DNA from: Paenibacillus sp. JZ16
GTDB lineage: Bacteria; Bacillota; Bacilli; Paenibacillales; Paenibacillaceae
Assembly: GCF_015326965.1 (NCBI RefSeq)
Contig: NZ_CP017659.1
Location: forward strand, 6,080,001-6,144,000
Length of the DNA stretch: 64,000 nt
Direction: 5' to 3'
Below the pieces are notes generated by a model. It was not told the origin of the DNA. It saw nothing but the letters and a program-made list of their open reading frames with translations, and made no database searches. Of the stretch, positions 1-64,000 are shown in pieces. How positions within the stretch are numbered: the first letter of the stretch is position 1; every line of letters begins with the position of its first letter. The translations under genes were made by a program, and so were the position numbers.

Positions 1-59
1 CCGCCTGGTGAAGGATTCATACCAATCGTGTAGAGCGTATGGTCTGGCAAAATAGACAT
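1..59 (-). CDS. Start of a divergent gene cut by the window edge
   Basis: An ATG read leftward at 59 is preceded by AAGGGGG at 67-73, a 7-base spacing, and the frame stays open to the window edge. It encodes MSILPDHTLYTIGMNPSPG, which is too short to assign to a family. It is divergent from the alpha-galactosidase gene, a position where a sugar-responsive AraC or LacI regulator is often found; that role is inference only. Confidence 0.45.
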   Translation of the reverse strand, partial: MSILPDHTLYTIGMNPSPG

Positions 60-205
60 GCGCTATCCCCCTTAAACGTGTGCGAGATCAATCGATATCG
101 TGGATGTTGAGTTAGGGTTAGCTTACCTAATGAAACAACAAATGTCCATATCGCTCTTGTTTTGCTCCATATTCAAAAAAGACCGATTATCATATAGTTA
201 GTCTT

Positions 206-220
206 GTGAAAGCGTATTAA
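206..220 (+). promoter_or_regulatory. cre-like site upstream of the GH4 alpha-galactosidase
   Basis: The TGAAAGCG core matches the first half of the catabolite-responsive element consensus WTGNAANCGNWNNCW, but the outer W and the distal C do not match. It lies about 30 bases upstream of the start codon. It is a weak site alone, and is listed because better versions precede the other carbohydrate genes in the window. Confidence 0.35.
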
Positions 221-249
221 TTCATGGAGTTTAGGGAGGGAATTAATTG

Positions 250-1548
250 ATGTCTAAGATTACATTTATCGGAGCAGGAAGTACCGTATTTGCCAAGAAT
301 GTCCTGGGGGATTGCATGCAGACCCCGGCCTTGCAGGGATTTGAACTAGCTTTGTATGATATTGACCCGATCCGTTTGAAAGATTCGGAGAACATGCTGA
401 ATAATATAAAGAAGACCAGCGGCAGCACCTGTGTCGTCAAATCATACAGTGACCGCAAGGAAGCTCTTCGCGGAGCAAAATATGTCATCAATGCTATCCA
501 GGTCGGAGGATACGATCCGTGTACGATTACGGACTTTGAAATTCCGAAGAAGTATGGACTCAGACAGACGATTGCGGATACTGTGGGAATCGGCGGGATT
601 TTCCGTAATCTCCGCACCATCCCGGTCATGCTGGATTTTGCGGCCGATATGCGGGAAGTTTGTCCACAGGCGCTGTTCTTGAACTATACGAACCCGATGG
701 CGGTGCTGACCAATGCGATGAACACGCTGGGCGGCGTGCAAACGGTAGGTCTGTGCCACAGCGTACAGGCTTGCATTCCGCATCTGTTCGATAATCTGGG
801 GATGGACAAGGAAGGCGTGCAGGCCAAAATCGCCGGCATTAACCATATGGCATGGCTGCTTGAGGTAACGAAGGATGGCGTGGACCTGTATCCGGAAATT
901 AAGAAGCGCGCGGCCGAGAAGCAGAAGGAGAAGCATCATGATATGGTTCGTCTCGAGATGATGCTGAACTTCGGTTACTACATTACGGAGTCGTCCGAGC
1001 ATAACGCCGAGTACCATCCATATTTCATTAAGCGTAACTATCCGGAGCTAATTGAGCGCTTCAATATCCCGCTGGATGAATATCCACGTCGCTGTGTGAA
1101 CCAAATCGAGGGATGGAAGGCGATGCGCGAGGATTTGGTCAACAACCAGGATCTGAAGCACAACCGCTCCCATGAATATGCTTCTTACATTTTGGAAGCA
1201 GTCGAGACTAATGTTCCGTTCAAAATCGGCGGTAATGTGATGAACACGGGACTGATCACGAACCTTCCGAAGGAAGCTTGCGTTGAGGTTCCGTGTCTGG
1301 TCGATGCCAGCGGCGTAACCCCGACCTATGTCGGCGATCTGCCTCCGCAATGTGCCGCGCTGAACCGCACCAATATCAATACCCAGCTGCTGACGCTGGA
1401 AGCGGCCGCAACCGGCAAGAAGGAGCATATCTATCATGCGGCGATGCTCGACCCGCATACGGCTGCCGAGCTGTCCATCGATAATATCAAGAGCCTTTGC
1501 GACGACCTGATTGAGGCGCATGGAGACTGGCTCCCTAAATACCAATAA
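250..1548 (+). CDS. melA: GH4 alpha-galactosidase (MelA type)
   Basis: Family 4 glycoside hydrolase of 432 residues, predicted to hydrolyse alpha-galactosides such as melibiose in the cytoplasm using NAD+ and Mn2+ with a transient-oxidation mechanism. The N-terminal GAGSTVF segment is the dinucleotide-binding turn. Metal-binding residues are Cys169 in GLCHSVQ and His199 in GINHMAW, and NYTNPM is the family Asn motif. CHSV after the active-site Cys is the alpha-galactosidase signature within GH4 (family knowledge). ATG at 250 was chosen over the adjacent TTG at 247 because AGGGAGGG at 233-240 is well spaced. It stands alone before a terminator, with a transporter and a second GH4 enzyme further along. 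Length is normal. Confidence 0.88.
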   Translation: MSKITFIGAGSTVFAKNVLGDCMQTPALQGFELALYDIDPIRLKDSENMLNNIKKTSGSTCVVKSYSDRKEALRGAKYVINAIQVGGYDPCTITDFEIPKKYGLRQTIADTVGIGGIFRNLRTIPVMLDFAADMREVCPQALFLNYTNPMAVLTNAMNTLGGVQTVGLCHSVQACIPHLFDNLGMDKEGVQAKIAGINHMAWLLEVTKDGVDLYPEIKKRAAEKQKEKHHDMVRLEMMLNFGYYITESSEHNAEYHPYFIKRNYPELIERFNIPLDEYPRRCVNQIEGWKAMREDLVNNQDLKHNRSHEYASYILEAVETNVPFKIGGNVMNTGLITNLPKEACVEVPCLVDASGVTPTYVGDLPPQCAALNRTNINTQLLTLEAAATGKKEHIYHAAMLDPHTAAELSIDNIKSLCDDLIEAHGDWLPKYQ

Positions 1549-1616
1549 GGCTGATACCACTTTAAGCAAAAACAACAGAAATTTTGCAGCAAAAGAAATA
1601 TTATTACTGGATCCAT

Positions 1617-1658
1617 AAAAGAGAGACGCTCTAGTAACTACAGCGGCGTCTCTCTTTA
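1617..1658. terminator. Bidirectional terminator between convergent genes
   Basis: AAAGAGAGACGC pairs with GCGTCTCTCTTT around a loop of about 16 bases. The stem has A/T tracts on both sides and sits between the convergent alpha-galactosidase and kinase genes, so it can serve both. Confidence 0.8.
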
Positions 1659-1691
1659 TCGTTAACGGGTTGTGTGCGGAAATTACCTATG

Positions 1692-2945
1692 CTATGGATT
1701 TATATTGGCGTGCGGGAGCGTGATAAGAAACACCGTTCCTGATCGTGGCGAGCTCCGAACCGAGACACTTCCATTCATGGCACGGATGGCTTGATAGGAG
1801 AAGGTGAGTCCAAGTCCGGTGCCGCTCATTTTAGTGGAATAGTAGATTGAACCGAGACGGCTCAATTGCTCGGGCGTCATGCCGATCCCGTTATCCTTGA
1901 TTTCGATGGACACCTGCTCTGCTTCTTCATAGATGGTGATGTGGACCGTGCCTCTGTCAACGTCTTTGCTGGCCTCAATCGCATTCTTAATAAAGTTGAC
2001 CAACAGCTGCTTGAGCTCCGCCGGACTGCCTAAAATGTAAATGGGGAGCTGAGGGTAATCAGCGCTGAGGGTCACGTTGCTCATATTAGCGTATGAAATC
2101 ATGAGCTCGACGACAGACTTGATCTGGGCCGAGAGCTCGATTCTTTGCTGATACGGCAAGTGTGGTTTGCTGATCGAGAGATATTCGGACAAGATTTGCT
2201 CGGTCCGGCGAATTTCCTCCATGCTGATTTCCAGAAAACGTTCGGTTTTTTCCTGAGGGAACGTACCGCTCTTAATCAACTGCAGGAACCCAAGCACGGT
2301 GGTCAGCGGATTGCGGACCTCATGGGCAAGGGATGCGGCGACATGATTGACGGCTTCGGCTTTCTCATTCTGGATATACCGCAGATAAAGCTCTTTGTCG
2401 GATACGGATTTGTTAAACAGGGTTACGAGAAGCCATATTCCGAGCGAATTATGTACAGGCATGGCTAAAATATTAAAAAGAAAGTAATTCATGATGTAGT
2501 CGGGTTTGGTTATATAGAGTAGCAGCAGCGGGAGGACAGAGAAGCTGATGCCCGCTATAAAAACGATCCAAAATTTGTGTTTGGTTCGATGGTACATGAA
2601 CGACAATAGAACGGACAGCGGGAACGTAAAGATCAAGATAATAATGGCATCGATCATGCCGGATCCGCCAATGTACAACCTGTAGATTAGAAATTCCACG
2701 AGCAGGATTGCCCCAGTTAGGAACCCTCCGAACAGCATGCCGAAAAACATAATGACATACCGCACGTCAAAGATCAGCCCGCTTTGAACGGACGAAGCAA
2801 AGGTCATGGACAGCAGCATGCACAGCGAACAAATGACAATGATGAAATTACGGGAATAGTTGACTGTCAGTTTTCTGTAATAGATGTTGTATGCGACAAA
2901 AGGCATCAATGCAAACAACAACTGCAGCAAAACATCTTTAATCAC
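1692..2945 (-). CDS. Membrane sensor histidine kinase, KinB-like
   Basis: Orphan sensor kinase of about 417 residues. The N-terminal half is hydrophobic with roughly six membrane segments, resembling the 5TM LytS/YHK class seen in KinB. The HisKA H-box is ASLAHEVRNPL, followed by HATPase boxes LVNFIKNAIEAS (N), DNGIGM (G1) and GTGLGLTFSY (G2). The frame opens at a TTG at 3056 without a usable ribosome binding site. I favour GTG at 2945, whose peptide start (IKDVLLQLLFALMP) fits a KinB-like beginning, with AAAGGGG 14 bases upstream; the start is uncertain. No response regulator is adjacent, so phosphate flow to a Spo0F-type phosphorelay is plausible (inference). It is divergent from the transporter operon. 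Confidence 0.82.
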   Translation of the reverse strand: MIKDVLLQLLFALMPFVAYNIYYRKLTVNYSRNFIIVICSLCMLLSMTFASSVQSGLIFDVRYVIMFFGMLFGGFLTGAILLVEFLIYRLYIGGSGMIDAIIILIFTFPLSVLLSFMYHRTKHKFWIVFIAGISFSVLPLLLLYITKPDYIMNYFLFNILAMPVHNSLGIWLLVTLFNKSVSDKELYLRYIQNEKAEAVNHVAASLAHEVRNPLTTVLGFLQLIKSGTFPQEKTERFLEISMEEIRRTEQILSEYLSISKPHLPYQQRIELSAQIKSVVELMISYANMSNVTLSADYPQLPIYILGSPAELKQLLVNFIKNAIEASKDVDRGTVHITIYEEAEQVSIEIKDNGIGMTPEQLSRLGSIYYSTKMSGTGLGLTFSYQAIRAMNGSVSVRSSPRSGTVFLITLPHANINP

Positions 2946-3101
2946 AGGCAGTAGGCCCACCCCTTTGAAAAGTATCGAATCGTCCGCTAGATTACCTTGT
3001 CCATTCAAGTTCGACGTCAATTGGAAAAATCCTTGAGGCTTGAATAAAAATAACAAAATTTATTCGTACTCAGATGGAGTGAAGGAACATATAAATCCAT
3101 C

Positions 3102-3116
3102 AAGAAAGCGCTTGCA
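3102..3116 (+). promoter_or_regulatory. cre-like site upstream of the peptide-type ABC operon
   Basis: AAGAAAGCGCTTGCA matches WTGNAANCGNWNNCW with one mismatch (A for T at position 2) and contains the typical GCGC centre. It lies about 70 bases before the binding-protein start, suggesting CcpA repression of the transporter and hence a sugar substrate. Confidence 0.55.
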
Positions 3117-3187
3117 GATAACATATGTTTGTCCCGGAAACTCAGCACTTAAGTGAGAACACATTTCCATGAATGGAGGGTTCACAA

Positions 3188-5008
3188 GTGAAGCTGAAGA
3201 CCGTTCTGAGACCCATGTTCATTCTTTTGTTGGCCGCGTCTTTTTTTGCTGCCGGATGCCAGAGTGTAACGCCGCCGACCGCATCAGATCCGCCGCCGCC
3301 CAAAGAAGAGGTAAACACACCCGGAGGCAGCGATGAGCCGGCACCGCAGGGCGATGCGAAAGCGACGCCGAGAAATGAAACGTTATACGTGAATGGTTTG
3401 CAATGGGGGGCACCTACGAATTTTAACTTGCTCAGCGGAAACCCGGCGTTTCCGATTAACTACGGAAACTCCAGAGAACTCGTCTATGAAACCTTGTTCA
3501 TGGTCAATCAGCTGACAGGCGAGCTGGAGCCGCTGCTGGGTACCAAATATGAATGGACCGACGATCTGACCCTGAAGATCGAATTGAACAAGGATGCCAA
3601 ATGGAGCGACGGCAAGCCGTTCACCTCCGATGATGTCGTCTATACTTACCAGCTCGGCAAAAAATATGACATTAACTGGAGCAGCTTCTGGACCTACATC
3701 GAGGACGTAACGGCAGACGGGCCGCAAACGGTGAACATCAAGCTGAATAAAGACAATCCGAACAAATTGACGGTGCTCGACAGCATCGAGATCATGCCGA
3801 TGCTGCCTAAACATGTATGGGAAGAGGTCGAGAAGAAAGCCAATAACGACCTTGCCACCATTCGTAAAGAAGTCAACGAGGACCCGATCGGAACGGGACC
3901 TTACAAAATGTATTTTTATAATGATCAGAAGATCACGATCGTACGGGACGATAACTATTGGGGGCAGGCACTCTTTGGCAAGCTGCCGGCTCCCAAATAT
4001 ATCACCCATGTCATCTATAAAGACAATGCAGCGGGTGACCTGGCATTCAAAAGCGGTCAAGTAGACGTATCGCAGCAGTTTATTCCGCAGGTATGGAAAA
4101 TGTGGGAGGGCGGGGCTCCGGTTAAAACCTATATCAAAGACGCTCCCTATTATGTGCCCGGCTCCATGCCATCGATCTTCTTCAACATGACGAAGGAAGG
4201 ACTCAACAATGCGGATGTCAGAAAAGCGATCGCAATGGCGATTGATTACGGCAAAATTTCGGAGCTGGCCATCAGCGGCTACTCGGCCCCAATGGAGCCG
4301 TCGTTGACGCTGAATACGGAGGCCGAAGCAAAATATGTAGACCAGGCGGCTATCAAACCGCTCCAATGGACAACGGATGTGGATGCGGCCAATGCGCTGC
4401 TCGATTCCATCGGCGCCGCGAAGGGGAAAGACGGCATCCGCGTCCTGAACGGAACCCGCCTCGGCCCGTTTGAAATCGAGTGTCCATACGGCTGGTCGGA
4501 TTGGAATGCGGCGCTTGAGATTGTTGCCCAGAATGCGAAGGCAATCGGTATCGAGATTCGCACCAAATTCCCGGAAGCGCCGGTATGGACCAATGATCTA
4601 CAGACAGGCAAGTTCGATATCATCATGAATACGCCTGCCGGCGGGGTCAGCCCAAGCCAGCCGTGGAACCGCGCCATGACCATCATGTACTCCAAGGGCG
4701 TTGCGCCAATGGGCGAGATGGCATTCTACAACTGGGGCCGGTATAAGAACGAGCAAGCCGATACCATCATCGAGAAGATTCCAACCATTACGGACGAAGC
4801 TGAATTGAAAGCGCTCTACACTGAATTGACCCAAATCTGGTTAAAGGATATCCCATCGATTCCGCTCATGTATCGTCCTTGGGTATTCGATACGGTCAAT
4901 GAATCCGTATGGAAGGGCTTCCCGACGGAAGGGGACGGCAGCAACATACCGCCTCAAATTTCGATGGATGGAGCCGGTATCAAATCGCTGTATCAGATTC
5001 ATAACTGA
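3188..5008 (+). CDS. Peptide-type ABC transporter substrate-binding lipoprotein
   Basis: Solute-binding protein (SBP_bac_5 family) of 606 residues, anchored outside the membrane. A signal segment is followed by lipobox FAAGC and a Pro/Glu-rich linker, then the family fold with TLKIELNKDAKWSDGKPF, the conserved substrate-entry region. GTG at 3188 was preferred to ATG at 3173 because GGAGGG at 3176-3181 fits only the GTG. It is the first gene of a five-gene operon with two permeases and two ATPases. The family binds di/oligopeptides, nickel or oligosaccharides. Here the flanking GH4 glycosidases and a cre-like site favour an alpha-linked oligosaccharide, comparable to the Agp alpha-galactoside system of Sinorhizobium (inference). 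Confidence 0.88.
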   Translation: MKLKTVLRPMFILLLAASFFAAGCQSVTPPTASDPPPPKEEVNTPGGSDEPAPQGDAKATPRNETLYVNGLQWGAPTNFNLLSGNPAFPINYGNSRELVYETLFMVNQLTGELEPLLGTKYEWTDDLTLKIELNKDAKWSDGKPFTSDDVVYTYQLGKKYDINWSSFWTYIEDVTADGPQTVNIKLNKDNPNKLTVLDSIEIMPMLPKHVWEEVEKKANNDLATIRKEVNEDPIGTGPYKMYFYNDQKITIVRDDNYWGQALFGKLPAPKYITHVIYKDNAAGDLAFKSGQVDVSQQFIPQVWKMWEGGAPVKTYIKDAPYYVPGSMPSIFFNMTKEGLNNADVRKAIAMAIDYGKISELAISGYSAPMEPSLTLNTEAEAKYVDQAAIKPLQWTTDVDAANALLDSIGAAKGKDGIRVLNGTRLGPFEIECPYGWSDWNAALEIVAQNAKAIGIEIRTKFPEAPVWTNDLQTGKFDIIMNTPAGGVSPSQPWNRAMTIMYSKGVAPMGEMAFYNWGRYKNEQADTIIEKIPTITDEAELKALYTELTQIWLKDIPSIPLMYRPWVFDTVNESVWKGFPTEGDGSNIPPQISMDGAGIKSLYQIHN

Positions 5009-5050
5009 TGGATATAACTCATTGAACCAAGACCTATATTGGCGGATTTG

Positions 5051-5090
5051 CACCCCTGATACAGGTCTCTTTTCCACCAATTTCAGGGTG
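5051..5090 (+). other. Inverted repeat between binding-protein and permease genes
   Basis: CACCCCTGAT pairs with TTTCAGGGTG, with one bulge, across about 20 bases in the only sizeable gap of the operon. No U-tract follows. Such a hairpin could protect the 3' end of the binding-protein message and raise its level over the permeases; function is inferred. Confidence 0.35.
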
Positions 5091-5111
5091 TGATCCATGG
5101 GGGTGAGCTGC

Positions 5112-6122
5112 TTGAGCGTTTACGGAAAATATATCGTCAAGAAGTTCTTCTGGTACTTTCTGACGCTGGTGATTGCGGTCACGCTGAATTTCCTGCTGCC
5201 CCGGATGATTGAAGGGAATCCGGTGAGCATGATTGTGTCTGAGATGACGCAGGGGATGACCGACAGCGATACGATCAAACGGGTCTATGAGACGTTTCTC
5301 GTCGAGTTTGGAATCGACAAGCCTTTATGGGAGCAGTTCTTCATCTATCTGAAAAATTTGGCGACAGGCAATCTGGGCACTTCATTCGGCCTATATCCAA
5401 AACCGGTAACGGAGATTCTGGCCTCGGCGGTTCCATGGACGATCGGGCTTCAGCTTCCGGCCATTCTGGTTGGCTGGCTGATCGGGAACGTGCTGGGCGC
5501 CGTTGCGGCTTACCGCAAAGGTGTATTCGATAAAGTGATATTCCCGGTGGCCTTGTTTGTGAATTCCATTCCTTTCTTTACCCTAGCCATTATTATGCTG
5601 TATGTATTCGCCCTGTCCCTGAACTGGTTTCCGCTGCACGGGGGCTACGATTACCAGATGGTGCCGTCACTCAGCTTTGAATTCTTCGCTTCCGTACTTC
5701 GGCATCATACGCTTCCATTTCTATCGATCGTGCTGGTTACGATTGGCGGCCAAGCCATTGGCATGCGGGAGATGTCCATCTATGAGCTGAATTCGGATTA
5801 TGTACTGTACAGCAAACTTCTCGGGATACGGGACTCCAAGATCGCGAGGTATGTATTCCGAAATGCGATGCTGCCCCAGATCACGGGATTGGCGTTATCC
5901 ATCGGTACGATGGTGGGCGGTTCGCTGATCTGTGAAATCGTATTCAGTTATCCGGGAATCGGAACCTGGATGTTCACGGCGATCCGTCAGCTGGATTATC
6001 CGTTAATTTCGGGCTGCACCCTCTTGATCGCCCTGGCCGTGCTGCTGGCCAACTTTACGATTGACCTAATCTACGGCTGGATCGATCCAAGAATCAAGGC
6101 CGCTCAGATGGAGGATCAATAA
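5112..6122 (+). CDS. Peptide-type ABC transporter permease (DppB/OppB family)
   Basis: Inner-membrane permease of about 336 residues with six membrane spans and the BPD_transp_1 domain. The EAA-type loop lies near [20 protein letters not shown], where it contacts an ATPase subunit. TTG at 5112 sits 5 bases after GGGGTGA and gives the typical start [17 protein letters not shown] at 5097 with AGGGTG upstream is an alternative adding five residues. It works with the next permease to form the channel. Confidence 0.88.
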
Positions 6123-6123
6123 A

Positions 6124-6960
6124 ATGAACAGTTCCTTTCGCATATTGATCAAATCGCCAAAGTTTATGTTCGGAGCCTGCATGCTGCTGGCTATGATCGG
6201 GATGGTGCTGATCTATCCGCTCTTTAACCGCAACGATCCGCTGGAGATGATCGCCCTGGCGTACCAGCCGCCGGATTCGAAGCTGCTGCTGGGGTCGGAT
6301 AACTTCGGCAGGGATTTATTCCTGGAATTGATCTATGGCATTCGGACCTCCCTGCAGGTTGGGCTGATTGCCGGCGTATTTGCTACAGTGATTGGTCTTG
6401 TGATCGGTTTAGCCTCAGGTTATATCGGAGGCATGATTGACAATCTGCTGACCGCCATCACCAACATTTTCATCGTGATACCTTCCTTTGTCATCCTCAT
6501 TCTGATCTCGGTCAGCATCGATTCGCGCAGCTCGTTTGTTACGGCGGTTATCATTGGCATTACCAGCTGGCCCTGGACGGCCAGGGCCGTACGTGCGCAG
6601 ACATCCTCGCTGCGAAACCGGGATCACGTAAATATCGCGAAAATATCCGGGTACAGCACGCCGCGCATTATCATCTCGGAGATATTGCCGTACATCGCTT
6701 CCTATGTTGTCATGGCGTTTGTGCTGCAGACGGCATCAGGTATTCTGTCCGAGGCTTCCATCTCGATGCTGGGGCTGGGACCGTACAACACGATTTCCCT
6801 TGGCATCATCATGAACTGGGCGCTCGTATTTGAAGCACCGGTTGCCGGTGCTTGGTGGGCCTTCATCCCGGCGGCGATCTCCATCGCCATCATCACCTTC
6901 TCCTTGTACATGATGAACACCGGCATGGATGAGATATTCAATCCGAAGATTAGGAGCTGA
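6124..6960 (+). CDS. Peptide-type ABC transporter permease (DppC/OppC family)
   Basis: Second channel subunit, 278 residues, starting 1 base after the previous stop with GGAGG upstream, so tightly coupled. It has an N-terminal membrane anchor, the [12 protein letters not shown] segment typical of DppC-type proteins just before the transport domain, and five further hydrophobic spans. The ATPase-contact loop is around [15 protein letters not shown]. Length is normal. Confidence 0.88.
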
Positions 6961-7979
6961 TGGGTGTTGTGAGCACAAATATACTGGAAGTGAACGAATT
7001 GAAGACCTATTACCGTACCCGGTTGAAGGAGCATGTCTATGCCGTAGACGGGGTGAGCTTCTCGCTCGAAAAGGGGAAGACGCTTGGCATTGCCGGTGAA
7101 TCTGGCTGCGGCAAATCGACCCTTGCGCTCAGCCTGATGGGTTTCTATTTTCCACCGCTGCATTATGGCAGCGGCTCGATTGTCGTAAACGGCACGGATA
7201 TCATGAAGCTTGGCAAGGAACAGCTCCGTTCCCAGGTGTCGGGAAGAGAGATATCGTATATCCCGCAAGCAGCTATGAATGCCCTGAATCCTACGCTCAA
7301 AATCATTCATTTCGTCGAGGATATTATGAAGGAGCATCGCCCTGAGCTGAACAAGAAGCAGGTGTGGGATATGGCGGCGGAACGGTTCGAAACCTTGAAT
7401 TTGTCAACCAAGGTGTTGAACTCCTATCCGAACGAGCTGTCAGGCGGCATGAAGCAGCGGACGGTGATCGCTATTTCCACCATTCTGAACCCCAAAGTGC
7501 TGATTGCGGACGAACCGACCTCGGCGCTGGACGTAACCTCGCAGAAAGCGGTGATCAAGCTGCTGAAAAGTCTGCTGGATCGGGGCTATATTCAGTCTCT
7601 GGTATTTATCACCCACGAGCTGCCGCTGCTTTATCACGTAACGGATGACATCATCGTCATGTATGCAGGGGAGATCGTGGAGCGCGGAACCGCAGAGCAA
7701 ATGATTTTTGACCCGATCCATCCTTATACGAAAAAGCTGATGGGTTCCATCATTGTGCCGGAGGAAGGCATGAAAGGCCACAAACTGGCCGCTATCCCGG
7801 GCACCCCGCCTAATCTGAAAAACGTACCGGAGGGCTGCCGGTTTGCAGATCGCTGTTCCTATGTGCAAGATGCCTGCCGTAAGGGAAAGATAACGAGCCG
7901 GACCGTGGAGGATCGCATGTATCGCTGCATCGTGGAACCGGGTGTGCTTAAGGAGTGGTATGCAAATGAAGAGGAATGA
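6960..7979 (+). CDS. ABC transporter ATPase (DppD/OppD family)
   Basis: ATP-hydrolysing subunit of 339 residues. Walker A is GESGCGKST, signature LSGGMKQR, Walker [13 protein letters not shown], switch His in FITHEL. The C-terminal oligopeptide/dipeptide domain has a four-Cys cluster ([14 protein letters not shown] and a later Cys) typical of the iron-sulfur-like motif in OppD/DppD. The start shares one base with the preceding stop, and AGGAGC is 5 bases before ATG. It pairs with the next ATPase as a heterodimer. Confidence 0.9.
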
Positions 7980-8766
7980 TGTCCTGATTCGGGGAGAGCA
8001 TCTCACCAAGGTGTTCGGTTACGGTAAGCAGAAGACCACCGCCGTGGAGGATGTCAGCTTTACCTTTCATGAAGGCGAAATCATATCGATTGTCGGCGAG
8101 AGCGGAAGCGGCAAAACGACACTGGCGAAAATGATCATGGGCCTGCTGAAGGAGAGCAGCGGTACGATAGAGTATATGGGCAAGCCAAGGCAGCTGAAGC
8201 GGCACAGAGATCGCAAGCGCTATTGGAAAAATATCCAGGCGATCTTTCAGGACCCGTTCTCTTCGTTCAATCTCTTCTATAAAGTCGAGAAGCTGCTGCT
8301 CGATTGCATCAAGCTGCAGGGGGATAAACTGACGAAGGAGGAGCAATTCCGCAAAATGAAGGAAGCGTGCTCCTTCGTCAATCTGAAATTCGAGGAGCTG
8401 CACAATAAATACCCGTTCGAACTGTCCGGCGGACAAATGCAGCGCCTGATGATCGCCCGGATTTTCATGCTCCATCCGAAGCTGCTGATTGCGGATGAAC
8501 CGACCTCCATGGTCGATGCATGCTCGCGGTCCACGATACTGGATATGCTCTTGAAGCTGCGAGATGAGAATAACATGACGATTATTTTCATTACCCATGA
8601 CGTAGGGCTTGCTTATTATGTAAGCGATACGCTGTATATTATGGAACAAGGGAAAGTCGTGGAGCGGGGACCAGCGGAAGAGGTTATCTTGAATCCGCAG
8701 CATCCTTATACCCAGCAGTTGATTTCCGATGTGCCCAAGATTCACTCCGAGTGGGATTTGGCATGA
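7960..8766 (+). CDS. ABC transporter ATPase (DppF/OppF family)
   Basis: Second ATPase, about 268 residues. Walker [10 protein letters not shown], signature LSGGQMQR, Walker [13 protein letters not shown] (Met-Val in place of the common Ala-Leu), and FITHDV switch. It lacks most of the C-terminal oligopeptide extension, as short DppF proteins do. AAGGAG at 7949-7954 supports ATG at 7960; the gene therefore overlaps the previous one by 20 bases. It is the last gene of the operon, ahead of a terminator. Confidence 0.88.
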
Positions 8767-8790
8767 GCGGCGTGGACAAATCTCATGAGA

Positions 8791-8823
8791 AAAGCTCGAA
8801 GCGTAAACGCCGCTTCGGGCTTT
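8791..8823 (+). terminator. Intrinsic terminator of the ABC operon
   Basis: AAAGCTCGAAGCG pairs with CGCTTCGGGCTTT and is followed by a T-rich tract, directly after the last ATPase gene. Confidence 0.8.
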
Positions 8824-9024
8824 ATTTTACTTTCCGTTTATTGCGCGGATATGACACTTTGAATCGTTACGTAAAATTTCTCTATTCTTGATCTTCGCAT
8901 TTGTGAAGGATTTGCCGATAAATGATATGGCTGCCATTTGATTCATTCCGCAGCTCGCATTCGGTATACCGCAAGGCATCTGACATGACTGCGTGTATGC
9001 TTCATAAGGAGATCATCAAACATC

Positions 9025-11457
9025 ATGTGTACTTACTTCTTGGGGGCAACCATCCTGGTATTAGTCGTCCTCACCATTACATTCTGGATTTTAATGTTCA
9101 AAAGCGCATATCAGCGGAAGTTAAGCCATCAGGCTTTGGACATGGCCGAAGGCAGATTCCGCTTGCTTGATGATATGCTGCTTACGCTTGATGTGGGTAT
9201 TTGGTCATACGATTTCGGCACAAGGAGTATCCAAAATACTTCTTTGGCTTTTTATAAAATCACAGGTTATTCACATCATGATTTCGCAGGCGGCCTTTCC
9301 TGGGAAACGCTGATCCATCCGGAGGATATGGCGCTGTTCCGATCCTTGGTTGACAAACTTCGACAAGGCGACGCCGTTCATACCGAATACCGAATCATCC
9401 ATGCGGATGGTGATGTTCGCTGGGTTCAGGTAAAGATGATTCCGACGTTGAATGACGCCGGTCAAATGATCCGCACGGATGGCATAGCCGTTGATATTAC
9501 CACCCGCTTCCGCATGGAAGAGGCGCTGTATGATATTACAGAATGCAAGAAGATGGAACAGGCGCTCAAGGAAAGCATGAACCGGTATCGCAGGCTGGTG
9601 GAGTTATCGCCGATTGCCATTGCAGTCTGCAAGGACCGCAAGCTCATGTACGTGAATCCCGCCGGACTTCGGATCCTTGGGGCGGCGGGTCCCGAGAACA
9701 TCCTCGGTACCGATCCTTGGGACTGGGCGCTTGATCCCTATGAGGAGTGGGCCCGCAAACGGTTCGCGCAGCTGATTCGGACAGGGGAAGTTGTTGCCGA
9801 AGAACTATCCATAAGGCGGGTTGACGGAGAGCGGGTCGATGTCGTGGCGACGGCCCTTTATGATGCGCAATCGGACACGATTGAAGTTTTTTTCGAGGAT
9901 ATAACCGCCCGTAAATCAGCGGAAAGGGCCCTTATGGAGAGTGACCGGATCAACCGCCATATTCTGGATATCGCTCCGGTTGCGATGTTCCTGCATTCCG
10001 ATTTTTCTTATATTTATGCGAATCCTGCGGGCTTATCCTTATTGGGAATTACGGACATCGCGCAATTGGACGGCACCTCCTTCCAGGACGTGATTCCTTC
10101 CGACCAGCTCGAGTTTGTGACGTCTGAGGTTGAACATGTGTACGCAAGCGGAAATACCTCGGAGCTCGCCGGCAACAAACTAATTCGGCTGGATGGGACG
10201 ATCATTGATATAGAGGCCATAACGACGCCTATCCCTTATATAGGCCATCATACGGCGCTTACCATTATTCGGGATGTTACGCAGCAGAAGCAGGCCGAAC
10301 GGGAGCGGATTGCGGCAGAAAGGCTTGTCCGGGAGAGCGAGGATCTGTATTTCAGGCTGCAGATGAGCCTGGATCAATTCTCCTCCGATCTTTTCGGGAT
10401 GGTGAAGATCAGTGAATTGAATGCCCGGATCGTACGGGAAATCAAGAAGGTGCTGGGGACGGATCGGGTGAGCCTCATCCAGATAAACCACAACAGTCTG
10501 CATATCAAAATCCAAGGGGGCCATAAAGAGCCGCCACAAGGGGTGATTCGTGCGATCCATACATGCGGTCCAGAGCATATTCCGTTCTGTAAACTGTTTG
10601 AGATGTGTGACGGATATTTTGTCAAGATTGGAGAAATGAACGGGGATAGCAGCATTGTCTGTATTGGCGGCGAGGTTCCCTTGCTCCTGATTCAGGCCCA
10701 AAAAATATGGCTGGAGACCATTACGCGTTATGCAAGTGTTCTGTACGATAACTTCCGCGTCATTGAGGATTTGACGAGGGAACTGGAGAAGCTGGGTTCA
10801 TCCCAGCAGATCATGCCCCTATGGCTGCTGCGACTCATGCTTCATTTATCCGAAAATGAGCGGAAGCGATTGTCCCAGGACCTTCACGATGCCGCGCTTC
10901 AGGAACAGATTATATGGTACAGGAAATTGAATCAGATTACTTCGGATCATGAGCTGCCTGAGGATCTGCGCCCGCAGCTGGAGGAGATTGAGCAGGGGCT
11001 TCTGGATGTCATTTATCAGATTCGAATTACGTGCAACGAGCTTCGTCCCCCGCTGCTGAAGGAGGAGGGGTTGGAACGCTCGCTTGAGGCATTGTTTGAA
11101 TTTACTCAGCTCCGCACCAATTATTCCATACAATTCGACTGCTCAAACTTCGATGATGATATCAGTGACGACCATTTGATCGGACTGTACAGGATTGTCC
11201 AGGAGCTGCTGGCCAATGCAACGAAGCATTCCAACGCAACGGAGGTAAGGCTCCGTTTGTCCACCCAGTCGGATGAAGTCAACCTGAGTTATGAAGACAA
11301 CGGGATTGGGATCGACCCCAGTCAGCAATCGGACCAATTCAACAGCATGGGGATTGGCGGCATGAAAGAGCGAGTCAGGAGCATGAACGGCAAAATCCAG
11401 TTCGACTCGTCGGATAGCGGCGGGTTGGCTGTCTATATATCCATTACGGCAAGGTAA
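9025..11457 (+). CDS. Multi-PAS sensor histidine kinase, HisKA_3 type
   Basis: Sensor kinase of 810 residues. One N-terminal membrane span (about 5-27) is followed by three PAS/PAC modules (about 45-165, 190-300 and 310-430), a GAF-like stretch, then a HisKA_3 dimerisation helix with the phosphoacceptor His in QDLHDAALQEQ and a short HATPase (NATKHSNA, DNGIGI, GGMKERV). This architecture belongs with ComP/DegS/NarX kinases that partner LuxR-type regulators, and one follows 48 bases downstream. AAGGAG at 9006-9011 is 13 bases before ATG, rather far. With one span and three PAS domains, it probably senses a cytoplasmic or redox/small-molecule cue rather than an external pheromone (inference). 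Confidence 0.87.
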   Translation: MCTYFLGATILVLVVLTITFWILMFKSAYQRKLSHQALDMAEGRFRLLDDMLLTLDVGIWSYDFGTRSIQNTSLAFYKITGYSHHDFAGGLSWETLIHPEDMALFRSLVDKLRQGDAVHTEYRIIHADGDVRWVQVKMIPTLNDAGQMIRTDGIAVDITTRFRMEEALYDITECKKMEQALKESMNRYRRLVELSPIAIAVCKDRKLMYVNPAGLRILGAAGPENILGTDPWDWALDPYEEWARKRFAQLIRTGEVVAEELSIRRVDGERVDVVATALYDAQSDTIEVFFEDITARKSAERALMESDRINRHILDIAPVAMFLHSDFSYIYANPAGLSLLGITDIAQLDGTSFQDVIPSDQLEFVTSEVEHVYASGNTSELAGNKLIRLDGTIIDIEAITTPIPYIGHHTALTIIRDVTQQKQAERERIAAERLVRESEDLYFRLQMSLDQFSSDLFGMVKISELNARIVREIKKVLGTDRVSLIQINHNSLHIKIQGGHKEPPQGVIRAIHTCGPEHIPFCKLFEMCDGYFVKIGEMNGDSSIVCIGGEVPLLLIQAQKIWLETITRYASVLYDNFRVIEDLTRELEKLGSSQQIMPLWLLRLMLHLSENERKRLSQDLHDAALQEQIIWYRKLNQITSDHELPEDLRPQLEEIEQGLLDVIYQIRITCNELRPPLLKEEGLERSLEALFEFTQLRTNYSIQFDCSNFDDDISDDHLIGLYRIVQELLANATKHSNATEVRLRLSTQSDEVNLSYEDNGIGIDPSQQSDQFNSMGIGGMKERVRSMNGKIQFDSSDSGGLAVYISITAR

Positions 11458-11504
11458 TTCGCCGTCAGTGAAGCAAGCAAGATACCAGGCTGAAGGAGTC
11501 ATGA

Positions 11505-12176
11505 GTGACGATGATCGAAATTTTATTGGTGGATGACCATCCCTCGGTGATGGAGGGAACCAAGGTTCTGCTTGAGCAGGAAAAGGATATGTTCGTGAAG
11601 CTTGCCAATACGCCGGAGCGGGCACTGGAGCTGGTGAGCGCGCTGCATTTTGACGTGATGCTGATTGATATGCATATGCCGGGCATGAACGGAATTGATT
11701 TGGCCAAGCAGATCCTCCGGATTGCTCCGGACGCGGTAATGCTGATTTATACGGGCTTTGAAGTCAGCAATCATTTTAATTTGATTATGGAGGCCGGACT
11801 GGCTGGATTTGTCTCGAAAACGTCGGGCAAAGAGCAGCTGGTAACGGCTGTTCGGTGTGCGCTGCGAGGAGAGGTCGTTCTGCCGTTGACACTCGTGAAG
11901 CAGCTCCGCCGCGTTACCGCAAATGGTCCGGAACGGACAGCAGGCGCGCCGGCAGCCCAGTCTATAACCGATAAAGAATATAGTATTCTCAAGGAAATCG
12001 CTCGCGGAAAGAGCAACAAAGAGATTGCGGGGACGGTGATCATGAGCCAGCGTTCACTCGAGTACTGCTTAACCAATCTCTTTCAAAAGTTGAATGTGAA
12101 GTCACGTATAGAAGCTGCCCTGAAGGCAAAGCAAATGGGAATCCTCTCGGATTCGGATTTTGTCCAGATAAGCTGA
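11505..12176 (+). CDS. LuxR/NarL-family response regulator (ComA-like)
   Basis: Response regulator of 223 residues, cognate to the preceding kinase. The receiver has acidic pair DD in LLVDDHPS, phosphoacceptor Asp in LIDMHMPGMNG and Lys in FVSKTSG. The C-terminal HTH contains EIARGKSNKEIA and LNVKSRIEAA. AGGAG at 11494-11498 is 6 bases before GTG at 11505; an internal ATG at 11511 is possible. Targets are unknown. Confidence 0.88.
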   Translation: MTMIEILLVDDHPSVMEGTKVLLEQEKDMFVKLANTPERALELVSALHFDVMLIDMHMPGMNGIDLAKQILRIAPDAVMLIYTGFEVSNHFNLIMEAGLAGFVSKTSGKEQLVTAVRCALRGEVVLPLTLVKQLRRVTANGPERTAGAPAAQSITDKEYSILKEIARGKSNKEIAGTVIMSQRSLEYCLTNLFQKLNVKSRIEAALKAKQMGILSDSDFVQIS

Positions 12177-12283
12177 TAGAAGGTTTACTCTTTTTTTCGT
12201 TTCAGATCATGAAGCAATGCATCCTTCGATATGATTTTAGGTGAATTCGCAATCATTCGACAACAATCGCAGGGCGGCCCGCA

Positions 12284-12313
12284 AAATTCTTGCGTGCTCA
12301 CGCAAGAGAATTT
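12284..12313. repeat. Inverted repeat in the gap after the response regulator
   Basis: CTTGCGTG-CT-CACGCAAG is a perfect 8-bp inverted repeat flanked by A/T-rich, partly complementary AAATT and GAATTT. It lies between the response regulator and the small gene before the chemoreceptor. No T-tract follows, so an operator is as likely as a terminator. The rest of 12177-12396 shows only possible promoter-like A/T tracts. Confidence 0.4.
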
Positions 12314-12396
12314 CGGTTACGAACGGTATGTAAGTGTATATGCTTATGTTACTGGATGGATATAGTCTGTTAGTAGGAAGGGTGGTTACTTGCGGC

Positions 12397-12519
12397 ATGA
12401 CAAAGGACCTATTTGAATATGGTGTCGATGACCTCTTGTCACCGGAAGAGATTGAAGAGGTTTTGGCGCAGCTTGAAGAAGAATGGAATGAATTTAACAG
12501 CCGGAAGAAGCGAGGGTGA
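12397..12519 (+). CDS. Small acidic protein preceding the chemoreceptor
   Basis: Predicted 40-residue protein beginning MTKDLFEYGVDDLLSPEEIE and ending in a basic tail (SRKKRG). It is mostly helical and acidic. Its stop overlaps the ribosome binding site of the next gene, suggesting translational coupling. The frame is open upstream to GTG 12334, so a longer form up to 61 residues is possible. No strong ribosome binding site was found for any of the starts. I do not recognise a family. Confidence 0.4.
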   Translation: MTKDLFEYGVDDLLSPEEIEEVLAQLEEEWNEFNSRKKRG

Positions 12520-12525
12520 CTCATA

Positions 12526-14523
12526 ATGAAACGATTGAAGTCTTTGAAATCTCTGTTTGCAATGAAACTCCAGAGTCGTATGCTGCTTGTCATTTTGGGG
12601 TCGATCACGATTTTTCTAGCTGTCATGATGACTTATATCAGCATGACTACAACGGAGGAGGCTCTGGATTCGGCCAAGACGCTCGCGGTGACAACGAGTG
12701 AGAAGATTGGCGCTCTGGTACAAGCAGAGCTCGACGATGTGATGAACTCCGCACGTACATTGGCTGTAAGCTTTGTTGGAATGAAGGAGAGCGACACCAC
12801 GAATCGCTCAGCCGTTAATGAAATATTGAGACGAAATCTGGAAGACAATCCTTCCTGGAAAGGGATCTGGACCTTATGGGAGCCGGATGCCTTTGATGGC
12901 CAGGATAACGAATACAGAAACAAACAGGGCAGTGACCATACGGGGCGAATGATGTCTTACTGGGCAAGAACGGAATCCGGCCTGGAACGTTCCGTCATCG
13001 AGGATTACGAGCACGAAGGGGAAGGTGACTTCTATCTCCTGGCGAAGAACAGCGGCAAGGAAATCATTATGGATCCGTACGTCTTCAAAGTAGGCAACGA
13101 AGATGTCATGATGACATCGCTCGTTGTTCCGATTATCGATAACGGCAAGACCGTCGGCGTGGTTGGCGTCGATATTTCCCTGGCGCATTTGCAAAGCATA
13201 ATGGAGCAGTTCCGATTGTTCGATACGGGTTATGCTCATATCTATTCGAATACCGGCGTGATCGTAACGTCCCCGGAGGACGGATTGATGGGGCAGACGC
13301 TTGAGAAGGCATATCCTGGCAAGACGGTTCCTCTTATACTGGATGCGATTCGGGAAGGGGATGTCTATACCGAAGAAGATGCCGAGCTGTACAAGCTGTA
13401 TACGCCCATTAAGACCGGATTGACGGAAACGCCATGGTCTGCCGCTATCATTATCCCGATGGATGAGATTACGGCGAAGTCGGATGCACTGATCATCTCC
13501 ATTATCGTTGCTGGTGCAGCCACCTTGGTAGCTATGGCAGCTGTCGTAGTCCTGTTAACGAGATCCATCGTGAAGCCGTTGGGCGTTTCCGTTTCTATCG
13601 GCGAGTTCATGTCGAAGGGAGACTTCACGCAGGAGGTTCCTGCGGCTTATCTTCGCAGAGCCGACGAAATCGGCACATTGTCCCGTGTATTTGCGCAGCT
13701 GCTGGAGAGCATGCGGGAGATGATCGGCAGAGTGAACATGAACGCATCATCGGTAGCCGCCGCTTCACAGCAGCTGTCAGCTGGTGCCGAGGAACTGGCT
13801 GTTGGGAGCAGCAGTCAGGCTGAATCCGTGCAGACCGTCAGTGAGTTGTTCCATGAATGGTCGAATGCCATCAATTCGGTTGCAAGCGACGCCTCGGCAG
13901 CATCCGAGCTTGTAAATCAGACCTCCGGTATTGCAACGGAAGGCAGCGGCATCGTCCAGCAATCGGTGGAAGGCATGAATCGGGTACGGGATCAGGTTGC
14001 CAAACTCGAAGCGGACTCCCAGCGGATCGGTGAGATCATCGAGGTCATCGACGATATCGCCAAGCAGACCAACCTGCTTGCCCTTAATGCGACGATCGAG
14101 GCTGCTCGGGCCGGCGATCAAGGAAGAGGCTTCGCCGTGGTGGCGGATGAAGTGCGTAAGCTGGCCGAACGCAGTGGAGGGGCCACGAAGCAGATTGCCG
14201 ATATCATCAAGGGCATGCAGAAGAATACGGCCGATAGCGTGGAGGCGGTGAATCAAGGCGTCATCCACACGGAAAAAGCCGGGGAAGCTTTTGCCTACAT
14301 TACAAGCATGGTGAATGAATCGGCGGGCAAAGTGATGGATATTGCAGCAGCCAGCGAGGAGCAGGCAGCCCAGGCTGCCGAGGTGGCAAGCGCCATTGAG
14401 ACGATATCTTCGTCGACGGAGGAAACGGCGGCTACAAGCGAGGAATCGGCTGCAACGGCACAATCGCTTGCCGAGCTTGCCGAAGAGCTGAACCATACCG
14501 TATCGGCCTTCAAAATCTCGTAG
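12526..14523 (+). CDS. Methyl-accepting chemotaxis protein
   Basis: Transmembrane chemoreceptor of 665 residues. The first span is about 18-38, with an extracellular double-CACHE-like sensor to about 315, a second span about 325-347, a HAMP linker and a long cytoplasmic helical bundle. The signalling tip contains IDDIAKQTNLLALNATIEA and FAVVADEVRKLAERS, the CheA/CheW-binding region of the family. Methylation-type Glu/Gln stretches flank it (SSSTEETAATSEESAAT). dCACHE receptors usually bind amino acids or small organic acids; the ligand here is unknown. Start ATG 12526 has CGAGGGTGA upstream. Confidence 0.92.
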   Translation: MKRLKSLKSLFAMKLQSRMLLVILGSITIFLAVMMTYISMTTTEEALDSAKTLAVTTSEKIGALVQAELDDVMNSARTLAVSFVGMKESDTTNRSAVNEILRRNLEDNPSWKGIWTLWEPDAFDGQDNEYRNKQGSDHTGRMMSYWARTESGLERSVIEDYEHEGEGDFYLLAKNSGKEIIMDPYVFKVGNEDVMMTSLVVPIIDNGKTVGVVGVDISLAHLQSIMEQFRLFDTGYAHIYSNTGVIVTSPEDGLMGQTLEKAYPGKTVPLILDAIREGDVYTEEDAELYKLYTPIKTGLTETPWSAAIIIPMDEITAKSDALIISIIVAGAATLVAMAAVVVLLTRSIVKPLGVSVSIGEFMSKGDFTQEVPAAYLRRADEIGTLSRVFAQLLESMREMIGRVNMNASSVAAASQQLSAGAEELAVGSSSQAESVQTVSELFHEWSNAINSVASDASAASELVNQTSGIATEGSGIVQQSVEGMNRVRDQVAKLEADSQRIGEIIEVIDDIAKQTNLLALNATIEAARAGDQGRGFAVVADEVRKLAERSGGATKQIADIIKGMQKNTADSVEAVNQGVIHTEKAGEAFAYITSMVNESAGKVMDIAAASEEQAAQAAEVASAIETISSSTEETAATSEESAATAQSLAELAEELNHTVSAFKIS

Positions 14524-14544
14524 CACCACTGGCATATTGATGAT

Positions 14545-14573
14545 AAGCTTGGCCTAAGGGCCAGGCTTTTTTT
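14545..14573 (+). terminator. Intrinsic terminator of the chemoreceptor gene
   Basis: AGCTTGGCC-TAAG-GGCCAGGCT followed by seven T residues, 22 bases after the stop codon. Confidence 0.88.
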
Positions 14574-14705
14574 CATGCAAGGCATTGGCGGCCTGCTATC
14601 GCAAGAAAAACTACTTCTAACCGCGGTCTGTTTTTTGTAAGGACGTCGATAGATGTTTTTATATGAATTGGAACTCCGTAATGCTTGGACAAAGGAGGAA
14701 AACGT

Positions 14706-15626
14706 GTGAATGGCAGCTTGTTTCAGCAGATGTTAGAAGAGGGGGATTACGTCCCGCGCTTTTACGCCTATTACTATAAGCAGTGGATGGATTATGAAAT
14801 GCCTTACCATCAGCATGATTCAACCGAAATTATGTATATGATCTCAGGGGTATGCCGGATTGACGTGAAGGTAGGCGATACGGAAAAGAGTCTCACGCTG
14901 AAAAAAGGGGAGTTTATGGTATTGGATGCCGATGTCCCGCATCGGTTAATCGTTGAGCAGGCGGCCTCCTGCCGAATGCTGAATGTGGAATTCGGGTTTA
15001 TGGAAACTGAAGGAAGGTCACTTTCTCTTAGGCAGATTGCCCGGGAGGAGCAAGAGGTATCTTTTCTGTTGAATCGGCCGTTTCCCTACTTGGTGTTAGT
15101 GGATCAAGAGGAGGTATATCCGGTGTTAAGGAGCCTCGTCCTTGAACTTGATCAAAGAGGGACTGAGGGCAGAATGATGACGCATATGCTGTTTATTCAG
15201 CTGCTTGTATGCATCGCCCGGCTGTATGATGAAAGGGAACGTAGCGAAATGCAGCAGAGCGAGTTCTACATTAAACGAAGCGTCGATTTCTTGCATCAGA
15301 ACTATGACCGCAATATTCAGGTGAAAGACGTTGCCGCTGAGGTGAATCTGCATCCCGGCTACTTGCATCGAGTATTCCGCAGAGGGACGGGCAGAACAAT
15401 AACCGAGTATCTGACCATGATTCGAATGGAAAAGGCCAAAATGCTGCTGGAGCAGACGGATATCCCCATCCATGAAATATCGGATTATGTGGGTGTTGGC
15501 AGCAGACAGTATTTTCATATGTTGTTCAAGAAGTATGCGGACACCACGCCGGTGGAATATCGGCTGCGGAAGGACCGCAATGCCTGGAAATACGGTGATC
15601 AGGATGCCGGAGCAGATAAGAAGTGA
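14706..15626 (+). CDS. AraC-family regulator with cupin sensor domain
   Basis: Regulator of 306 residues. The N-terminal cupin (about 20-120) has PYHQHDSTEIMYMISG and a later DVPHR, suited to sugar sensing. The C-terminal double HTH (about 195-295) includes VAAEVNLHPGYLHRVFRR and ISDYVGVGSRQYFHMLFKK. GTG at 14706 was chosen because AAAGGAGG at 14691-14698 sits 7 bases before it; the frame opens earlier at TTG 14685. It lies just upstream of, and codirectional with, the second GH4 gene, about 107 bases apart, so it is the likely activator of that gene and perhaps of the whole alpha-glycoside locus (inference). Confidence 0.85.
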   Translation: MNGSLFQQMLEEGDYVPRFYAYYYKQWMDYEMPYHQHDSTEIMYMISGVCRIDVKVGDTEKSLTLKKGEFMVLDADVPHRLIVEQAASCRMLNVEFGFMETEGRSLSLRQIAREEQEVSFLLNRPFPYLVLVDQEEVYPVLRSLVLELDQRGTEGRMMTHMLFIQLLVCIARLYDERERSEMQQSEFYIKRSVDFLHQNYDRNIQVKDVAAEVNLHPGYLHRVFRRGTGRTITEYLTMIRMEKAKMLLEQTDIPIHEISDYVGVGSRQYFHMLFKKYADTTPVEYRLRKDRNAWKYGDQDAGADKK

Positions 15627-15663
15627 GGATTTTTGACTCAGAAGAGTTCAAGAGGTCATAATT

Positions 15664-15678
15664 TTGATAACGCTTTCT
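15664..15678 (+). promoter_or_regulatory. cre-like site upstream of the second GH4 gene
   Basis: TTGATAACGCTTTCT matches WTGNAANCGNWNNCW except for T at the first A. It lies 56 bases before the start codon, in the gap after the AraC gene, and could be a CcpA site or an operator of that regulator. Confidence 0.5.
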
Positions 15679-15733
15679 ACCACTTGATTGTTACAATAAC
15701 TACAATCTAATTTGCAGCTAAGGAGTGGATAGA

Positions 15734-17239
15734 ATGTCATTTAAGGTTGCTTTTATCGGAGCGGGAAGCATCGGCTTTACCCGGGGAATTCTGCGTGACT
15801 TGTTGACTGTACCGGAGTTTAGGGATATCGAGGTCGCATTCACCGACATCAGCCAGCATAACCTGGATATGGTCACGGAATTGTGTCAGCGGGACATTAT
15901 CGAGAATGGGCTGTCGATTGCGATTCAGTCCACCACGGATCGACGACAAGCCCTGCAGAATGCCAAATATGTCATCTGCACCATTCGCGTGGGTGGATTG
16001 GAGGCGTTTCGCACGGATGTGGACATTCCGCTGAAATACGGCATCGATCAGTGCGTAGGCGACACGCTCTGTGCAGGCGGCATTATGTATGGCCAGCGGG
16101 GAATCCCCGAGATGCTGAACATTTGCCGGGATATTCGCGAGGTGAGCGCGCCAGATGCACTGCTGCTGAACTATTCGAACCCGATGGCTATGCTGACATG
16201 GGCATGCAATCAGTATGGCGGCGTGCGGACGATTGGTTTATGTCATGGCGTGCAGCATGGGCATCACCAAATCGCCGAGGTGTACGGTCTAAAGAAACGG
16301 GAGGTCGATATTGTCTGTGCCGGAATTAACCATCAGACTTGGTATATTCAAGCCTCGCATCAAGGCAAGGATTTGACGGCTGGACTGCTGGATGCGTTCG
16401 AACGGCATCCGGAGTACAGCAGGACTGAGAAGGTTCGCATCGATATGCTGCGACGTTTTGGGTATTACAGCACCGAGTCCAACGGCCATCTAAGCGAATA
16501 TGTTCCTTGGTACCGTAAACGGCCGGAGGAAATTACGGAGTGGATCGACCTCAGCAGCTGGATAAACGGAGAGACGGGCGGATATTTGCGAGTCTGTACC
16601 GAGGGACGCAACTGGTTCGAGACCGATTTCCCGAACTGGATGAAAGATCCGGCTATGGAGTACACGCCGGAGCAACGAGGAGAGGAACATGGCTCCTACA
16701 TTATTGAAGGCTTGGAAACCGGCCGGGTATACCGGGGCCATTTTAATGTGGTGAATCAGGGCATTATCTCCAATCTGCCGGATGATGCAATCATTGAGGC
16801 GCCGGGTTACGTGGACCGCAACGGCATTTCCATGCCGCATGTAGGGAATTTGCCGTTAGGGCCGGCTGCCGTGTGCAACGCAAGCATATCCGTGCAACGG
16901 CTAGCGGTTGAAGCGGCGGTTCACGGAGATGACAAGCTGCTTCGTCAGGCATTTATGATGGATCCGCTGGTCGGTGCGGTATGTAATCCGAAGGAAATTT
17001 GGCAGCTGGTCGATGAAATGCTGGTAGCCGGTGAAGCCTGGCTCCCTCAGTATGCGGCTTCGATCGCTGAAGCGAAGGCACGGCTAACATCTGACAATCT
17101 GATACCCACCCGTCCGTATGAAGGAGCAGCGAGACTCAAGGTGAAGACGGTGGAGGAGATGCAGCTCGACCGGGAGAAGGCGAACAAAAACGCAGGTGAA
17201 TCCGACAAAGGGAAGGATCGCGAAAAAACGTTAAGCTGA
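15734..17239 (+). CDS. GH4 glycosidase of the CHG subgroup, possible alpha-uronidase
   Basis: NAD+/Mn2+-dependent family 4 glycosidase of about 501 residues, cytoplasmic. Dinucleotide-binding GAGSIGFTRG is at the N terminus. Metal ligands are Cys170 in GLCHGVQ and His200 in GINHQTW, with NYSNPM between them. The residue after CH is Gly, the pattern linked within GH4 to alpha-glucuronidase/alpha-galacturonidase members, unlike the CHSV of the alpha-galactosidase at 250. Assignment to an alpha-galactosidase or alpha-glucosidase is the alternative. AGGAG at 15721-15725 fits ATG at 15734. The C terminus carries a charged Lys/Glu-rich tail of about 35 residues beyond the catalytic fold. Confidence 0.8.
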   Translation: MSFKVAFIGAGSIGFTRGILRDLLTVPEFRDIEVAFTDISQHNLDMVTELCQRDIIENGLSIAIQSTTDRRQALQNAKYVICTIRVGGLEAFRTDVDIPLKYGIDQCVGDTLCAGGIMYGQRGIPEMLNICRDIREVSAPDALLLNYSNPMAMLTWACNQYGGVRTIGLCHGVQHGHHQIAEVYGLKKREVDIVCAGINHQTWYIQASHQGKDLTAGLLDAFERHPEYSRTEKVRIDMLRRFGYYSTESNGHLSEYVPWYRKRPEEITEWIDLSSWINGETGGYLRVCTEGRNWFETDFPNWMKDPAMEYTPEQRGEEHGSYIIEGLETGRVYRGHFNVVNQGIISNLPDDAIIEAPGYVDRNGISMPHVGNLPLGPAAVCNASISVQRLAVEAAVHGDDKLLRQAFMMDPLVGAVCNPKEIWQLVDEMLVAGEAWLPQYAASIAEAKARLTSDNLIPTRPYEGAARLKVKTVEEMQLDREKANKNAGESDKGKDREKTLS

Positions 17240-17304
17240 TTGCGCATTAACGAAGGTGTCAAACAATAGAAATACTTATGGTTTCATGAATGCGTATTAT
17301 ACAA

Positions 17305-17372
17305 ACACTTGGGCGAGGATGATATAACGGACAAAAATCCGTTATAATTCCTCTGCCAGAAGTGTTTTTTTT
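17305..17372 (+). terminator. Long intrinsic terminator after the GH4 gene
   Basis: A nested hairpin: ACACTT pairs with AAGTGT outside, GAGGA with TCCTC in the middle, and ATAACGGA with TCCGTTAT inside around a CAAAAA loop. Eight T residues follow at once. It accounts for most of the 286-base gap before alanine dehydrogenase; the remainder (17373-17525) should hold the ald promoter. Confidence 0.85.
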
Positions 17373-17525
17373 CTGCATACGGTTCATCTTTCACCTGCAT
17401 ATACTACGGATACATAGATATAAATTCGGATGGACAATCCCATACCTTAGACAGGTACACAGTTTGGGTAAAAATGGTTACAATTCAATTAGATAGGCAA
17501 AGCTCACCATTAAGGAGGCATGGGG

Positions 17526-18644
17526 ATGATCATTGGGGTTCCCAAAGAAATCAAAAATAACGAGAGCCGTGTAGGCATGACGCCGGGTACGGTCGTCAGT
17601 TTCAGGAATGCCGGGCACGAAGTGCTTGTTCAATCCGGGGCAGGCCTTGGGATCGGATTTACGGATGAAGCTTACAGAGCGGCTGGAGCCAAGGTGGTTG
17701 CTTCGGCTGCCGAAGCGTGGAAAGCCGAGATGGTTGTGAAGGTGAAGGAACCCCTGCAAGAGGAGTATGAATACTTTCAAGAGGATATGATCCTATATAC
17801 GTATCTGCACTTGGCCCCCGAGCCGGAACTGACCAAAGCACTGGTCGACCGTAAGGTGAGTGCCGTTGCTTATGAAACGATACAATTAACGGATGGCAGC
17901 TTGCCGCTGCTGACACCGATGAGTGAAGTGGCAGGAAGAATGTCCATCCAAATCGGGGCGCATTTCCTGGAAAAAGCACATGGCGGCAAGGGTGTCCTTC
18001 TAAGCGGCGTACCTGGAGTCGCCCCGGGTAAGGTTACCGTTATCGGCGGCGGCATCGTTGGCACCAATGCGGCAAGAATTGCGCTGGGACTCGGTGCGGA
18101 CGTCAGCATCCTCGATATTAATCCCGCCCGACTTCGTCAACTGGATGATCTTTTCCAAGGGCGGGTCAAAACGATTATGTCCGATCCGTATCATATTGCG
18201 GAAACGGTGAAGGCTGCCGACCTTGTCGTGGGTGCGGTATTAATCCCCGGTGCAAGGGCTCCTCGCCTCGTAACGGAAGAGATGGTAAAAGAGATGAGCC
18301 CGGGATCGGTCATCGTGGATGTGGCAATTGACCAAGGAGGCTCGATCGAGACGATCGACCGGATCACCACGCATGATAATCCGACTTATGAAAAGCATGG
18401 CGTTATTCATTATGCGGTAGCCAACATGCCGGGCGCCGTAGCCAGAACCTCCACCATGGCACTGACCAATGTAACGGCACCGTATGGGTTGAGAATAGCA
18501 AGTAAAGGGCTCCGGTCTGCCGCTCGTCATGATAAAGCGCTTGCCAAGGGCATCAATGTCATCGAGGGCAAGGTAACCTATGAAGCGGTTGCGGCGGCTC
18601 ATGGTTATGCGTATACCAGCATTGACGATTATTTGCTGGCATAG
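17526..18644 (+). CDS. ald: Alanine dehydrogenase
   Basis: Catalyses reversible NAD-dependent deamination of L-alanine to pyruvate, an enzyme important for alanine use and sporulation in bacilli. The 372-residue protein starts [16 protein letters not shown], the family N terminus. The catalytic region includes VVKVKEP and YTYLHLAPE, and the Rossmann turn is [23 protein letters not shown] at 17526 was chosen over ATG 17520 because AAGGAGG ends only a base or two before the latter. It is a single gene preceded by a strong terminator. Confidence 0.95.
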
Positions 18645-18669
18645 CGATAACAAGTTTTACAGCATGCAG

Positions 18670-18764
18670 AGCCATTTTTCATATACTTGACACGATACCA
18701 AGGTTTGACGTAAACCTTAGCGGTGCTTTCGCTCGGCCGCCGTGGGCAAAGCTGAAAAATGGCT
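18670..18764. repeat. Long imperfect palindrome between ald and rluF
   Basis: AGCCATTTTTCA at 18670-18681 and TGAAAAATGGCT at 18753-18764 are perfect 12-bp inverted arms. Inside, CTTGACACG partly complements CGTGGGCAAAG, and AAGGTTT/AAACCTT at 18700-18718 forms a small hairpin. The whole 95-base unit can fold into one long stem-loop between convergent genes. It may be a bidirectional terminator-like structure or a small palindromic repeat element. There is no long T-tract. Confidence 0.55.
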
Positions 18765-18789
18765 TGTTATGTTGGTTAGACGCCTTCGC

Positions 18790-19506
18790 CTAGTTCAACA
18801 TGAACAGGAGCTGATGCAGTTCCGTTTCCTTCAAATGCCTCCACTCCCCCCGTTCGAGCTGATCCAGTGTAATATTCATAATCCGAACACGCTCCAGCTT
18901 CAGGACTCTGTACCCCAAGGCTTTACACATTCTGCGGATTTGCAGATTAAGGCCCTGCGTCAATATAATACGAAATACATCTTCGCTTTGCCTGTAAACC
19001 TTGCATGGTTTGGTTATGACGTCCAGGATTTCAACGCCTTGAGACATCGCTTGCATAAATTCGTCCGTAACGGGTTTGTCCACGGTCACCACATATTCTT
19101 TCTCATGATTATGCTCCGAACGCATCATTTTGTTCACAATATCTCCATCGTTCGTGAGTAAAATCAACCCCTCAGAGGCTTTATCCAACCTCCCGATGGC
19201 AAAAATGCGCGATGGATAGTCAATAAATTGGATAATGTTTCCCGCCACATGTTCTGCTGCCGTACAGACAATACCGATGGGTTTATTGAGAGCCAGGTAA
19301 ACCGCTTCGCTATCTTTATAAGGAATTTCCTTTCCATCTATCAACACGATATCGTGCGACTCAACGTCCGCCCCTTTTTCACACACCTTGCCATTGATTG
19401 TAATGCGTCCGGCTGCAATCAATCGGTTGGTTTCTCTGCGCGAGCAATATCCCGTTTTGCTTATGTATTTGTTAATTCGCATGCTCCACCGCTTCTCATG
19501 TGTCAT
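18790..19506 (-). CDS. rluF: 23S rRNA pseudouridine synthase RluF-type
   Basis: RNA pseudouridylate synthase of 238 residues. An N-terminal S4 RNA-binding domain (MRINKYISKTGYCSRRETNR) precedes the RsuA/RluB/E/F catalytic domain with catalytic Asp in FAIGRLDKASEGL. The INLQIRRMCKALG-like stretch is NLQIRRMCKALGYRV. RluF modifies U2604 of 23S rRNA in Escherichia coli; that specificity is inferred from similarity. ATG 19506 is used; an internal ATG giving MRINKYIS is a plausible alternative start. Confidence 0.85.
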   Translation of the reverse strand: MTHEKRWSMRINKYISKTGYCSRRETNRLIAAGRITINGKVCEKGADVESHDIVLIDGKEIPYKDSEAVYLALNKPIGIVCTAAEHVAGNIIQFIDYPSRIFAIGRLDKASEGLILLTNDGDIVNKMMRSEHNHEKEYVVTVDKPVTDEFMQAMSQGVEILDVITKPCKVYRQSEDVFRIILTQGLNLQIRRMCKALGYRVLKLERVRIMNITLDQLERGEWRHLKETELHQLLFMLN

Positions 19507-19637
19507 ATTGCCACAGGTTCATTTTAGTTAGCCTTGATCTAGCCGGGGGGATCGCCAGCCGGAATTCCTCGAGCGATCCAGTTGGGAACATAACAGCTCC
19601 TCTGGCGGATCGAAGTGGTAACCGGGGAATATCGAGC

Positions 19638-20198
19638 CTAGTAAAAATCCTGCGACATGCTCTCTTCGTCTGCAACAGCCTGTATCTCCTCCGATCCGAT
19701 GCTGATAAAGCGGTAGCCGTCGGCTGCCTGCTTCTTCAGGGCACGCTCTTTGATGAACTTGGGGCTGGCTTCGCCGTTATCTTCGTCATACACGAGCAGA
19801 ATACCATCGGTCTTGCGGAGAAGCAGATCATCCCTGGCCGTAAACTGCCACGGCCCCTGATAAGGGCCCTTGCTGACGGGTGCATAGAAGTCTACCCCCT
19901 TCATCACTTCCTGAAAATAAGCTTTTTTATCGTCGTTCCATTGCTCCTCGGGATTCTGGTAGGCCGTCAGAATGGAGCATTTCAGGTTGGGGTATTGGGA
20001 CTTTAGTTCGATAGCCGCTTCGATGGCCCATAGGTCCACGCCATATTGTCCTGGCGTGATGACCCACTGGAGGCCTTCCTCAAGCAGTGGAACCAGGCGA
20101 TTGGCAATCGCCTTACGTATATAAGGTATGCCTTGGTGTTTGTTATTGTAAATACCGAGCTCGTGGGCCCGATATCCGGTAATCAGAATGTTTTCCAA
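19638..20198 (-). CDS. ypsA: SLOG-superfamily protein, YpsA family (DUF1273)
   Basis: Protein of 186 residues resembling Bacillus YpsA, a Rossmann-like SLOG protein linked to cell division and stress, with no firmly known reaction. The nucleotide-binding-type turn ILITGYRAHELGIY is at the N terminus. GLQWVITPGQYGVDLWAIEA and KTDGILLVYDEDNGEASPKF are conserved family segments. I chose TTG at 20198 because AGGGAG lies 9 bases upstream and it matches the YpsA start; the open frame extends 20 codons further. It is codirectional with rluF but separated from it by about 130 bases without a recognisable feature. Confidence 0.82.
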   Translation of the reverse strand: MENILITGYRAHELGIYNNKHQGIPYIRKAIANRLVPLLEEGLQWVITPGQYGVDLWAIEAAIELKSQYPNLKCSILTAYQNPEEQWNDDKKAYFQEVMKGVDFYAPVSKGPYQGPWQFTARDDLLLRKTDGILLVYDEDNGEASPKFIKERALKKQAADGYRFISIGSEEIQAVADEESMSQDFY

Positions 20199-20323
20199 TC
20201 GAGCACGCTCCCTGACAAAGAATAGGTCTAGTGTACCTTTTTCGGAAATTTTGATCAATCGATGTTACAAATCGTATAGAATGGGGAAGTAACTCGGAAT
20301 ACATATTTTAGGAGGACATTCGA

Positions 20324-21199
20324 TTGAAGAAGTGGACAGCAGCATTACTAGGGGCAATTTTGGTTATGAGTATGACGGCATGCGGCAAGGACAACAAAGC
20401 AGCAGACGACGCCGCAACACCGCCAGCAACAGAACAAGGGACGACTCCTTCGACAGAGACGCCAGCTAAAGAAGAACCGAAGGAGGATGCTCTTCCGACT
20501 GCTGACGAGCTTCTCCAGAAATCGGCCGAAGCTTCCCAGAATTTGAAGAGCTTTGCGATGAAAGCCGATGTTAAACAGCATATCGTGGTTGAAGGCGAAG
20601 AGAAGCAGGAGCAGGATGTTAATATGTCACTTGACTCGGAACTTACGCTCGAGCCGGTGGAGATGATGCAGAACGTCGTGATGGATTCTCCGGAAGGCAA
20701 GGTCGAGATGAAGCAGTATATAACGGAAGACGGTATTTACATGCTCATGGATGGTCAATGGATGCAGGTTCCGAAGGAATCGGAGCAGGAGATCCGCGAT
20801 AGCCTGGATCCAAGCAGTGCGAGTCCGGAGCAGCAGGTAGAGCAGTTCAAGACCCTTGCTAAGGACTTCAAAGTAACGGAGGATGGAGACACATACGTCC
20901 TGACGGCGGATGTCTCCGGCGACAATCTGAAGGAGCTTGCCAAGTCCATGATGAGCCAAGCGGGCAACGATCCGCAGATGGAAGCCATGATGGATCAAAT
21001 GGATATCAAGAGCATCCATATTATTTATGGCGTACAGAAGGAATCTTACCTGCCTGCAACAACCGATTTGGACATGGTGATGGCAATGGAAGCCGAAGGT
21101 CAGAAGGTATCCTTGGATATGAAAATGAAGAGCACCTACTCGAAGCATAACGAAATCAGCAAAATCGAAGTGCCGAAGGAAGCATTGAACGCGAAATAA
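20324..21199 (+). CDS. LolA-like lipoprotein (DUF6612 type)
   Basis: Secreted lipoprotein of 291 residues. The signal peptide ends in lipobox MTAC, then an acid/Thr/Pro linker to about residue 60. The body (about 65-285) has alternating beta-strand pattern with Met- and Asp-rich stretches (MEAMMDQMDIKSIHIIY), like the lipoprotein-carrier fold of Firmicute DUF6612 proteins. Function is unknown; a role in envelope lipid or stress handling is speculative. TTG start at 20324 has AGGAGG about 9 bases upstream. Confidence 0.75.
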   Translation: MKKWTAALLGAILVMSMTACGKDNKAADDAATPPATEQGTTPSTETPAKEEPKEDALPTADELLQKSAEASQNLKSFAMKADVKQHIVVEGEEKQEQDVNMSLDSELTLEPVEMMQNVVMDSPEGKVEMKQYITEDGIYMLMDGQWMQVPKESEQEIRDSLDPSSASPEQQVEQFKTLAKDFKVTEDGDTYVLTADVSGDNLKELAKSMMSQAGNDPQMEAMMDQMDIKSIHIIYGVQKESYLPATTDLDMVMAMEAEGQKVSLDMKMKSTYSKHNEISKIEVPKEALNAK

Positions 21200-21221
21200 T
21201 GCTGTTTGGCAGATGATATGA

Positions 21222-21248
21222 GAGGAATATGAAATGACGATATTCCTC
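21222..21248. repeat. Inverted repeat upstream of the terminator
   Basis: GAGGAATAT and ATATTCCTC are perfect 9-bp arms with a 9-base spacer, just after the lipoprotein stop. It may be an extra 3' hairpin of the transcript. Confidence 0.4.
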
Positions 21249-21254
21249 ATGAGT

Positions 21255-21305
21255 AAGGCTGCCCCGATTCTGTAGATGACTACAGACCGGGGCAGCTTTG
21301 TTTTT
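21255..21305 (+). terminator. Intrinsic terminator of the lipoprotein gene
   Basis: AAGGCTGCCCC and GGGGCAGCTTT are the outer arms, CTGTAG/CTACAG the inner ones, followed by TTGTTTTT. Nothing further is visible in 21306-21428. Confidence 0.88.
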
Positions 21306-21428
21306 ATCCAAAGGTCTCATTTCAAGGGTTTGGTCAAGGCAGCGTTTGCCTCAAATAGAGAACGAGGAGTGGCATGAGTCGTGTTTGAATTCATGATCAG
21401 TAGCTCATATATTTTGGGACATCGCTAT

Positions 21429-22448
21429 TTATGGTTTATCGACCTCCACAATGACGCTGTCGAACAGTTGACCGTTAATGGAGACCATAATGCGCCATAG
21501 TCCTGGCGAAGGCAGCGACATGGAGGTAGGTATTGCTGCATCGGCGCCGTTATGAGGATAAGGATTGATACGAGTTTTAAATACATCAATGATCTCGGTC
21601 GTGTCTTTTTTCACGGCGGCGATGAGAAGCTCCCCCTTCAATTCCTCTTCACGCCCCCAGAAGTGCCACATGTATTTGTTGGGTTGGCCAGCGATAAAGC
21701 CCGGATCAATAAAGCCGAGACGCCCTTCGATGCCCGTCATTTCAGTCGGAGGATATTTTGAGGAAAGCATCGCCTCCACCGGGTCTTCAGAAGCAGCCGA
21801 AACGAAACTCGGGCTCGGCTCCCAGCTGCTGTCCGGCACATCGACCACGATATCGCCGTACTTCTCCTGATCCACCATTACGTCGAAACGCCATAAACCG
21901 GAGAGCGGCAGGGCAAAACGGGAAGATACTCGCGTAAAGTCATTGTATGCCATATCGGAAGTAATCTTCGTCTCAGCTAGCTCTTCAAGGGTAATGCCCG
22001 TATCCCGGTGTACGGCGGATATGCGGATCGTTTTCCCTTCAAGATCTTGAATGGGGGTTAGAAGATTCCACCAGGCACCGGCTGGAGAGCCCGCGACATT
22101 ATCCCCGCCCGGAAATGCCTGAAGTTTATCTACGCCATCCTCCGTGTACACGCTGCGGGGAGCCCAATCGGCAGCATTCCCCCAACCCTTGATCGGGATC
22201 AGCTGTTGAATCACGGGTGATTCACGCCATCCCCATGCCGCCACGATTAGAAGAAGCATGAACACACTTGCGGTCATAATACGCAGACGTGTTGGAGACC
22301 TCCGTTTTTTTCTGCCCATTCTTACAGAGCCATTAGCAGCGTTGTTTAATACACTGGATCTCATCTCTTCGGTGAACATCGGCTCGTTAAATGGAGAAGA
22401 AGCGAGTTCCTGAATCCAATCGGGCTGCAGCTCTTGTTCGGTCTTCAC
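21429..22448 (-). CDS. Membrane protein cotranscribed with an ECF sigma factor, putative anti-sigma
   Basis: Protein of 339 residues with a cytoplasmic N terminus (1-55), one membrane span about 56-75 (TASVFMLLLIVAAWGW) and a long outside domain. The outside part holds two similar Ig-like/DUF4871-like blocks, each ending in a GLWR motif (SGLWRFDVMV and PGLWRIMVSI). It overlaps the sigma gene by four bases (ATGA), so an anti-sigma role is likely from context. The classical HXXXCXXC zinc motif is absent, so it would be an atypical anti-sigma. Confidence 0.65.
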   Translation of the reverse strand: MKTEQELQPDWIQELASSPFNEPMFTEEMRSSVLNNAANGSVRMGRKKRRSPTRLRIMTASVFMLLLIVAAWGWRESPVIQQLIPIKGWGNAADWAPRSVYTEDGVDKLQAFPGGDNVAGSPAGAWWNLLTPIQDLEGKTIRISAVHRDTGITLEELAETKITSDMAYNDFTRVSSRFALPLSGLWRFDVMVDQEKYGDIVVDVPDSSWEPSPSFVSAASEDPVEAMLSSKYPPTEMTGIEGRLGFIDPGFIAGQPNKYMWHFWGREEELKGELLIAAVKKDTTEIIDVFKTRINPYPHNGADAAIPTSMSLPSPGLWRIMVSINGQLFDSVIVEVDKP

Positions 22449-22981
22449 TGGACATCCTCTCCTTTCAACATCATTTCCATTCGGGCTCGAGCCCGGTGCA
22501 GTCTGGATTTGATTGTTCCTTCGGATATGCCGAGCAGTTCCGCTATTTCTTTTCGCGGCAGCTGGTAATGGGATTCAAGAATCAGCACCTCCCGGTATTT
22601 GGGCGGCAGCTCCAACACATACTTCCAAATCTGCGAGACGGCAGCGGCATCCATAAACTCTTTTTCAGCGGAGGGTTTGGTCTGCTTGGAAGTGATCCAG
22701 CCGGTTAATGATACCCTTGTCATATAGGAAGACTTGAGATAGTTCAGGGAAAGATTGCGGGTGATGGTTAACAGCCATGTTTTGACAGAGCTTCGGCCCT
22801 GAAAATCATTCCAGTGCTTAAATGCTCTCAAAAACACGTCCTGACTGATATCGTCAGCCGCATCTTTGCGTTTCGTTAGGAAGAATGCATAGTTCCATAC
22901 GTCCTGGCCGAAGGACTCCATCCAGTCACTCAGCACGGTGCTCGCATCATTCACGGCTACCATCGATTTAAGGTACTCCAA
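22445..22981 (-). CDS. ECF RNA polymerase sigma factor
   Basis: Sigma-70 family factor of about 178 residues. Region 2 includes ISQDVFLRAFKHWNDF and region 4 includes LPPKYREVLILE and IAELLGISEGTIKSRLHRAR, the -35-binding helix-turn-helix. TTG at 22981 is preferred because GAGGTGA is 5 bases upstream. The open frame runs far beyond without a ribosome binding site, and ATG 22987 is too close to the Shine-Dalgarno. It is translationally coupled to the downstream membrane protein. Confidence 0.88.
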   Translation of the reverse strand: MEYLKSMVAVNDASTVLSDWMESFGQDVWNYAFFLTKRKDAADDISQDVFLRAFKHWNDFQGRSSVKTWLLTITRNLSLNYLKSSYMTRVSLTGWITSKQTKPSAEKEFMDAAAVSQIWKYVLELPPKYREVLILESHYQLPRKEIAELLGISEGTIKSRLHRARARMEMMLKGEDVQ

Positions 22982-23117
22982 TAACATCACCTCGACTATT
23001 AGACAATCAAATGACGGATCGGTTCCCGAATTTCCCGCAAAAAAATTGAAACAATTTAATCTGCAAATCGTTGTATGAATAACAGGTATGCAGGAATCGA
23101 GGAAGGGGAGAAGTCCT

Positions 23118-23621
23118 ATGCATTTATATTTTAAGGATAACTTTTTTAGCTCGGGTATAACAGATATTATGGATAGGGAAGGCAGTGTCATAGGAAGTCT
23201 GGATTTGAAGAGCGCTTTCGGCTCCTCGCTGGACGTATATAACGCTTCGGGAGATCCGGTATGCAGCGGGTCGTTTCGATTCTTCTCGAACAAATGGAAT
23301 ATTACTGGCGGCAATGGGGAAGAACTGGGCCTGCTGCGCATGCGGATGAGTTTTTTTACGAAAAAATTCGAATACGATGCGGGATCGCGGGGCGTATACG
23401 AGATCACTTCGCCTGCTTTTTCCAATGAGTATGAAATAACGGATGATGCCGGAGGGGGCATCGCCTCTTTTTCCCGCATTAGCGGCTGGCTTCAAGCCGG
23501 AGCCTATCAGCTTCAGAATGAGAGCGACGTTCTTGGTGACTGGGAGCTTGTTGCCGTCGTGATGGGCATTCACCAGATACGCAAACGCAACAACAGCGCT
23601 GCCGCATCGAGCTCTCATTAA
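23118..23621 (+). CDS. Tubby-C/LURP-one-like protein
   Basis: Protein of 167 residues with a predicted beta-barrel pattern: repeated short strands such as ITDIMDREGSVIGSLDLKS and EYEITDDAGGGIASFSR resemble the Tubby C-terminal/LURP-one-like fold (formerly DUF567/YxjI type). The biochemical role is unknown; eukaryotic relatives bind membrane lipids. ATG 23118 was chosen because GAAGGGGAG sits upstream; the frame opens 30 bases earlier without such a site. It is divergent from the sigma factor gene. Confidence 0.65.
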   Translation: MHLYFKDNFFSSGITDIMDREGSVIGSLDLKSAFGSSLDVYNASGDPVCSGSFRFFSNKWNITGGNGEELGLLRMRMSFFTKKFEYDAGSRGVYEITSPAFSNEYEITDDAGGGIASFSRISGWLQAGAYQLQNESDVLGDWELVAVVMGIHQIRKRNNSAAASSSH

Positions 23622-23664
23622 GCTCAAGGGAACCCAGATTTAGATGATGAGAGGAGGAAGCAAA

Positions 23665-24180
23665 ATGGATGAAGTCAGCGATCATCTGGATTATGGATTG
23701 ACTCTTGTATTTATCGGTTTTAATCCGAGTTTGCGATCCGGGGAGGTCGGTCATCATTATGCGAACCCTCGCAACAATTTTTGGAGGATTCTGCATAAAT
23801 CCGGTTTGACCCCGCGCTTATATGAAGCCGCTGAGGATGGGGAATTGCTTAAGCTAGGGTACGGATTTACCAATATTGTAGCCAGGCCCACAAGGGGGGC
23901 CGAAGACATAACCCGCGAAGAGTACAGGCTCGGTAGAGAGACGCTGCGCGAGAAGCTGGCCAAGTACAGACCGGAGGTTGCCTGCTTTGTCGGCAAGGGC
24001 GTGTATACCGAATTTAGCGGCAAAGCCAAGGCGGATTGGGGAATTCAGCCGGACTCCGTCATTGACGGCGTGCGTGAGTTTGTAGCTCCTTCTTCCAGCG
24101 GACTGGTGAGAATGCCCATGGATGAGATTATCGGAATTTATCGGCGATTGCATGATTTTATATCGAGGAATGAGTACTGA
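23665..24180 (+). CDS. mug: Mismatch-specific uracil/thymine DNA glycosylase (Mug/TDG family)
   Basis: DNA-repair glycosylase of 171 residues that removes U or damaged bases from mismatches with G. The first catalytic motif is VFIGFNPSLRSG, followed by YANPRNNFWRIL (the base pocket region), GFTNIVARPT, and SSSGLVRMP near the C terminus, equivalent to the DNA-intercalating loop. Asn in GFNPS is the family catalytic residue. GAGGAGGAAG precedes ATG 23665; an earlier ATG at 23644 lacks a site. Confidence 0.85.
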   Translation: MDEVSDHLDYGLTLVFIGFNPSLRSGEVGHHYANPRNNFWRILHKSGLTPRLYEAAEDGELLKLGYGFTNIVARPTRGAEDITREEYRLGRETLREKLAKYRPEVACFVGKGVYTEFSGKAKADWGIQPDSVIDGVREFVAPSSSGLVRMPMDEIIGIYRRLHDFISRNEY

Positions 24181-24226
24181 ACAGGAGTGTACGACAAGAA
24201 CCATTCATGGGTGGACAATGAAAAAG

Positions 24227-24274
24227 AGGAGCGTCCAGGAGACCCGGTTGCTGGGTTCTTGGTGCTCCTCTTAT
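24227..24274 (-). terminator. Terminator of the mqnB-mqnD operon
   Basis: AAGAGGAGC/GCTCCTCTT outer arms and ACCC/GGGT inner arms form a strong hairpin. Read leftward it is followed by TTTTT, so it terminates the minus-strand menaquinone genes. It also faces the convergent glycosylase gene. Confidence 0.82.
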
Positions 24275-24326
24275 GGATATAGAAAATATAAGCTTTCAGT
24301 GAAGTGAAGGCGTTTAGGCTGCCATA

Positions 24327-25181
24327 TTACGGACGCTTCAGCAGCGCAGGATCAATCCTTGGCACAAGCCCTTCATCGGCTGCGCGGTTCAGCAGGGCTG
24401 AAATCGCGGCATAACCATCCTCGCCCAGCTCCGCGGTAAATGGATTGACGTACAGGTCGATGTGAGCATCGGCGACATCCGGGTCCATTTCCTGAGCGTG
24501 ATGGAGGACATAGGCCCGAGAGTCCTCGGGATGTTGCCAGGCGTATTCGACAGAGGAGCGGATCCAGTTCGAGATGCTTGCCAGATCCAGCGACCTGCGG
24601 GCCACAATGGCTCCCAGAGGAATAGGCAGATTGGTATCGGACTCCCACCAGCTGCCCAGATCCGTCATCATCTTCAATCCATAAGACGAGTAGGTGAACC
24701 GTGCTTCGTGAATGACAAGCCCGGCATCAATCGCTCCATCCCGGACAGCCGGCATAATCTGATCGAACGGCATCACCACGATTTCGCCAAGCCCTCCGGG
24801 TACGTTCTGTGCGGCCCACAGACGGAACAACAGATAAGCCGTGGAGCGCTCGCTTGGAACGGCTACCCGCCGGCCGGACAAATCCGCAGGGCTGTCAGGG
24901 GTTTTACCATCCGTCAGCTTGTCCGCTGTCAGAACGAGCGGCCCGCATCCGCGGCCAAGTGCTCCTCCGCAGGGCAGAAGGGCATATTCATCCAGCACCC
25001 AGGGGAGCGCGGCATAGGATATTTTTAAGATATCATGTTCTCGATCTTCGGCTGCCCAGTGATTGGTGATATCGATATCCGCATAGGATACATCCAGCTT
25101 GGGGGCGCCTGGAATCCGTCCGTGAACCCAGGCATGAAATACAAATGTGTCGTTGGGGCAAGGGGAAAAAGCGATTTTCAT
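24327..25181 (-). CDS. mqnD: 1,4-dihydroxy-6-naphthoate synthase (futalosine pathway)
   Basis: Converts cyclic de-hypoxanthine futalosine to 1,4-dihydroxy-6-naphthoate in menaquinone synthesis. The 284-residue protein begins MKIAFSPCPNDTFVFHAW, the MqnD signature. The periplasmic-binding-like fold contains KISYAALPWVLDEY and VIHEARFTYSSYGL, where His in HEAR is the conserved catalytic-type residue. It overlaps mqnB by four bases (ATGA). Its presence implies menaquinone is made by the futalosine route rather than by menFDHCEB. Confidence 0.93.
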   Translation of the reverse strand: MKIAFSPCPNDTFVFHAWVHGRIPGAPKLDVSYADIDITNHWAAEDREHDILKISYAALPWVLDEYALLPCGGALGRGCGPLVLTADKLTDGKTPDSPADLSGRRVAVPSERSTAYLLFRLWAAQNVPGGLGEIVVMPFDQIMPAVRDGAIDAGLVIHEARFTYSSYGLKMMTDLGSWWESDTNLPIPLGAIVARRSLDLASISNWIRSSVEYAWQHPEDSRAYVLHHAQEMDPDVADAHIDLYVNPFTAELGEDGYAAISALLNRAADEGLVPRIDPALLKRP

Positions 25182-25888
25182 CGTAACACCTCCGGTAGTA
25201 ATGAACTTGCGGTCTCAAGCGCCTGCAGCGCCTCCTTGATCTTCCATGCACTGCGGTCCCGCGGACCGACCTGATTGGAAATGGACCGGATTTCGAGCAC
25301 GGGCACACCGACTGCAGCGGCAGCGGTGGCCACGCCGAAGCCCTCCATCGCCTCGGCTGCGGCGTCCGGTACCCGGTGGAGGAGACGTGCGGCCGTTGCG
25401 GCTGTTCCCGTCGTAGTGGAGACCGTCAGAACGGGCCCGAGGGTTACGGGAACGCCAGCATGTTGTAAGGCCTCCGCGAGTTTGCGGGCGGAATCCGGAT
25501 GTGCCTGCACCCGATCCGTTCCGAAGCCGAGCTCCTGGACGCTGCTGAAGCCGTCTTCAGTTTCGGAACCGAGATCAGCGGCAATGATGGTGTCCGCAAT
25601 AACGATGGAACTAACCTCAGCCTGACCGGCAAATCCTCCAGCGATACCTGCGCTGATAACCCAATCATAGGTGCCTTGAACCAACTTGCGGGCAGTCGCA
25701 GCAGCGGTTGCCGCTGGGCCGACTCCACCCGCGATGACATCAAATCCGTGAGCATGGTTAAGCCCGCGCTGCACGGCTTCTTTTTCAGCATCGACCGCCG
25801 TGACAATAAGTACGCGTGTGGATGACGGGTCTTGCGAGTTATGTGACTCGGTTATATCCACCGAGTTGGATGGGGTATGTTTCTGCAT
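25178..25888 (-). CDS. mqnB: Futalosine hydrolase
   Basis: Nucleoside-phosphorylase-fold hydrolase of about 236 residues that splits futalosine (or its aminodeoxy form) into hypoxanthine/adenine and de-hypoxanthine futalosine. Conserved features are VTAVDAEKEAVQRGL at the N terminus, GVGPAATAAAT, SAGIAGGF, and AAEAMEGFGVATAAAA followed by EIRSISNQVGPRDR. ATG at 25888 is used because AGAAGGAG precedes it; the frame opens 12 codons earlier. First gene of the mqnB-mqnD pair. Confidence 0.92.
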   Translation of the reverse strand: MQKHTPSNSVDITESHNSQDPSSTRVLIVTAVDAEKEAVQRGLNHAHGFDVIAGGVGPAATAAATARKLVQGTYDWVISAGIAGGFAGQAEVSSIVIADTIIAADLGSETEDGFSSVQELGFGTDRVQAHPDSARKLAEALQHAGVPVTLGPVLTVSTTTGTAATAARLLHRVPDAAAEAMEGFGVATAAAAVGVPVLEIRSISNQVGPRDRSAWKIKEALQALETASSLLPEVLR

Positions 25889-25911
25889 GTTATTTATCTC
25901 CTTCTTAGCTG

Positions 25912-25948
25912 TAACGATAAACATCGTTATCCTTTTACGTTATAACGT
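25912..25948. promoter_or_regulatory. Two palindromes between mqnB and the TetR gene
   Basis: TAACGAT-AAAC-ATCGTTA (25912-25929) and the perfect 12-bp palindrome ACGTTATAACGT (25937-25948) lie in the divergent intergenic region. The second overlaps a TATAAC hexamer that could be the mqnB -10. They are candidate operators for the divergently encoded TetR regulator. Confidence 0.45.
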
Positions 25949-26075
25949 TCTTGTGGCGATGTAAAGTCTCGTGCATGTTAAGACTGGACTTTATCTGTAG
26001 CAGCAACTTTCCGATATAGAGTATAATGGACGGTAACTTACATACATCATGAGTAGATTCGGAGGTTGGATAGCT

Positions 26076-26675
26076 TTGCGTAAGAAGGGTGCGAACGGAC
26101 AAGAAAGCCGGGCTAGACTACTGATTGTCGCTGCTAATGAATTTGCAAAGTCAGGATACCATCAGACCAAGATCAGCACCATCGTTTCTCGGGCTGGATT
26201 GACGCAGCCGTCATTCTATTTGTATTTTGAGAGCAAAGAAGCCGTGTTCAAGGAGCTGGTGGAGAAATTTCGAGCTGAGCTCAAGATCCTGCTCGAGGGC
26301 AGCAGATTGGAAAGTGGAATCGATGAGAATCATGTGACCGGCCGTTTGCAGAGCGTACTGACAGGGTTGTTCGCGTTTCTTGGCAAAGACCCGGATCTGA
26401 CGCAAATCGGTTTTTTTATTGGGGATGACGCGGTGATCGTAAAGTCGGAAATGGCAGCCATGATTGAGCAAAATCTGAAAGCTGAGCAGCGGGACGGGTA
26501 TTTTGACGGTGAATCCGATATGCATATCGTTGCGGAGTGCTTGGTCGGTGTCATTGAAAGACTGACCTCGCAGCAGCTTCTGACAGGCAAGCGGACTCCT
26601 GAGGATCTTGCGCGTCACGTGGTGAGTTTATTTATGCACGGTATCAGCATTTATCCAGCTAAGCGGGCTACATAA
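26076..26675 (+). CDS. TetR/AcrR-family regulator
   Basis: Repressor-type protein of about 199 residues. The N-terminal HTH has ARLLIVAANEFAKSGYHQ and STIVSRAGLTQPSFYLYFES, the canonical TetR recognition helix. The C-terminal ligand domain is helical, with TQIGFFIGDDAVIVKSEM. TTG at 26076 lies 9 bases after GGAGGT and gives LRKKGANGQ; ATG at 26049 is upstream of that site. It is divergent from mqnB, so it may control itself and the menaquinone genes (inference); the ligand is unknown. Confidence 0.82.
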   Translation: MRKKGANGQESRARLLIVAANEFAKSGYHQTKISTIVSRAGLTQPSFYLYFESKEAVFKELVEKFRAELKILLEGSRLESGIDENHVTGRLQSVLTGLFAFLGKDPDLTQIGFFIGDDAVIVKSEMAAMIEQNLKAEQRDGYFDGESDMHIVAECLVGVIERLTSQQLLTGKRTPEDLARHVVSLFMHGISIYPAKRAT

Positions 26676-26721
26676 GGCAATGAAATTCAATGTACAAAAA
26701 TAAGATAATTAACATATCAGA

Positions 26722-26768
26722 AACAGGCTGCAACATGGTTAGGTTTAACTGTGGACGGTCTGTTTTTT
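26722..26768 (+). terminator. Probable terminator of the TetR gene
   Basis: An imperfect hairpin, AACAGGCTG...GGTTA paired with TAACTGTGG...CTGTT, is followed by a run of T. Pairing has several mismatches. Confidence 0.5.
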
Positions 26769-26800
26769 GCTGCCGGCCATAGCCAAATTTTAGCAAGGGT

Positions 26801-26830
26801 TTGATCTTTTTCAAAGAATTGCAGTATATT
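26801..26830 (+). promoter_or_regulatory. Sigma-A-type promoter of the sugar-sensing operon
   Basis: TTGATC (26801-26806) and TATATT (26825-26830) are separated by 18 bases. The expected transcript start, about 26837, lies just before a perfect cre. Confidence 0.55.
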
Positions 26831-26841
26831 CATTATACGTT

Positions 26842-26856
26842 ATGTAACCGATTGCA
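26842..26856 (+). promoter_or_regulatory. Perfect cre site
   Basis: ATGTAACCGATTGCA fits every position of WTGNAANCGNWNNCW. At about +5 relative to the predicted start, bound CcpA would block transcription of the binding-protein/kinase/regulator operon when glucose is present. Confidence 0.72.
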
Positions 26857-26900
26857 ACTGAAGATGGCGAACGAAGGATCAAGGATCGGGGGACTTATTC

Positions 26901-27908
26901 ATGAAGAAGATGATGCTGGTGTACGGTGCGCTTCTATTGGCTTTTTTCACCTATGTCTTCATGTACAGGCTGGAGGACAAGCGTTCTTCCGCTTGGGAGG
27001 AGGGCGGCCTGCACGGCAGCATGGGTGAGAATTATGTTATGGTGACTTTTCAATCCGGTATGGAATACTGGAAAAATATTCTGAAGGGCTTCGAGGATGG
27101 AGGGGATGCGCTAGGCGTAACTGTCGATTATCGCGGCTCTACACAATACGACGTGGAGGAACAGATCACTGTTCTGGAACAAGTGATTGCCAAAAAGCCT
27201 GCCGGTATCGCCCTGTCGGCCATCGATTCCAAAGCGCTGACGTCGACAATTAATAAAGCCGTGGATGCCGGGATCCCCGTCGTGCTGTTTGATGCGGATG
27301 CGCCTGACAGTAAGGCCTATTCGTTCCTGGCAACCAACAATTACAACGCTGGCGTTGCGGCCGCGGACAAAATGGCGCAGCTTCTCGGCCGGGAAGGGGA
27401 GATCGGGATTGTTACCCAGCCCGGGCAGCAGAATCATGATGACCGTTCCGAAGGCTTCAGGGACACTTTAGAGCAGCGATATCCCGGCATGTCCGTGGTG
27501 GAGATCAGGGAAGGCAAAGGGGATACCCTCGTTGCCAAAGAGGCTGCTGCCGACATGCTGGATAAGCACCCGGATCTCAAAGGGATCTTCGTAACGGAGG
27601 CCAGCGGCGGAATGGGCGTGGCGGATGCCGTGATCGGCGCGGATAAAGCAAACCGAATTACCATCATCGGATTCGATACGAATAAAGGAACGCTGGACCG
27701 GATTTCCGATGGAACCATCGCGGCAACGATCGCCCAGGGGACGTGGAATATGGGCTATTGGTCCTTGCAGTATTTGTTTCATCTGCATCATGGTCTTACC
27801 GTACCGGCCCCGACGCTCGGCAATGACGTATCTCCGCTTCCGACAAGGGTGGACACCGGGATTTCCATTGTGACCCGAGAGAATGTGAATGATTATTATG
27901 CAAAATAG
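26901..27908 (+). CDS. Membrane-anchored sugar-binding protein, sensor accessory
   Basis: Periplasmic-binding-protein fold of ribose/galactose type (Peripla_BP_4), 335 residues. The N-terminal hydrophobic segment (about 5-21) has no lipobox Cys, so it looks like an uncleaved anchor. Family motifs include KPAGIALSAIDSKALTSTI and VPVVLFDADAP-like IPVVLFDADAP, plus IIGFDTNKGTL. It overlaps the kinase gene downstream. This arrangement matches XylFII-LytS-type systems, where the anchored binding protein presents sugar to the kinase rather than to a transporter (family knowledge; applied here by inference). Confidence 0.82.
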   Translation: MKKMMLVYGALLLAFFTYVFMYRLEDKRSSAWEEGGLHGSMGENYVMVTFQSGMEYWKNILKGFEDGGDALGVTVDYRGSTQYDVEEQITVLEQVIAKKPAGIALSAIDSKALTSTINKAVDAGIPVVLFDADAPDSKAYSFLATNNYNAGVAAADKMAQLLGREGEIGIVTQPGQQNHDDRSEGFRDTLEQRYPGMSVVEIREGKGDTLVAKEAAADMLDKHPDLKGIFVTEASGGMGVADAVIGADKANRITIIGFDTNKGTLDRISDGTIAATIAQGTWNMGYWSLQYLFHLHHGLTVPAPTLGNDVSPLPTRVDTGISIVTRENVNDYYAK

Positions 27909-29832
27909 AAACAGAGCGGAATCCTGGCGCGAAGGCATGTCGCGGTGGCTGCGGTTCGGGGATTTGCCGCTGAGATACAAGCTCGTCATTTTGTTCCTCA
28001 TGGTTGGCATCCTGCCCTCAATCGCGCTGAGTGTCCTCGTCAATTGGACGGTTAACCGCATTGTGGATCAGCAGGTAACCTCGAACACCATTCAATTGAT
28101 CGGAAAGGTCAATCAGACCCTGGACAATGATATGGAGAATCTCCAGAACATTACGTATTTGATCGGATTTGACCCGCGCACGGAACGATTTCTGAATGGG
28201 GAAATTCAAGGGGACAAGCCAGCCGTTGGAACCGAAGATACGGGTGATTCCGGCCCGCGAACCGCCTCGGTCAAGCAGGACAATACGGAGAATTATGAGA
28301 TTAAGCGGTACCTTCAAGGCTTCACGACGCTGTACCCGGAAATCGCCTCTATTCTTCTGGTCAATCGCGAGGGAGAGTATATCAGTAACGAAATGTACGC
28401 ACGCAGTCCGGCAAGTTTGACGGAGGAAGAATGGTACCGCGAGGCTGTTTTAAATGAAGGGATTTTCACCGTGCTTGGCCATCCGGCAGAGCGTAATGTC
28501 ACCACCCATGTTCATTACGGCAACGAGGAGCTGGTATCGGTCGTTCGCTCGATTGTGGATCCGGATACGAGGGAAGTAACCGGTGCGGTATTGATCGATT
28601 TGAAGCTGCGGGCAGTCGCGAGAGCGGTCCGGGATGTCACGCTTGGAAAAAGCGGATATTTGATGGTGGCAGAGGCCGGCGGCTCCAGTATCTATGCTCC
28701 GGAGGATTCCATCATTCCGTCCATTCCCCCCTCGTGGTTTCCGGAAGAGGACAGCGGCGCCTTGATCCGCGAGGTGAACGGGGAGCGTCTGCAATTGATA
28801 TACGGCACCTCCTCATTTACCGGCTGGCGGACGATCGGCGTATTTCCAACCAGCGAAACGGTGTATGAGGTCCGGGAGATTCGTTTTTATATGATTTGTT
28901 TCTTGTTTGTGGTGTGTTTGTTTGGGGTTGCGGCATCCTATACGCTTTCACAGTCGATATCCAGACCGATCTGGCAGCTCATGTCCTTCATGCAAAAAGC
29001 CGAATCCGGGGATTTGACGACCCGTTACTGGGGAAACCGGCAGGATGAGGTGGGTATGCTCGGCCGCAGCTTTAACCGCATGCTTCTGCAGATTCGAAAG
29101 CTGATGAAGCTGAGCGAGCTGCGGGAAAAGCAGAAGCGCGAAGCGGAGCTGCGCAGCCTGCAGGCTCACATTAAGCCGCATTTTCTGTACAACACGCTGG
29201 ATACAATTCATTGGATGGCCCGCAAGAAAGGGGCGGACGATGTATCGGATCTGGTGGAATCCTTGTCGCGGCTGTTTCGGATCGGGCTCAGCAAAGGGGA
29301 TGATATTATTCCCATGTCCGACGAATGGACGCATATCAGCAGTTACCTGCAAATACAGAAAACGCGTTACCGCGACAGGCTGCAGGTTGAGATGGAGCTT
29401 TCGCCAGAGGCTGAGAAATTGTACGTGCTGAAGCTCTTACTGCAGCCGATCGTGGAAAACGCGATATACCATGGCATTAAGGCCCGTAGAGGGCCTGGGC
29501 GAATTGTCATCAAAGCCCAGGTGAACGGAGACGTTCTTCTCCTTAGCGTCCAGGATAATGGGGCCGGCATGTCTTCTGATCGGCTGGAGGCGCTTCGCAA
29601 ACAGCTTGCCGACCCGGTAACCGCCATGGAGGCGACCCCGGGAGAAGGGCTGGGCGGAAGCCGAAGCTACGGCATGCTGAATGTGCAGGCACGTATCAAG
29701 CTAACGTTCGGCGATGAGTACGGAATCACGATTGACAGTACAGAGAACGAGGGAACCACGGTAGTGATTACGCACCCGCTGGTGCATGCCGTTCCTTCGT
29801 CCTCCGATCATGATGGGAGAGACAGGTTATGA
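27889..29832 (+). CDS. YesM/LytS-type sensor histidine kinase
   Basis: Kinase of 647 residues. A membrane span at about 25-48 and another about 330-352 bracket an extracellular Cache-like domain. Then come HAMP (about 350-405), His_kinase domain with phosphoacceptor His in LQAHIKPHFLYNTLDTIHWM, and HATPase with LLLQPIVENAIYHGI and QDNGAGM. It overlaps the preceding binding protein (20 bases from ATG 27889; an in-frame ATG at 27898 is possible) and overlaps the next regulator by four bases. It probably senses sugar through the binding protein. Confidence 0.9.
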   Translation: MIIMQNRNRAESWREGMSRWLRFGDLPLRYKLVILFLMVGILPSIALSVLVNWTVNRIVDQQVTSNTIQLIGKVNQTLDNDMENLQNITYLIGFDPRTERFLNGEIQGDKPAVGTEDTGDSGPRTASVKQDNTENYEIKRYLQGFTTLYPEIASILLVNREGEYISNEMYARSPASLTEEEWYREAVLNEGIFTVLGHPAERNVTTHVHYGNEELVSVVRSIVDPDTREVTGAVLIDLKLRAVARAVRDVTLGKSGYLMVAEAGGSSIYAPEDSIIPSIPPSWFPEEDSGALIREVNGERLQLIYGTSSFTGWRTIGVFPTSETVYEVREIRFYMICFLFVVCLFGVAASYTLSQSISRPIWQLMSFMQKAESGDLTTRYWGNRQDEVGMLGRSFNRMLLQIRKLMKLSELREKQKREAELRSLQAHIKPHFLYNTLDTIHWMARKKGADDVSDLVESLSRLFRIGLSKGDDIIPMSDEWTHISSYLQIQKTRYRDRLQVEMELSPEAEKLYVLKLLLQPIVENAIYHGIKARRGPGRIVIKAQVNGDVLLLSVQDNGAGMSSDRLEALRKQLADPVTAMEATPGEGLGGSRSYGMLNVQARIKLTFGDEYGITIDSTENEGTTVVITHPLVHAVPSSSDHDGRDRL

Positions 29833-31046
29833 AGAGAGCGTATCAAGTCTTGATTGCCGACGATGAGCCAATTATCCGCGAGGGCATTCGGGATGCGGTC
29901 GACTGGGAGGCACTCGGCATGGAAGTGGCTGCCGAAGCGGAGGATGGCGAAGAGGCGCTGGAGCTTGCGCTCAGCCAACCGATTGACATTATGCTGGTCG
30001 ATATGAATATGCCGTTCCTGGACGGCATCGGGCTTATGAAGCGGATGAAGGAAGAACGTCCCGAATGCCGGTTCGTCATTATTACCGGTCATGACGAATT
30101 TGCTTATGCGCAGGAAGCGATCCGGCTCGGGGTTAAGGATTATATATTGAAGCCGGTGAATGCGGGTCACCTGATCCAGGTGCTGGGCAGCGTTCGGGAT
30201 GAGCTGAACGACCATCAAATCCAGGAGAACTATCTTAAGAAGGCGTCCGAGCAAATCGAGAAGAACATTCCGCTGCTGCGGGAACGGTTCTGCCTCGAAT
30301 GGATACATGGCCTGCTGGATGAGGAGGAGGCGCTCGAGCAGCTGGAATTCCTGGGACTGCCGCCTTGCCGTCCATCCCGGATCGGCATCGCCAGATGGAC
30401 GGAGATGACGGCTCCGCAGCCTTTGATGAAGGAAAGCGACCGGCAGCTGTATCTGTTCGCGATGGAAAATATAATCGCCGAGCTGTTTCATCCCGCGCCC
30501 TGCGTTTTGTTCCGGGATCACACCGGATGGATCGGCATCTGCTGCTGGGGAGTAGCGGATTCGAACATTGCGGCCGATGCCGAGCAGCTGATCCAGAAGT
30601 ACTTAAAGCTGGCTGTGAATGTACATCTGGAGCCTGTTTCGGAAGAAGCGGACGGCGCGGTTGCAGCCGCCTATGAGGCTTGCCGGGAAGGGGTGTTCAA
30701 GGAGGCGCAGCTCTCTCCGCTGGTACGGCGGGCTCGCCAGCTCATCCAGGAGCAGTATGCCGTTCGGGAGCTGACGCTGGAATCCTTTGCCCATGCCTTG
30801 CAGGTTTCGCCCGTCTATCTGAGCCGGACGCTAAAGAAAGAACTGGGCACGTCTTTTATCACGCTCATGACCCAGACGAGGATTCAGAAAGCAATCCAGC
30901 TGCTCAACTCCACCGAGCTTAGCATCCTGGACATCGCGGAGCGGGTAGGGTATGACAGCCAGCATTATTTCAGCACGGCTTTTAAGAAGGTGATGGGGGT
31001 ATCGCCGAACCGGTACCGCAAAGGGGCGACGGTTCAGGAAGAATAA
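29829..31046 (+). CDS. YesN-type response regulator with AraC output domain
   Basis: Regulator of 405 residues coupled by an ATGA overlap to its kinase. The receiver has DDEP near the N terminus, phosphoacceptor Asp in IMLVDMNMPFLDG and Lys in VKDYILKPVNAG. A middle region of unknown fold leads to the C-terminal AraC-type HTH (about 300-400): FAHALQVSPVYLSRTLKK and IAERVGYDSQHYFSTAFKK. It is expected to activate the ChvE-GguAB transporter genes downstream (inference from order). Confidence 0.9.
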   Translation: MKRAYQVLIADDEPIIREGIRDAVDWEALGMEVAAEAEDGEEALELALSQPIDIMLVDMNMPFLDGIGLMKRMKEERPECRFVIITGHDEFAYAQEAIRLGVKDYILKPVNAGHLIQVLGSVRDELNDHQIQENYLKKASEQIEKNIPLLRERFCLEWIHGLLDEEEALEQLEFLGLPPCRPSRIGIARWTEMTAPQPLMKESDRQLYLFAMENIIAELFHPAPCVLFRDHTGWIGICCWGVADSNIAADAEQLIQKYLKLAVNVHLEPVSEEADGAVAAAYEACREGVFKEAQLSPLVRRARQLIQEQYAVRELTLESFAHALQVSPVYLSRTLKKELGTSFITLMTQTRIQKAIQLLNSTELSILDIAERVGYDSQHYFSTAFKKVMGVSPNRYRKGATVQEE

Positions 31047-31214
31047 GCGGTTGAGTTAGGGGCATGAAGTTGGTATCCGGAACCTATACCATTCTGGCAG
31101 GCCGTATATGATCGTAATTATGGTCCGCTGGCGAGTTTGATGCCCGCAGACTTTTCTAATGATATGGGGAGATGACACGGTTTTCGCGCTTATCATGGCT
31201 TAAGTGAAGGCGAT

Positions 31215-31259
31215 AGCCTCTGTTTTGTTGGGATAACCAACTTAACAGAGGCTTTTTTT
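31215..31259 (+). terminator. Intrinsic terminator after the sugar-sensing operon
   Basis: AGCCTCTGTT pairs with AACAGAGGCT around an inner TTGG/CCAA pairing, followed by seven T residues. It separates the regulatory genes from the transporter genes. Confidence 0.88.
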
Positions 31260-31443
31260 ATGCAGGCAACCGCTTGAGACATGCTGTGTACGGAGCCGGG
31301 ACGTTAAGCAGCCATGTACACACCCGCGCGAATTCCAAACAACAAAAGTATGAAAATTATAAAAAAGGTTGTTTTCGTGGAAAGACCCCTCCACCCGTTG
31401 GGAGGTATCCTTTGTAGTACAGAGAGGCTTTTCGAACCTTCGG

Positions 31444-31458
31444 TTGTAAGCGCTCTCG
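31444..31458 (+). promoter_or_regulatory. cre-like site before the monosaccharide transporter
   Basis: TTGTAAGCGCTCTCG fits WTGNAANCGNWNNCW except the last base and lies 30 bases before the start codon. The 441-base gap 31047-31487 otherwise holds the terminator at 31215, a small CCTCC/GGAGG hairpin at 31388-31405 and A/T-rich sequence around 31340-31370 suitable for a promoter. Confidence 0.55.
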
Positions 31459-31487
31459 ATTCCATTTTTCGGAAAGGGGAACTACCG

Positions 31488-32573
31488 ATGAAGAGAGGAT
31501 TGCCAGGATTGCTGATCGCGGTGCTGCTCTTGGCCCTGACGGCCTGCAACCTCGCCGAAAGCCAAACCGGCGATGCTGAGAAGGGATACGTCGGCCTTGC
31601 GATGCCAACGAAATCATCCGAACGCTGGGTGGCTGACGGAAAGAACATGGAGCGGCTGTTTCAGGAAAAGGGATATAAAACCGATCTTCAATTCGCCGAG
31701 GACGTGATTGAAAACCAGATTTCCCAAATCGAGAACATGATTACGAAAGGGGTCGACGTCATCGTCATTGCTTCCATTGACGGCAATACGCTGACAGACG
31801 TGATCAAGAAGGCCCATGATCAGGGAATTAAGGTTATCGCTTATGACCGGTTAATTCGAAATACCGAGCATTTAAGTTATTATGCCACCTTCGACAATTT
31901 CCAGGTCGGTGTTCAGCAAGCATCTTATATTGAAGAGAAGCTTGGCCTGAAGGAAGGGAAGGGGCCGTTCAATATCGAGCTGTTCGGCGGATCGCCGGAC
32001 GATAACAATGCTTACTTCTTCTATGACGGCGCGATGTCCGTGCTGAAGCCTTACATGGATTCAGGCAAGCTTGTGGTTCGGAGCAAGCAGACTACGATGG
32101 CCCAGATTGCGACCCTGCGCTGGGATGGGGCTTTGGCCCAGTCGCGGATGGATAACCTGATCAGTGCCAACTATTCGAGCGAAAATTTGGATGCGGTGCT
32201 GTCGCCCTACGACGGGATCAGCATCGGCATTATCTCTTCGCTCAAGGGCGTAGGCTACGGGACGGCGGCCAAGCCGCTGCCGATCATCACGGGTCAGGAT
32301 GCCGAGCTAGCTTCCATTAAATCGATCGTGGCCGGAGAGCAAACGCAGACGGTGTTCAAGGACACGCGCCAGCTCGCCGAGCAAGCGGTCAAGATGGCGG
32401 AGAGCGTGCTGAAGGGAGAAGAGGCCGAGGTCAACGATACGGAATCGTACGATAACGGCATCAAGGTCGTGCCAGCCTATCTGCTCCCTCCCGTATCCGT
32501 TGATGCTTCCAATGTGGAGAAAGAGGTTGTGGAGACGGGCTATTATTCCAAGGAAGAAATCGGATTGAAATAG
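31488..32573 (+). CDS. chvE: Monosaccharide-binding lipoprotein, ChvE family
   Basis: Solute-binding lipoprotein of 361 residues for the downstream transporter. The signal peptide ends in lipobox LTAC. The ribose-type fold includes [19 protein letters not shown] and [20 protein letters not shown], the ChvE/XylF signature where Asp-Arg contact the sugar. ATG at 31488 follows GGAAAGGGG; the frame opens far upstream at 31314 but that includes the promoter and cre. ChvE homologues bind several aldoses such as arabinose, galactose, glucose and xylose. Confidence 0.9.
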
Positions 32574-32615
32574 CCTTTAGGCAGCGAACACGAAACGATA
32601 GGAAGGTGAAGCCAG

Positions 32616-34148
32616 ATGTCAGAGTACATTCTTGAAATGCGGAATATTACGAAAGCGTTTCCCGGGGTGAAGGCGCTGGATAACGTGAACCTGAAAGTTC
32701 GCGAAGGCGAAATCCACTCCCTGTGCGGGGAGAACGGAGCGGGCAAATCCACGCTGATGAAAGTGCTGAGCGGCGTGTATCCACACGGCTCGTATGAGGG
32801 AGATATTTTGTTCAAAGGCAGCGTCTGCCAATTTAAAGATATTAAGCAAAGTGAAGACCTGGGCATCGTCATCATCCATCAGGAGCTTGCGTTGATCCCG
32901 TATCTGTCGATTGCCGAGAACATTTACTTGGGGAACGAGCGCGCAGAGAAGGGCATTATGAACTGGAACGAGACGATGATCGGAGCTAAAGAGCTGCTGG
33001 ATAAGGTGGGACTCAGCGAAAACCCAAACACGCAGGTCGGCAGCATTGGCGTCGGCAAGCAGCAGCTGGTCGAAATCGCGAAGGCCTTATCGAAGAAGGT
33101 GAAGCTGCTTATTCTGGACGAACCGACGGCAGCGCTCAACGAGGACGACAGCGAGAACCTGCTTGAGCTGATGCTGGAATTCAAGAAGCAGGGAATCTCC
33201 TGCATCCTGATCTCCCATAAATTGAACGAGGTGTCAAAGGTATCGGACTCCATTACGATTCTGCGCGATGGTCAGACCATCGAAACGCTCGATATGAGAG
33301 GCGGCGAGGTGAACGAGGACCGGATCATCCGCGGCATGGTCGGCCGGGATTTGACGAACCGCTATCCGGAGCGGACACCAAAAATCGGGGAAGTCATTCT
33401 GGAGATTAAGGATTGGACGGTGTATCACGAGCAGCAAGCAAGCCGCAAAGTAATTGATAAAGTTAATATGAATATCCGCCGGGGGGAAATCGTGGGCATT
33501 GCCGGGCTGATGGGTTCCGGCCGGACCGAGCTTGCGATGAGTGTTTTCGGTAAGGCATACGGCAGGAATATTACAGGAACATTGCGCAAAGACGGGAAGG
33601 AAATCCGGAATCAATCTATTACCGAGGCGATTGAAAACGGCTTTGCTTACGTGACCGAGGACCGCAAGGAATACGGGTTGATTCTCATGGACGATATCAA
33701 ACGTAACATCTCGCTGACCGGACTGTCCAAGCTGGCAAAGAACATGGTCATTGATGAACGGGAAGAAATCCTCGTGGCGGAGGATATGCGGAAGAAGCTG
33801 AAAATCAAAACGCCGAACATTCTCCAGAAGACGGGAAACCTCAGCGGGGGGAACCAGCAGAAGGTTGTCTTGAGTAAATGGATATATGCCGAGCCGGACA
33901 TTCTGATCCTGGATGAGCCGACGCGGGGGATTGACGTTGGGGCCAAATACGAGATTTACGCGATCATTAACCAGCTGGCGGATGAGGGCAAGGGCGTGCT
34001 TGTCATTTCCTCGGAGCTGCCGGAGATTATAGGGATCTGCGACCGGATTTATGTCATGAGCGCGGGACGGCTGACCGGAGAAGTTAGCAGAGAGCAGGCT
34101 TCGCAGGAAACCTTGATGAGATACATGACCAAGAATGGAGGGGCTTAA
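32616..34148 (+). CDS. gguA: Monosaccharide ABC transporter ATPase, GguA/MmsA family
   Basis: Tandem ABC protein of 510 residues. Domain 1 (about 1-240) has Walker [10 protein letters not shown], signature [16 protein letters not shown] and Walker [13 protein letters not shown]. Domain 2 (about 255-505) has a degenerate Walker [11 protein letters not shown] and intact [15 protein letters not shown] and [12 protein letters not shown]. This asymmetric pattern is normal for CUT2 sugar transporters. Start ATG has AGGAAGGTGA upstream. It energises the ChvE/GguB system. Confidence 0.93.
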
Positions 34149-34149
34149 G

Positions 34150-35316
34150 ATGGAGACACTCAAAAAAATGTTCAAAAACAACATCCGCCAATACGGGATG
34201 ATTATCGCCCTTGTTGTCATTATGATATTTTTCCAGATCATTACGGGCGGACTTCTGCTGGAGCCGATCAACATCACGAACCTGATTCTCCAGAACAGCT
34301 ACATCCTCGTATTAGCCATCGGCATGGTGCTTGTCATTATTACGGGTCATATTGATTTGTCGGTCGGTTCGGTAGCCGCGTTCGTCGGTGCGGTTGCAGC
34401 GATCATGATGGTCGATATGCAGCTGCATCCCGTCATTGCCGTCATCGTATCCTTGATCGTCGGCGGTCTGATCGGAGCTTGGCAGGGATTCTGGGTAGCT
34501 TATGTGAAAATACCGGCCTTTATCGTAACTCTGGCGGGCATGCTCTTGTTCCGCGGTCTAACCATGATCGTGCTGGAGGGCCAATCCATTGCGCCGTTTC
34601 CGGGAGGCTTCCAGAAGCTGAGCTCCGGCTTTATCCCGGACTTCGGCAATACCGGCACCAATCTGATCGCCATTCTGGCGGGCATCGTCTTTACGGTTAT
34701 TTTCCTGATCAATGAGCTTCGCGAGCGAAAATCGCATAAAAAATACAACTTCGAAGTTCTGCCAAACGGCTTGTTCCTCTTGAAGCTTATCCTAATTGCA
34801 GCGGTGATCAATGCCTTTACGTTCATGCTGGCCAGTTATGCCGGCCTCCCGAACATTCTGATTCTGCTGTTGGTGCTGATCATCATCTATTCCTTCGTGA
34901 TGAACAAAACCGTGATGGGCCGTCATATTTATGCGCTCGGCGGCAACGAGAAGGCGGCGGGGCTGTCCGGCGTGAAAACCAAGAAGGTCACGTTCTGGGT
35001 ATTCGTTAATATGGGCGTAATGGCAGCGATCTCCGGGTTGATCTTTGCCGCCCGCTTGAACGCGGCGACGCCAAGAGCCGGCACGAACTTTGAACTGGAT
35101 GCCATCGCGGCGAGTTTCATCGGCGGCGCATCGGCCACCGGCGGGATCGGTACGGTCTTTGGCGCCATCATCGGCGGTCTTGTCATGGGCGTGCTCAATA
35201 ACGGGATGTCGCTAGTAGGTCTTGGCATCGATTGGCAGCAAGGCATCAAGGGTCTGGTTCTTCTCGCGGCGGTAGCCTTCGATATTTATAATAAAAAGAA
35301 GAGCAGCGCTGCTTAA
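34150..35316 (+). CDS. gguB: Monosaccharide ABC transporter permease, GguB/MmsB family
   Basis: Permease of 388 residues with about ten membrane spans and the BPD_transp_2 (CUT2) fold. The segment GHIDLSVGSVAAFVGA is the family hallmark, and the coupling region is near GIGTVFGAIIGGLVMGVLNNG. ATG at 34150 is one base after the ATPase stop and about 6 bases after GGAGGGG; an in-frame ATG at 34135 lies inside the preceding gene. Confidence 0.92.
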   Translation: METLKKMFKNNIRQYGMIIALVVIMIFFQIITGGLLLEPINITNLILQNSYILVLAIGMVLVIITGHIDLSVGSVAAFVGAVAAIMMVDMQLHPVIAVIVSLIVGGLIGAWQGFWVAYVKIPAFIVTLAGMLLFRGLTMIVLEGQSIAPFPGGFQKLSSGFIPDFGNTGTNLIAILAGIVFTVIFLINELRERKSHKKYNFEVLPNGLFLLKLILIAAVINAFTFMLASYAGLPNILILLLVLIIIYSFVMNKTVMGRHIYALGGNEKAAGLSGVKTKKVTFWVFVNMGVMAAISGLIFAARLNAATPRAGTNFELDAIAASFIGGASATGGIGTVFGAIIGGLVMGVLNNGMSLVGLGIDWQQGIKGLVLLAAVAFDIYNKKKSSAA

Positions 35317-35339
35317 TTCAAGCAATGTAAAGAATGATA

Positions 35340-35393
35340 AATGGCTGACTCCGGAGTAGATATGCTGCTACCCGTGAATCAGCCATTTTGGCG
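35340..35393. terminator. Bidirectional terminator
   Basis: AAATGGCTGA pairs with TCAGCCATTT and GTAG with CTAC inside. It lies between the convergent sugar permease and ABC-2 permease genes. Confidence 0.8.
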
Positions 35394-35399
35394 TACATG

Positions 35400-36125
35400 T
35401 TACATTTTGATCGTAACTCTTCGCGTGATCAGCCGAATCAGAATAAGCGCAATCAGGATGACGATCAGGGAGCCTGCAAGAGAGACCGGCAGCGTAACGG
35501 AAAAGTCAGTCGTGACCGGCAGCCACTGTTCCCATATGGAAGCCAGCTCGAATTGCCATAATGCATCCATGAAGGCGATCAACACGAGGGCTAAGGCGAT
35601 CCACCCCAAGCCGCGAATCCAGCCAAACCGGTAAAATCCGGATCCAATCATCCATCCCATCAGATAGTAGATAAAAATTTGGACGCCATAGGAGACAAGT
35701 ATCAGCAGCCAGTTGTTATCGAGCTTCTGCAGCAAGGTGCTGCTGACATCATGGGAGGTAACCATTCCGATGATCCAATTGACCAGACCCACCACGACTG
35801 GAAAGGCCAATGATAGATAGACGGCCGCCAATGCGGCTCCTTTAAAGAAATCCCTGCGCGTAATCCCGTTTCTTACATAATAGCTCAGAAAGCCGTAAGC
35901 AGAAATGATGCCGATGACGAGCATAAATCCTTTGGTTGAACGGTAAGTGATAGAGAAGAAGTCCTCCTCTGCGATTCCTTCGCGAACATTGACACCCATG
36001 CTGGTACCGATGCCGACTCCAATATAGATCAGCAGCACAACAAATAGAAAACCCAAGGACCAGCTGCCTTGCTGAATAAACATGTCCGTCGAAACTCTGG
36101 TTACGGCAGATGACGTTTTTTTCAT
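35400..36125 (-). CDS. ABC-2-type membrane protein of a YtrB-like exporter
   Basis: Hydrophobic protein of 241 residues with about six membrane spans, ending with a basic tail (RLITRRVTIKM). A characteristic element is VRNGITRRDFFKGAALA, a short amphipathic loop seen in such permeases. It overlaps the ATPase gene by four bases and is the third gene of a GntR-ABC operon, so it forms the channel for that ATPase. The substrate is unknown; related Ytr systems respond to cell-wall antibiotics and affect the envelope (family knowledge). Confidence 0.75.
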   Translation of the reverse strand: MKKTSSAVTRVSTDMFIQQGSWSLGFLFVVLLIYIGVGIGTSMGVNVREGIAEEDFFSITYRSTKGFMLVIGIISAYGFLSYYVRNGITRRDFFKGAALAAVYLSLAFPVVVGLVNWIIGMVTSHDVSSTLLQKLDNNWLLILVSYGVQIFIYYLMGWMIGSGFYRFGWIRGLGWIALALVLIAFMDALWQFELASIWEQWLPVTTDFSVTLPVSLAGSLIVILIALILIRLITRRVTIKM

Positions 36126-37000
36126 GCGGAATATTCCTCCCCCGTCAGATGGATAAACAAGTCCTGGAGTGAGATCGGCCCGATCTCAAGTCCCGCCCGA
36201 TGTGCGGCCAGCTGGGCTTCATCGCTTAATTCTCCATAGACCATGACGGCTTTGGTAGAACCGAGCTGCTGCACGTTCAGCACCTTCATACCCTGGATAT
36301 ATTCATCTACCTTTGCCGCCGGGCCCGTAATGGAAACGCCTTGGGATGTGAGGCTTTCATAATCGTCTTGCAGCACGAACTGGCCTTTGTGAATGATAAT
36401 GACTTCTTCGAACAGATAATCCATCTCCGAAACCAGGTGGGTGGAGAGAATGAATGTACGGGGATGGCGCTCCTGGTCTTCCAGCAGCTCCCGGTAAAAA
36501 ATTTCGCGTGACGGCGCATCCATGCCGAGATAAACCTCATCCAATATGGTCACCGGCGAGCGGCTGGCAAGGCCGATGCATACGTTAAAAGCGGATTGCA
36601 TCCCTTTGGAAAGCTGCTTCAGCTGTTTATCCAAGGGCAAATTGAATTTGCGTGCAAGCTCAAGGGCATATCCGGTATCGAAATGGGGCCGGTGTCTGGC
36701 TACCGATTCAATCGCTGCCTTGACCTTGTCGGTCTCGTCTTTATAGTCGATATCGTAGATGAAGGAGACCTCCTTCATGATTTTTGCATTTTCAAACGGC
36801 TGCTCACCGCCGACCGTAACCGATCCCGATGAGGGTTCACGAAATGAAGCAAGAACAGACAGAAGCGAGGTTTTGCCTGCTCCGTTCCGCCCCAAGAGAC
36901 CATAAATTTTGCCGGCCGGGAGATGAAACGAAACATTGCGGACGGCTTCGAGGTCACCATATACCACCGATAGGCGATCAAACTGAATATCAAGATTCAT
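36122..37000 (-). CDS. ABC transporter ATPase, YtrB family
   Basis: ATPase of about 292 residues. Walker A is GRNGAGKTS. The signature is QLSKGMQSAF, where the usual LSGGQ is LSKGM, as in YtrB-type proteins. Walker B is VTILDEVYLGMD, with Val-Tyr replacing Pro-Thr; FILSTHLVSEMDYLFEE supplies the switch His. AGGAAGTGA precedes ATG at 37000; a GTG start at 37009 is less likely. It overlaps the end of the GntR gene and the start of the permease gene. Confidence 0.85.
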   Translation of the reverse strand: MNLDIQFDRLSVVYGDLEAVRNVSFHLPAGKIYGLLGRNGAGKTSLLSVLASFREPSSGSVTVGGEQPFENAKIMKEVSFIYDIDYKDETDKVKAAIESVARHRPHFDTGYALELARKFNLPLDKQLKQLSKGMQSAFNVCIGLASRSPVTILDEVYLGMDAPSREIFYRELLEDQERHPRTFILSTHLVSEMDYLFEEVIIIHKGQFVLQDDYESLTSQGVSITGPAAKVDEYIQGMKVLNVQQLGSTKAVMVYGELSDEAQLAAHRAGLEIGPISLQDLFIHLTGEEYSA

Positions 37001-37376
37001 GGACGTCACTTCCTTTTAACTGGGTTATGATTTGAAAAAGCTCATCCGTGGATAAGCCGAGTTTGTCTGCTTCCTGTACCATAGGCACCACATAATGTTC
37101 CGCAAATGCACTCTTTCGGGTCTGGAGCAGCATTTCCTTGGCCCCCTCTGCAACAAACATGCCGACACCTCGCTTTTTATAGATGAGTCCGGAATCAACC
37201 AGCAGGTTGATGCCCTTTAATACCGTGATGTGATTGATTTTGTAAAATTGGGAGAGCTGCGTCGTGGAAGGAACCTGTTCACCTTCAAGCAGTAGATCAT
37301 TCACGATCTGGTCCTCGATCTTCTCCTTGATCTGGATGAACAGGGGCTTATTATCTGGGTGTACGGTACCGCTCAA
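36990..37376 (-). CDS. GntR-family regulator, YtrA subfamily
   Basis: Short repressor of 128 residues. The winged HTH (about 10-75) contains PLFIQIKEKIEDQIV and FYKINHITVLKGINLLVDSG, and the C-terminal part is a short helical dimerisation arm, as in YtrA. It is the first gene of an operon with an ABC ATPase and permease. A 32-bp palindrome 35 bases upstream is the obvious operator, indicating autoregulation. Confidence 0.88.
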   Translation of the reverse strand: MSGTVHPDNKPLFIQIKEKIEDQIVNDLLLEGEQVPSTTQLSQFYKINHITVLKGINLLVDSGLIYKKRGVGMFVAEGAKEMLLQTRKSAFAEHYVVPMVQEADKLGLSTDELFQIITQLKGSDVHES

Positions 37377-37410
37377 TAAGAATCACCGCCTTGCCTTCAT
37401 GTCCTGTTAA

Positions 37411-37442
37411 GGTTATATACTCATATATATGACTATATAACC
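37411..37442. promoter_or_regulatory. 32-bp near-perfect palindrome, GntR/YtrA operator candidate
   Basis: GGTTATATA-C-TCATATATATGA-C-TATATAACC reads the same on both strands except for one symmetric position. It sits immediately upstream of the GntR start, in the promoter zone. Its A/T-rich centre could include the -10. Confidence 0.75.
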
Positions 37443-37516
37443 AAAAGGTGAATCGAATGTCAAGCATTTGGTTGGATATCACGAATCATCAAAAGTTTTG
37501 GTAGAGAACAACGTCA

Positions 37517-37549
37517 AAAATGCCGACCAGAACGATCTGGTCGGCATTA
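37517..37549 (-). terminator. Terminator of the M15 peptidase gene
   Basis: AATGCCGACCAGA pairs with TCTGGTCGGCATT around ACGA. Reading leftward, TTTTTG follows the arm, consistent with terminating the minus-strand gene at 37599. Confidence 0.82.
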
Positions 37550-37598
37550 ATCTAAAAGGTGATGCGTAAGGTTTGAGGGACATGCGCTGCTTAGCCGT

Positions 37599-38192
37599 TC
37601 ACTTTGCTTCCAAAGTCTCGGAAGCGTCCATGGGAGGGAGCTTTCCCCGTTTTAAATCACGGATCGTCAGTCCAAAATCGATCTGCAGATGCGGATAATC
37701 CGGGAAGTTGGCCCAATCGCCGCCCCACTGGAAGCCTAAATCTTTGGCAATTTCCACAACTTCCATCCAGTCAGCCTTGCCGTTTCCGTTCCCGTCATAT
37801 TCCATATCCCAGATGACGCTTCCATCCTTTAGCCTTAGCGCAAAATCAATCGCAAGTCCATAGTTGTGGAGGGATTCTCCGGCTTTGGCATTCGTCACGA
37901 TGTCGCCCTCGGTGCTGCGCCCCTGATTGTAGATGCGGGTCTGCTCTTCATGGCTGCGGTAACCGTCCGTTATGATGATCGTGATTCCTTTTTTCTTGGT
38001 GAGGCGGACAAGCTCATTCTTTTGCTGTAATACATAGGGGTGGAGCTGGGTGACTTCAGGTGTTTCTTTACTGTTAAAATCAAAATCGAGATCGTTGATG
38101 AATCCCGGTATGGAGGTTTGCAGCTGCATATAAAATATGGCGAGTAATAAGGCAGCAATCAGGAACAGTGTCGTTTTTTTGCGTTTGATCAT
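37599..38192 (-). CDS. Membrane-anchored M15 peptidase (CwlK/VanY-like)
   Basis: Zinc peptidase of 197 residues likely cutting cell-wall peptides outside the membrane. The N-terminal anchor is about 8-24. The catalytic core includes TDGYRSHEEQTRIYNQGR, the zinc motif SLHNYGLAIDF (His and Asp ligands), a helix with WGGDW, and the third ligand His in DYPHLQIDF. This order matches L-Ala-D-Glu peptidases of the CwlK/endolysin type. An acidic Asp/Gly-rich insertion (MEYDGNGNGKADW) is present and resembles a Ca2+-binding loop. Ribosome binding site is weak. Confidence 0.85.
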   Translation of the reverse strand: MIKRKKTTLFLIAALLLAIFYMQLQTSIPGFINDLDFDFNSKETPEVTQLHPYVLQQKNELVRLTKKKGITIIITDGYRSHEEQTRIYNQGRSTEGDIVTNAKAGESLHNYGLAIDFALRLKDGSVIWDMEYDGNGNGKADWMEVVEIAKDLGFQWGGDWANFPDYPHLQIDFGLTIRDLKRGKLPPMDASETLEAK

Positions 38193-38365
38193 GAGGACTC
38201 TATAATCTACCTACTTTCATATGATGGCTTACTCTATTATATCGGCATCCCGTCCCGTATTCCAACAGACGGGACCCCTGACCAGATATCGACATGAATA
38301 GCAATCCATGGTTTATCGCATCCTATTCATAAACATGTACGCTATCCGGAAAAGGGGGAATTGCA

Positions 38366-38893
38366 ATGAGCAACATTCAAAATATGTCGATGAGACTCAA
38401 CCAGCTATCGGGCCAATTGACCGCTGCAGCGCAAAACGGGGGAATGAGCGAAGTCGGGATGATCGTAAGTGAGCTAAGCCATATCCAAGCCGAGCTTCAA
38501 AGCGCCCAGGCAGGGGTTACGCCTGAAACTTCTTCTGCCGTCCGGCAGGAGCTGGTGAATTGCCGAATGGTCTTGCATGGGATGATGAACGCAGTGCAGG
38601 ATATCCGAACATCTATAGCGGAGCAGTACCGTCAGGTGCTGGGCGAGAACAAAACGGCATTCGAGCAAATGGACGAGACTGCGCAGCAGAGCGGGTACGC
38701 CGAAGCTTATCGACATCGTCAGCTGTTCCAGCAGATGGACCAAGTCAGCCAGCAGCTTCATCAGCTGGACGGCTCGATGCTGGACGCAGGTTATCAGATG
38801 GAGCGGGGACAGGTGGCCGGCGACAGTCTGAATGGAGCCGTAACGATTGAGGGGCTGACTTCCGGTACCGACGACAACGGAAGTTTGATGTGA
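38366..38893 (+). CDS. Uncharacterised Gln-rich helical protein
   Basis: Protein of 175 residues with strong upstream AAAAGGGGGA. It has no signal peptide or Cys-rich motif. It is rich in Gln, Met and Ser, and the stretches NMSMRLNQLSGQLTAAAQ and QQMDQVSQQLHQLDGSM suggest amphipathic, coiled-coil-forming helices. The tail is acidic and Gly-rich. It stands alone before a terminator. I do not recognise a family. Confidence 0.6.
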   Translation: MSNIQNMSMRLNQLSGQLTAAAQNGGMSEVGMIVSELSHIQAELQSAQAGVTPETSSAVRQELVNCRMVLHGMMNAVQDIRTSIAEQYRQVLGENKTAFEQMDETAQQSGYAEAYRHRQLFQQMDQVSQQLHQLDGSMLDAGYQMERGQVAGDSLNGAVTIEGLTSGTDDNGSLM

Positions 38894-38960
38894 GACTGCT
38901 CGATCGGAGGGACGGAACAGGATAACAGGTTTAGGCAGGGTTCGAAATTTTGCAAGCAAT

Positions 38961-38994
38961 AAAAAGGAGCTGCGCGTATAGCGCGGCTCCTTTT
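38961..38994. terminator. Bidirectional terminator
   Basis: AAAAGGAGC-TGCGC pairs with GCGC-GGCTCCTTTT around GTATA, with A-run and T-run on the two sides, between convergent genes. Confidence 0.88.
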
Positions 38995-39012
38995 GCGATT
39001 GAGTTTATGTCC

Positions 39013-40194
39013 TTAGGCTTTCCACCATTCCTCGACAGCCTTATGCAGACGAGACAACGCCTCATGGACGGTGGCGCGCGTGCAAGCCAGGTTCATGCGC
39101 ATGAAACCTTCGCCTTCCTTCCCGAAGGCCGCCCCGCTGTTTAATCCAAGCTTCGCCTCTTGAACCAGGAAGCGATTTAAGTCCTCGTGGGACATGCCCA
39201 TTCCACGGAAATCAATCCACAGCAGGTAAGTAGCCTCCGGTATAACCACCTTCAGCTCGGGCAGATGCTCCTGTGCGTAATTCGCAACCAGCTCCATGTT
39301 CCCGCGGATATAAACCAGGAGTTCATCCAGCCAAGGTTCGCCCTCACGGTAAGCGGCCTCGGTGGCAGCGGCGCCCATCGGCGTAATGGAGCCGATGGCG
39401 TAACGGTTCAGAATTTTGCGGAATTTGCTGCGCAGCTGCGCATTCGAAATGATAATGTTTGCCGTGTTCAGACCGGCGATATTAAATGTCTTGCTTGGCG
39501 CGGTGCAGATGATGGAACGCTCGGCGGCATCCTCGGACAGAGCAGCGAATGGCGTATGCGCCCCGGATTCAAACACCAGATCCGCATGGATTTCATCGGA
39601 TACGACAAGCACATCGTATTGCTGGCAGAGAGAAGCCAGTCGCTCTAATTCTGTTCTGCTCCACACCCGGCCCACCGGGTTGTGCGGACTGCACAGAATG
39701 AGCATTTTGATTTTGCCTGTAGAAAAGCTCTTCTCCAAGTCTTCGAAATCCATCGAGTAATCGCCGTCCTCACTTCGAAGCAGCGGATTATGCACCAGCT
39801 CACGGCCATGGTCTTGAACGACGCTATAGAACGGCGGATAGACCGGCGTCTGGATGACGACTTGATCGCCCGGCTCGGTGAACGCATCCACGATCAGGCT
39901 GAGTGCCGGAACGACACCCGGACAGAATTGAATCCACTCCTGCTGAATACTCCAGCTGTGGCGTTTCTCCATCCAGTCGCATATCGCTTCACGGTAAGAG
40001 TCGGAAGGGAACGTATATCCGAATACACCATGCTCCACCCGTTGATGGAGCGCCTTTACAACGGCGGGAGGAGCGGCAAAGTCCATGTCAGCCACCCACA
40101 TCGGAAGCGCATCCGGCACGCCGAAGATGGTGGGAACATTGTCCCACTTCTGACAGTCGGTACAGGTTCGGTCTATTGCAAGATCAAAATTCAT
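39013..40194 (-). CDS. patB: PLP-dependent C-S beta-lyase, MalY/PatB family
   Basis: Fold-type I aminotransferase-like enzyme of 393 residues, predicted to release pyruvate, ammonia and thiol from cystathionine or related cysteine conjugates. The N terminus has PMWVADMDFAAPPAVVKAL, a MalY/PatB hallmark. The PLP region has CSPHNPVGRVW, VVSDEIHADLVF and Schiff-base Lys in TAPSKTFNIAGLNTA. AGGAGGAATTTACAT precedes the ATG. It lies 33 bases after an AEC transporter gene, likely one operon. MalY-type regulatory roles in maltose control are possible but not indicated. Confidence 0.88.
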   Translation of the reverse strand: MNFDLAIDRTCTDCQKWDNVPTIFGVPDALPMWVADMDFAAPPAVVKALHQRVEHGVFGYTFPSDSYREAICDWMEKRHSWSIQQEWIQFCPGVVPALSLIVDAFTEPGDQVVIQTPVYPPFYSVVQDHGRELVHNPLLRSEDGDYSMDFEDLEKSFSTGKIKMLILCSPHNPVGRVWSRTELERLASLCQQYDVLVVSDEIHADLVFESGAHTPFAALSEDAAERSIICTAPSKTFNIAGLNTANIIISNAQLRSKFRKILNRYAIGSITPMGAAATEAAYREGEPWLDELLVYIRGNMELVANYAQEHLPELKVVIPEATYLLWIDFRGMGMSHEDLNRFLVQEAKLGLNSGAAFGKEGEGFMRMNLACTRATVHEALSRLHKAVEEWWKA

Positions 40195-40227
40195 ATGTAA
40201 ATTCCTCCTAGCAGAGATGAGTTAGCG

Positions 40228-41151
40228 TTAAGCTACAAATTTGGCTAATGTAATTAAGCCGGTAATTGTAATTACGTTTAGTATGGTCGATATAAGGACA
40301 GTTTGTGCAGCAAAATCAGGCTCATTCTGATATTCTTCCGCCAAAATGGATGAATTTACGCCAACCGGCATGCCTGAAGCAATGATCAGCGCTTGAGCCG
40401 GAACGCCTTTTAGCCCGAGCAGCAGCACGATCAGAATGCCGATGGCTGGCGCGACCAGCAGACGCAGCAGAACGCTGAGGTAAACATCGAGCCGGCGCAG
40501 GCGGAGCGGATATTTAATGATCTGTGCGCCAAGCGTCAGCAGGGCGATCGCGACCATGGATTGGTCCGCATACATCAGCGGCTGTGAGATAAAGACCGGG
40601 AGCGGCAACGCCAGGGCATGCAGCACAATGCCGATGACGAGGGCATAAGGAACGGGCATTTTTAGAAATCCGATGATGGCCTGTTTGTATAATCCTTCCG
40701 TCTTGGCTCCCTGAATGGAAATAACTCCGTACGTGAACGTAAGGAGGCTCTGAAAAGACATGATGAGCGCTTGTACCGAGCCGGCCATCGGGTCTCCCTT
40801 GAAGGCCAGATCATTGATCGGAAGGCCGTAGTTTCCCGAATTATCGAGCAGAAGGCTGTTGGTAAAAGCAGCTCTCATCCCCCGATTGAATTTGCGCTGC
40901 TTGGCAACCAGCATGCTGATCACGTAGAGCACGCCGATATAGAGCGCATAGAATAAGGCCACCATGCCCAGGAGCTGCGGTGACATTTTGGATTCGTACA
41001 TACTCATAAATACCGCTGCAGGCGTAATGTAGTAAAAGTTGATTTTGGCGAGTGTGTACAAATCGAGTTTGAAGGCATATTGCATAATGATGCCAAAACC
41101 TATCAGGACAAAGATGGGAAGTACCACTTCTAGTAAAATGTCAGCGATCAT
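40228..41151 (-). CDS. AEC-family membrane transporter
   Basis: Auxin-efflux-carrier-type protein of 307 residues with about ten membrane spans. LLDNSGNYGLPINDLAF is the conserved discontinuous-helix motif of the family, and ASGMPVGVNSSILAEEY is the C-terminal counterpart. Bacterial members transport malate, malonate or amino-acid-related acids. It is upstream of and codirectional with the C-S lyase gene, so it might move a sulfur amino acid or its product (inference). Confidence 0.82.
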   Translation of the reverse strand: MIADILLEVVLPIFVLIGFGIIMQYAFKLDLYTLAKINFYYITPAAVFMSMYESKMSPQLLGMVALFYALYIGVLYVISMLVAKQRKFNRGMRAAFTNSLLLDNSGNYGLPINDLAFKGDPMAGSVQALIMSFQSLLTFTYGVISIQGAKTEGLYKQAIIGFLKMPVPYALVIGIVLHALALPLPVFISQPLMYADQSMVAIALLTLGAQIIKYPLRLRRLDVYLSVLLRLLVAPAIGILIVLLLGLKGVPAQALIIASGMPVGVNSSILAEEYQNEPDFAAQTVLISTILNVITITGLITLAKFVA

Positions 41152-41319
41152 GCTGTTGTCATCTTCTTTCCATGAGTGTAGCTTAAGGTAACTATCTGGC
41201 TGTCGTATGACGCCATGTCATTATATCATGACAACGGATTGTTGACACTTGATTCCGTATGGAAAAAAGAACAATTGTTGCTGTCCGCGTTACGGTCGCT
41301 TTATATCCAGGCTGTACGC

Positions 41320-41359
41320 AAAAAGGTGCTCCCTTGGCCGATGACCAGGGAACACCCTT
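41320..41359 (-). terminator. Terminator of the SDR gene
   Basis: AAAGGTG-TCCCTTGG pairs with CCAGGGA-CACC, followed leftward by TTTTTGCG. It ends the minus-strand reductase transcript. Confidence 0.8.
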
Positions 41360-41397
41360 GAATGGCTGTAGCAATAGGTGCGTCTGTCGACGCGCCA

Positions 41398-42117
41398 TTA
41401 TTGCGGGTTGGTTGTCCAAATCCCGGCGGATTTGACAAATACCCGCTGCGGCAGCTTCAGTGCAGCGAGCACAAGCTCAGCTACGTCTTCCGGCTGCATC
41501 ATCCGGTCCTCGTCCCCGATCTTCAGGCCGGCATTGACGGCAAGATCCGTGTTCACGGTGCTTGGGGTCAGTGCGGTCACCCGAATGTTGTGTTTGCGGA
41601 CCTCCTGGAGCACGGCTTCGGTCAGTCCCATAACGGCAAATTTAGAAGCGTTATAGGCAGAGCCTGTGGCGAATCCGCGCTCTCCGGCCGTAGACGAGAT
41701 GTTGATGATATCGCCCATGTTATGCTCAATCATGCCGGGCAGCGCTGCGCGCGTCATGTAGTAAGTCCCCATCAGATTTACGTCAACGATACGTTTCCAG
41801 GCTTCAGGTTCCATTTCCAGCAGATTGCCGAACTGGGCAATGCCCGCATTGTTAATCAGAATGTCTACCGATCCGAGCTCCATGTTTACCGCTGCAAACG
41901 CAGCCTCTGCCTCGCTCTGCACGGAAACGTCGGCAACTGCAGCCACGGCTCTGGCACCATATTGTTCAGCAACCAGGGCGCTCAGCGGCTCCAGATCAGC
42001 TGCCGTACGGGCGACAAGCCCAACGTGCACGCCTTCCTTGGCAAGAGCAATCGCCAGAGCGCGTCCAATCCCTTTGCCTGCACCCGTGATGAGGGCTGTT
42101 TTATTTTTCAGGCTCAT
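41398..42117 (-). CDS. Short-chain dehydrogenase/reductase, 3-oxoacyl-ACP reductase-like
   Basis: NAD(P)-dependent oxidoreductase of 239 residues. Cofactor turn TGAGKGIGRALA, NNAGIA, catalytic Ser in INISSTAGERG and Tyr-Lys in SAYNASKFAV are all present, so it is a complete classical SDR. It resembles FabG/YqjQ-type ketoacyl reductases, but substrate cannot be set from sequence. GAAGGAG precedes ATG at 42117; the GTG at 42123 is too close to that site. Single gene. Confidence 0.87.
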   Translation of the reverse strand: MSLKNKTALITGAGKGIGRALAIALAKEGVHVGLVARTAADLEPLSALVAEQYGARAVAAVADVSVQSEAEAAFAAVNMELGSVDILINNAGIAQFGNLLEMEPEAWKRIVDVNLMGTYYMTRAALPGMIEHNMGDIINISSTAGERGFATGSAYNASKFAVMGLTEAVLQEVRKHNIRVTALTPSTVNTDLAVNAGLKIGDEDRMMQPEDVAELVLAALKLPQRVFVKSAGIWTTNPQ

Positions 42118-42287
42118 GTACACTCACTCCTTCACATCAATAAAAAATATGGTTTCGTTGACCAGTATACCCTGTAGCATCGGCTACTACCAAATGCTTG
42201 CATTCCATCGACAGGAATTTGTTATAATCGTAGCAGCGAAAAAACGTAACGTGTTCATTATTATTTCAGGAAGTGGAGGAACAATCT

Positions 42288-44420
42288 ATGCTGCACGCGC
42301 TGGATATCATAACCGCTTTTCGGCAGGGGGATGAAGCGGCTGCCAAGAGGTATCCATGGTTAATGAAACTGGTATCAGCCGAAGAACGAATCGTGAATCT
42401 GGAACGGATTACGTCCATTGGCCAATTGGCACATGCCAACCCCGTGCTCGATTATGTAGAACGTACATTGAAGATACTGGATTCGCTGCCTGTTTCCTAT
42501 TGGATCAAAGAACTGCTGGAAGAAGTACTGGTGTGGGCGGAAACGGCCAAGGGCGGAACGATGCGAGATCGCCTTCGCTGGCAGCAGTCGGGTATGAACT
42601 TGTTCCTTCATAATATCGGGTCTGCCCAGTTATACGAGAGATATATCCGGGACGGCAACGGAACCATGTCTCCGCATGAGGAGATGGTCCATACACTCAT
42701 ACTTACCCATGGACTGCTCGGGCAACACATTCGCGGGGAAGTCGCTTTTGAGGAGAATCTGCCGCTGCATAAGCTTACGGAGGAAGGACGGCTGACCGCG
42801 GAGGAGTTGATCCGGCTGCTAATCCCCTTGAATCACTGCATCATCGGCGGCGTATCGGAGGAGCTCTGGCATTCCGTTCAGGAAGAAATAACTCAGCTTA
42901 TTCGGAATCTTGCCGAAGGGACCGTACCGGATCGGTGGACTTACGAGGAACGGCTGCGCCGTCTTCGATCCGTTTCGATTGCCCGCGGAGAAGACTTCGA
43001 TAAGCAGCTTCATGGGATTCGTGAGCAGTGTGATCTGCCAGCTGTTCTGCATGGATTTCAGGATATGACGCTCTGGTACGTGGAAGCCGCCTTGCAGGAT
43101 TTCTCGTTGGAAGAATTCGTGAAGGTTCTCCTGCTTGCTCTCCATTCGGAGAAGCGGGACATGGATCAGCCGCTTGCGGAGGGGCAGGGGGATCGGCTGC
43201 TACCGGATTCGGTGAACCACTTAAGCTTTGAGCCGCTGATGAACGATATGTATTACGATTACAAAGGCGTCAAGAAGCTGAACGTATATAAGAAGAGAAT
43301 GATTGAGCAATATTTGCGCCAAACGGATTGGACGTCTTGCCTTCATGGGTCGGTGATGGCCAACCCGCATCTGAGCCACCGGATTGAACGGAAGCCGGAG
43401 CTGCCGGATACGATATTTTTTACCTTCGAATTCTCGCAAGCAGCGGAGAAACTAATTGAATTTTGCATCGAAGCGGAGAAATCGCCCCTCTATGAGAAAG
43501 CGGTCCTGCTCCTGTTCGACCTATTCGGCCTGCGCCGCGACGCCTACGATAGATTTCATAACGAAGAGAGTTATTTGAGCGATATGAACAGCACGGGAGA
43601 TTATAAAAAAGTGATTCTGGATTATATAACGGGAACGGCGGTGCTGGATATCGGGCCCGGAGGCGGCGTGCTGCTTGATCTGATCGAGGAACGGCTGCCG
43701 CAAGCGCGCCCAGTCGGGATCGACATCTCCTCGAACGTGATTGAAGCGCTGGAGAAACGTAAACGCTTGGAGTACAAAGCATGGGAAGTGATGAAGGGGG
43801 ACGCGCTGAACCTCAGGGATTACGTGGAGCCGGGGAGTGTGGATACGGTTATCTTCTCCTCGATTTTGCATGAGTTGTATTCGTACATTGAGACGGACGG
43901 TTCACGCTTCAATACGGCGACCGTGGAGGCAGCCTTGCTCAGTGCCTATGATGTGCTTGCTCCAGGGGGGCGCATCATCATCCGTGACGGGATTATGACT
44001 GAGCCCGAGGATGCCTGGAGAAGGATCCGCTTTCTTGAGGCCGACGGTATGGAATGGCTGATCCGATATGCCTCGGATTTCAAAGGGCGGGTCATATCAT
44101 ACGAGCAGCTGGCCGAGGCGGAAGTGCGCATGCCCGTAAACGATGCAATGGAGTTCCTGTACACCTATACTTGGGGCGCTGAAGCTTACGTTCATGAAGT
44201 GCAAGAGCAGTTTGGCTACTTTACGCCTACGCAGTATGCGGAATGTATACGCAGGACGCTAGGTCCTGAGGCGATCATCCGCGTGGAGCAGCATTATCTG
44301 CAGGAAGGATATGCCGAGGCATTGGCTGATCGAATCGAATTCATGGATGAAGATGGGAAGCCGGTGAAGCTGCCTGACAGCACTTGCTTGTACGTCATCG
44401 AGAAGCCGGCCCATTCCTAG
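42288..44420 (+). CDS. Large protein with C-terminal SAM methyltransferase domain
   Basis: Protein of 710 residues. The first 420 residues are helical, with no family I can name. A class I methyltransferase fold follows (about 440-600): SAM-binding VLDIGPGGGVLLDLIEE, acidic GIDISSNVIEAL, MKGDALNLRDYV, and a motif IV-like region FSSILHELYSY. LAPGGRIIIRDG is the post-motif strand. The C-terminal 120 residues (YTWGAEAYVHEVQEQFGYF) are again unassigned. GTG at 42273 overlaps the purine-rich ribosome site, so ATG at 42288 was chosen. Single gene before a terminator; the substrate is unknown. Confidence 0.75.
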   Translation: MLHALDIITAFRQGDEAAAKRYPWLMKLVSAEERIVNLERITSIGQLAHANPVLDYVERTLKILDSLPVSYWIKELLEEVLVWAETAKGGTMRDRLRWQQSGMNLFLHNIGSAQLYERYIRDGNGTMSPHEEMVHTLILTHGLLGQHIRGEVAFEENLPLHKLTEEGRLTAEELIRLLIPLNHCIIGGVSEELWHSVQEEITQLIRNLAEGTVPDRWTYEERLRRLRSVSIARGEDFDKQLHGIREQCDLPAVLHGFQDMTLWYVEAALQDFSLEEFVKVLLLALHSEKRDMDQPLAEGQGDRLLPDSVNHLSFEPLMNDMYYDYKGVKKLNVYKKRMIEQYLRQTDWTSCLHGSVMANPHLSHRIERKPELPDTIFFTFEFSQAAEKLIEFCIEAEKSPLYEKAVLLLFDLFGLRRDAYDRFHNEESYLSDMNSTGDYKKVILDYITGTAVLDIGPGGGVLLDLIEERLPQARPVGIDISSNVIEALEKRKRLEYKAWEVMKGDALNLRDYVEPGSVDTVIFSSILHELYSYIETDGSRFNTATVEAALLSAYDVLAPGGRIIIRDGIMTEPEDAWRRIRFLEADGMEWLIRYASDFKGRVISYEQLAEAEVRMPVNDAMEFLYTYTWGAEAYVHEVQEQFGYFTPTQYAECIRRTLGPEAIIRVEQHYLQEGYAEALADRIEFMDEDGKPVKLPDSTCLYVIEKPAHS

Positions 44421-44443
44421 AAGAGACAACAGGCTGTAACTTA

Positions 44444-44487
44444 AAACAAGACCCGCACGCTCATTTCAGCGTACGGGTCTTGTTTTG
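44444..44487 (+). terminator. Intrinsic terminator of the methyltransferase gene
   Basis: AACAAGACCCG-ACGCT pairs with AGCGT-CGGGTCTTGTT, followed by TTG. It has A/T tracts on both sides. Confidence 0.85.
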
Positions 44488-44586
44488 TTGTGTCGTTAAA
44501 CCTGCCGGTATGGCCTGTATTTACAAGAGATCCGGGATGTGTGCCAATGCCATGAACTTGCGAGGCAATGCTAGTCTGAAGAGATG

Positions 44587-45312
44587 CTATTCCTGCTTCT
44601 TGGGATCCGGGTAATCCTTGCCGAGCGTATCAACCGTCACTTTCTTCATGACGGGAACCTCAAGCGGTTTGTCCATTTGATCCCGCTCCAAGCCCACGAT
44701 CTCCTCTGCGGTTTCCATTCCTTCGATCACCTTTCCGAAGGATGCGTACTGAGCATCCAGCGAAGGTGCATCCGCAACCATAATGAAGAATTGCGATCCG
44801 GCGGAGTTTGGATCCTGCGCCCGGGCCATCGATAATACGCCTGTCGTATGCTTCAGGTCATTCTGAAAGCCGTTGGATGTAAATTCGCCGGGAATAGCGT
44901 AGCCGGGTCCCCCCGTTCCGTTACCGTCAGGGTCGCCTCCCTGAATCATGAAGCCGGGGATGACGCGGTGAAAGCCTGTCCCATCGTAGAATCCTTGCTC
45001 CACCAGGGAGATGAAATTGTTCACCGTGTTCGGCGCCACCTCCGGATAAAGCTCAAGCTTTATCGTTTTGCCGTTCTCCATCTCAATGGTAACGATAGGG
45101 TGGCTGGCGTTCGGGTCCGGCACGTTCTGCTTAACCTCGGTTTCCTTCGGCGATTCCGCTTCGGGTGCTGTTGCCCCGGTCGTCGAACCCGTTCCGCTGC
45201 CCGCGCCGCTTTCGGCTCCCTTGTCATTCTGACCGCATGCCGTCATCACGAGCAGCAGCGCCAGGATGACGAATAGGGCGGGCATCCAGCGTGTTCTGCG
45301 TTTCAACATCAT
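44587..45312 (-). CDS. Cyclophilin-type peptidyl-prolyl isomerase lipoprotein
   Basis: Extracytoplasmic foldase of 241 residues. The signal peptide ends in lipobox MTAC, then a Gly/Ser/Thr-rich linker to about residue 70. The cyclophilin domain carries GTGFHRVIPGFMIQGGDP with catalytic Arg and Phe/Met/Gln residues, GVLSMARAQDPNSAGSQFFI and FGKVIEGME. AGGAGG precedes ATG at 45312. In Gram-positives such lipoproteins assist folding of secreted proteins. Confidence 0.9.
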   Translation of the reverse strand: MMLKRRTRWMPALFVILALLLVMTACGQNDKGAESGAGSGTGSTTGATAPEAESPKETEVKQNVPDPNASHPIVTIEMENGKTIKLELYPEVAPNTVNNFISLVEQGFYDGTGFHRVIPGFMIQGGDPDGNGTGGPGYAIPGEFTSNGFQNDLKHTTGVLSMARAQDPNSAGSQFFIMVADAPSLDAQYASFGKVIEGMETAEEIVGLERDQMDKPLEVPVMKKVTVDTLGKDYPDPKKQE

Positions 45313-45483
45313 TGATTCCTCCTGTATTCCTTATCAAGCCTTAAGTATTTAATCTGTATCATATTTTAGCACAGGTTGGACAAGTACTGAAAATCGAAAA
45401 AGGTGAGTATACATAATCTATAGGAAAACGTTATCGACGTAATGTCACAGAAGCCAGAGTCGGTCCTGCCTGAGTATCCATAA

Positions 45484-45525
45484 TCAAAAAATAAGCCTCC
45501 GGACTTGTCGCAAGTCTGGAAGCTT
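45484..45525 (-). terminator. Terminator of the 130-residue protein gene
   Basis: AAGCCTCCGGACTTG pairs with CAAGTCTGGAAGCTT around TCG. Leftward, TATTTTTTG follows. Confidence 0.8.
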
Positions 45526-45552
45526 GAGGAAAAGGAAAACGTTTAACTGTCT

Positions 45553-45945
45553 CTACTTCACCGGGAATATGCCCTCCACTTTGTTTAATGGGAGCAAAAT
45601 CCGGGAACGGTTCTTATCCTTGGCGAGCAATTCAATAAAATCGGCTCCGATTCTGACCAGACGGATCCGGTTAAAGGCACCACGGGTAGAGAAGGTGGTC
45701 CGCACGCCTATCAGCACCGTTTTGCCCGGCGGCTTGACATCAAATACCCGAACCGAGTTGAGACTGGACGGCACAAAGAGCTCGCCCTGTACCTTGATGA
45801 AATTTTTCGGGAATACCCGCTGCAAACGTCCGGGTTGTAAACCGGTGTTCGGTGCGTTGACTTCTACCAGATGACCGGTTAAAGAGGCCAGCCGCTGCTG
45901 CAGCGTGATTTTATGTCCGCAGGGATGGATCGGCAATCCTTTCAT
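45553..45945 (-). CDS. Uncharacterised 130-residue protein, possible coat-like
   Basis: Basic, mostly beta-type protein beginning MKGLPIHPCGHKITLQQRLA. The segment LTGHLVEVNAP...TVLIGVRTTFSTRGAFNRIRL and VRIGADFIELLAKDKN resemble the small beta-barrel (CotP/YuzF or Sm-like) pattern, but I cannot name the family. AAGGATGA lies before the start with other purines. It has its own terminator; the neighbouring small gene upstream is codirectional, so they may share a transcript. Confidence 0.6.
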   Translation of the reverse strand: MKGLPIHPCGHKITLQQRLASLTGHLVEVNAPNTGLQPGRLQRVFPKNFIKVQGELFVPSSLNSVRVFDVKPPGKTVLIGVRTTFSTRGAFNRIRLVRIGADFIELLAKDKNRSRILLPLNKVEGIFPVK

Positions 45946-46037
45946 ATCAGCATCATCCTTCCAGGGTCGTATGGTGTAGTGTATGTTGGAAGGTATGACT
46001 TGGGTGAACGTAGAGGTTACATTTCCGGTGTGAAGGA

Positions 46038-46214
46038 TCAGGAAGATGAAGAGTTTCCGCGGTTGCTCGTTTCACTGCCATCCGGCTTCTCGTGTTTGAT
46101 GCTGCCTGGTATCGGGATGCTGTCCGGATATGAATCCTCGACAAACAGGCCAAAATCCTCATCAATGTCGCGTTCGGTCACTAAACGTGGGTTCTCGTCA
46201 GGATGCTTCTTCAT
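46038..46214 (-). CDS. Small acidic uncharacterised protein
   Basis: Predicted 58-residue protein starting MKKHPDENPRLVTERDIDED and ending in a Ser run. AGGAGGAAC lies 5 bases before ATG at 46214, a very strong site, and the reading frame shows balanced codon use. It is Asp/Glu/Pro-rich with no membrane segment. It stops 92 bases before the start of the 130-residue protein gene on the same strand. Confidence 0.6.
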   Translation of the reverse strand: MKKHPDENPRLVTERDIDEDFGLFVEDSYPDSIPIPGSIKHEKPDGSETSNRGNSSSS

Positions 46215-46324
46215 CGGCTGTTCCTCCTATTAAATCTAGTCTTTGAAATGGTTGGCTAGTATAAGAACTGATAGCTCGACCCATACTGTTTTACTATAAA
46301 AGATGTTGTATGGGAGGCATAGGC

Positions 46325-46432
46325 ATGGAAAGAAAGGGAAACATATTAACAGCACTCATATGGGGTACCTTGATCGGCATCCTGCTGTGGATGTCATTTC
46401 TCGGCTGGCTGGATATCATATTCGGAAAATAG
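46325..46432 (+). CDS. Small single-span membrane protein
   Basis: Predicted 35-residue protein, MERKGNILTALIWG then a hydrophobic helix (about 7-26) and GWLDIIFGK. GGGAGG at 46312-46317 is 7 bases before ATG at 46325 and a terminator follows 22 bases after the stop, so the unit has all gene signals. Such mini-proteins often modulate membrane complexes; its role is unknown. Confidence 0.65.
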   Translation: MERKGNILTALIWGTLIGILLWMSFLGWLDIIFGK

Positions 46433-46454
46433 AGGATCGAACCCATACAAGTAT

Positions 46455-46488
46455 AAAACCCGCCTTCCTATTAGGAGAGGCGGGTTTT
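46455..46488. terminator. Bidirectional terminator
   Basis: AAAACCCGCCTT pairs with AGGCGGGTTTT around CCTATTAGGAG. It lies between the small membrane-protein gene and the convergent acidic-protein gene. Confidence 0.85.
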
Positions 46489-46494
46489 GCAGGT

Positions 46495-47193
46495 TTAGTC
46501 GTCCTCACCATGGCTGCCGTTTAGTAGATCGGTACCGTGCATCTGTTCCGTTGGCGGGGCGGCTGGGTCCACCGGGCTGTTAGCCGCTATGGCGTCCGCA
46601 TCCGGTACATCCTCCAGCGGCTGGTATTCATCTTCTTCGGTTGGGTAATTCGTAAAAATGTCCTGATTTAAAAACGCAGTTCCGCTGCCGGTTAATGAAG
46701 CGTCAGCTGCAAGCCGCCGTTCTGTATCGCCGGAATATTGGCCGATAATTTCGTCTCCGGGGCGAGAAGGGGGCTCACCTTCGACAGCTCGCCATTCCCG
46801 ACTCGTTACATCATCTGCGACATCGCGAATGTAAGTTTCATCGACTGGTCGATCCCGTTCGATTCGGTCTGCTTCGGCCAGCCCCGAGGAGGAAAAGTTT
46901 CTTTCGTCGGCAATGGTCCGCTGATCGGGATCGGCACCGGTCGCTTCCCATGCATCGATGGCGCTGTGATCCGGGTTCAGACGTTCGTCAGGTTTCGCAT
47001 CCGCAGGCGCAGCTTCATTCTGATCGTAGGCGATGTGGTCCGCGTCTTCGCTGCTTAGGCTTTGCTCCGTGTAGGTGTTGACGTCTCTCAGATCATCTTG
47101 TGGAATCATGTCCGTATCCTCGACTCTCCGTTTGGCCTCGAATTCCAAATATGTCAAATCTGCCAGCGTATTGCGGTTATTTTCGTCTCGCAT
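46495..47193 (-). CDS. Uncharacterised acidic, disordered-type protein
   Basis: Protein of about 232 residues, very rich in Asp, Glu, Ala and Pro. It has low hydrophobicity and no signal or membrane helix, so it is probably largely disordered. Segments such as YLEFEAKRRVEDTDMIPQDD and NYPTEEDEYQPLEDVPDAD are typical. GAAGGAG precedes ATG 47193 by about 9 bases; the frame opens 23 codons further upstream. A spore or desiccation/stress role is a guess from composition only. Confidence 0.6.
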   Translation of the reverse strand: MRDENNRNTLADLTYLEFEAKRRVEDTDMIPQDDLRDVNTYTEQSLSSEDADHIAYDQNEAAPADAKPDERLNPDHSAIDAWEATGADPDQRTIADERNFSSSGLAEADRIERDRPVDETYIRDVADDVTSREWRAVEGEPPSRPGDEIIGQYSGDTERRLAADASLTGSGTAFLNQDIFTNYPTEEDEYQPLEDVPDADAIAANSPVDPAAPPTEQMHGTDLLNGSHGEDD

Positions 47194-47477
47194 AGGGTCC
47201 ATCTCCTTCCAAGAGTTCAAATACAATAGGTTTCTATACTTCGACTTTACCCGCTGAATCAAGAATGAATCTTGGATCTTTTCAGGTTATGATAAACCAA
47301 ACAAGTTTTATCTTTCCCTGTCATTTGCCGTATTATGAATATTTTTAAATTGGAAAAATGGACGTAATTCAAGACAAACGGGAGAAAATGAATGATATCG
47401 TGGGATAGGTTCCTTAAATTGAATAATGAAATTTTGAAATGATCCCGTTATAATCGAAAAAGTGATTATCGGACCAG

Positions 47478-47513
47478 GACAATCCTGAGAGTGGATTGTC
47501 AAACCACTATAAT
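47478..47513 (+). promoter_or_regulatory. Inverted repeat and -10 box before the SulP gene
   Basis: GACAATCC-TGAGAGT-GGATTGTC (47478-47500) is a perfect 8-bp inverted repeat just upstream of a consensus TATAAT at 47508-47513. It is positioned as an operator over the -35 region. The remainder of the 342-base gap 47194-47535 is A/T-rich and shows nothing else I can support. Confidence 0.5.
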
Positions 47514-47535
47514 AGAACAGGAAGTGATCAGGACT

Positions 47536-48987
47536 TTGTTTCAATGGATTAAACAAGGCTTCTTTGGCAACTCGCGCAGGGATATTTTGTCAGGATTGAC
47601 GGTAGCGTTCGCTCTCATACCGGAAGCGATCGCATTCTCCATCATGGCTGGCGTCGATCCCATGGTTGGACTCTATGCCTCTTTTGTGATAGCAGTCAGT
47701 ATTTCATTCTTTGGCGGCCGTCCCGGCATGATCTCCGCAGCAACAGGGGCCATGGCGTCATTAATGGGGCCGCTCGTGGCGATGCACGGGATCGAGTATT
47801 TGTATGCGGCAACCATTCTTACAGGTATTTTGCAATTGTTGATGGGGGCGCTCAAATTCGGGCGGTTTATTACATTTGTTCCCCAGCCGGTCATCACCGG
47901 ATTCGTGAACTCACTGGCCATCATCATATTTCTGGCCCAGCTTCCGAATTTCAAGGGCGAGTCGTGGCCCATGTACTTGATGGTCATCGGAACGCTGCTT
48001 ATCATCTACTTGCTGCCGCTGATTACCAAAGCAGTTCCTTCGGCGCTTGTTGCCATCATTGTGATGACCATCATCGCGGTGTGGTTCAAAGCTCCTGTGC
48101 AAACGGTGGGCGACATGGGCAACATTACGCAGGCTCTTCCGTTCTTCCACATTCCGAATGTAACCATCAGTTTGGATATGATCATGACGATATTGCCTAT
48201 ATCTCTGGCTCTTGCTGTCGTCGGGATGACGGAATCGCTGCTGACGGCGTCACTCGTGGATGAGATGACGGAGACCGGCAGCGACAAGAACCGCGAAATC
48301 CGCGGGCAGGGAGTTTCCAACGTGATCACTGGATTCTTCGGCGGCATGGCCGGTTGCGCCATGATCGGACAGACAGTGATTAATGTCAAATCGGGCGGTC
48401 GCACCCGGTTATCAACGCTGGTGTCCGGTGTGTTCCTGCTGTTTCTCATCATTGTGCTCGGTGATGTCGTGAAACAAATTCCGATGGCAGCGCTTGTCGG
48501 GGTCATGTTTATGGTTTCCATCGGTACATTTGAATGGGGATCGCTTCGCACACTTCATCGTGTACCACTAGGTGATGCCATAGTCATGCTGGCAACGGTA
48601 ATCATCGTGGTGGCCACGCATAATCTGGCCATCGGGGTCATGATCGGAATTATATTAAGCGCGCTGAATTTCGGCTGGAAAATGGCAAAAATCCATGCCG
48701 TACCGCATGTGCAGCCAAACGGTACGAAGGTATACGAAATCCGGGGACAGTTATTTTTCGGAACGATGATGTATTTTGTAAACCTGTTTGACGTAAATGA
48801 GGACCCTGAGCAGGTCGTGATTGATTTTTCCAAATCCCATGTATGGGATCAGTCAGCCACCAATGCTATTTCCAAGGTATTGAATAAGTACAAGGAAGCG
48901 GGTAAAGACATCAGGCTCGTGGGGTTGAACGACGAAAGTCAGCGGATGGTTGATAAAGTCGGCCTTGCTTCAAGCTCCACACACTAG
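47536..48987 (+). CDS. SulP-family anion transporter with STAS domain
   Basis: Membrane transporter of about 483 residues. The N-terminal part (about 1-370) has 10-12 membrane spans; the family motif appears as [19 protein letters not shown] and [18 protein letters not shown] short C-terminal STAS-like domain (about 390-480) contains [19 protein letters not shown], a site usually phosphorylated in STAS proteins. Bacterial members carry bicarbonate, sulfate or dicarboxylates. TTG at 47536 has AGGAAGTG upstream and lies after the TATAAT box; GTG 47524 and an upstream ORF start at 47491 are less likely. Confidence 0.87.
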
Positions 48988-48993
48988 AGGTGT

Positions 48994-49035
48994 AAGGGAT
49001 TGCTTTTAACCTTAGGGTTAAGGGCGATCCCTTTT
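48994..49035 (+). terminator. Intrinsic terminator of the SulP gene
   Basis: AAGGGAT-GC-TTAACC pairs with GGTTAA-GC-ATCCCTT, followed by TTTC. Confidence 0.85.
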
Positions 49036-49182
49036 CATTTGCCTGTATGTAATAAAAAATTTACAAACGGAACAGACGTTTCATGTTATATTGATTGTAA
49101 ATGAACACGAAGTTTGTCGAATCGGCAAGACGGAGAAGATGCGGACTTTTATTGACTATAGACGGTTAGAGGTGCTGACTAG

Positions 49183-51099
49183 ATGAAGGATATGCCCAAA
49201 TCCATATTCCTGCTTCTGCTGGTGGTGCCGCTGCTGCTGATTATATCGACCATATCACCGGGAAAATCGGACGCAAAGAGTTCTCAAATCGTGATATCCG
49301 ATTGGCAGTTTATGTGGGATAACGAACAACAGGAGGTTGTTTCGCCGGTCAACCTGCAGGGAAGAAGCTGGTTGACGGGAATACCAGACAAGAAGGGCCC
49401 CCCCGAGTCAGATGGGGTGTATTCAGCATGGAATCGTTTTACTTTACCGGCTCTCCCTTGGAAACATTCGGCCATCATGATTGACCGCATCAAGGGACAG
49501 GATGTTGTGGCTTTCTTGGAGAATGAACAGGTGTATGAAGCCAAGCGAGACTATATGTACACGAATCATTCTCTTCTGCTTCCGGTCCATCCGGATGATG
49601 CCGGCAAGACCGTTTATATATGGACGAACGGCGTCAAGGATATGACGTTAGGCATCGAAGGCGATATTATACTTGGCGAATATGAGCATTTGCGTGGAAA
49701 CTTTATCAAGAAGGACCTGGAAGATTTCATATTGGGCAGCTCGTTTCTGTTTATTGCGGTGGTCATGTTCTTTTGCTGCTTGTTCCTCCCGAAGCATACG
49801 GTATCCAGCTGGCTGTCGCTTAGCGTGGTTATTCTGGCAAGCGGGGCTATGCTTATTACGTATTCACCGTTCCTATACACTTTCTATGGAGAGCAAGGCA
49901 GCGTGTGGGTCTCGGTGTTTGATATTTCACTCTTCGCCGTGCTGCCGGCGCTGTATTACTATTTTGAGAATATGTATGGCCCCGGGCCCTATCGAGTCAT
50001 TCGCTACTGCCGAAGATTTCAAATAGCCTATTCCGTCATATGCCTGATATTTCTAGTTGCCCATGTGGTCAGCCATCATTCATTTTACGAGATCTACTAT
50101 TTGGTTTCGGTGAAGATCCTGGGTATTCTGATTATCCTGCAGATGCTGCTGCTGGTCGGTACTACGATTCTGTATGCATCCAAGCGGAACAAGGACGCTT
50201 ATATCTTTTCTGTAGGCTTTGGGATAATGGCGTTAGCGACGCTCGGAGATCTGCTGGCTTTTTATTACCATGACGGGGAATATCATTTCTTTTTATGGAA
50301 GTGGGGCATTATCGGACTGATTGTCTCCTTGATCGTCATGCTGGGCCGTAAATTCGTCCGCAGCCATGAGCAAGTGCTGCAGTATTCCAGGAAACTGGAG
50401 ATGTTTAATAATGAGCTTCAGCGATCGGAGAAGATGGAGATCATCAGCGAGCTGGCCGCCTCAGTAGCACACGAGGTTCGTAATCCACTGCAAGTGACAC
50501 GCGGCTTCATGCAGCTGCTGGCACAGAACACCAAACAGGCGGAGAAGGAGTATTTTGGCCTGGCGTTGAAGGAGCTGGATCGGGCTTCGGGAATCATCAC
50601 GGATTTCCTCACATTTGCTAAGCCTCAATTAGAGAACGAGACCAAGCTGAATGTGTATGAAGAGTTGAAGCACGTAAAAGGCATCCTGTTGCCGCTTGCC
50701 AATCTTAGCGGAGGCTCGATCGAGCTGGATAACGCAAAGGAATTATTCATGAAGGGTAATTCTTCCAAACTTAAACAAGCGATGATTAATATCGTCAAGA
50801 ATAGTATCGAATCACTGGATGGAGAAGGGGTTATTCGCATATGGGCCTATGCCAAGGGAGAAGAAGTGGTGATTCATATCAAAGATGACGGCATCGGAAT
50901 GGATGCTGCCGATCTTGAGAGACTTGGCGAGGCTTACTTCTCCAATAAATCCAAAGGGACGGGGCTTGGCTTGATGGTTACCTTTCGAATCATCGAAGCG
51001 ATGCATGGCACCATTCATTTTGTTAGTGAGAAGGGCAGCGGGACCGAGGCCATTATACGCTTTCCGGCCGTACCTGCTACGCAGGAATCGGAAGTATAA
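49183..51099 (+). CDS. 7TM sensor histidine kinase, first of a tandem pair
   Basis: Kinase of 638 residues. A signal/anchor is followed by an outside jelly-roll-like domain (about 30-170, WQFMWDNEQQ...). Seven hydrophobic helices (about 185-390) follow, as in 7TMR-DISM receptors. Next come a coiled linker (KLEMFNNELQRSEKMEIIS) and a HisKA domain with phosphoacceptor His in AASVAHEVRNPLQVTRGF. The HATPase has VKNSIES, DDGIGM and GTGLGLMVTF. Its neighbour at 51249 has the same architecture and near-identical kinase core. No response regulator is nearby, which fits a Spo0F-type phosphorelay input (inference). GAGGTGC precedes ATG. Confidence 0.87.
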   Translation: MKDMPKSIFLLLLVVPLLLIISTISPGKSDAKSSQIVISDWQFMWDNEQQEVVSPVNLQGRSWLTGIPDKKGPPESDGVYSAWNRFTLPALPWKHSAIMIDRIKGQDVVAFLENEQVYEAKRDYMYTNHSLLLPVHPDDAGKTVYIWTNGVKDMTLGIEGDIILGEYEHLRGNFIKKDLEDFILGSSFLFIAVVMFFCCLFLPKHTVSSWLSLSVVILASGAMLITYSPFLYTFYGEQGSVWVSVFDISLFAVLPALYYYFENMYGPGPYRVIRYCRRFQIAYSVICLIFLVAHVVSHHSFYEIYYLVSVKILGILIILQMLLLVGTTILYASKRNKDAYIFSVGFGIMALATLGDLLAFYYHDGEYHFFLWKWGIIGLIVSLIVMLGRKFVRSHEQVLQYSRKLEMFNNELQRSEKMEIISELAASVAHEVRNPLQVTRGFMQLLAQNTKQAEKEYFGLALKELDRASGIITDFLTFAKPQLENETKLNVYEELKHVKGILLPLANLSGGSIELDNAKELFMKGNSSKLKQAMINIVKNSIESLDGEGVIRIWAYAKGEEVVIHIKDDGIGMDAADLERLGEAYFSNKSKGTGLGLMVTFRIIEAMHGTIHFVSEKGSGTEAIIRFPAVPATQESEV

Positions 51100-51103
51100 A
51101 TGG

Positions 51104-51134
51104 AAGAGAGATACCATAACGGTGTCTCTCTTTG
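51104..51134 (+). terminator. Terminator between the two tandem kinases
   Basis: AGAGAGATACC-ATAAC-GGTGTCTCTCT followed by TTGTT. The second kinase thus has its own promoter; a TATAAT-like box is at about 51229. Confidence 0.78.
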
Positions 51135-51248
51135 TTACATCTATAATAGAAAATTTTATCATTTTTCCGAATTTTAGAAGGTGGAAGGTTTTGTTGCATC
51201 GAATAACACAGTAAGAGTTTCACTCATTATAATGTTTGAGGTGCGTCA

Positions 51249-53138
51249 ATGAAGTCTGGATGGAGAATCGCTGTGTTCCTGATCATCGTATTTACTTTAA
51301 GCCAGGGGCTCCCCAGGCTTGTCTTTGCCACCGAAGAAACGGCAGTTCGTGCAGCGATTAAGGAGTGGAGAATCCTCTGGTCGGAGTCCCGGGGGATACC
51401 AGAGAGCGTCCCCGTCCATATCAATGACTGGATGGAAACTTCGGCCGGTGATTCGAAGCCTTTTAAGCCGCATACCAAGGCATCCGCGTGGATTCATATG
51501 AAGATTCCCGAGATCGCATCCACATCCCCTGGCATTTTGATTGATAAGCTCCACGGACAGCAGGTTGCGGTTTATGCGAACCATGAGAAGATTTACGAAT
51601 CTACCCGAACGTACAATTATGAGCTTAATTACATCTTGCTTCCTCTGCATCAGAACATGCTCGGCAAGGACCTTCACATCTGGCTGGAGACCGCTAGAGA
51701 TCATGTGACGATTGAAGGGAAAATCCTTGTCGGCGATTATCAGGACATGTTTAATCGGTTTATCAAGTCGAATTTAATGGACATCATTCTTGGGAGCGCC
51801 TTTATATTTATCGCATTGGTGATGTTGATCTGCGCTATTTTTTTGAACAGAAAATATTTGGTCGCTGTATTATCCCTTTCTTGCATTATTTTATCTGTAG
51901 GCATACTGGTGTTTACATACTCCCCGTTTCTTTATACGATTTTTAATCAATATGGAAATATTTACACTCACTTATATGACATCTCATTATTTATCTTACT
52001 TCCTTCGTTCAGTCTCTTTTTTGAAACCATCTTTGGGCCCGGCTGGAAGGGCTTGCTGCGCAAACTCCGCAAGTTCCAGATATTTTACTCGCTGTTTTGC
52101 GGGCTGTTTCTGATTGTTAATCAATGGGGTTCGAATCAATGGTTCGATCTGTATTATTTCTTCTCCGTTCATGTAATGGGTATTGTGATGATCGTTCAAT
52201 TTGTTTTGCTGGTCGGAAGCTCCATGTATTATGCCGTGAAGGGTAATAAGGACGCTGTTATTTTTAATGCAGGCTTTGCAATCTTCGCAGTTGTGGGCTT
52301 AAGCGAGCTGCTGCAATTTTTCCTCACCCGTGGCAGCTACAATCTCTTCCTCTGGAAATGGGGGATTGTCAGCTTCATTATTGCCTTGATTGTCATTCTG
52401 GGACGGCATTTTGCCAAAAACCACGAACGGATTCTTCAATACTCCAAGGAGCTTGAGATGTTCAACAATGAACTGCAGCGATCGGAGAAAATGGAGATCA
52501 TCAGTGAGCTTGCAGCATCGGTTGCGCATGAGGTTCGTAACCCGCTGCAAGTTACGCGGGGATTCCTGCAGCTTCTAACTGGAAAAGCCCAAGCCACGGA
52601 ACGCGAATATTTGGATTTGGCTCTGGTGGAATTAGACCGTGCATCCGGCATTATTACGGATTTCTTGACCTTTGCCAAACCGGAATTCGGCAAAGACACC
52701 GTGCTACGGGTTGCGGAGGAGTTTAAACATATCGAAGGCATACTTGGTCCACTTGCCCACCTCCAAGGAGGCAGGATTACCGTTGATATTCCGGAGGATA
52801 TTACGATTCGGGGGAATTCCTCGAAATTTAAGCAGGCTTTTATCAACATTGTTAAGAATAGCATCGAGGCGCTGGGCGAAGAGGGATTGGTTCATATCCG
52901 ATGCTATCGTCAGCAGGACCAGGTATTTATTCATGTTATAGATAATGGCGAAGGGATGGAGCCGGATGTGTTGGCACGGCTGGGAGAGCCTTATTTCTCC
53001 AACAAAACCAAGGGCACGGGGCTTGGTCTGATGGTGACCTTCCGAATTATCGAGGCCATGAATGGAGACATTTATTTTACGAGTAAAAAAGGAGTGGGGA
53101 CGGATGCTGTCATTACGCTTCCCGCAGCTGGCGAATAA
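51249..53138 (+). CDS. 7TM sensor histidine kinase, second of a tandem pair
   Basis: Kinase of 629 residues, paralogous to the gene at 49183. Signal peptide, jelly-roll sensor (WRILWSESRGIPESVPVHI...), seven spans, then LEMFNNELQRSEKMEIISEL shared verbatim with the paralogue, H-box AASVAHEVRNPLQVTRGFLQ and HATPase with DNGEGM. The G1 motif here is DNGEGM, against DDGIGM in the first copy. The sensor domain is much more diverged than the kinase core, as expected when duplicated receptors take different ligands. It converges on the peptide/isoprenoid pair downstream. The region is more A/T-rich than surroundings. Confidence 0.86.
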   Translation: MKSGWRIAVFLIIVFTLSQGLPRLVFATEETAVRAAIKEWRILWSESRGIPESVPVHINDWMETSAGDSKPFKPHTKASAWIHMKIPEIASTSPGILIDKLHGQQVAVYANHEKIYESTRTYNYELNYILLPLHQNMLGKDLHIWLETARDHVTIEGKILVGDYQDMFNRFIKSNLMDIILGSAFIFIALVMLICAIFLNRKYLVAVLSLSCIILSVGILVFTYSPFLYTIFNQYGNIYTHLYDISLFILLPSFSLFFETIFGPGWKGLLRKLRKFQIFYSLFCGLFLIVNQWGSNQWFDLYYFFSVHVMGIVMIVQFVLLVGSSMYYAVKGNKDAVIFNAGFAIFAVVGLSELLQFFLTRGSYNLFLWKWGIVSFIIALIVILGRHFAKNHERILQYSKELEMFNNELQRSEKMEIISELAASVAHEVRNPLQVTRGFLQLLTGKAQATEREYLDLALVELDRASGIITDFLTFAKPEFGKDTVLRVAEEFKHIEGILGPLAHLQGGRITVDIPEDITIRGNSSKFKQAFINIVKNSIEALGEEGLVHIRCYRQQDQVFIHVIDNGEGMEPDVLARLGEPYFSNKTKGTGLGLMVTFRIIEAMNGDIYFTSKKGVGTDAVITLPAAGE

Positions 53139-53153
53139 TTCGCTAAGCTGCGG
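53122..53153. terminator. Hairpin spanning the end of the second kinase
   Basis: CCGCAGCT-GGCGAA pairs with TTCGCTAAGCTGCGG around TAA. It includes the kinase stop codon. No T-run follows, so it could be a 3' stabiliser or a shared barrier between convergent genes. Confidence 0.45.
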
Positions 53154-53232
53154 CAGCGCTTTGACGGCGATCGTCCCCACTCTTTGTGCCGATAACATCT
53201 ATTTATGAAATGTCCAAGCTGTTATGTAGTCT

Positions 53233-53472
53233 TTACCAGATGGCTTTTGCTGTGGCTTCTGACTTGATCACGCCTGATGGATTCGGAGGAATGACCAGAT
53301 ACAGCTCGTTAGGGTTCTCTTCAAGCGTTCGAATCTCGATGTGGTCGGGAATCCGCACCCCAAGAACTTCCTTGATGGCGGATTTCGGATCGCTAAGCAA
53401 TTTTGCCTTAAAGCTAGGATCCTCCCAAGCTTTTTGAATCAATTGTGTTTGAAAGATGGCTTCTGTCGTCAT
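53233..53472 (-). CDS. NHLP-leader-family peptide with C-terminal Trp
   Basis: Predicted 79-residue peptide. Residues about 12-62 match the nitrile-hydratase-like leader peptide family of RiPP precursors: KAWEDPSFKAKLLSDPK, LGVRIPDHIEIRTLEEN and LYLVIPP are its hallmark segments. A 14-residue tail (SGVIKSEATAKAIW) follows and ends in Trp. The tail lacks the usual GG cleavage site, so this is a minimal member. Its stop is convergent with kinase 2. AAAGGGTGA lies 5 bases before ATG at 53472. It follows a class I isoprenoid-synthase-like gene on the same strand at 72 bases; together they resemble the comQ-comX order. A free-standing nitrile-hydratase-like protein is the alternative. Confidence 0.78.
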   Translation of the reverse strand: MTTEAIFQTQLIQKAWEDPSFKAKLLSDPKSAIKEVLGVRIPDHIEIRTLEENPNELYLVIPPNPSGVIKSEATAKAIW

Positions 53473-53544
53473 AAGAATCACCCTTTCAAATAAATTGGTT
53501 ATTTTTTACTCTTAAAGAATACCATGGAACAAATATAAAATCTA

Positions 53545-54498
53545 TTATTTTTTGCTTAGAATAGACAAGTAATAGTTTAATCCGCCAAAAGAAAGGGTTT
53601 CTTTACTGTTTTCGATATGATTTGCTTCGGCTTGAAGCTCGTCCACCATCGTTTGATGAAAGGAGATGAGATGGGGGGCGTCTATATCTACCGATAAGAG
53701 AAAGGCATGGGTCGCTGCCGCAATGTCTGCATAGGGCTTCAACGCGTTGTTGATATAGATGGCTTCTTGAACTTCGGCCATCGTCAGATTCGTGTCGCGC
53801 GGTCGTCCCAATTCCGATTTAATGAGAGACAGCAGGCAATTGTAGCTGCCATCCGCAAGATCCTGTTTCCAATCGGTCCAATCGTCCATCATCTGCAAGG
53901 TAAGCAAAACATGGTTCATTACATCATTCGTTCGTGGAATGAGGCCTGCTTGATCAGATAAAAGCAATGCTGCCGTGCTTCCCAGCTTTACGGGAGCTGC
54001 CTTTTTTGCAACCATGATAGGGTTGTGCTTGAAGTAATCATCCTGGGTTTCATGGATAACGCCTTCCGACCATTCAAACGTGTAGTTTTTGAAATAAGAC
54101 CAGAAGTCGGAGTTTGCTGGAAAATAGGGTTGATAGGATGTGAGAAATTCGTAATACAGCAGGTTAGCAAGTGCGAGATGATGTTTCGAATCTGTGGAAG
54201 ACTGACTGTCATGGGGCGAGTCCATTATGTCGTCTTGAATGAAGTAGTATAACATGCCGATTATGTTGGCCGCTGAGAGGTGTCGGTATACATCGGCGGG
54301 GAGTTCGGTCAGTTCTTTCATCCAGAAAGGAAGCAGATAACAAATGTAATTTTTGGAACTGTCCTGCTCGAACACGTCAAACTTTCTCAAGTAGGAAAGA
54401 CCGATTTCATTCAAGGGAGCAGGGAGCTCGGATAACCTTGCTTCGCAGACAGAGAATGCGGCAGCAAGATCGTCCTCGAACGGCTTGAACCAGTTCAT
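53545..54498 (-). CDS. Class I isoprenoid-synthase-fold enzyme
   Basis: All-helical protein of 317 residues. It has two Asp-rich metal motifs expected for Mg2+-diphosphate binding: FIQDDIMDSPHD at about 90-101 and QMMDDWTDWKQD at about 210-221. The second is followed by SYNCLLSL, like NSE/DDXXD-type sites. The family includes prenyl transferases, terpene cyclases and ComQ-type peptide isoprenyl transferases. N-terminal FEDDLAAAFSV and a C-terminal Asn/His-rich helix are not assignable. It is the upstream gene of the NHLP peptide, so the peptide is a plausible substrate; a stand-alone terpene enzyme is the alternative. GGTGAT precedes the ATG. Confidence 0.75.
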   Translation of the reverse strand: MNWFKPFEDDLAAAFSVCEARLSELPAPLNEIGLSYLRKFDVFEQDSSKNYICYLLPFWMKELTELPADVYRHLSAANIIGMLYYFIQDDIMDSPHDSQSSTDSKHHLALANLLYYEFLTSYQPYFPANSDFWSYFKNYTFEWSEGVIHETQDDYFKHNPIMVAKKAAPVKLGSTAALLLSDQAGLIPRTNDVMNHVLLTLQMMDDWTDWKQDLADGSYNCLLSLIKSELGRPRDTNLTMAEVQEAIYINNALKPYADIAAATHAFLLSVDIDAPHLISFHQTMVDELQAEANHIENSKETLSFGGLNYYLSILSKK

Positions 54499-54580
54499 GC
54501 AATCACCAACCCTATTCTATTTTTAAGGTACAAGTGCTTACTTGCTATATTAACATGAATATTTATAAAGTTAAATATTA

Positions 54581-54597
54581 CCAGTCTTTAAAACTGG
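54581..54597. promoter_or_regulatory. 17-bp palindrome upstream of the isoprenoid/peptide operon
   Basis: CCAGTCTTTAAAACTGG is an almost perfect palindrome (CCAGT/ACTGG arms) about 85 bases before the enzyme's start codon. The A/T-rich segment between them contains TAATAT that could be a -10. It is a candidate operator for this operon. Confidence 0.4.
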
Positions 54598-54733
54598 ATA
54601 ATTATGGGGTTATTGGTGCTGCGGCGAGGCCTATTACAGACACTACATCAGTTTTTTTGTTTGATTATGGCGGCTGGCGTTTAAGTTAGGAATGTACAGC
54701 GATAACCGAAAATGACCATTAGGAGGAATTCAT

Positions 54734-55396
54734 ATGACTCAGAAAATTGTAGGAGCTTTTCGGACGGAGCAGGAAGCAACCCGGGCCATTGAGGAACTAA
54801 AGCAGCAAGGTTTCAGAGCCGATGAAATCTCTGTCATTGCCAAAGATCGCGGTGAATCTTCTCATATTCAGGAGGAGACCGGCACCAAGGCACCTGAGGG
54901 CTTGGCATCCGGTGCGGCTACAGGCGGTGTATTAGGCGGTGTAACCGGATTGCTAGCCGGCTTAGGTGCATTGGCCATTCCAGGCATTGGTCCGATCGTC
55001 GCGGCTGGTCCGATCGCGGCAACCCTTACGGGAGCAGCCGTTGGCGCCGGCGCGGGCGGATTGGTAGGCGGTCTTATTGGCCTTGGAATTCCGGAAGAGC
55101 AAGCCGAGGAATATGGGGGCTATGTGGATGAAGGCCATATTCTGGTCATGGTGGATGCAGATGAAACGAACGGTGGCCGGGTATATGATATATTCCGCAG
55201 CAATAGCGCCCTTAATGAACATCATTACCGTGAGGAAGGCACCTATAGCGGTTCCGGTGCGCCGGTAGATTCACGCTCCGAAGCAGCGGCTGCCACCGAG
55301 GATGCGGTTCCGGACCCTAATCTGTATCAAGGTTATGGTGATGGTAATGGCGGTGCCATAAGTCCGGATCGGGATGAGATCTCGAAGAGACGGTAA
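54734..55396 (+). CDS. General stress protein, glycine-zipper type
   Basis: Protein of 220 residues. The N terminus IVGAFRTEQEATRAIEELKQQGF is the general-stress-protein 17M/YflT-like domain. A long Gly/Ala-rich hydrophobic block (about 55-120, VLGGVTGLLAGLGALAIPG) forms a glycine-zipper membrane or interface segment. HILVMVDADETNGGRVYDIF is a repeat of the ferredoxin-like strand. The C-terminal 50 residues are acidic and disordered. AGGAGG precedes ATG. Sigma-B control is typical for the family; GTTTAA at about 54679 with GATAAC downstream is only a weak match. Confidence 0.8.
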   Translation: MTQKIVGAFRTEQEATRAIEELKQQGFRADEISVIAKDRGESSHIQEETGTKAPEGLASGAATGGVLGGVTGLLAGLGALAIPGIGPIVAAGPIAATLTGAAVGAGAGGLVGGLIGLGIPEEQAEEYGGYVDEGHILVMVDADETNGGRVYDIFRSNSALNEHHYREEGTYSGSGAPVDSRSEAAAATEDAVPDPNLYQGYGDGNGGAISPDRDEISKRR

Positions 55397-55424
55397 AGGC
55401 CATTTATAGCTATGGATTAGCAAT

Positions 55425-55458
55425 AACAACCCGCCCGGGATGAACCGGGCGGGTTGTT
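55425..55458. terminator. Bidirectional terminator
   Basis: AACAACCCGCCCGG pairs with CCGGGCGGGTTGTT around GATGAA, between the stress-protein gene and the convergent Gly/Pro-rich gene. Confidence 0.88.
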
Positions 55459-55476
55459 ATGCGCGTTAGCGAGTGT

Positions 55477-55803
55477 TTACCGCTTACTGCGCAGTCTCTG
55501 TGCTCCCCTCGGCCCGTAACCGGGACCGCCGCCAGGACCGTGTCCGTGTCCGGGATCACCAGGACCACCTGGATGCCACGGACCCGGTCCGCCAGGATGC
55601 CATGGGCCATGTCCATGCCCGTGTCCAGGAAATCCGTGTCCAGGAAATCCGTGACCGGGATATCCCGGATAAAACGGAGGGAAAGGATAGACCGGATAAT
55701 AAGGTGGATAGTATGGATAAGGATAGAACGGGTATCCGGGGAAAAGCCCTGGAATACCCAGGCTTGTTTGGGATTGCAGGCCTCTTTTTGGATGATGACT
55801 CAA
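55477..55803 (-). CDS. Gly/Pro/His/Tyr-rich protein, spore-coat-like
   Basis: Low-complexity protein of about 108 residues. The N terminus (SHHPKRGLQSQTSLGIPG) leads into Tyr/Pro-rich sequence (YPFYPYPYYPPYYPVYPFPP). Tandem FPGHG units and His/Gly/Pro-rich repeats follow, with a basic end (RGAQRLRSKR). Such composition is typical of spore coat or crust proteins in Firmicutes (inference). TTG at 55803 sits 6 bases after GAGGTG; a GTG at 55812 overlaps that site. Metal binding by the His repeats is possible. Confidence 0.6.
   Translation of the reverse strand: MSHHPKRGLQSQTSLGIPGLFPGYPFYPYPYYPPYYPVYPFPPFYPGYPGHGFPGHGFPGHGHGHGPWHPGGPGPWHPGGPGDPGHGHGPGGGPGYGPRGAQRLRSKR
55539..55660. repeat. Short tandem repeats inside the coat-like gene
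   Basis: Repeats of a 15-bp unit (CGTGTCCAGGAAATC, seen twice at about 55619-55650) and related CCAGGA/CCACGG blocks encode the GFPGH and WHPGG units. Such a repeat array may vary in copy number between strains. Confidence 0.6.
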
Positions 55804-55963
55804 GCCATGCACCTCTTTCTATCAGATAGGTTATTTCATCCTATGTATAAGCGGAGAAGAAGGGCACATATCCAGTTAAAAATAGGCGCACGACCATGGT
55901 TGGTATGAATAGCAGCGCTGTACTGACTGTCGGGTAATAGATTCAGATCCTAACCAATTAAAT

Positions 55964-56014
55964 AAAAAGGGTGCACATGACCTCCCCCACTAGGGGAAGG
56001 ATCAAATGCACCTT
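55964..56014 (-). terminator. Terminator of the acetyltransferase gene
   Basis: AAGGTGCA-TTGA-CCCC arms form a long hairpin with an ACTA loop. Read leftward, TTTTTATTT follows. Confidence 0.82.
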
Positions 56015-56025
56015 CAGTATCTGCG

Positions 56026-57135
56026 TCAAATATATTGAAGACCTGTTGTGTACGGGAGAGGGATAGGTTCAAAGGTTATGCTTCCGTTAGCCCGATAAGA
56101 GGATTCCGGATCAAACAGGATCGAGAGCAAACCCTCATCATCCAGTTCCAATACTTCATTGTTCAAGCTAAGACGGTAAGGACCATGCTCGCCATCTGCC
56201 TGAATCAACCCCTCTGGCAGCAGGGGAGCCAGCTGACGGAGCAGTTCCGGGCCGCTGACCAAATACACGGTCCCCTCATTCTGAATATATTCAGGCTTGA
56301 TGCCGGCGGATTGGATTAACGCTGCCAGCTCGTTATCCTGCCATGGCAGCGGAACGGTTAGCTCTGACAGGTTGAAGGAAGAGATCGCCTCGGCTATGAC
56401 CAGCGCAGCCGCTTCCGGGCTTCCCCCCCATTCTACAAGGGTAGATTCTCTCGAAGGAGTCATCACAGCTCCGGGTACGGCGATGATAGCAAATGCAGTC
56501 AACACGCCGTTTTCTTCGGCGACAAGCACCTGCTGCTCGAGACGGATCACGTTGGAATATGCGCTTGCACCCAGCAGCTTGTTAAGCTCCGAAGCTGTGG
56601 TAACATAACCGGCTTCCCGCTGTTCCATGAGCTTTTGAAGGTGGAATAAATCCTGCGGCTGCATTGCCCGGATGCGCACTTGTTTTCCCGTTACCGCCCG
56701 TAAGGGCTCCATGACGGCCCGGTCTAGACGAAACCGGAGTGCACGGCCGAACAAACGGCTGCCTGCCCGGGTATACAGGGATCTTCCGCCGGAAATGAGG
56801 ATTAAGGATGCCCCCGAAGCTTCGCCATGACGGATACACTGTTCCAGGAGACTGCCTGCGAGTCGCTGACCCCGGTATTCCGGATCTGTGCAGACGGAGC
56901 CGATGGAGTAGACATTTAAACGAGCACCGCGAGTTTGAATGGTAAATGGTACGAATCCCATGAATGAAACGAGTTTGTCTTGATCCCATGCACCGTAGGA
57001 ATGGCTGATTCCCGGCGAGAATATCGGAGGAAAGGATACCCCCATAGAAGGCTGTTCCGGCTGCTTCAGAAATATACGGTCGGACAGCTCAACAGCTTGA
57101 TGTAGTTGATCGCTTTTCATAATAGATATGTTCAC
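56026..57135 (-). CDS. Eis-like GNAT N-acetyltransferase
   Basis: Acetyl-CoA-dependent transferase of 369 residues. The first GNAT domain has VSFMGFVPFTIQ, VYSIGSVCTDPEYRGQRLAGSLLEQ (the acetyl-CoA loop RGQRLAG) and LILISGGRSLYTRAGSRLFG. A second GNAT-like region and a C-terminal SCP-like fold (about 290-369) complete an Eis-type layout. Eis homologues acetylate amines, including aminoglycosides; the substrate here is unknown. GTG at 57135 lies 10 bases after GGGGAGG. The frame opens 27 codons earlier without a site; the internal ATG (MKSDQ) is an alternative. Confidence 0.8.
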   Translation of the reverse strand: MNISIMKSDQLHQAVELSDRIFLKQPEQPSMGVSFPPIFSPGISHSYGAWDQDKLVSFMGFVPFTIQTRGARLNVYSIGSVCTDPEYRGQRLAGSLLEQCIRHGEASGASLILISGGRSLYTRAGSRLFGRALRFRLDRAVMEPLRAVTGKQVRIRAMQPQDLFHLQKLMEQREAGYVTTASELNKLLGASAYSNVIRLEQQVLVAEENGVLTAFAIIAVPGAVMTPSRESTLVEWGGSPEAAALVIAEAISSFNLSELTVPLPWQDNELAALIQSAGIKPEYIQNEGTVYLVSGPELLRQLAPLLPEGLIQADGEHGPYRLSLNNEVLELDDEGLLSILFDPESSYRANGSITFEPIPLPYTTGLQYI

Positions 57136-57334
57136 TCGATTGACGCCTCCCCTATGTATGTCGCTTGTTACCAGTATAAAGTCATTGGGCGTGGAATTTC
57201 CAGTAAACGTTTGCAAATTTCTTGTCTGCCAGCTCCGCCGTTAATCTTTGACCGATGGAGTAGTTATTGTGTGCGAGGAAGCGATGATTTTCGGGTAATA
57301 TAATGTACGAATTTGACGCACCGGAGGGATGAGC

Positions 57335-58777
57335 TTGCCAAGTTTTGTTGATTCCATGATTTTATTATGCGGCGCCTTGCTAGTGACAGGTGTATTGACC
57401 ACCAAATTTTCTTCTCGCTTCGGCATGCCCGCCCTGGTGCTGTTTATTGCCATCGGGATGATTCTCAGCCGCTTCATTTATTACGATAATGCGGAGCTCA
57501 CACAGCTGGTCGGCATATTTGCGTTGATTGTCATATTGTTTCAGGGCGGGATGCAGACCGATTTCAAAGAAATCAAGCCGGTTATGGGGACGGCCATTTC
57601 ACTTGCAACGATAGGTGTGTTGCTGACAACGGTTGTCGTCGGAATATGCGCTGCATTCATTCTGGATATTTCGTTACAAGAGGGGTTGTTAATTGGTGCG
57701 ATTGTTGGTTCGACGGACGCGGCGGCCGTCTTCTCGGTACTCGGCGGAACGAATTTGAAGAAACGGATTCGAATGACGCTGGAGGCTGAATCCGGAAGCA
57801 ATGACCCGATGGCGGTATTTCTAACCGTATCCCTTATCGAATGGATCGAATACCCGGAACTGAATTTGATAGGTCTTATTTTTTCGTTCGTAATGGAGAT
57901 GGGACTGGGTCTGGTTGTCGGTGTTCTTATCGGCATGCTGGCCGTATATGTGATCAATCGTATCAATTTCGATTCCTCGGGCTTATATCCCGTAACGGCA
58001 CTGGGATTCGCCGTGATGTCGTATGCCGCCGCCGCTTGGCTTGGAGCCAGCGGTCTGCTCGCCGTATACGTGATGGCTTTGCTGCTCGGCAATACCGAGC
58101 TGACATACCGGAAGACGATTCAGGCATTTAACCAAGGTTTCGCCTGGATGATGCAGATCGTCATGTTTGTCCTGCTCGGGCTGCTTGTTTTCCCGAATGA
58201 GCTGTCGGAGGTTGTATGGCAAGGACTGTTATTGTCCCTGATTCTCATATTTATAGCCAGGCCGATCGGCGTGTTCAGCAGCCTGTTGTTTACCAAATTT
58301 GCCATGCGGGAGAAAATATTAATTTCATGGGCGGGCCTTCGCGGGGCCGTACCGATCGTCCTGGCTACATATCCCGTTCTGGCGGGAATCAAGCATGGAG
58401 AATTGTTTTTTAATGTCGTGTTCTTTGTTGTGTTGACCTCAGCGGTGATCCAAGGCACCACGATCTCTCCGCTCACGCAGATGCTTTCGCTGGTGGAGAA
58501 GGATAAAGCCAAAGCACCGACTTTATTAGAGTTAATGGCTCTTGGAAAAACGGATTCCGAGATCAACCATATTCTGGTGGATGGGGAGATGCCCATTATC
58601 GGCAAGGAGATTCAGCAGCTGAATCTGCCGGACGATATCCTCTTTACGGCTATTATTCGGGAGAAGCGGATCATTACGCCTAAGGGGAGTACGGTCATAG
58701 AGGCAGGGGATACGTTGTATGTGATGAATCCGAAGCAAAAGCGGAAGGAAATGAAAACGATCCTGGGGTTGTCTTAA
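57335..58777 (+). CDS. Cation/proton antiporter, NhaP2/CvrA type
   Basis: Membrane antiporter of 480 residues with about 12 spans (CPA1 family). The core motif AESGSNDPMAVFLTVSLIEW contains the Asn-Asp pair for ion exchange, and FQGGMQTDFKEI and IVGSTDAAAVFSVLGG are helix-break regions. A C-terminal RCK-C/TrkA-C domain (about 400-480, LPDDILFTAIIREKRIITPKG) suggests regulation by a nucleotide or ion. K+/H+ or Na+/H+ exchange cannot be distinguished. TTG at 57335 was chosen: GGAGGG is immediately before the ATG at 57329, too close for use. It is divergent from the acetyltransferase gene. Confidence 0.86.
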   Translation: MPSFVDSMILLCGALLVTGVLTTKFSSRFGMPALVLFIAIGMILSRFIYYDNAELTQLVGIFALIVILFQGGMQTDFKEIKPVMGTAISLATIGVLLTTVVVGICAAFILDISLQEGLLIGAIVGSTDAAAVFSVLGGTNLKKRIRMTLEAESGSNDPMAVFLTVSLIEWIEYPELNLIGLIFSFVMEMGLGLVVGVLIGMLAVYVINRINFDSSGLYPVTALGFAVMSYAAAAWLGASGLLAVYVMALLLGNTELTYRKTIQAFNQGFAWMMQIVMFVLLGLLVFPNELSEVVWQGLLLSLILIFIARPIGVFSSLLFTKFAMREKILISWAGLRGAVPIVLATYPVLAGIKHGELFFNVVFFVVLTSAVIQGTTISPLTQMLSLVEKDKAKAPTLLELMALGKTDSEINHILVDGEMPIIGKEIQQLNLPDDILFTAIIREKRIITPKGSTVIEAGDTLYVMNPKQKRKEMKTILGLS

Positions 58778-58902
58778 GGTTACTTGAAGCCGGAGAAATA
58801 TGATGCCTATCATAGCAGTTGATCTTAAAAATAAATTAGGATAGGAATAAATAGAAGGTAATTTCTTCATCCTATCTTCATCTGATAAGTTTCCGATTCC
58901 CT

Positions 58903-58931
58903 TTGCAAAAGAGACAAGAATCTGTTATGAT
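58903..58931 (+). promoter_or_regulatory. Sigma-A promoter of dps
   Basis: TTGCAA (58903-58908) and TATGAT (58926-58931) with a 17-base spacer. The predicted start is about 58938. Confidence 0.7.
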
Positions 58932-58943
58932 TAATACAAGGAT

Positions 58944-58958
58944 TTAGAATAAGTCTAA
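58944..58958 (+). promoter_or_regulatory. PerR-type box upstream of dps
   Basis: TTAGAATAAGTCTAA is a 15-bp inverted repeat (TTAGA-5-TCTAA), matching the Per box TTATAATNATTATAA except for three positions. It lies just after the promoter start, so bound repressor would block transcription until peroxide releases it. Confidence 0.65.
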
Positions 58959-58984
58959 ATACAATAACAAAGGAGACGATATAG

Positions 58985-59458
58985 ATGAGTAACTTTACCC
59001 AACAAACACAAGGAACGACAACCAATGAACTTCAACAAATTTTGAACACGCAGGTAGCCAATTGGAGTTTGCTTGGCGTGAAGCTTCACCACTATCACTG
59101 GTATGTAAAAGGTCCTCAGTTCTACATGCTGCACGAGAAATTCGAGGAACTGTACAACACTGCAGCTGGTTATGTGGATGAGCTGGCAGAGCGGATGCTG
59201 GCCATTGGCGGCAAACCGGCAGCCAGTATGGCGCAATATCTGAACCTGGCCACGCTGCAAGAGGTTTCCGATGAAAACACGGCCGAGCAGATGGTCGGAC
59301 GGCTGGTTGCGGATTTCGAGCAGCTTGCCGGCGAACTGAAGGCGGGAATCGAAGCCGCAGATCAAGAAGGGGACGACGCTACATCCGATCTGTTGACCGG
59401 CATGGTCAGCGATGTACAGAAGCATACCTGGATGCTGAATGCCTTCTTGGGTAAATAA
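58985..59458 (+). CDS. dps: Dps-family DNA-protection/ferritin-like protein
   Basis: Iron-storing mini-ferritin of 157 residues (MrgA/Dps family). The ferroxidase site residues are distributed as in the family: KLHHYHWYVKGPQFYMLHEKFEELY, which supplies His and Glu/Asp from two chains, then DELAERMLAIGGKP. The C terminus is short and ends LNAFLGK. AAAGGAGACG precedes ATG. A sigma-A promoter and a PerR-like box lie upstream, so peroxide induction is expected. Its natural terminator is interrupted by the IS element that follows. Confidence 0.93.
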   Translation: MSNFTQQTQGTTTNELQQILNTQVANWSLLGVKLHHYHWYVKGPQFYMLHEKFEELYNTAAGYVDELAERMLAIGGKPAASMAQYLNLATLQEVSDENTAEQMVGRLVADFEQLAGELKAGIEAADQEGDDATSDLLTGMVSDVQKHTWMLNAFLGK

Positions 59459-59609
59459 TTTCACATCTGTCGCCTGACAGATTGCGATAATAAAGAGGGA
59501 GATCGACCTGATTGAAGTGCTCCCTGTCAAGTAGACAGACTAAAAAAGCAAAATCATTAGCATTCAATATCCCTTCGGTTATCAAGACTGAGGGGATTAT
59601 TTTTCTTAG

Positions 59610-60518
59610 TTAAGCTGCTCGTCGATATTCGTTAGGGGATAAGCCGTTTAGTCGTTCGGTGTATCGAAAATTATTGTAATAATAGATATAAGCTCTTACA
59701 CTACGAAGGAGACTGTCATACGTATCGTACTTCTCCAGATAATAGCTTTCTGCTTTTAAGGTACCCCAGAATCGTTCAATGGGTTGGTTGTCCAAACACC
59801 GGCTTACACGAGACATACTTTTTGTAAACTTGTATCTCTTTTGAAGTTGTCTGTATTCCAGCGAAGTATATTGAAAGCCGCGATCACTGTGCAAGAGCGG
59901 CGTAGCATTCGGATTTCTTTTATATGCTTTCTTTACCGTATTCATGACAAGCTCATTGTTATTGGAATGGCTGAACACCCATGAAACAACAGAGTTGTCA
60001 TATCCATCAATAATGGCACTCAGGTAGGCCTTGCGGCCATTTCCGTACTTTAGCTCTGTTACATCGGTGCACCACTTTTGGTTGGGGACCTCCGCTTGGA
60101 ATTTTCGGTTCATGACATTCTCAGCGATATGTTGGGCTGGAGCTTTCATGTAATTTGGCCGTTTTTTGCGAATCACTGCCCTTAATTCAAGGGCTCGCAT
60201 GATGCGATAATACCGTTTACGGTTGTAACTTTTTTTAAGCTTACGATTTAACTGAGTACGCATTTGGCGATAACCGAGTATCCCGTTTCGTTTGTCATAG
60301 CGACGCTTGACTTCCTTGGCTAGTGCAAGATTTTCAAGTTCCCTGACGGATGGGATCCATTTCAGCCACTTATAATAGGCAGATCGGGCGATTCCTGCTA
60401 GCTCACAGAGCTTGGTGATCGCATATCCCTTCTCGGCATGCAGTTCTGTAATCGCTTGATAAATGTCTGCATGCCGAACAAGGGTTAACGTGTATTTCTT
60501 CGCCGGATCTCTGTCAAC
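59610..60518 (-). CDS. IS3-family transposase OrfB (integrase core)
   Basis: DDE recombinase, about 302 residues if read from the frameshift site at 60518. An HTH_21-type N terminus (ITELHAEKGYAITKLCELAG...) precedes the rve core. Catalytic acids are Asp in WCTDVTELKYGNG, Asp in LLHSDRGFQYTS and Glu in NQPIERFWGTLKAE. An independent ATG at 60263 would lose about 85 residues, so the frameshift product with OrfA is the likely transposase. No stop or frameshift damages the frame. Confidence 0.85.
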   Translation of the reverse strand, partial: VDRDPAKKYTLTLVRHADIYQAITELHAEKGYAITKLCELAGIARSAYYKWLKWIPSVRELENLALAKEVKRRYDKRNGILGYRQMRTQLNRKLKKSYNRKRYYRIMRALELRAVIRKKRPNYMKAPAQHIAENVMNRKFQAEVPNQKWCTDVTELKYGNGRKAYLSAIIDGYDNSVVSWVFSHSNNNELVMNTVKKAYKRNPNATPLLHSDRGFQYTSLEYRQLQKRYKFTKSMSRVSRCLDNQPIERFWGTLKAESYYLEKYDTYDSLLRSVRAYIYYYNNFRYTERLNGLSPNEYRRAA

Positions 60519-61174
60519 TTTTTTGCGAGTGCATTCTCCATTTCTAACTGCTCATTTCGTGCCTCGAGTTCCTTGATCCGAAGCTTTAACCGTTCCTGTT
60601 CGTCTAGCTCTTCTAGCGGCTTTTTACGACCTCGGAGGTCTTTTAAGGCTCCATGACCACTCGCTTGATATTTACGAACCCATGCGTACACTTGCTGGTA
60701 AGAGACCCCGTACTTGTCGATGGCTTTCTGGTAATCTAAATCATGGGCGATGGTGAATTGTACAATTTCAATACGTTCTTCGTAAGTCGTTTTCCGTCCT
60801 TTATTCATATGAGGGGGTTCAATCCTTTTCCGAGTTGGTTTCATTTTCACCCCTTCAGTATACTTGGAAATCCAGCTCTCTAACACAGATTTACTCGAAA
60901 TATGGTACTTTTTCACCACCGCTCGTACAGAGTATTCTCCAGAGCGTACATCTTGAATGGCAGATAGTTTTAGCTCCTTGGAGTAGGATTTCCATCCCCT
61001 GGATTCTCTTAATCCTTCTTCTCCATCTACTTTGTATTTCCTTATCCAATCATTAACCGTGTTTTTATGGACCCCCAGTTGTTTTGCCTCATGGTTAGGA
61101 TTGGATTCATGTTGCAAGCAACGCCTCACAACCTGAATCTTTATTTCATATGAAATCGGGCTTCTTTTGGACAT
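60485..61174 (-). CDS. IS3-family OrfA, two helix-turn-helix domains
   Basis: DNA-binding protein of 229 residues. HTH 1 is LGVHKNTVNDWIRKYKVDG, with a similar middle HTH (VVKKYHISSKSVLESWISK) and a third (AIDKYGVSYQQVYAWVRK). A leucine-zipper-like coiled coil (LKLRIKELEARNEQLEMENA) precedes the slippery site. This is longer than the usual OrfA. ATG 61174 has GGGAG 8 bases upstream; the frame opens at 61192. It overlaps orfB. Confidence 0.85.
   Translation of the reverse strand: MSKRSPISYEIKIQVVRRCLQHESNPNHEAKQLGVHKNTVNDWIRKYKVDGEEGLRESRGWKSYSKELKLSAIQDVRSGEYSVRAVVKKYHISSKSVLESWISKYTEGVKMKPTRKRIEPPHMNKGRKTTYEERIEIVQFTIAHDLDYQKAIDKYGVSYQQVYAWVRKYQASGHGALKDLRGRKKPLEELDEQERLKLRIKELEARNEQLEMENALAKKLTEIRRRNTR
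60518..60524 (-). other. A6G programmed -1 frameshift site
   Basis: On the coding strand the heptamer AAAAAAG lies near the end of orfA (codons GCA AAA AAG). Slipping back one base continues into the orfB frame at GTT. This is the classical IS3 frameshift signal. Confidence 0.8.
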
Positions 61175-61253
61175 TACAAAAACTCCCATCATAGGTAGAA
61201 GTAGAATTTCATTTTTTCTACTGTCTACTATGATGGGAGCATATCAGATTGGG

Positions 61254-61269
61254 GTTGGTCTCTTTTTTG
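61254..61269 (+). terminator. Right half of the dps terminator, separated by the IS
   Basis: GGTTGGTCTC followed by TTTTTT (61254-61269) can pair with GAGATCGACC at 59499-59508, ten pairs with two G-U. That left half lies 41 bases after the dps stop, and the IS sits between the halves, so the terminator appears split by insertion. Confidence 0.6.
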
Positions 61270-61382
61270 TTAATCTTGCTTGTGATGTTGTAAGATTAAA
61301 TTTGAAATTTATTGCGTCTTTCTTCAATTGAACTGCGTATACAGTTTATAGTTACTTTTAATGTTGGATAGGAGTAGTGAGG

Positions 61383-62288
61383 ATGACAGAGATGGAATCA
61401 CGACAACAGCTGGAGTCGCAGCTTCAAGAGATTTTGAAATGGGAGAAAGAGCAGAAGGATGTCATGTTCTGGGAGAAGCTCGGTAGAATTCCTTTCATGC
61501 TGCTGGATCGCCTCACGCCCAAGGCTGTTCAAGAGAAAATCGGAAACGCCTTGAATGAGGTAGGCGGATTTATTCAGAGCGGCGGGAAGCATCTGGTTCG
61601 CGAGAAGGCGGTTATGAACGTTCTGGCACAGGCAGCGGGATTGGAAGGTCGGAATGCGGTTTCCGGTTCTTCCGTAAAGTCCGCTCAGGAGGAATCCATT
61701 GAAGATGAGAACGAAGAGGGGGTGGCGTCGACTTCCGGGCTTACGCTGGCATCTGCCGCGAAGCTGCCGCTCCAAGTCATGGATACTGCAGCGGATACGC
61801 TGACGGTAAAACGAGTCAAATTCGCCGCAGCGCAAGGAGCAGCCACGGGAATCGGGGGGATATTTACGATAGCGGCCGATCTGCCGATGGTGCTCGGTCA
61901 ATCGCTTAAGGTGCTGCAGGAGATGGCGCTTTGTTACGGTTATGATCCGAACGATCCCCGGGAGCGGGTGTTTATCGTGAAGTGCTTGCAGTTTGCATCT
62001 GCCGATATCGTGGGAAAAAAAGCGGTGCTCGAGGAACTCGCCACTTTTGATGATGAACAAATGACAGAGCAGGTATTCTCACAGCTGCAGGGCTGGCGTG
62101 AAGTCGTTCAGTCTTATACCGATAACTTCGGGATGAAGAAGCTGTTTCAGCTGATTCCGATCGCCGGGATTGTATTCGGTTCGATCAGCAACAAAGGGAC
62201 GATCAGCGATGTGGCCGAAGCGGGGAAAATGCTGTACAAGAAGCGGCGTCTGAATTACCGGCTTAAGAATATGGAATATCCCCTGTAA
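61383..62288 (+). CDS. EcsC-family protein
   Basis: Protein of 301 residues. The EcsC domain covers the second half, with a hydrophobic block GAATGIGGIFTIAADLPMVLG and FQLIPIAGIVFGSISNKGTI, likely membrane-associated. The N-terminal part is charged and helical (EILKWEKEQKDVMFWEKLGR). An acidic linker (EESIEDENEEG) interrupts the two. EcsC is found with the EcsAB transporter in bacilli, but no such genes are here, so function is unknown. AGGAG lies 8 bases before ATG at 61383; the frame opens at GTG 61377. Confidence 0.75.
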   Translation: MTEMESRQQLESQLQEILKWEKEQKDVMFWEKLGRIPFMLLDRLTPKAVQEKIGNALNEVGGFIQSGGKHLVREKAVMNVLAQAAGLEGRNAVSGSSVKSAQEESIEDENEEGVASTSGLTLASAAKLPLQVMDTAADTLTVKRVKFAAAQGAATGIGGIFTIAADLPMVLGQSLKVLQEMALCYGYDPNDPRERVFIVKCLQFASADIVGKKAVLEELATFDDEQMTEQVFSQLQGWREVVQSYTDNFGMKKLFQLIPIAGIVFGSISNKGTISDVAEAGKMLYKKRRLNYRLKNMEYPL

Positions 62289-62314
62289 TCGTGTAGTCCT
62301 CCTGATAAAATGAC

Positions 62315-62354
62315 AAAAAAAGGGGTTGCCCACCTTATGCGGGCAACCCTTTTT
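62315..62354. terminator. Bidirectional terminator
   Basis: AAAGGGGTTGCCC pairs with GGGCAACCCTTT with A and T tracts on both sides, between EcsC and the convergent queF gene. Confidence 0.88.
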
Positions 62355-62409
62355 ATCATCATTATAAATTTATGAAATTAGAACTGACATCATTCAGGAA
62401 AAAGGCTAC

Positions 62410-62907
62410 CTATCGGTTGTCCACTTTTTCCGGATAGAGGTCATGATTCATCAGACGGTTTGCAGCGATCTCCTCGTATTTGGTCCCCGGACGACCGTAA
62501 TTGCAATACGGATCGATGGAAATGCCGCCCCGCGGGGTAAATTTGCCCCATACCTCGATATATCTCGGATCCATCAGTTTGATGAGGTCATTCATGATGA
62601 TATTGACGCAGTCCTCATGAAAGTCCCCATGATTGCGGAAGCTGAACAGGTACAGCTTCAAGGACTTGCTCTCCACCATCTTGATATCCGGAATGTAGCT
62701 GATGTAGATGGTCGCAAAGTCCGGCTGTCCTGTGATCGGGCACAAGCTTGTAAATTCGGGACAGTTGAATTTGACGAAATAGTCGCGGTAAGGATGCTTG
62801 TTGTCAAAGCTCTCCAATATGCCGGGATCATATTCAAACGTATATTTCGTGCCTTGGTTGCCGAGCAGGGTAACGTCTTCCATTTCTTCTTTTTGTCTTC
62901 CAGCCAT
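62410..62907 (-). CDS. queF: NADPH-dependent 7-cyano-7-deazaguanine reductase
   Basis: Reduces preQ0 to preQ1 in queuosine synthesis; the only known nitrile reductase. The short YkvM-type form of 165 residues contains catalytic Cys in [18 protein letters not shown] and the substrate-binding [21 protein letters not shown] at 62907 was chosen because AAAGGAG precedes it and the length equals the family's; an upstream frame opening adds 42 codons without a site. Last gene of the que group, read leftward. Confidence 0.95.
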
Positions 62908-62974
62908 ATAAGGTAGCTCCTTTATTAAAATGAATAAATGCTCAATCAGGCGCAGCGTATTTTTTATTATAACG

Positions 62975-63766
62975 TCACACGCCGCGTTTATTGCCCCAAA
63001 CGAGCGTGTGCAATTGCGGCAGGACACGCACATCGTTCAACCGGTCGGATTGCATGACGGCATCGACAAGCAACTCGTACCGATCCAGCAGATGGGAGAC
63101 CAGCGAAGTGGTATCGCCTGTACCTACATCGGGATTGCCGGTCTGCAAATAAAACGGCACGTTCGGGTATCGCTCATGGACCGTTTCCGCATAGCTGAGG
63201 TCTTTATCGTCAAATACGACAACCTTGAGGCTGAAGGATCTGCCGGGCGCCCGAGCGGACAGCTTGGAGACGATATCATCGAGTTTGCCCCAGTCCGTAT
63301 TCATACCTGAGCTTGGCGGCTTGGGGGAGATGGTGACCTCATCAATGTCATTCAGCCAATCCTGCCAGCGTGAACCTTGGGTCTCCACGGCAACGGTGAT
63401 TCCATGTCGGTGCAGCTCATCCACAAGCGTGCCGAGCTGCGAGAGAAGAGCGGGATTGCCGCCGGACAGGGTGACATGATCGAAGCGCTCACCGCCCAGC
63501 CGGTACAGCTCTTGCCAGATTTCGTCTGCATTCATGCGCGAAATGGTGTCCTTGGCGGATCCGTCCCACGTAAATGCGGAGTCGCACCAGGAGCAGCGAT
63601 AATCGCAGCCCGCCGTACGAACGAACATGGTCTTGCGGCCAACGACCATGCCTTCACCTTGAACAGTAGGACCGAAAATCTCCATCACGGGAATCGGACG
63701 GTCCACTGCTATGACCGGGGAGGAGGCAGTTGAATCGTTCTCAGGCTTTACATGCACATTATTCAT
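62975..63766 (-). CDS. queE: 7-carboxy-7-deazaguanine synthase
   Basis: Radical SAM enzyme of 263 residues that converts 6-carboxytetrahydropterin to CDG on the route to preQ0. [19 protein letters not shown] is the N-terminal hallmark, then the [4Fe-4S] CX3CX2C motif in [14 protein letters not shown], and LSGGNPALL, which binds SAM. GGGAGTGG lies 8 bases before ATG 63766. It overlaps the end of queD by 8 bases, so the two are translationally coupled. Confidence 0.95.
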
Positions 63767-64000
63767 CGATCATCCACTCCCGTCTGACCTCAGCGTAACT
63801 GGTCGGCGTCTCGAACAGGCGAACGAATTCGGTTCGTGTGCCTTGTTGCTCGTGCGACTCTCTGCTGCGAAGGGATTCTTCCATTTTTTCAAACAGCCAG
63901 ACCACCATGTTTTCCGCTGTTGTGTTCATTGGCGGCAGGGTCTCGTTCAAGTAACGGTGATCCAGATAAGGTTCAATGTCCGTTTTCCAGCAGTCCTTAA
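63759..64000 (-). CDS. queD: 6-carboxytetrahydropterin synthase, C-terminal part
   Basis: The frame is open from the window edge to the stop at 63759. LDHRYLNE and the segment TTAENMVVWLFEKMEE match QueD: the latter is the conserved TAEN site. The N-terminal zinc-binding His residues lie outside the window. QueD makes 6-carboxytetrahydropterin from dihydroneopterin triphosphate, upstream of QueE. Together with queE and queF it forms a que operon reading leftward; queC may lie beyond the edge. Confidence 0.9.
   Translation of the reverse strand, partial: KDCWKTDIEPYLDHRYLNETLPPMNTTAENMVVWLFEKMEESLRSRESHEQQGTRTEFVRLFETPTSYAEVRREWMIDE

Follow-up and report, generated by a model that had tools for sequence, protein, structure and literature searches.

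A palQ-palX gene pair and two adjoining PalP-family histidine kinases, found in the 64,000-nucleotide stretch of Paenibacillus sp. JZ16 DNA analysed here (the window), are read by us, with a probability of roughly 0.8, as a locus for a prenylated-peptide signal of the PalX-PalQ kind, possibly feeding the sporulation phosphorelay. The breadth of its distribution and the kinase data make the locus a good candidate for a Paenibacillus lipidated-peptide signalling system, and the comparative data yield a testable hypothesis in which a lipidated peptide signal, present by its enzyme PalQ in 252 of 295 family genomes, would enter the sporulation phosphorelay. That the pair exists is not news; its purpose is what would matter.

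The window carries a further PalX-PalQ pair

A cluster consisting of an NHLP precursor (PalX), a prenyltransferase (PalQ) and a histidine kinase (PalP) was described in P. alvei by Miyata, Ito and Fujinami (PMC10853753). P. alvei PalQ moves C5, C10 or C15 prenyl chains onto C3 of the C-terminal Trp, the prenylated Trp closes into a pyrroloindole, and the PalX leader aids the enzyme but is dispensable (PMC10853753). Acceptor residues other than Trp failed, alanines appended after the Trp abolished the reaction, and P. alvei cell lysate cleaved PalX eight residues from its end (PMC10853753). The terminal-Trp requirement is restated in the available portions of a 2026 review from the same group (PMC13290415), and a word search of the main text of that review returned neither PalX nor a histidine kinase. 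PalP was named in the P. alvei study, whose main text tries no signalling role for it (PMC10853753), and no paper proposing such a role was recognised among the matches listed by full-text searches of the PMC literature.

In the window, palQ lies 63 bp upstream of palX on the same strand, and 94 bp separates the 3′ ends of palX and of the convergent proximal kinase gene (Table 1). The peptide matches the leader_NHLP model TIGR03793 with 69.7 bits (cut-off of 50.9; E-value of 1.4e-19), while PalQ is 44% identical to P. alvei PalQ over 312 columns and adopts the isoprenoid synthase fold, which is that of prenyl diphosphate synthases. Moreover, its residues D89, D93, Q202, D205 and D209 align to D89, D93, Q197, D200 and D204 of the P. 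alvei enzyme. The NHLP-like leader, the tail ending in Trp and the upstream isoprenoid-fold enzyme with two Asp-rich motifs (i.e., FARM and SARM), all pointed out in the preliminary description of this DNA, were thus found as described.

Table 1. Features of the palX-palQ locus (positions are those of the window)
Feature	Position	Strand	Remarks
Distal PalP-family histidine kinase	49183..51099	plus	Tandem paralogue of proximal kinase
Distal kinase H-box HEVRNPLQVTRGFMQL	50470..50517	plus	Specificity residues QVGFQL
Proximal PalP-type histidine kinase	51249..53138	plus	Adjoins palX, convergent; beta-sandwich ectodomain, TM bundle, HisKA, HATPase_c
Proximal kinase H-box HEVRNPLQVTRGFLQL	52527..52574	plus	Specificity residues QVGFQL
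palX (PalX-type precursor)	53233..53481	minus	82 aa from GTG; 79 aa from likely ATG at 53472; TIGR03793 and alignments
Variable tail, residues 69-82	53236..53277	minus	Conserved Trp is last codon (53236-53238); presumed core peptide
palQ (PalQ-type peptide Trp prenyltransferase)	53545..54498	minus	317 aa; 44% identity to P. alvei PalQ; fold
PalQ Gln202 and SARM (D205-D209)	53872..53895	minus	In 80/80 sequences; aligned to Q197, D200, D204 of P. alvei PalQ
PalQ FARM (D89-D93, DDIMD)	54220..54234	minus	D89 and D93 in 80/80 sequences; D90 in 75/80
YflT-domain gene	54734..55396		Far side of palQ from palX

The window pair is a homologue of PalQ-PalX, and very likely an orthologue. Like the P. alvei system (public record L091), it combines an NHLP precursor, a tail Trp, an enzyme with the same catalytic residues and a kinase gene convergent to the pair (the proximal kinase being 47% identical to PalP over 606 residues). 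It differs in having two tandem kinases instead of one and another tail, and in being known from sequence alone. Because of the 44% identity and the conserved residues, the window enzyme would almost certainly prenylate the tail Trp of PalX, and the earlier proposal that it does so in the manner of comQ and comX gains from the published activity of P. alvei PalQ on PalX (PMC10853753). Since PalX-PalQ had already been described in P. alvei, however, that proposal was right yet not new: the pairing of an NHLP leader with an isoprenoid enzyme is real, the enzyme-peptide pair is in print and ordinary as such, and the window provides a further case of it.

Compared with other NHLP-led RiPPs (proteusins among them), the leader family (TIGR03793) is shared, whereas the maturase in the window is a prenyltransferase, and just one Trp, in a short tail, is expected to be modified. 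Five neighbouring proteins (i.e., the two kinases, the YflT protein, an acetyltransferase and a sulfate permease) were scanned, and no proteusin maturase was found among them. The genome of 7.4 Mb, in a single contig, holds one NHLP match and one palQ match, and the closest named locus by PalQ among the best 80 of 199 loci is that of P. lautus NBRC 15380 (94% identity), to which species the window genome is probably close. Elsewhere in the window, an ORF at 59610-60263 resembles, by eye, part of an IS3-type transposase.

A free isoprenoid, made independently of the peptide by a terpene synthase or prenyl diphosphate synthase, would fit the fold of the enzyme and the fact that some relatives are named terpene synthase in the source databases. 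This reading is highly improbable and was rejected, since a homologous PalQ has been demonstrated to prenylate a peptide (PMC10853753) and since enzyme and peptide are present or absent together in 100 of 100 same-genus genomes, with L090 as the one named locus where palQ has no peptide beside it. The preliminary description had allowed for a prenylated peptide or a terpenoid-peptide product and had set against these a terpene independent of the peptide; the P. alvei product is a prenylated peptide, so that the independent terpene does not hold and no free terpenoid product has to be invoked.

A conserved leader and a variable tail with a conserved Trp

In an alignment of 82 peptides (the window plus 79 named loci, of which L048 and L097 gave two rows each), leader positions were near-invariant, i.e., W19 in 81, F24 and P45 in all 82, and P65 and P68 in 81 rows. 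At positions 69-81, the 13 that precede the final Trp, the most frequent residue occupied 16-60% of the rows. The Trp column was filled in 81 of the 82 rows (including L091), the exception being a 46-aa fragment in L048.

The Trp is the C-terminal residue in the window but not always elsewhere, so that of the invariant C-terminal Trp for which the preliminary description had looked, the Trp itself was borne out and its last place was not. In the 80 tails that were parsed (omitting the rows of L045 and the L048 fragment), Trp came last in 65 and was followed by one residue in 11, two in 3 and six in L091. Counted as one precursor per locus (78 including the window; L041, L090 and L091 left out), it was last in 64 and followed by one or two residues (S, M, GD, E, Q, P, A, L, R or TP) in 14. 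Further loci also extend past the Trp (e.g., L219, with the longest ends being WRSF in L213 and WGTGG in L220). Such extensions run counter to the published behaviour of P. alvei PalQ, which does not accept them. Either a peptidase trims such precursors first or those PalQ enzymes differ.

Several precursors may accompany one enzyme. Five fetched genomes (L208-L212, i.e., G411, G442, G415, G455 and G423, respectively) carry a second, diverged palQ copy accompanied by two to four palX matches, of which the second in L208 is weak (54 aa). At each of these loci the palX tails differ, every tail has one residue after its Trp, and there is a single palQ and a single kinase. Two full palX genes are also carried by L097.

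Three side observations concern the public records. In that of P. alvei (L091:7912-8295), the palX frame stays open beyond the core region given in the publication (PMC10853753) instead of stopping at the Trp described there, and the two disagree at this point. The palQ gene of Paenibacillus sp. JCM 10914 (L041:7001-7956) is split across two overlapping frames. In G074 (C1:3094335-3095472), three more NHLP-like peptides (E-values of 2.5e-12 to 3.1e-11) and a fragment lie in tandem, distant from palQ, and are perhaps another NHLP RiPP cluster.

The pair is widespread and travels together

PalQ was found in 79 of 100 genomes of the genus (that of the window included). A family-level sample gave it in 252 of 295 genomes and 15 of 19 genera, and an order-level sample in 154 of 246 genomes and 19 of 46 genera, these three samples overlapping. 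The genome-wide matches include broken or split palQ genes (G009, G029 and G063). PalX matches with an E-value of 2.4e-31 or better fell in the same 79 of 100 same-genus genomes as PalQ, with weak NHLP matches in G051 and G090 (E-value of about 1e-4) scored as absent, so that the two genes occurred together in 79 genomes, were both missing from 21 and were never apart. Since genomes of one genus are related, these co-occurrences are not independent events.

Among the best 80 of 199 loci, to which the named-locus counts refer (plus the window where stated), the peptide lies beside palQ in 79 and a PalP-family kinase in 79. The sole exception is L090 (P. nasutitermitis), where palQ has neither palX nor a PalP-type kinase within 7 kb on either side. 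Eighteen further stretches, picked mostly for a diverged or second-copy palQ (L221 being an ordinary one), had a peptide match in 18 and a kinase in 17 (L214 without), and in L218 palX lies on the strand opposite palQ. The palX-palQ-kinase module thus holds together across four families of the order, second-copy loci included. A pairing special to the window genome was rejected because the pair co-occurs widely, and the conservation that the preliminary description had wished to see checked reaches well beyond close relatives.

PalP-family kinases beside the pair

The two PalP-type kinases downstream of the pair had been missed by the preliminary description. Both match HisKA (PF00512). A model of the sensor (pLDDT of 79.8) shows a beta-sandwich ectodomain (at about residues 35-163) and helices up to residue 394. 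The 7TMR-DISM family (PF07695) scored 23.3 bits on the proximal kinase, below its cut-off of 29, and was matched at an E-value of 0.01 or less by 12 of 28 sensors. Across 76 proximal kinases, the ectodomain was the most variable part, with a mean pairwise identity of 0.31 vs. 0.71 for the phosphoacceptor region.

PalP-family sensor matches were present in 99 of 100 same-genus genomes. Genomes with PalX and PalQ had two or more such matches in 75 of 79 cases and one in 4, and genomes without the pair had one in 19 of 21 cases, two in G052 and none in G036 (copy counts being counts of matches, which exceed three in G029 and G064). Thirteen of the 21 pair-less genomes were fetched, and in a midpoint-rooted FastTree tree of 123 kinases those of 12 grouped with the distal (L136-L139) or upstream-position (L128-L135) kinases of other genomes; proximal, distal and upstream are positional labels, and the proximal and the distal kinases each span more than one clade. 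The thirteenth, G052 (L127), has kept the YflT gene together with both kinases; a gap of 134 bp lies between the YflT match and the proximal kinase, and tblastn with PalX or PalQ gave no match. Conversely, L061, L063 and L072 have an upstream kinase only, with no kinase in the proximal position, and the single kinase of L039 groups with distal kinases. The proximal-position kinase therefore tends to go with the pair, but these four loci indicate that the pair does not strictly need it.

The sporulation phosphorelay as most likely output

No regulator-like ORF was found within 1.5 kb of any of 109 PalP-family kinases, either by a motif rule (which recovers just 8 of the 13 regulators that the genome-survey rule found in 27 control kinases) or by a looser rule. 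The specificity residues of 108 parsed PalP-family H-boxes read QVGFQL (91), QVGFQI (13), QVGFQV (3) or QVGFQF (1). For the sporulation kinases KinA to KinE, Davidson and colleagues give, in the part of their article available, TAGFQL, TVGFQL, TSGFQI, TGGFQL and TAGFQL, respectively, and other specificity residues for kinases acting directly on Spo0A (PMC6136694). QVGFQL is thus like that of the Spo0F-directed KinB in five of six residues, the first being Gln and not the Thr of KinA-KinE. PalP-type kinases share with KinA-KinE, as presented there (PMC6136694), their orphan state and xxGFQ(L/I) specificity residues, and differ from them in that first residue, in their beta-sandwich and TM-bundle sensor and in adjoining a peptide-modifying pair.

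Within the window genome, GFQ-type residues were present in 8 of the 26 kinases that lack a nearby regulator vs. 1 of the 30 that have one (Fisher p-value of 0.008). Six of the 26 are hybrid kinases that carry a receiver themselves, and a regulator may go unseen where the stretch is short. With the two PalP kinases excluded, the count was 6 of 24 without a regulator (Fisher p-value of 0.036). This survey took in 62 kinase stretches (the two weakest of 66 hits left out) and the two window kinases, and yielded 56 parsed H-boxes, with 8 misfitting the pattern. A Spo0F-like ORF adjoining pyrG reads DDQNGIRILLVEVF and PFDIDE, a by-eye match to the QGILEVD set of B. subtilis Spo0F, and phosphorelay proteins are stated in the accessible text of a survey to occur in >99% of Paenibacillus genomes (PMC12826061).

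Because there is no adjacent response regulator and the specificity residues resemble those of sporulation kinases, transfer of phosphate to Spo0F and then to Spo0A would be the probable route. The phosphorelay is therefore the most likely output, although the Gln in the first specificity position calls for caution; that PalP output indeed runs through Spo0F is a suggestion drawn from these residues which we would put somewhat short of even odds.

Likeness to and difference from ComQXPA

As set out in the part of PMC4008528 available, the ComQ-ComX-ComP-ComA system of B. subtilis shares with the window locus an isoprenoid-synthase-fold Trp prenyltransferase encoded upstream of a short precursor, a precursor Trp near the C terminus and a membrane kinase close by. 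In contrast, the window has an NHLP leader and not ComX, HisKA and not HisKA_3, and a convergent kinase gene without an adjacent response regulator. The ComQ profile given there is PF00348 (PMC4008528), which was not among the two families matched at an E-value of 0.01 or less by any of 32 PalQ members. Likewise, ComX (PF05952) was absent from the profile matches of the window peptide up to an E-value of 1, and the phosphoacceptor domain PF07730 from the matches of both window kinases. With ComQ, ComX, PF07730 and an adjacent ComA-type regulator all missing, membership of ComQXPA was rejected. The likeness to comQXP raised in the preliminary description consequently stands in logic and fails as family membership, and the best reading is a locus that is ComQXP-like in logic but not a family member.

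A possible peptide signal and its alternatives

In the proposed mechanism, PalQ would bind a prenyl diphosphate, which in P. alvei ranges from C5 to C15, and take PalX, the NHLP leader helping, upon which C3 of the tail Trp would be prenylated and close to a pyrroloindole, as was shown for P. alvei. A protease would then release the short lipidated tail, which would leave the cell. The neighbourhood and the joint loss of genes suggest that a PalP-type kinase, with its beta-sandwich ectodomain and TM bundle, would sense this tail, after which it would pass phosphate to Spo0F and onward to Spo0A.

That the PalX-derived peptide is the signal read by the PalP kinase is the likelier case in our judgement, although a co-evolutionary trace of it did not appear. 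Over 74 loci, covariation of the tail with the proximal ectodomain beyond shared descent gave a partial Mantel r of –0.055 when distances in PalQ, in the leader and in the catalytic part were controlled for, a value that 1772 of 2000 permutations reached or exceeded; the test is coarse, using identity distances and 11-residue tails. The values were –0.318 for the 25 loci with two kinases (reached or exceeded in 1996 of 2000 permutations), 0.012 for the 49 other loci (814 of 2000) and 0.022 for the distal kinase. Without the PalQ, leader and catalytic controls, the tail tracked the catalytic part of the kinase (partial r of 0.273) above the ectodomain (0.041).

This lack of tail-ectodomain covariation speaks for an alternative in which the product of PalX and PalQ, be it a signal or a metabolite, goes undetected by PalP, the kinases being older sporulation-type sensors next door. 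The persistence of kinase homologues in 20 of the 21 pair-less genomes, and of both kinases in G052 without palX-palQ, points the same way. Such an arrangement nevertheless seems unlikely, given that kinases of the proximal position are absent from 12 of 13 fetched pair-less genomes and that the module is intact in four families of the order, even at second-copy loci. Less probable again is that PalX is a lipidated antimicrobial RiPP whose production is regulated by kinases sensing membrane stress or self-damage. NHLP leaders are RiPP leaders, antiSMASH detected the P. alvei cluster as a RiPP cluster (PMC10853753), and enzymatic prenylation increased the potency of membrane-active peptides according to the part of the 2026 review available (PMC13290415); but no exporter, immunity gene or second maturase was found among the five neighbouring proteins scanned, a kinase nearly always adjoins the pair, and a presence of PalQ in 252 of 295 family genomes resembles that of a core regulatory gene more than that of an antibiotic cluster.

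Returning to a peptide signal sensed by PalP, a broader proposal can be put forward tentatively, and with less assurance than the Spo0F output itself: palQ-palX-palP may be a cell-cell signalling system widespread in the Paenibacillus order, whereby a GPCR-like 7TM kinase would read a prenylated Trp peptide and feed Spo0F-Spo0B-Spo0A, so that a lipidated pheromone would gate sporulation. In some genomes the system would then have expanded to two to four different precursors for each enzyme and kinase, and some members of the PalQ family would act on a Trp that is not the last residue encoded, or after trimming to it. If true, the locus would parallel ComQXP without passing the profile tests of that family, and work on PalQ would gain natural substrates with a Trp ahead of the last residue.
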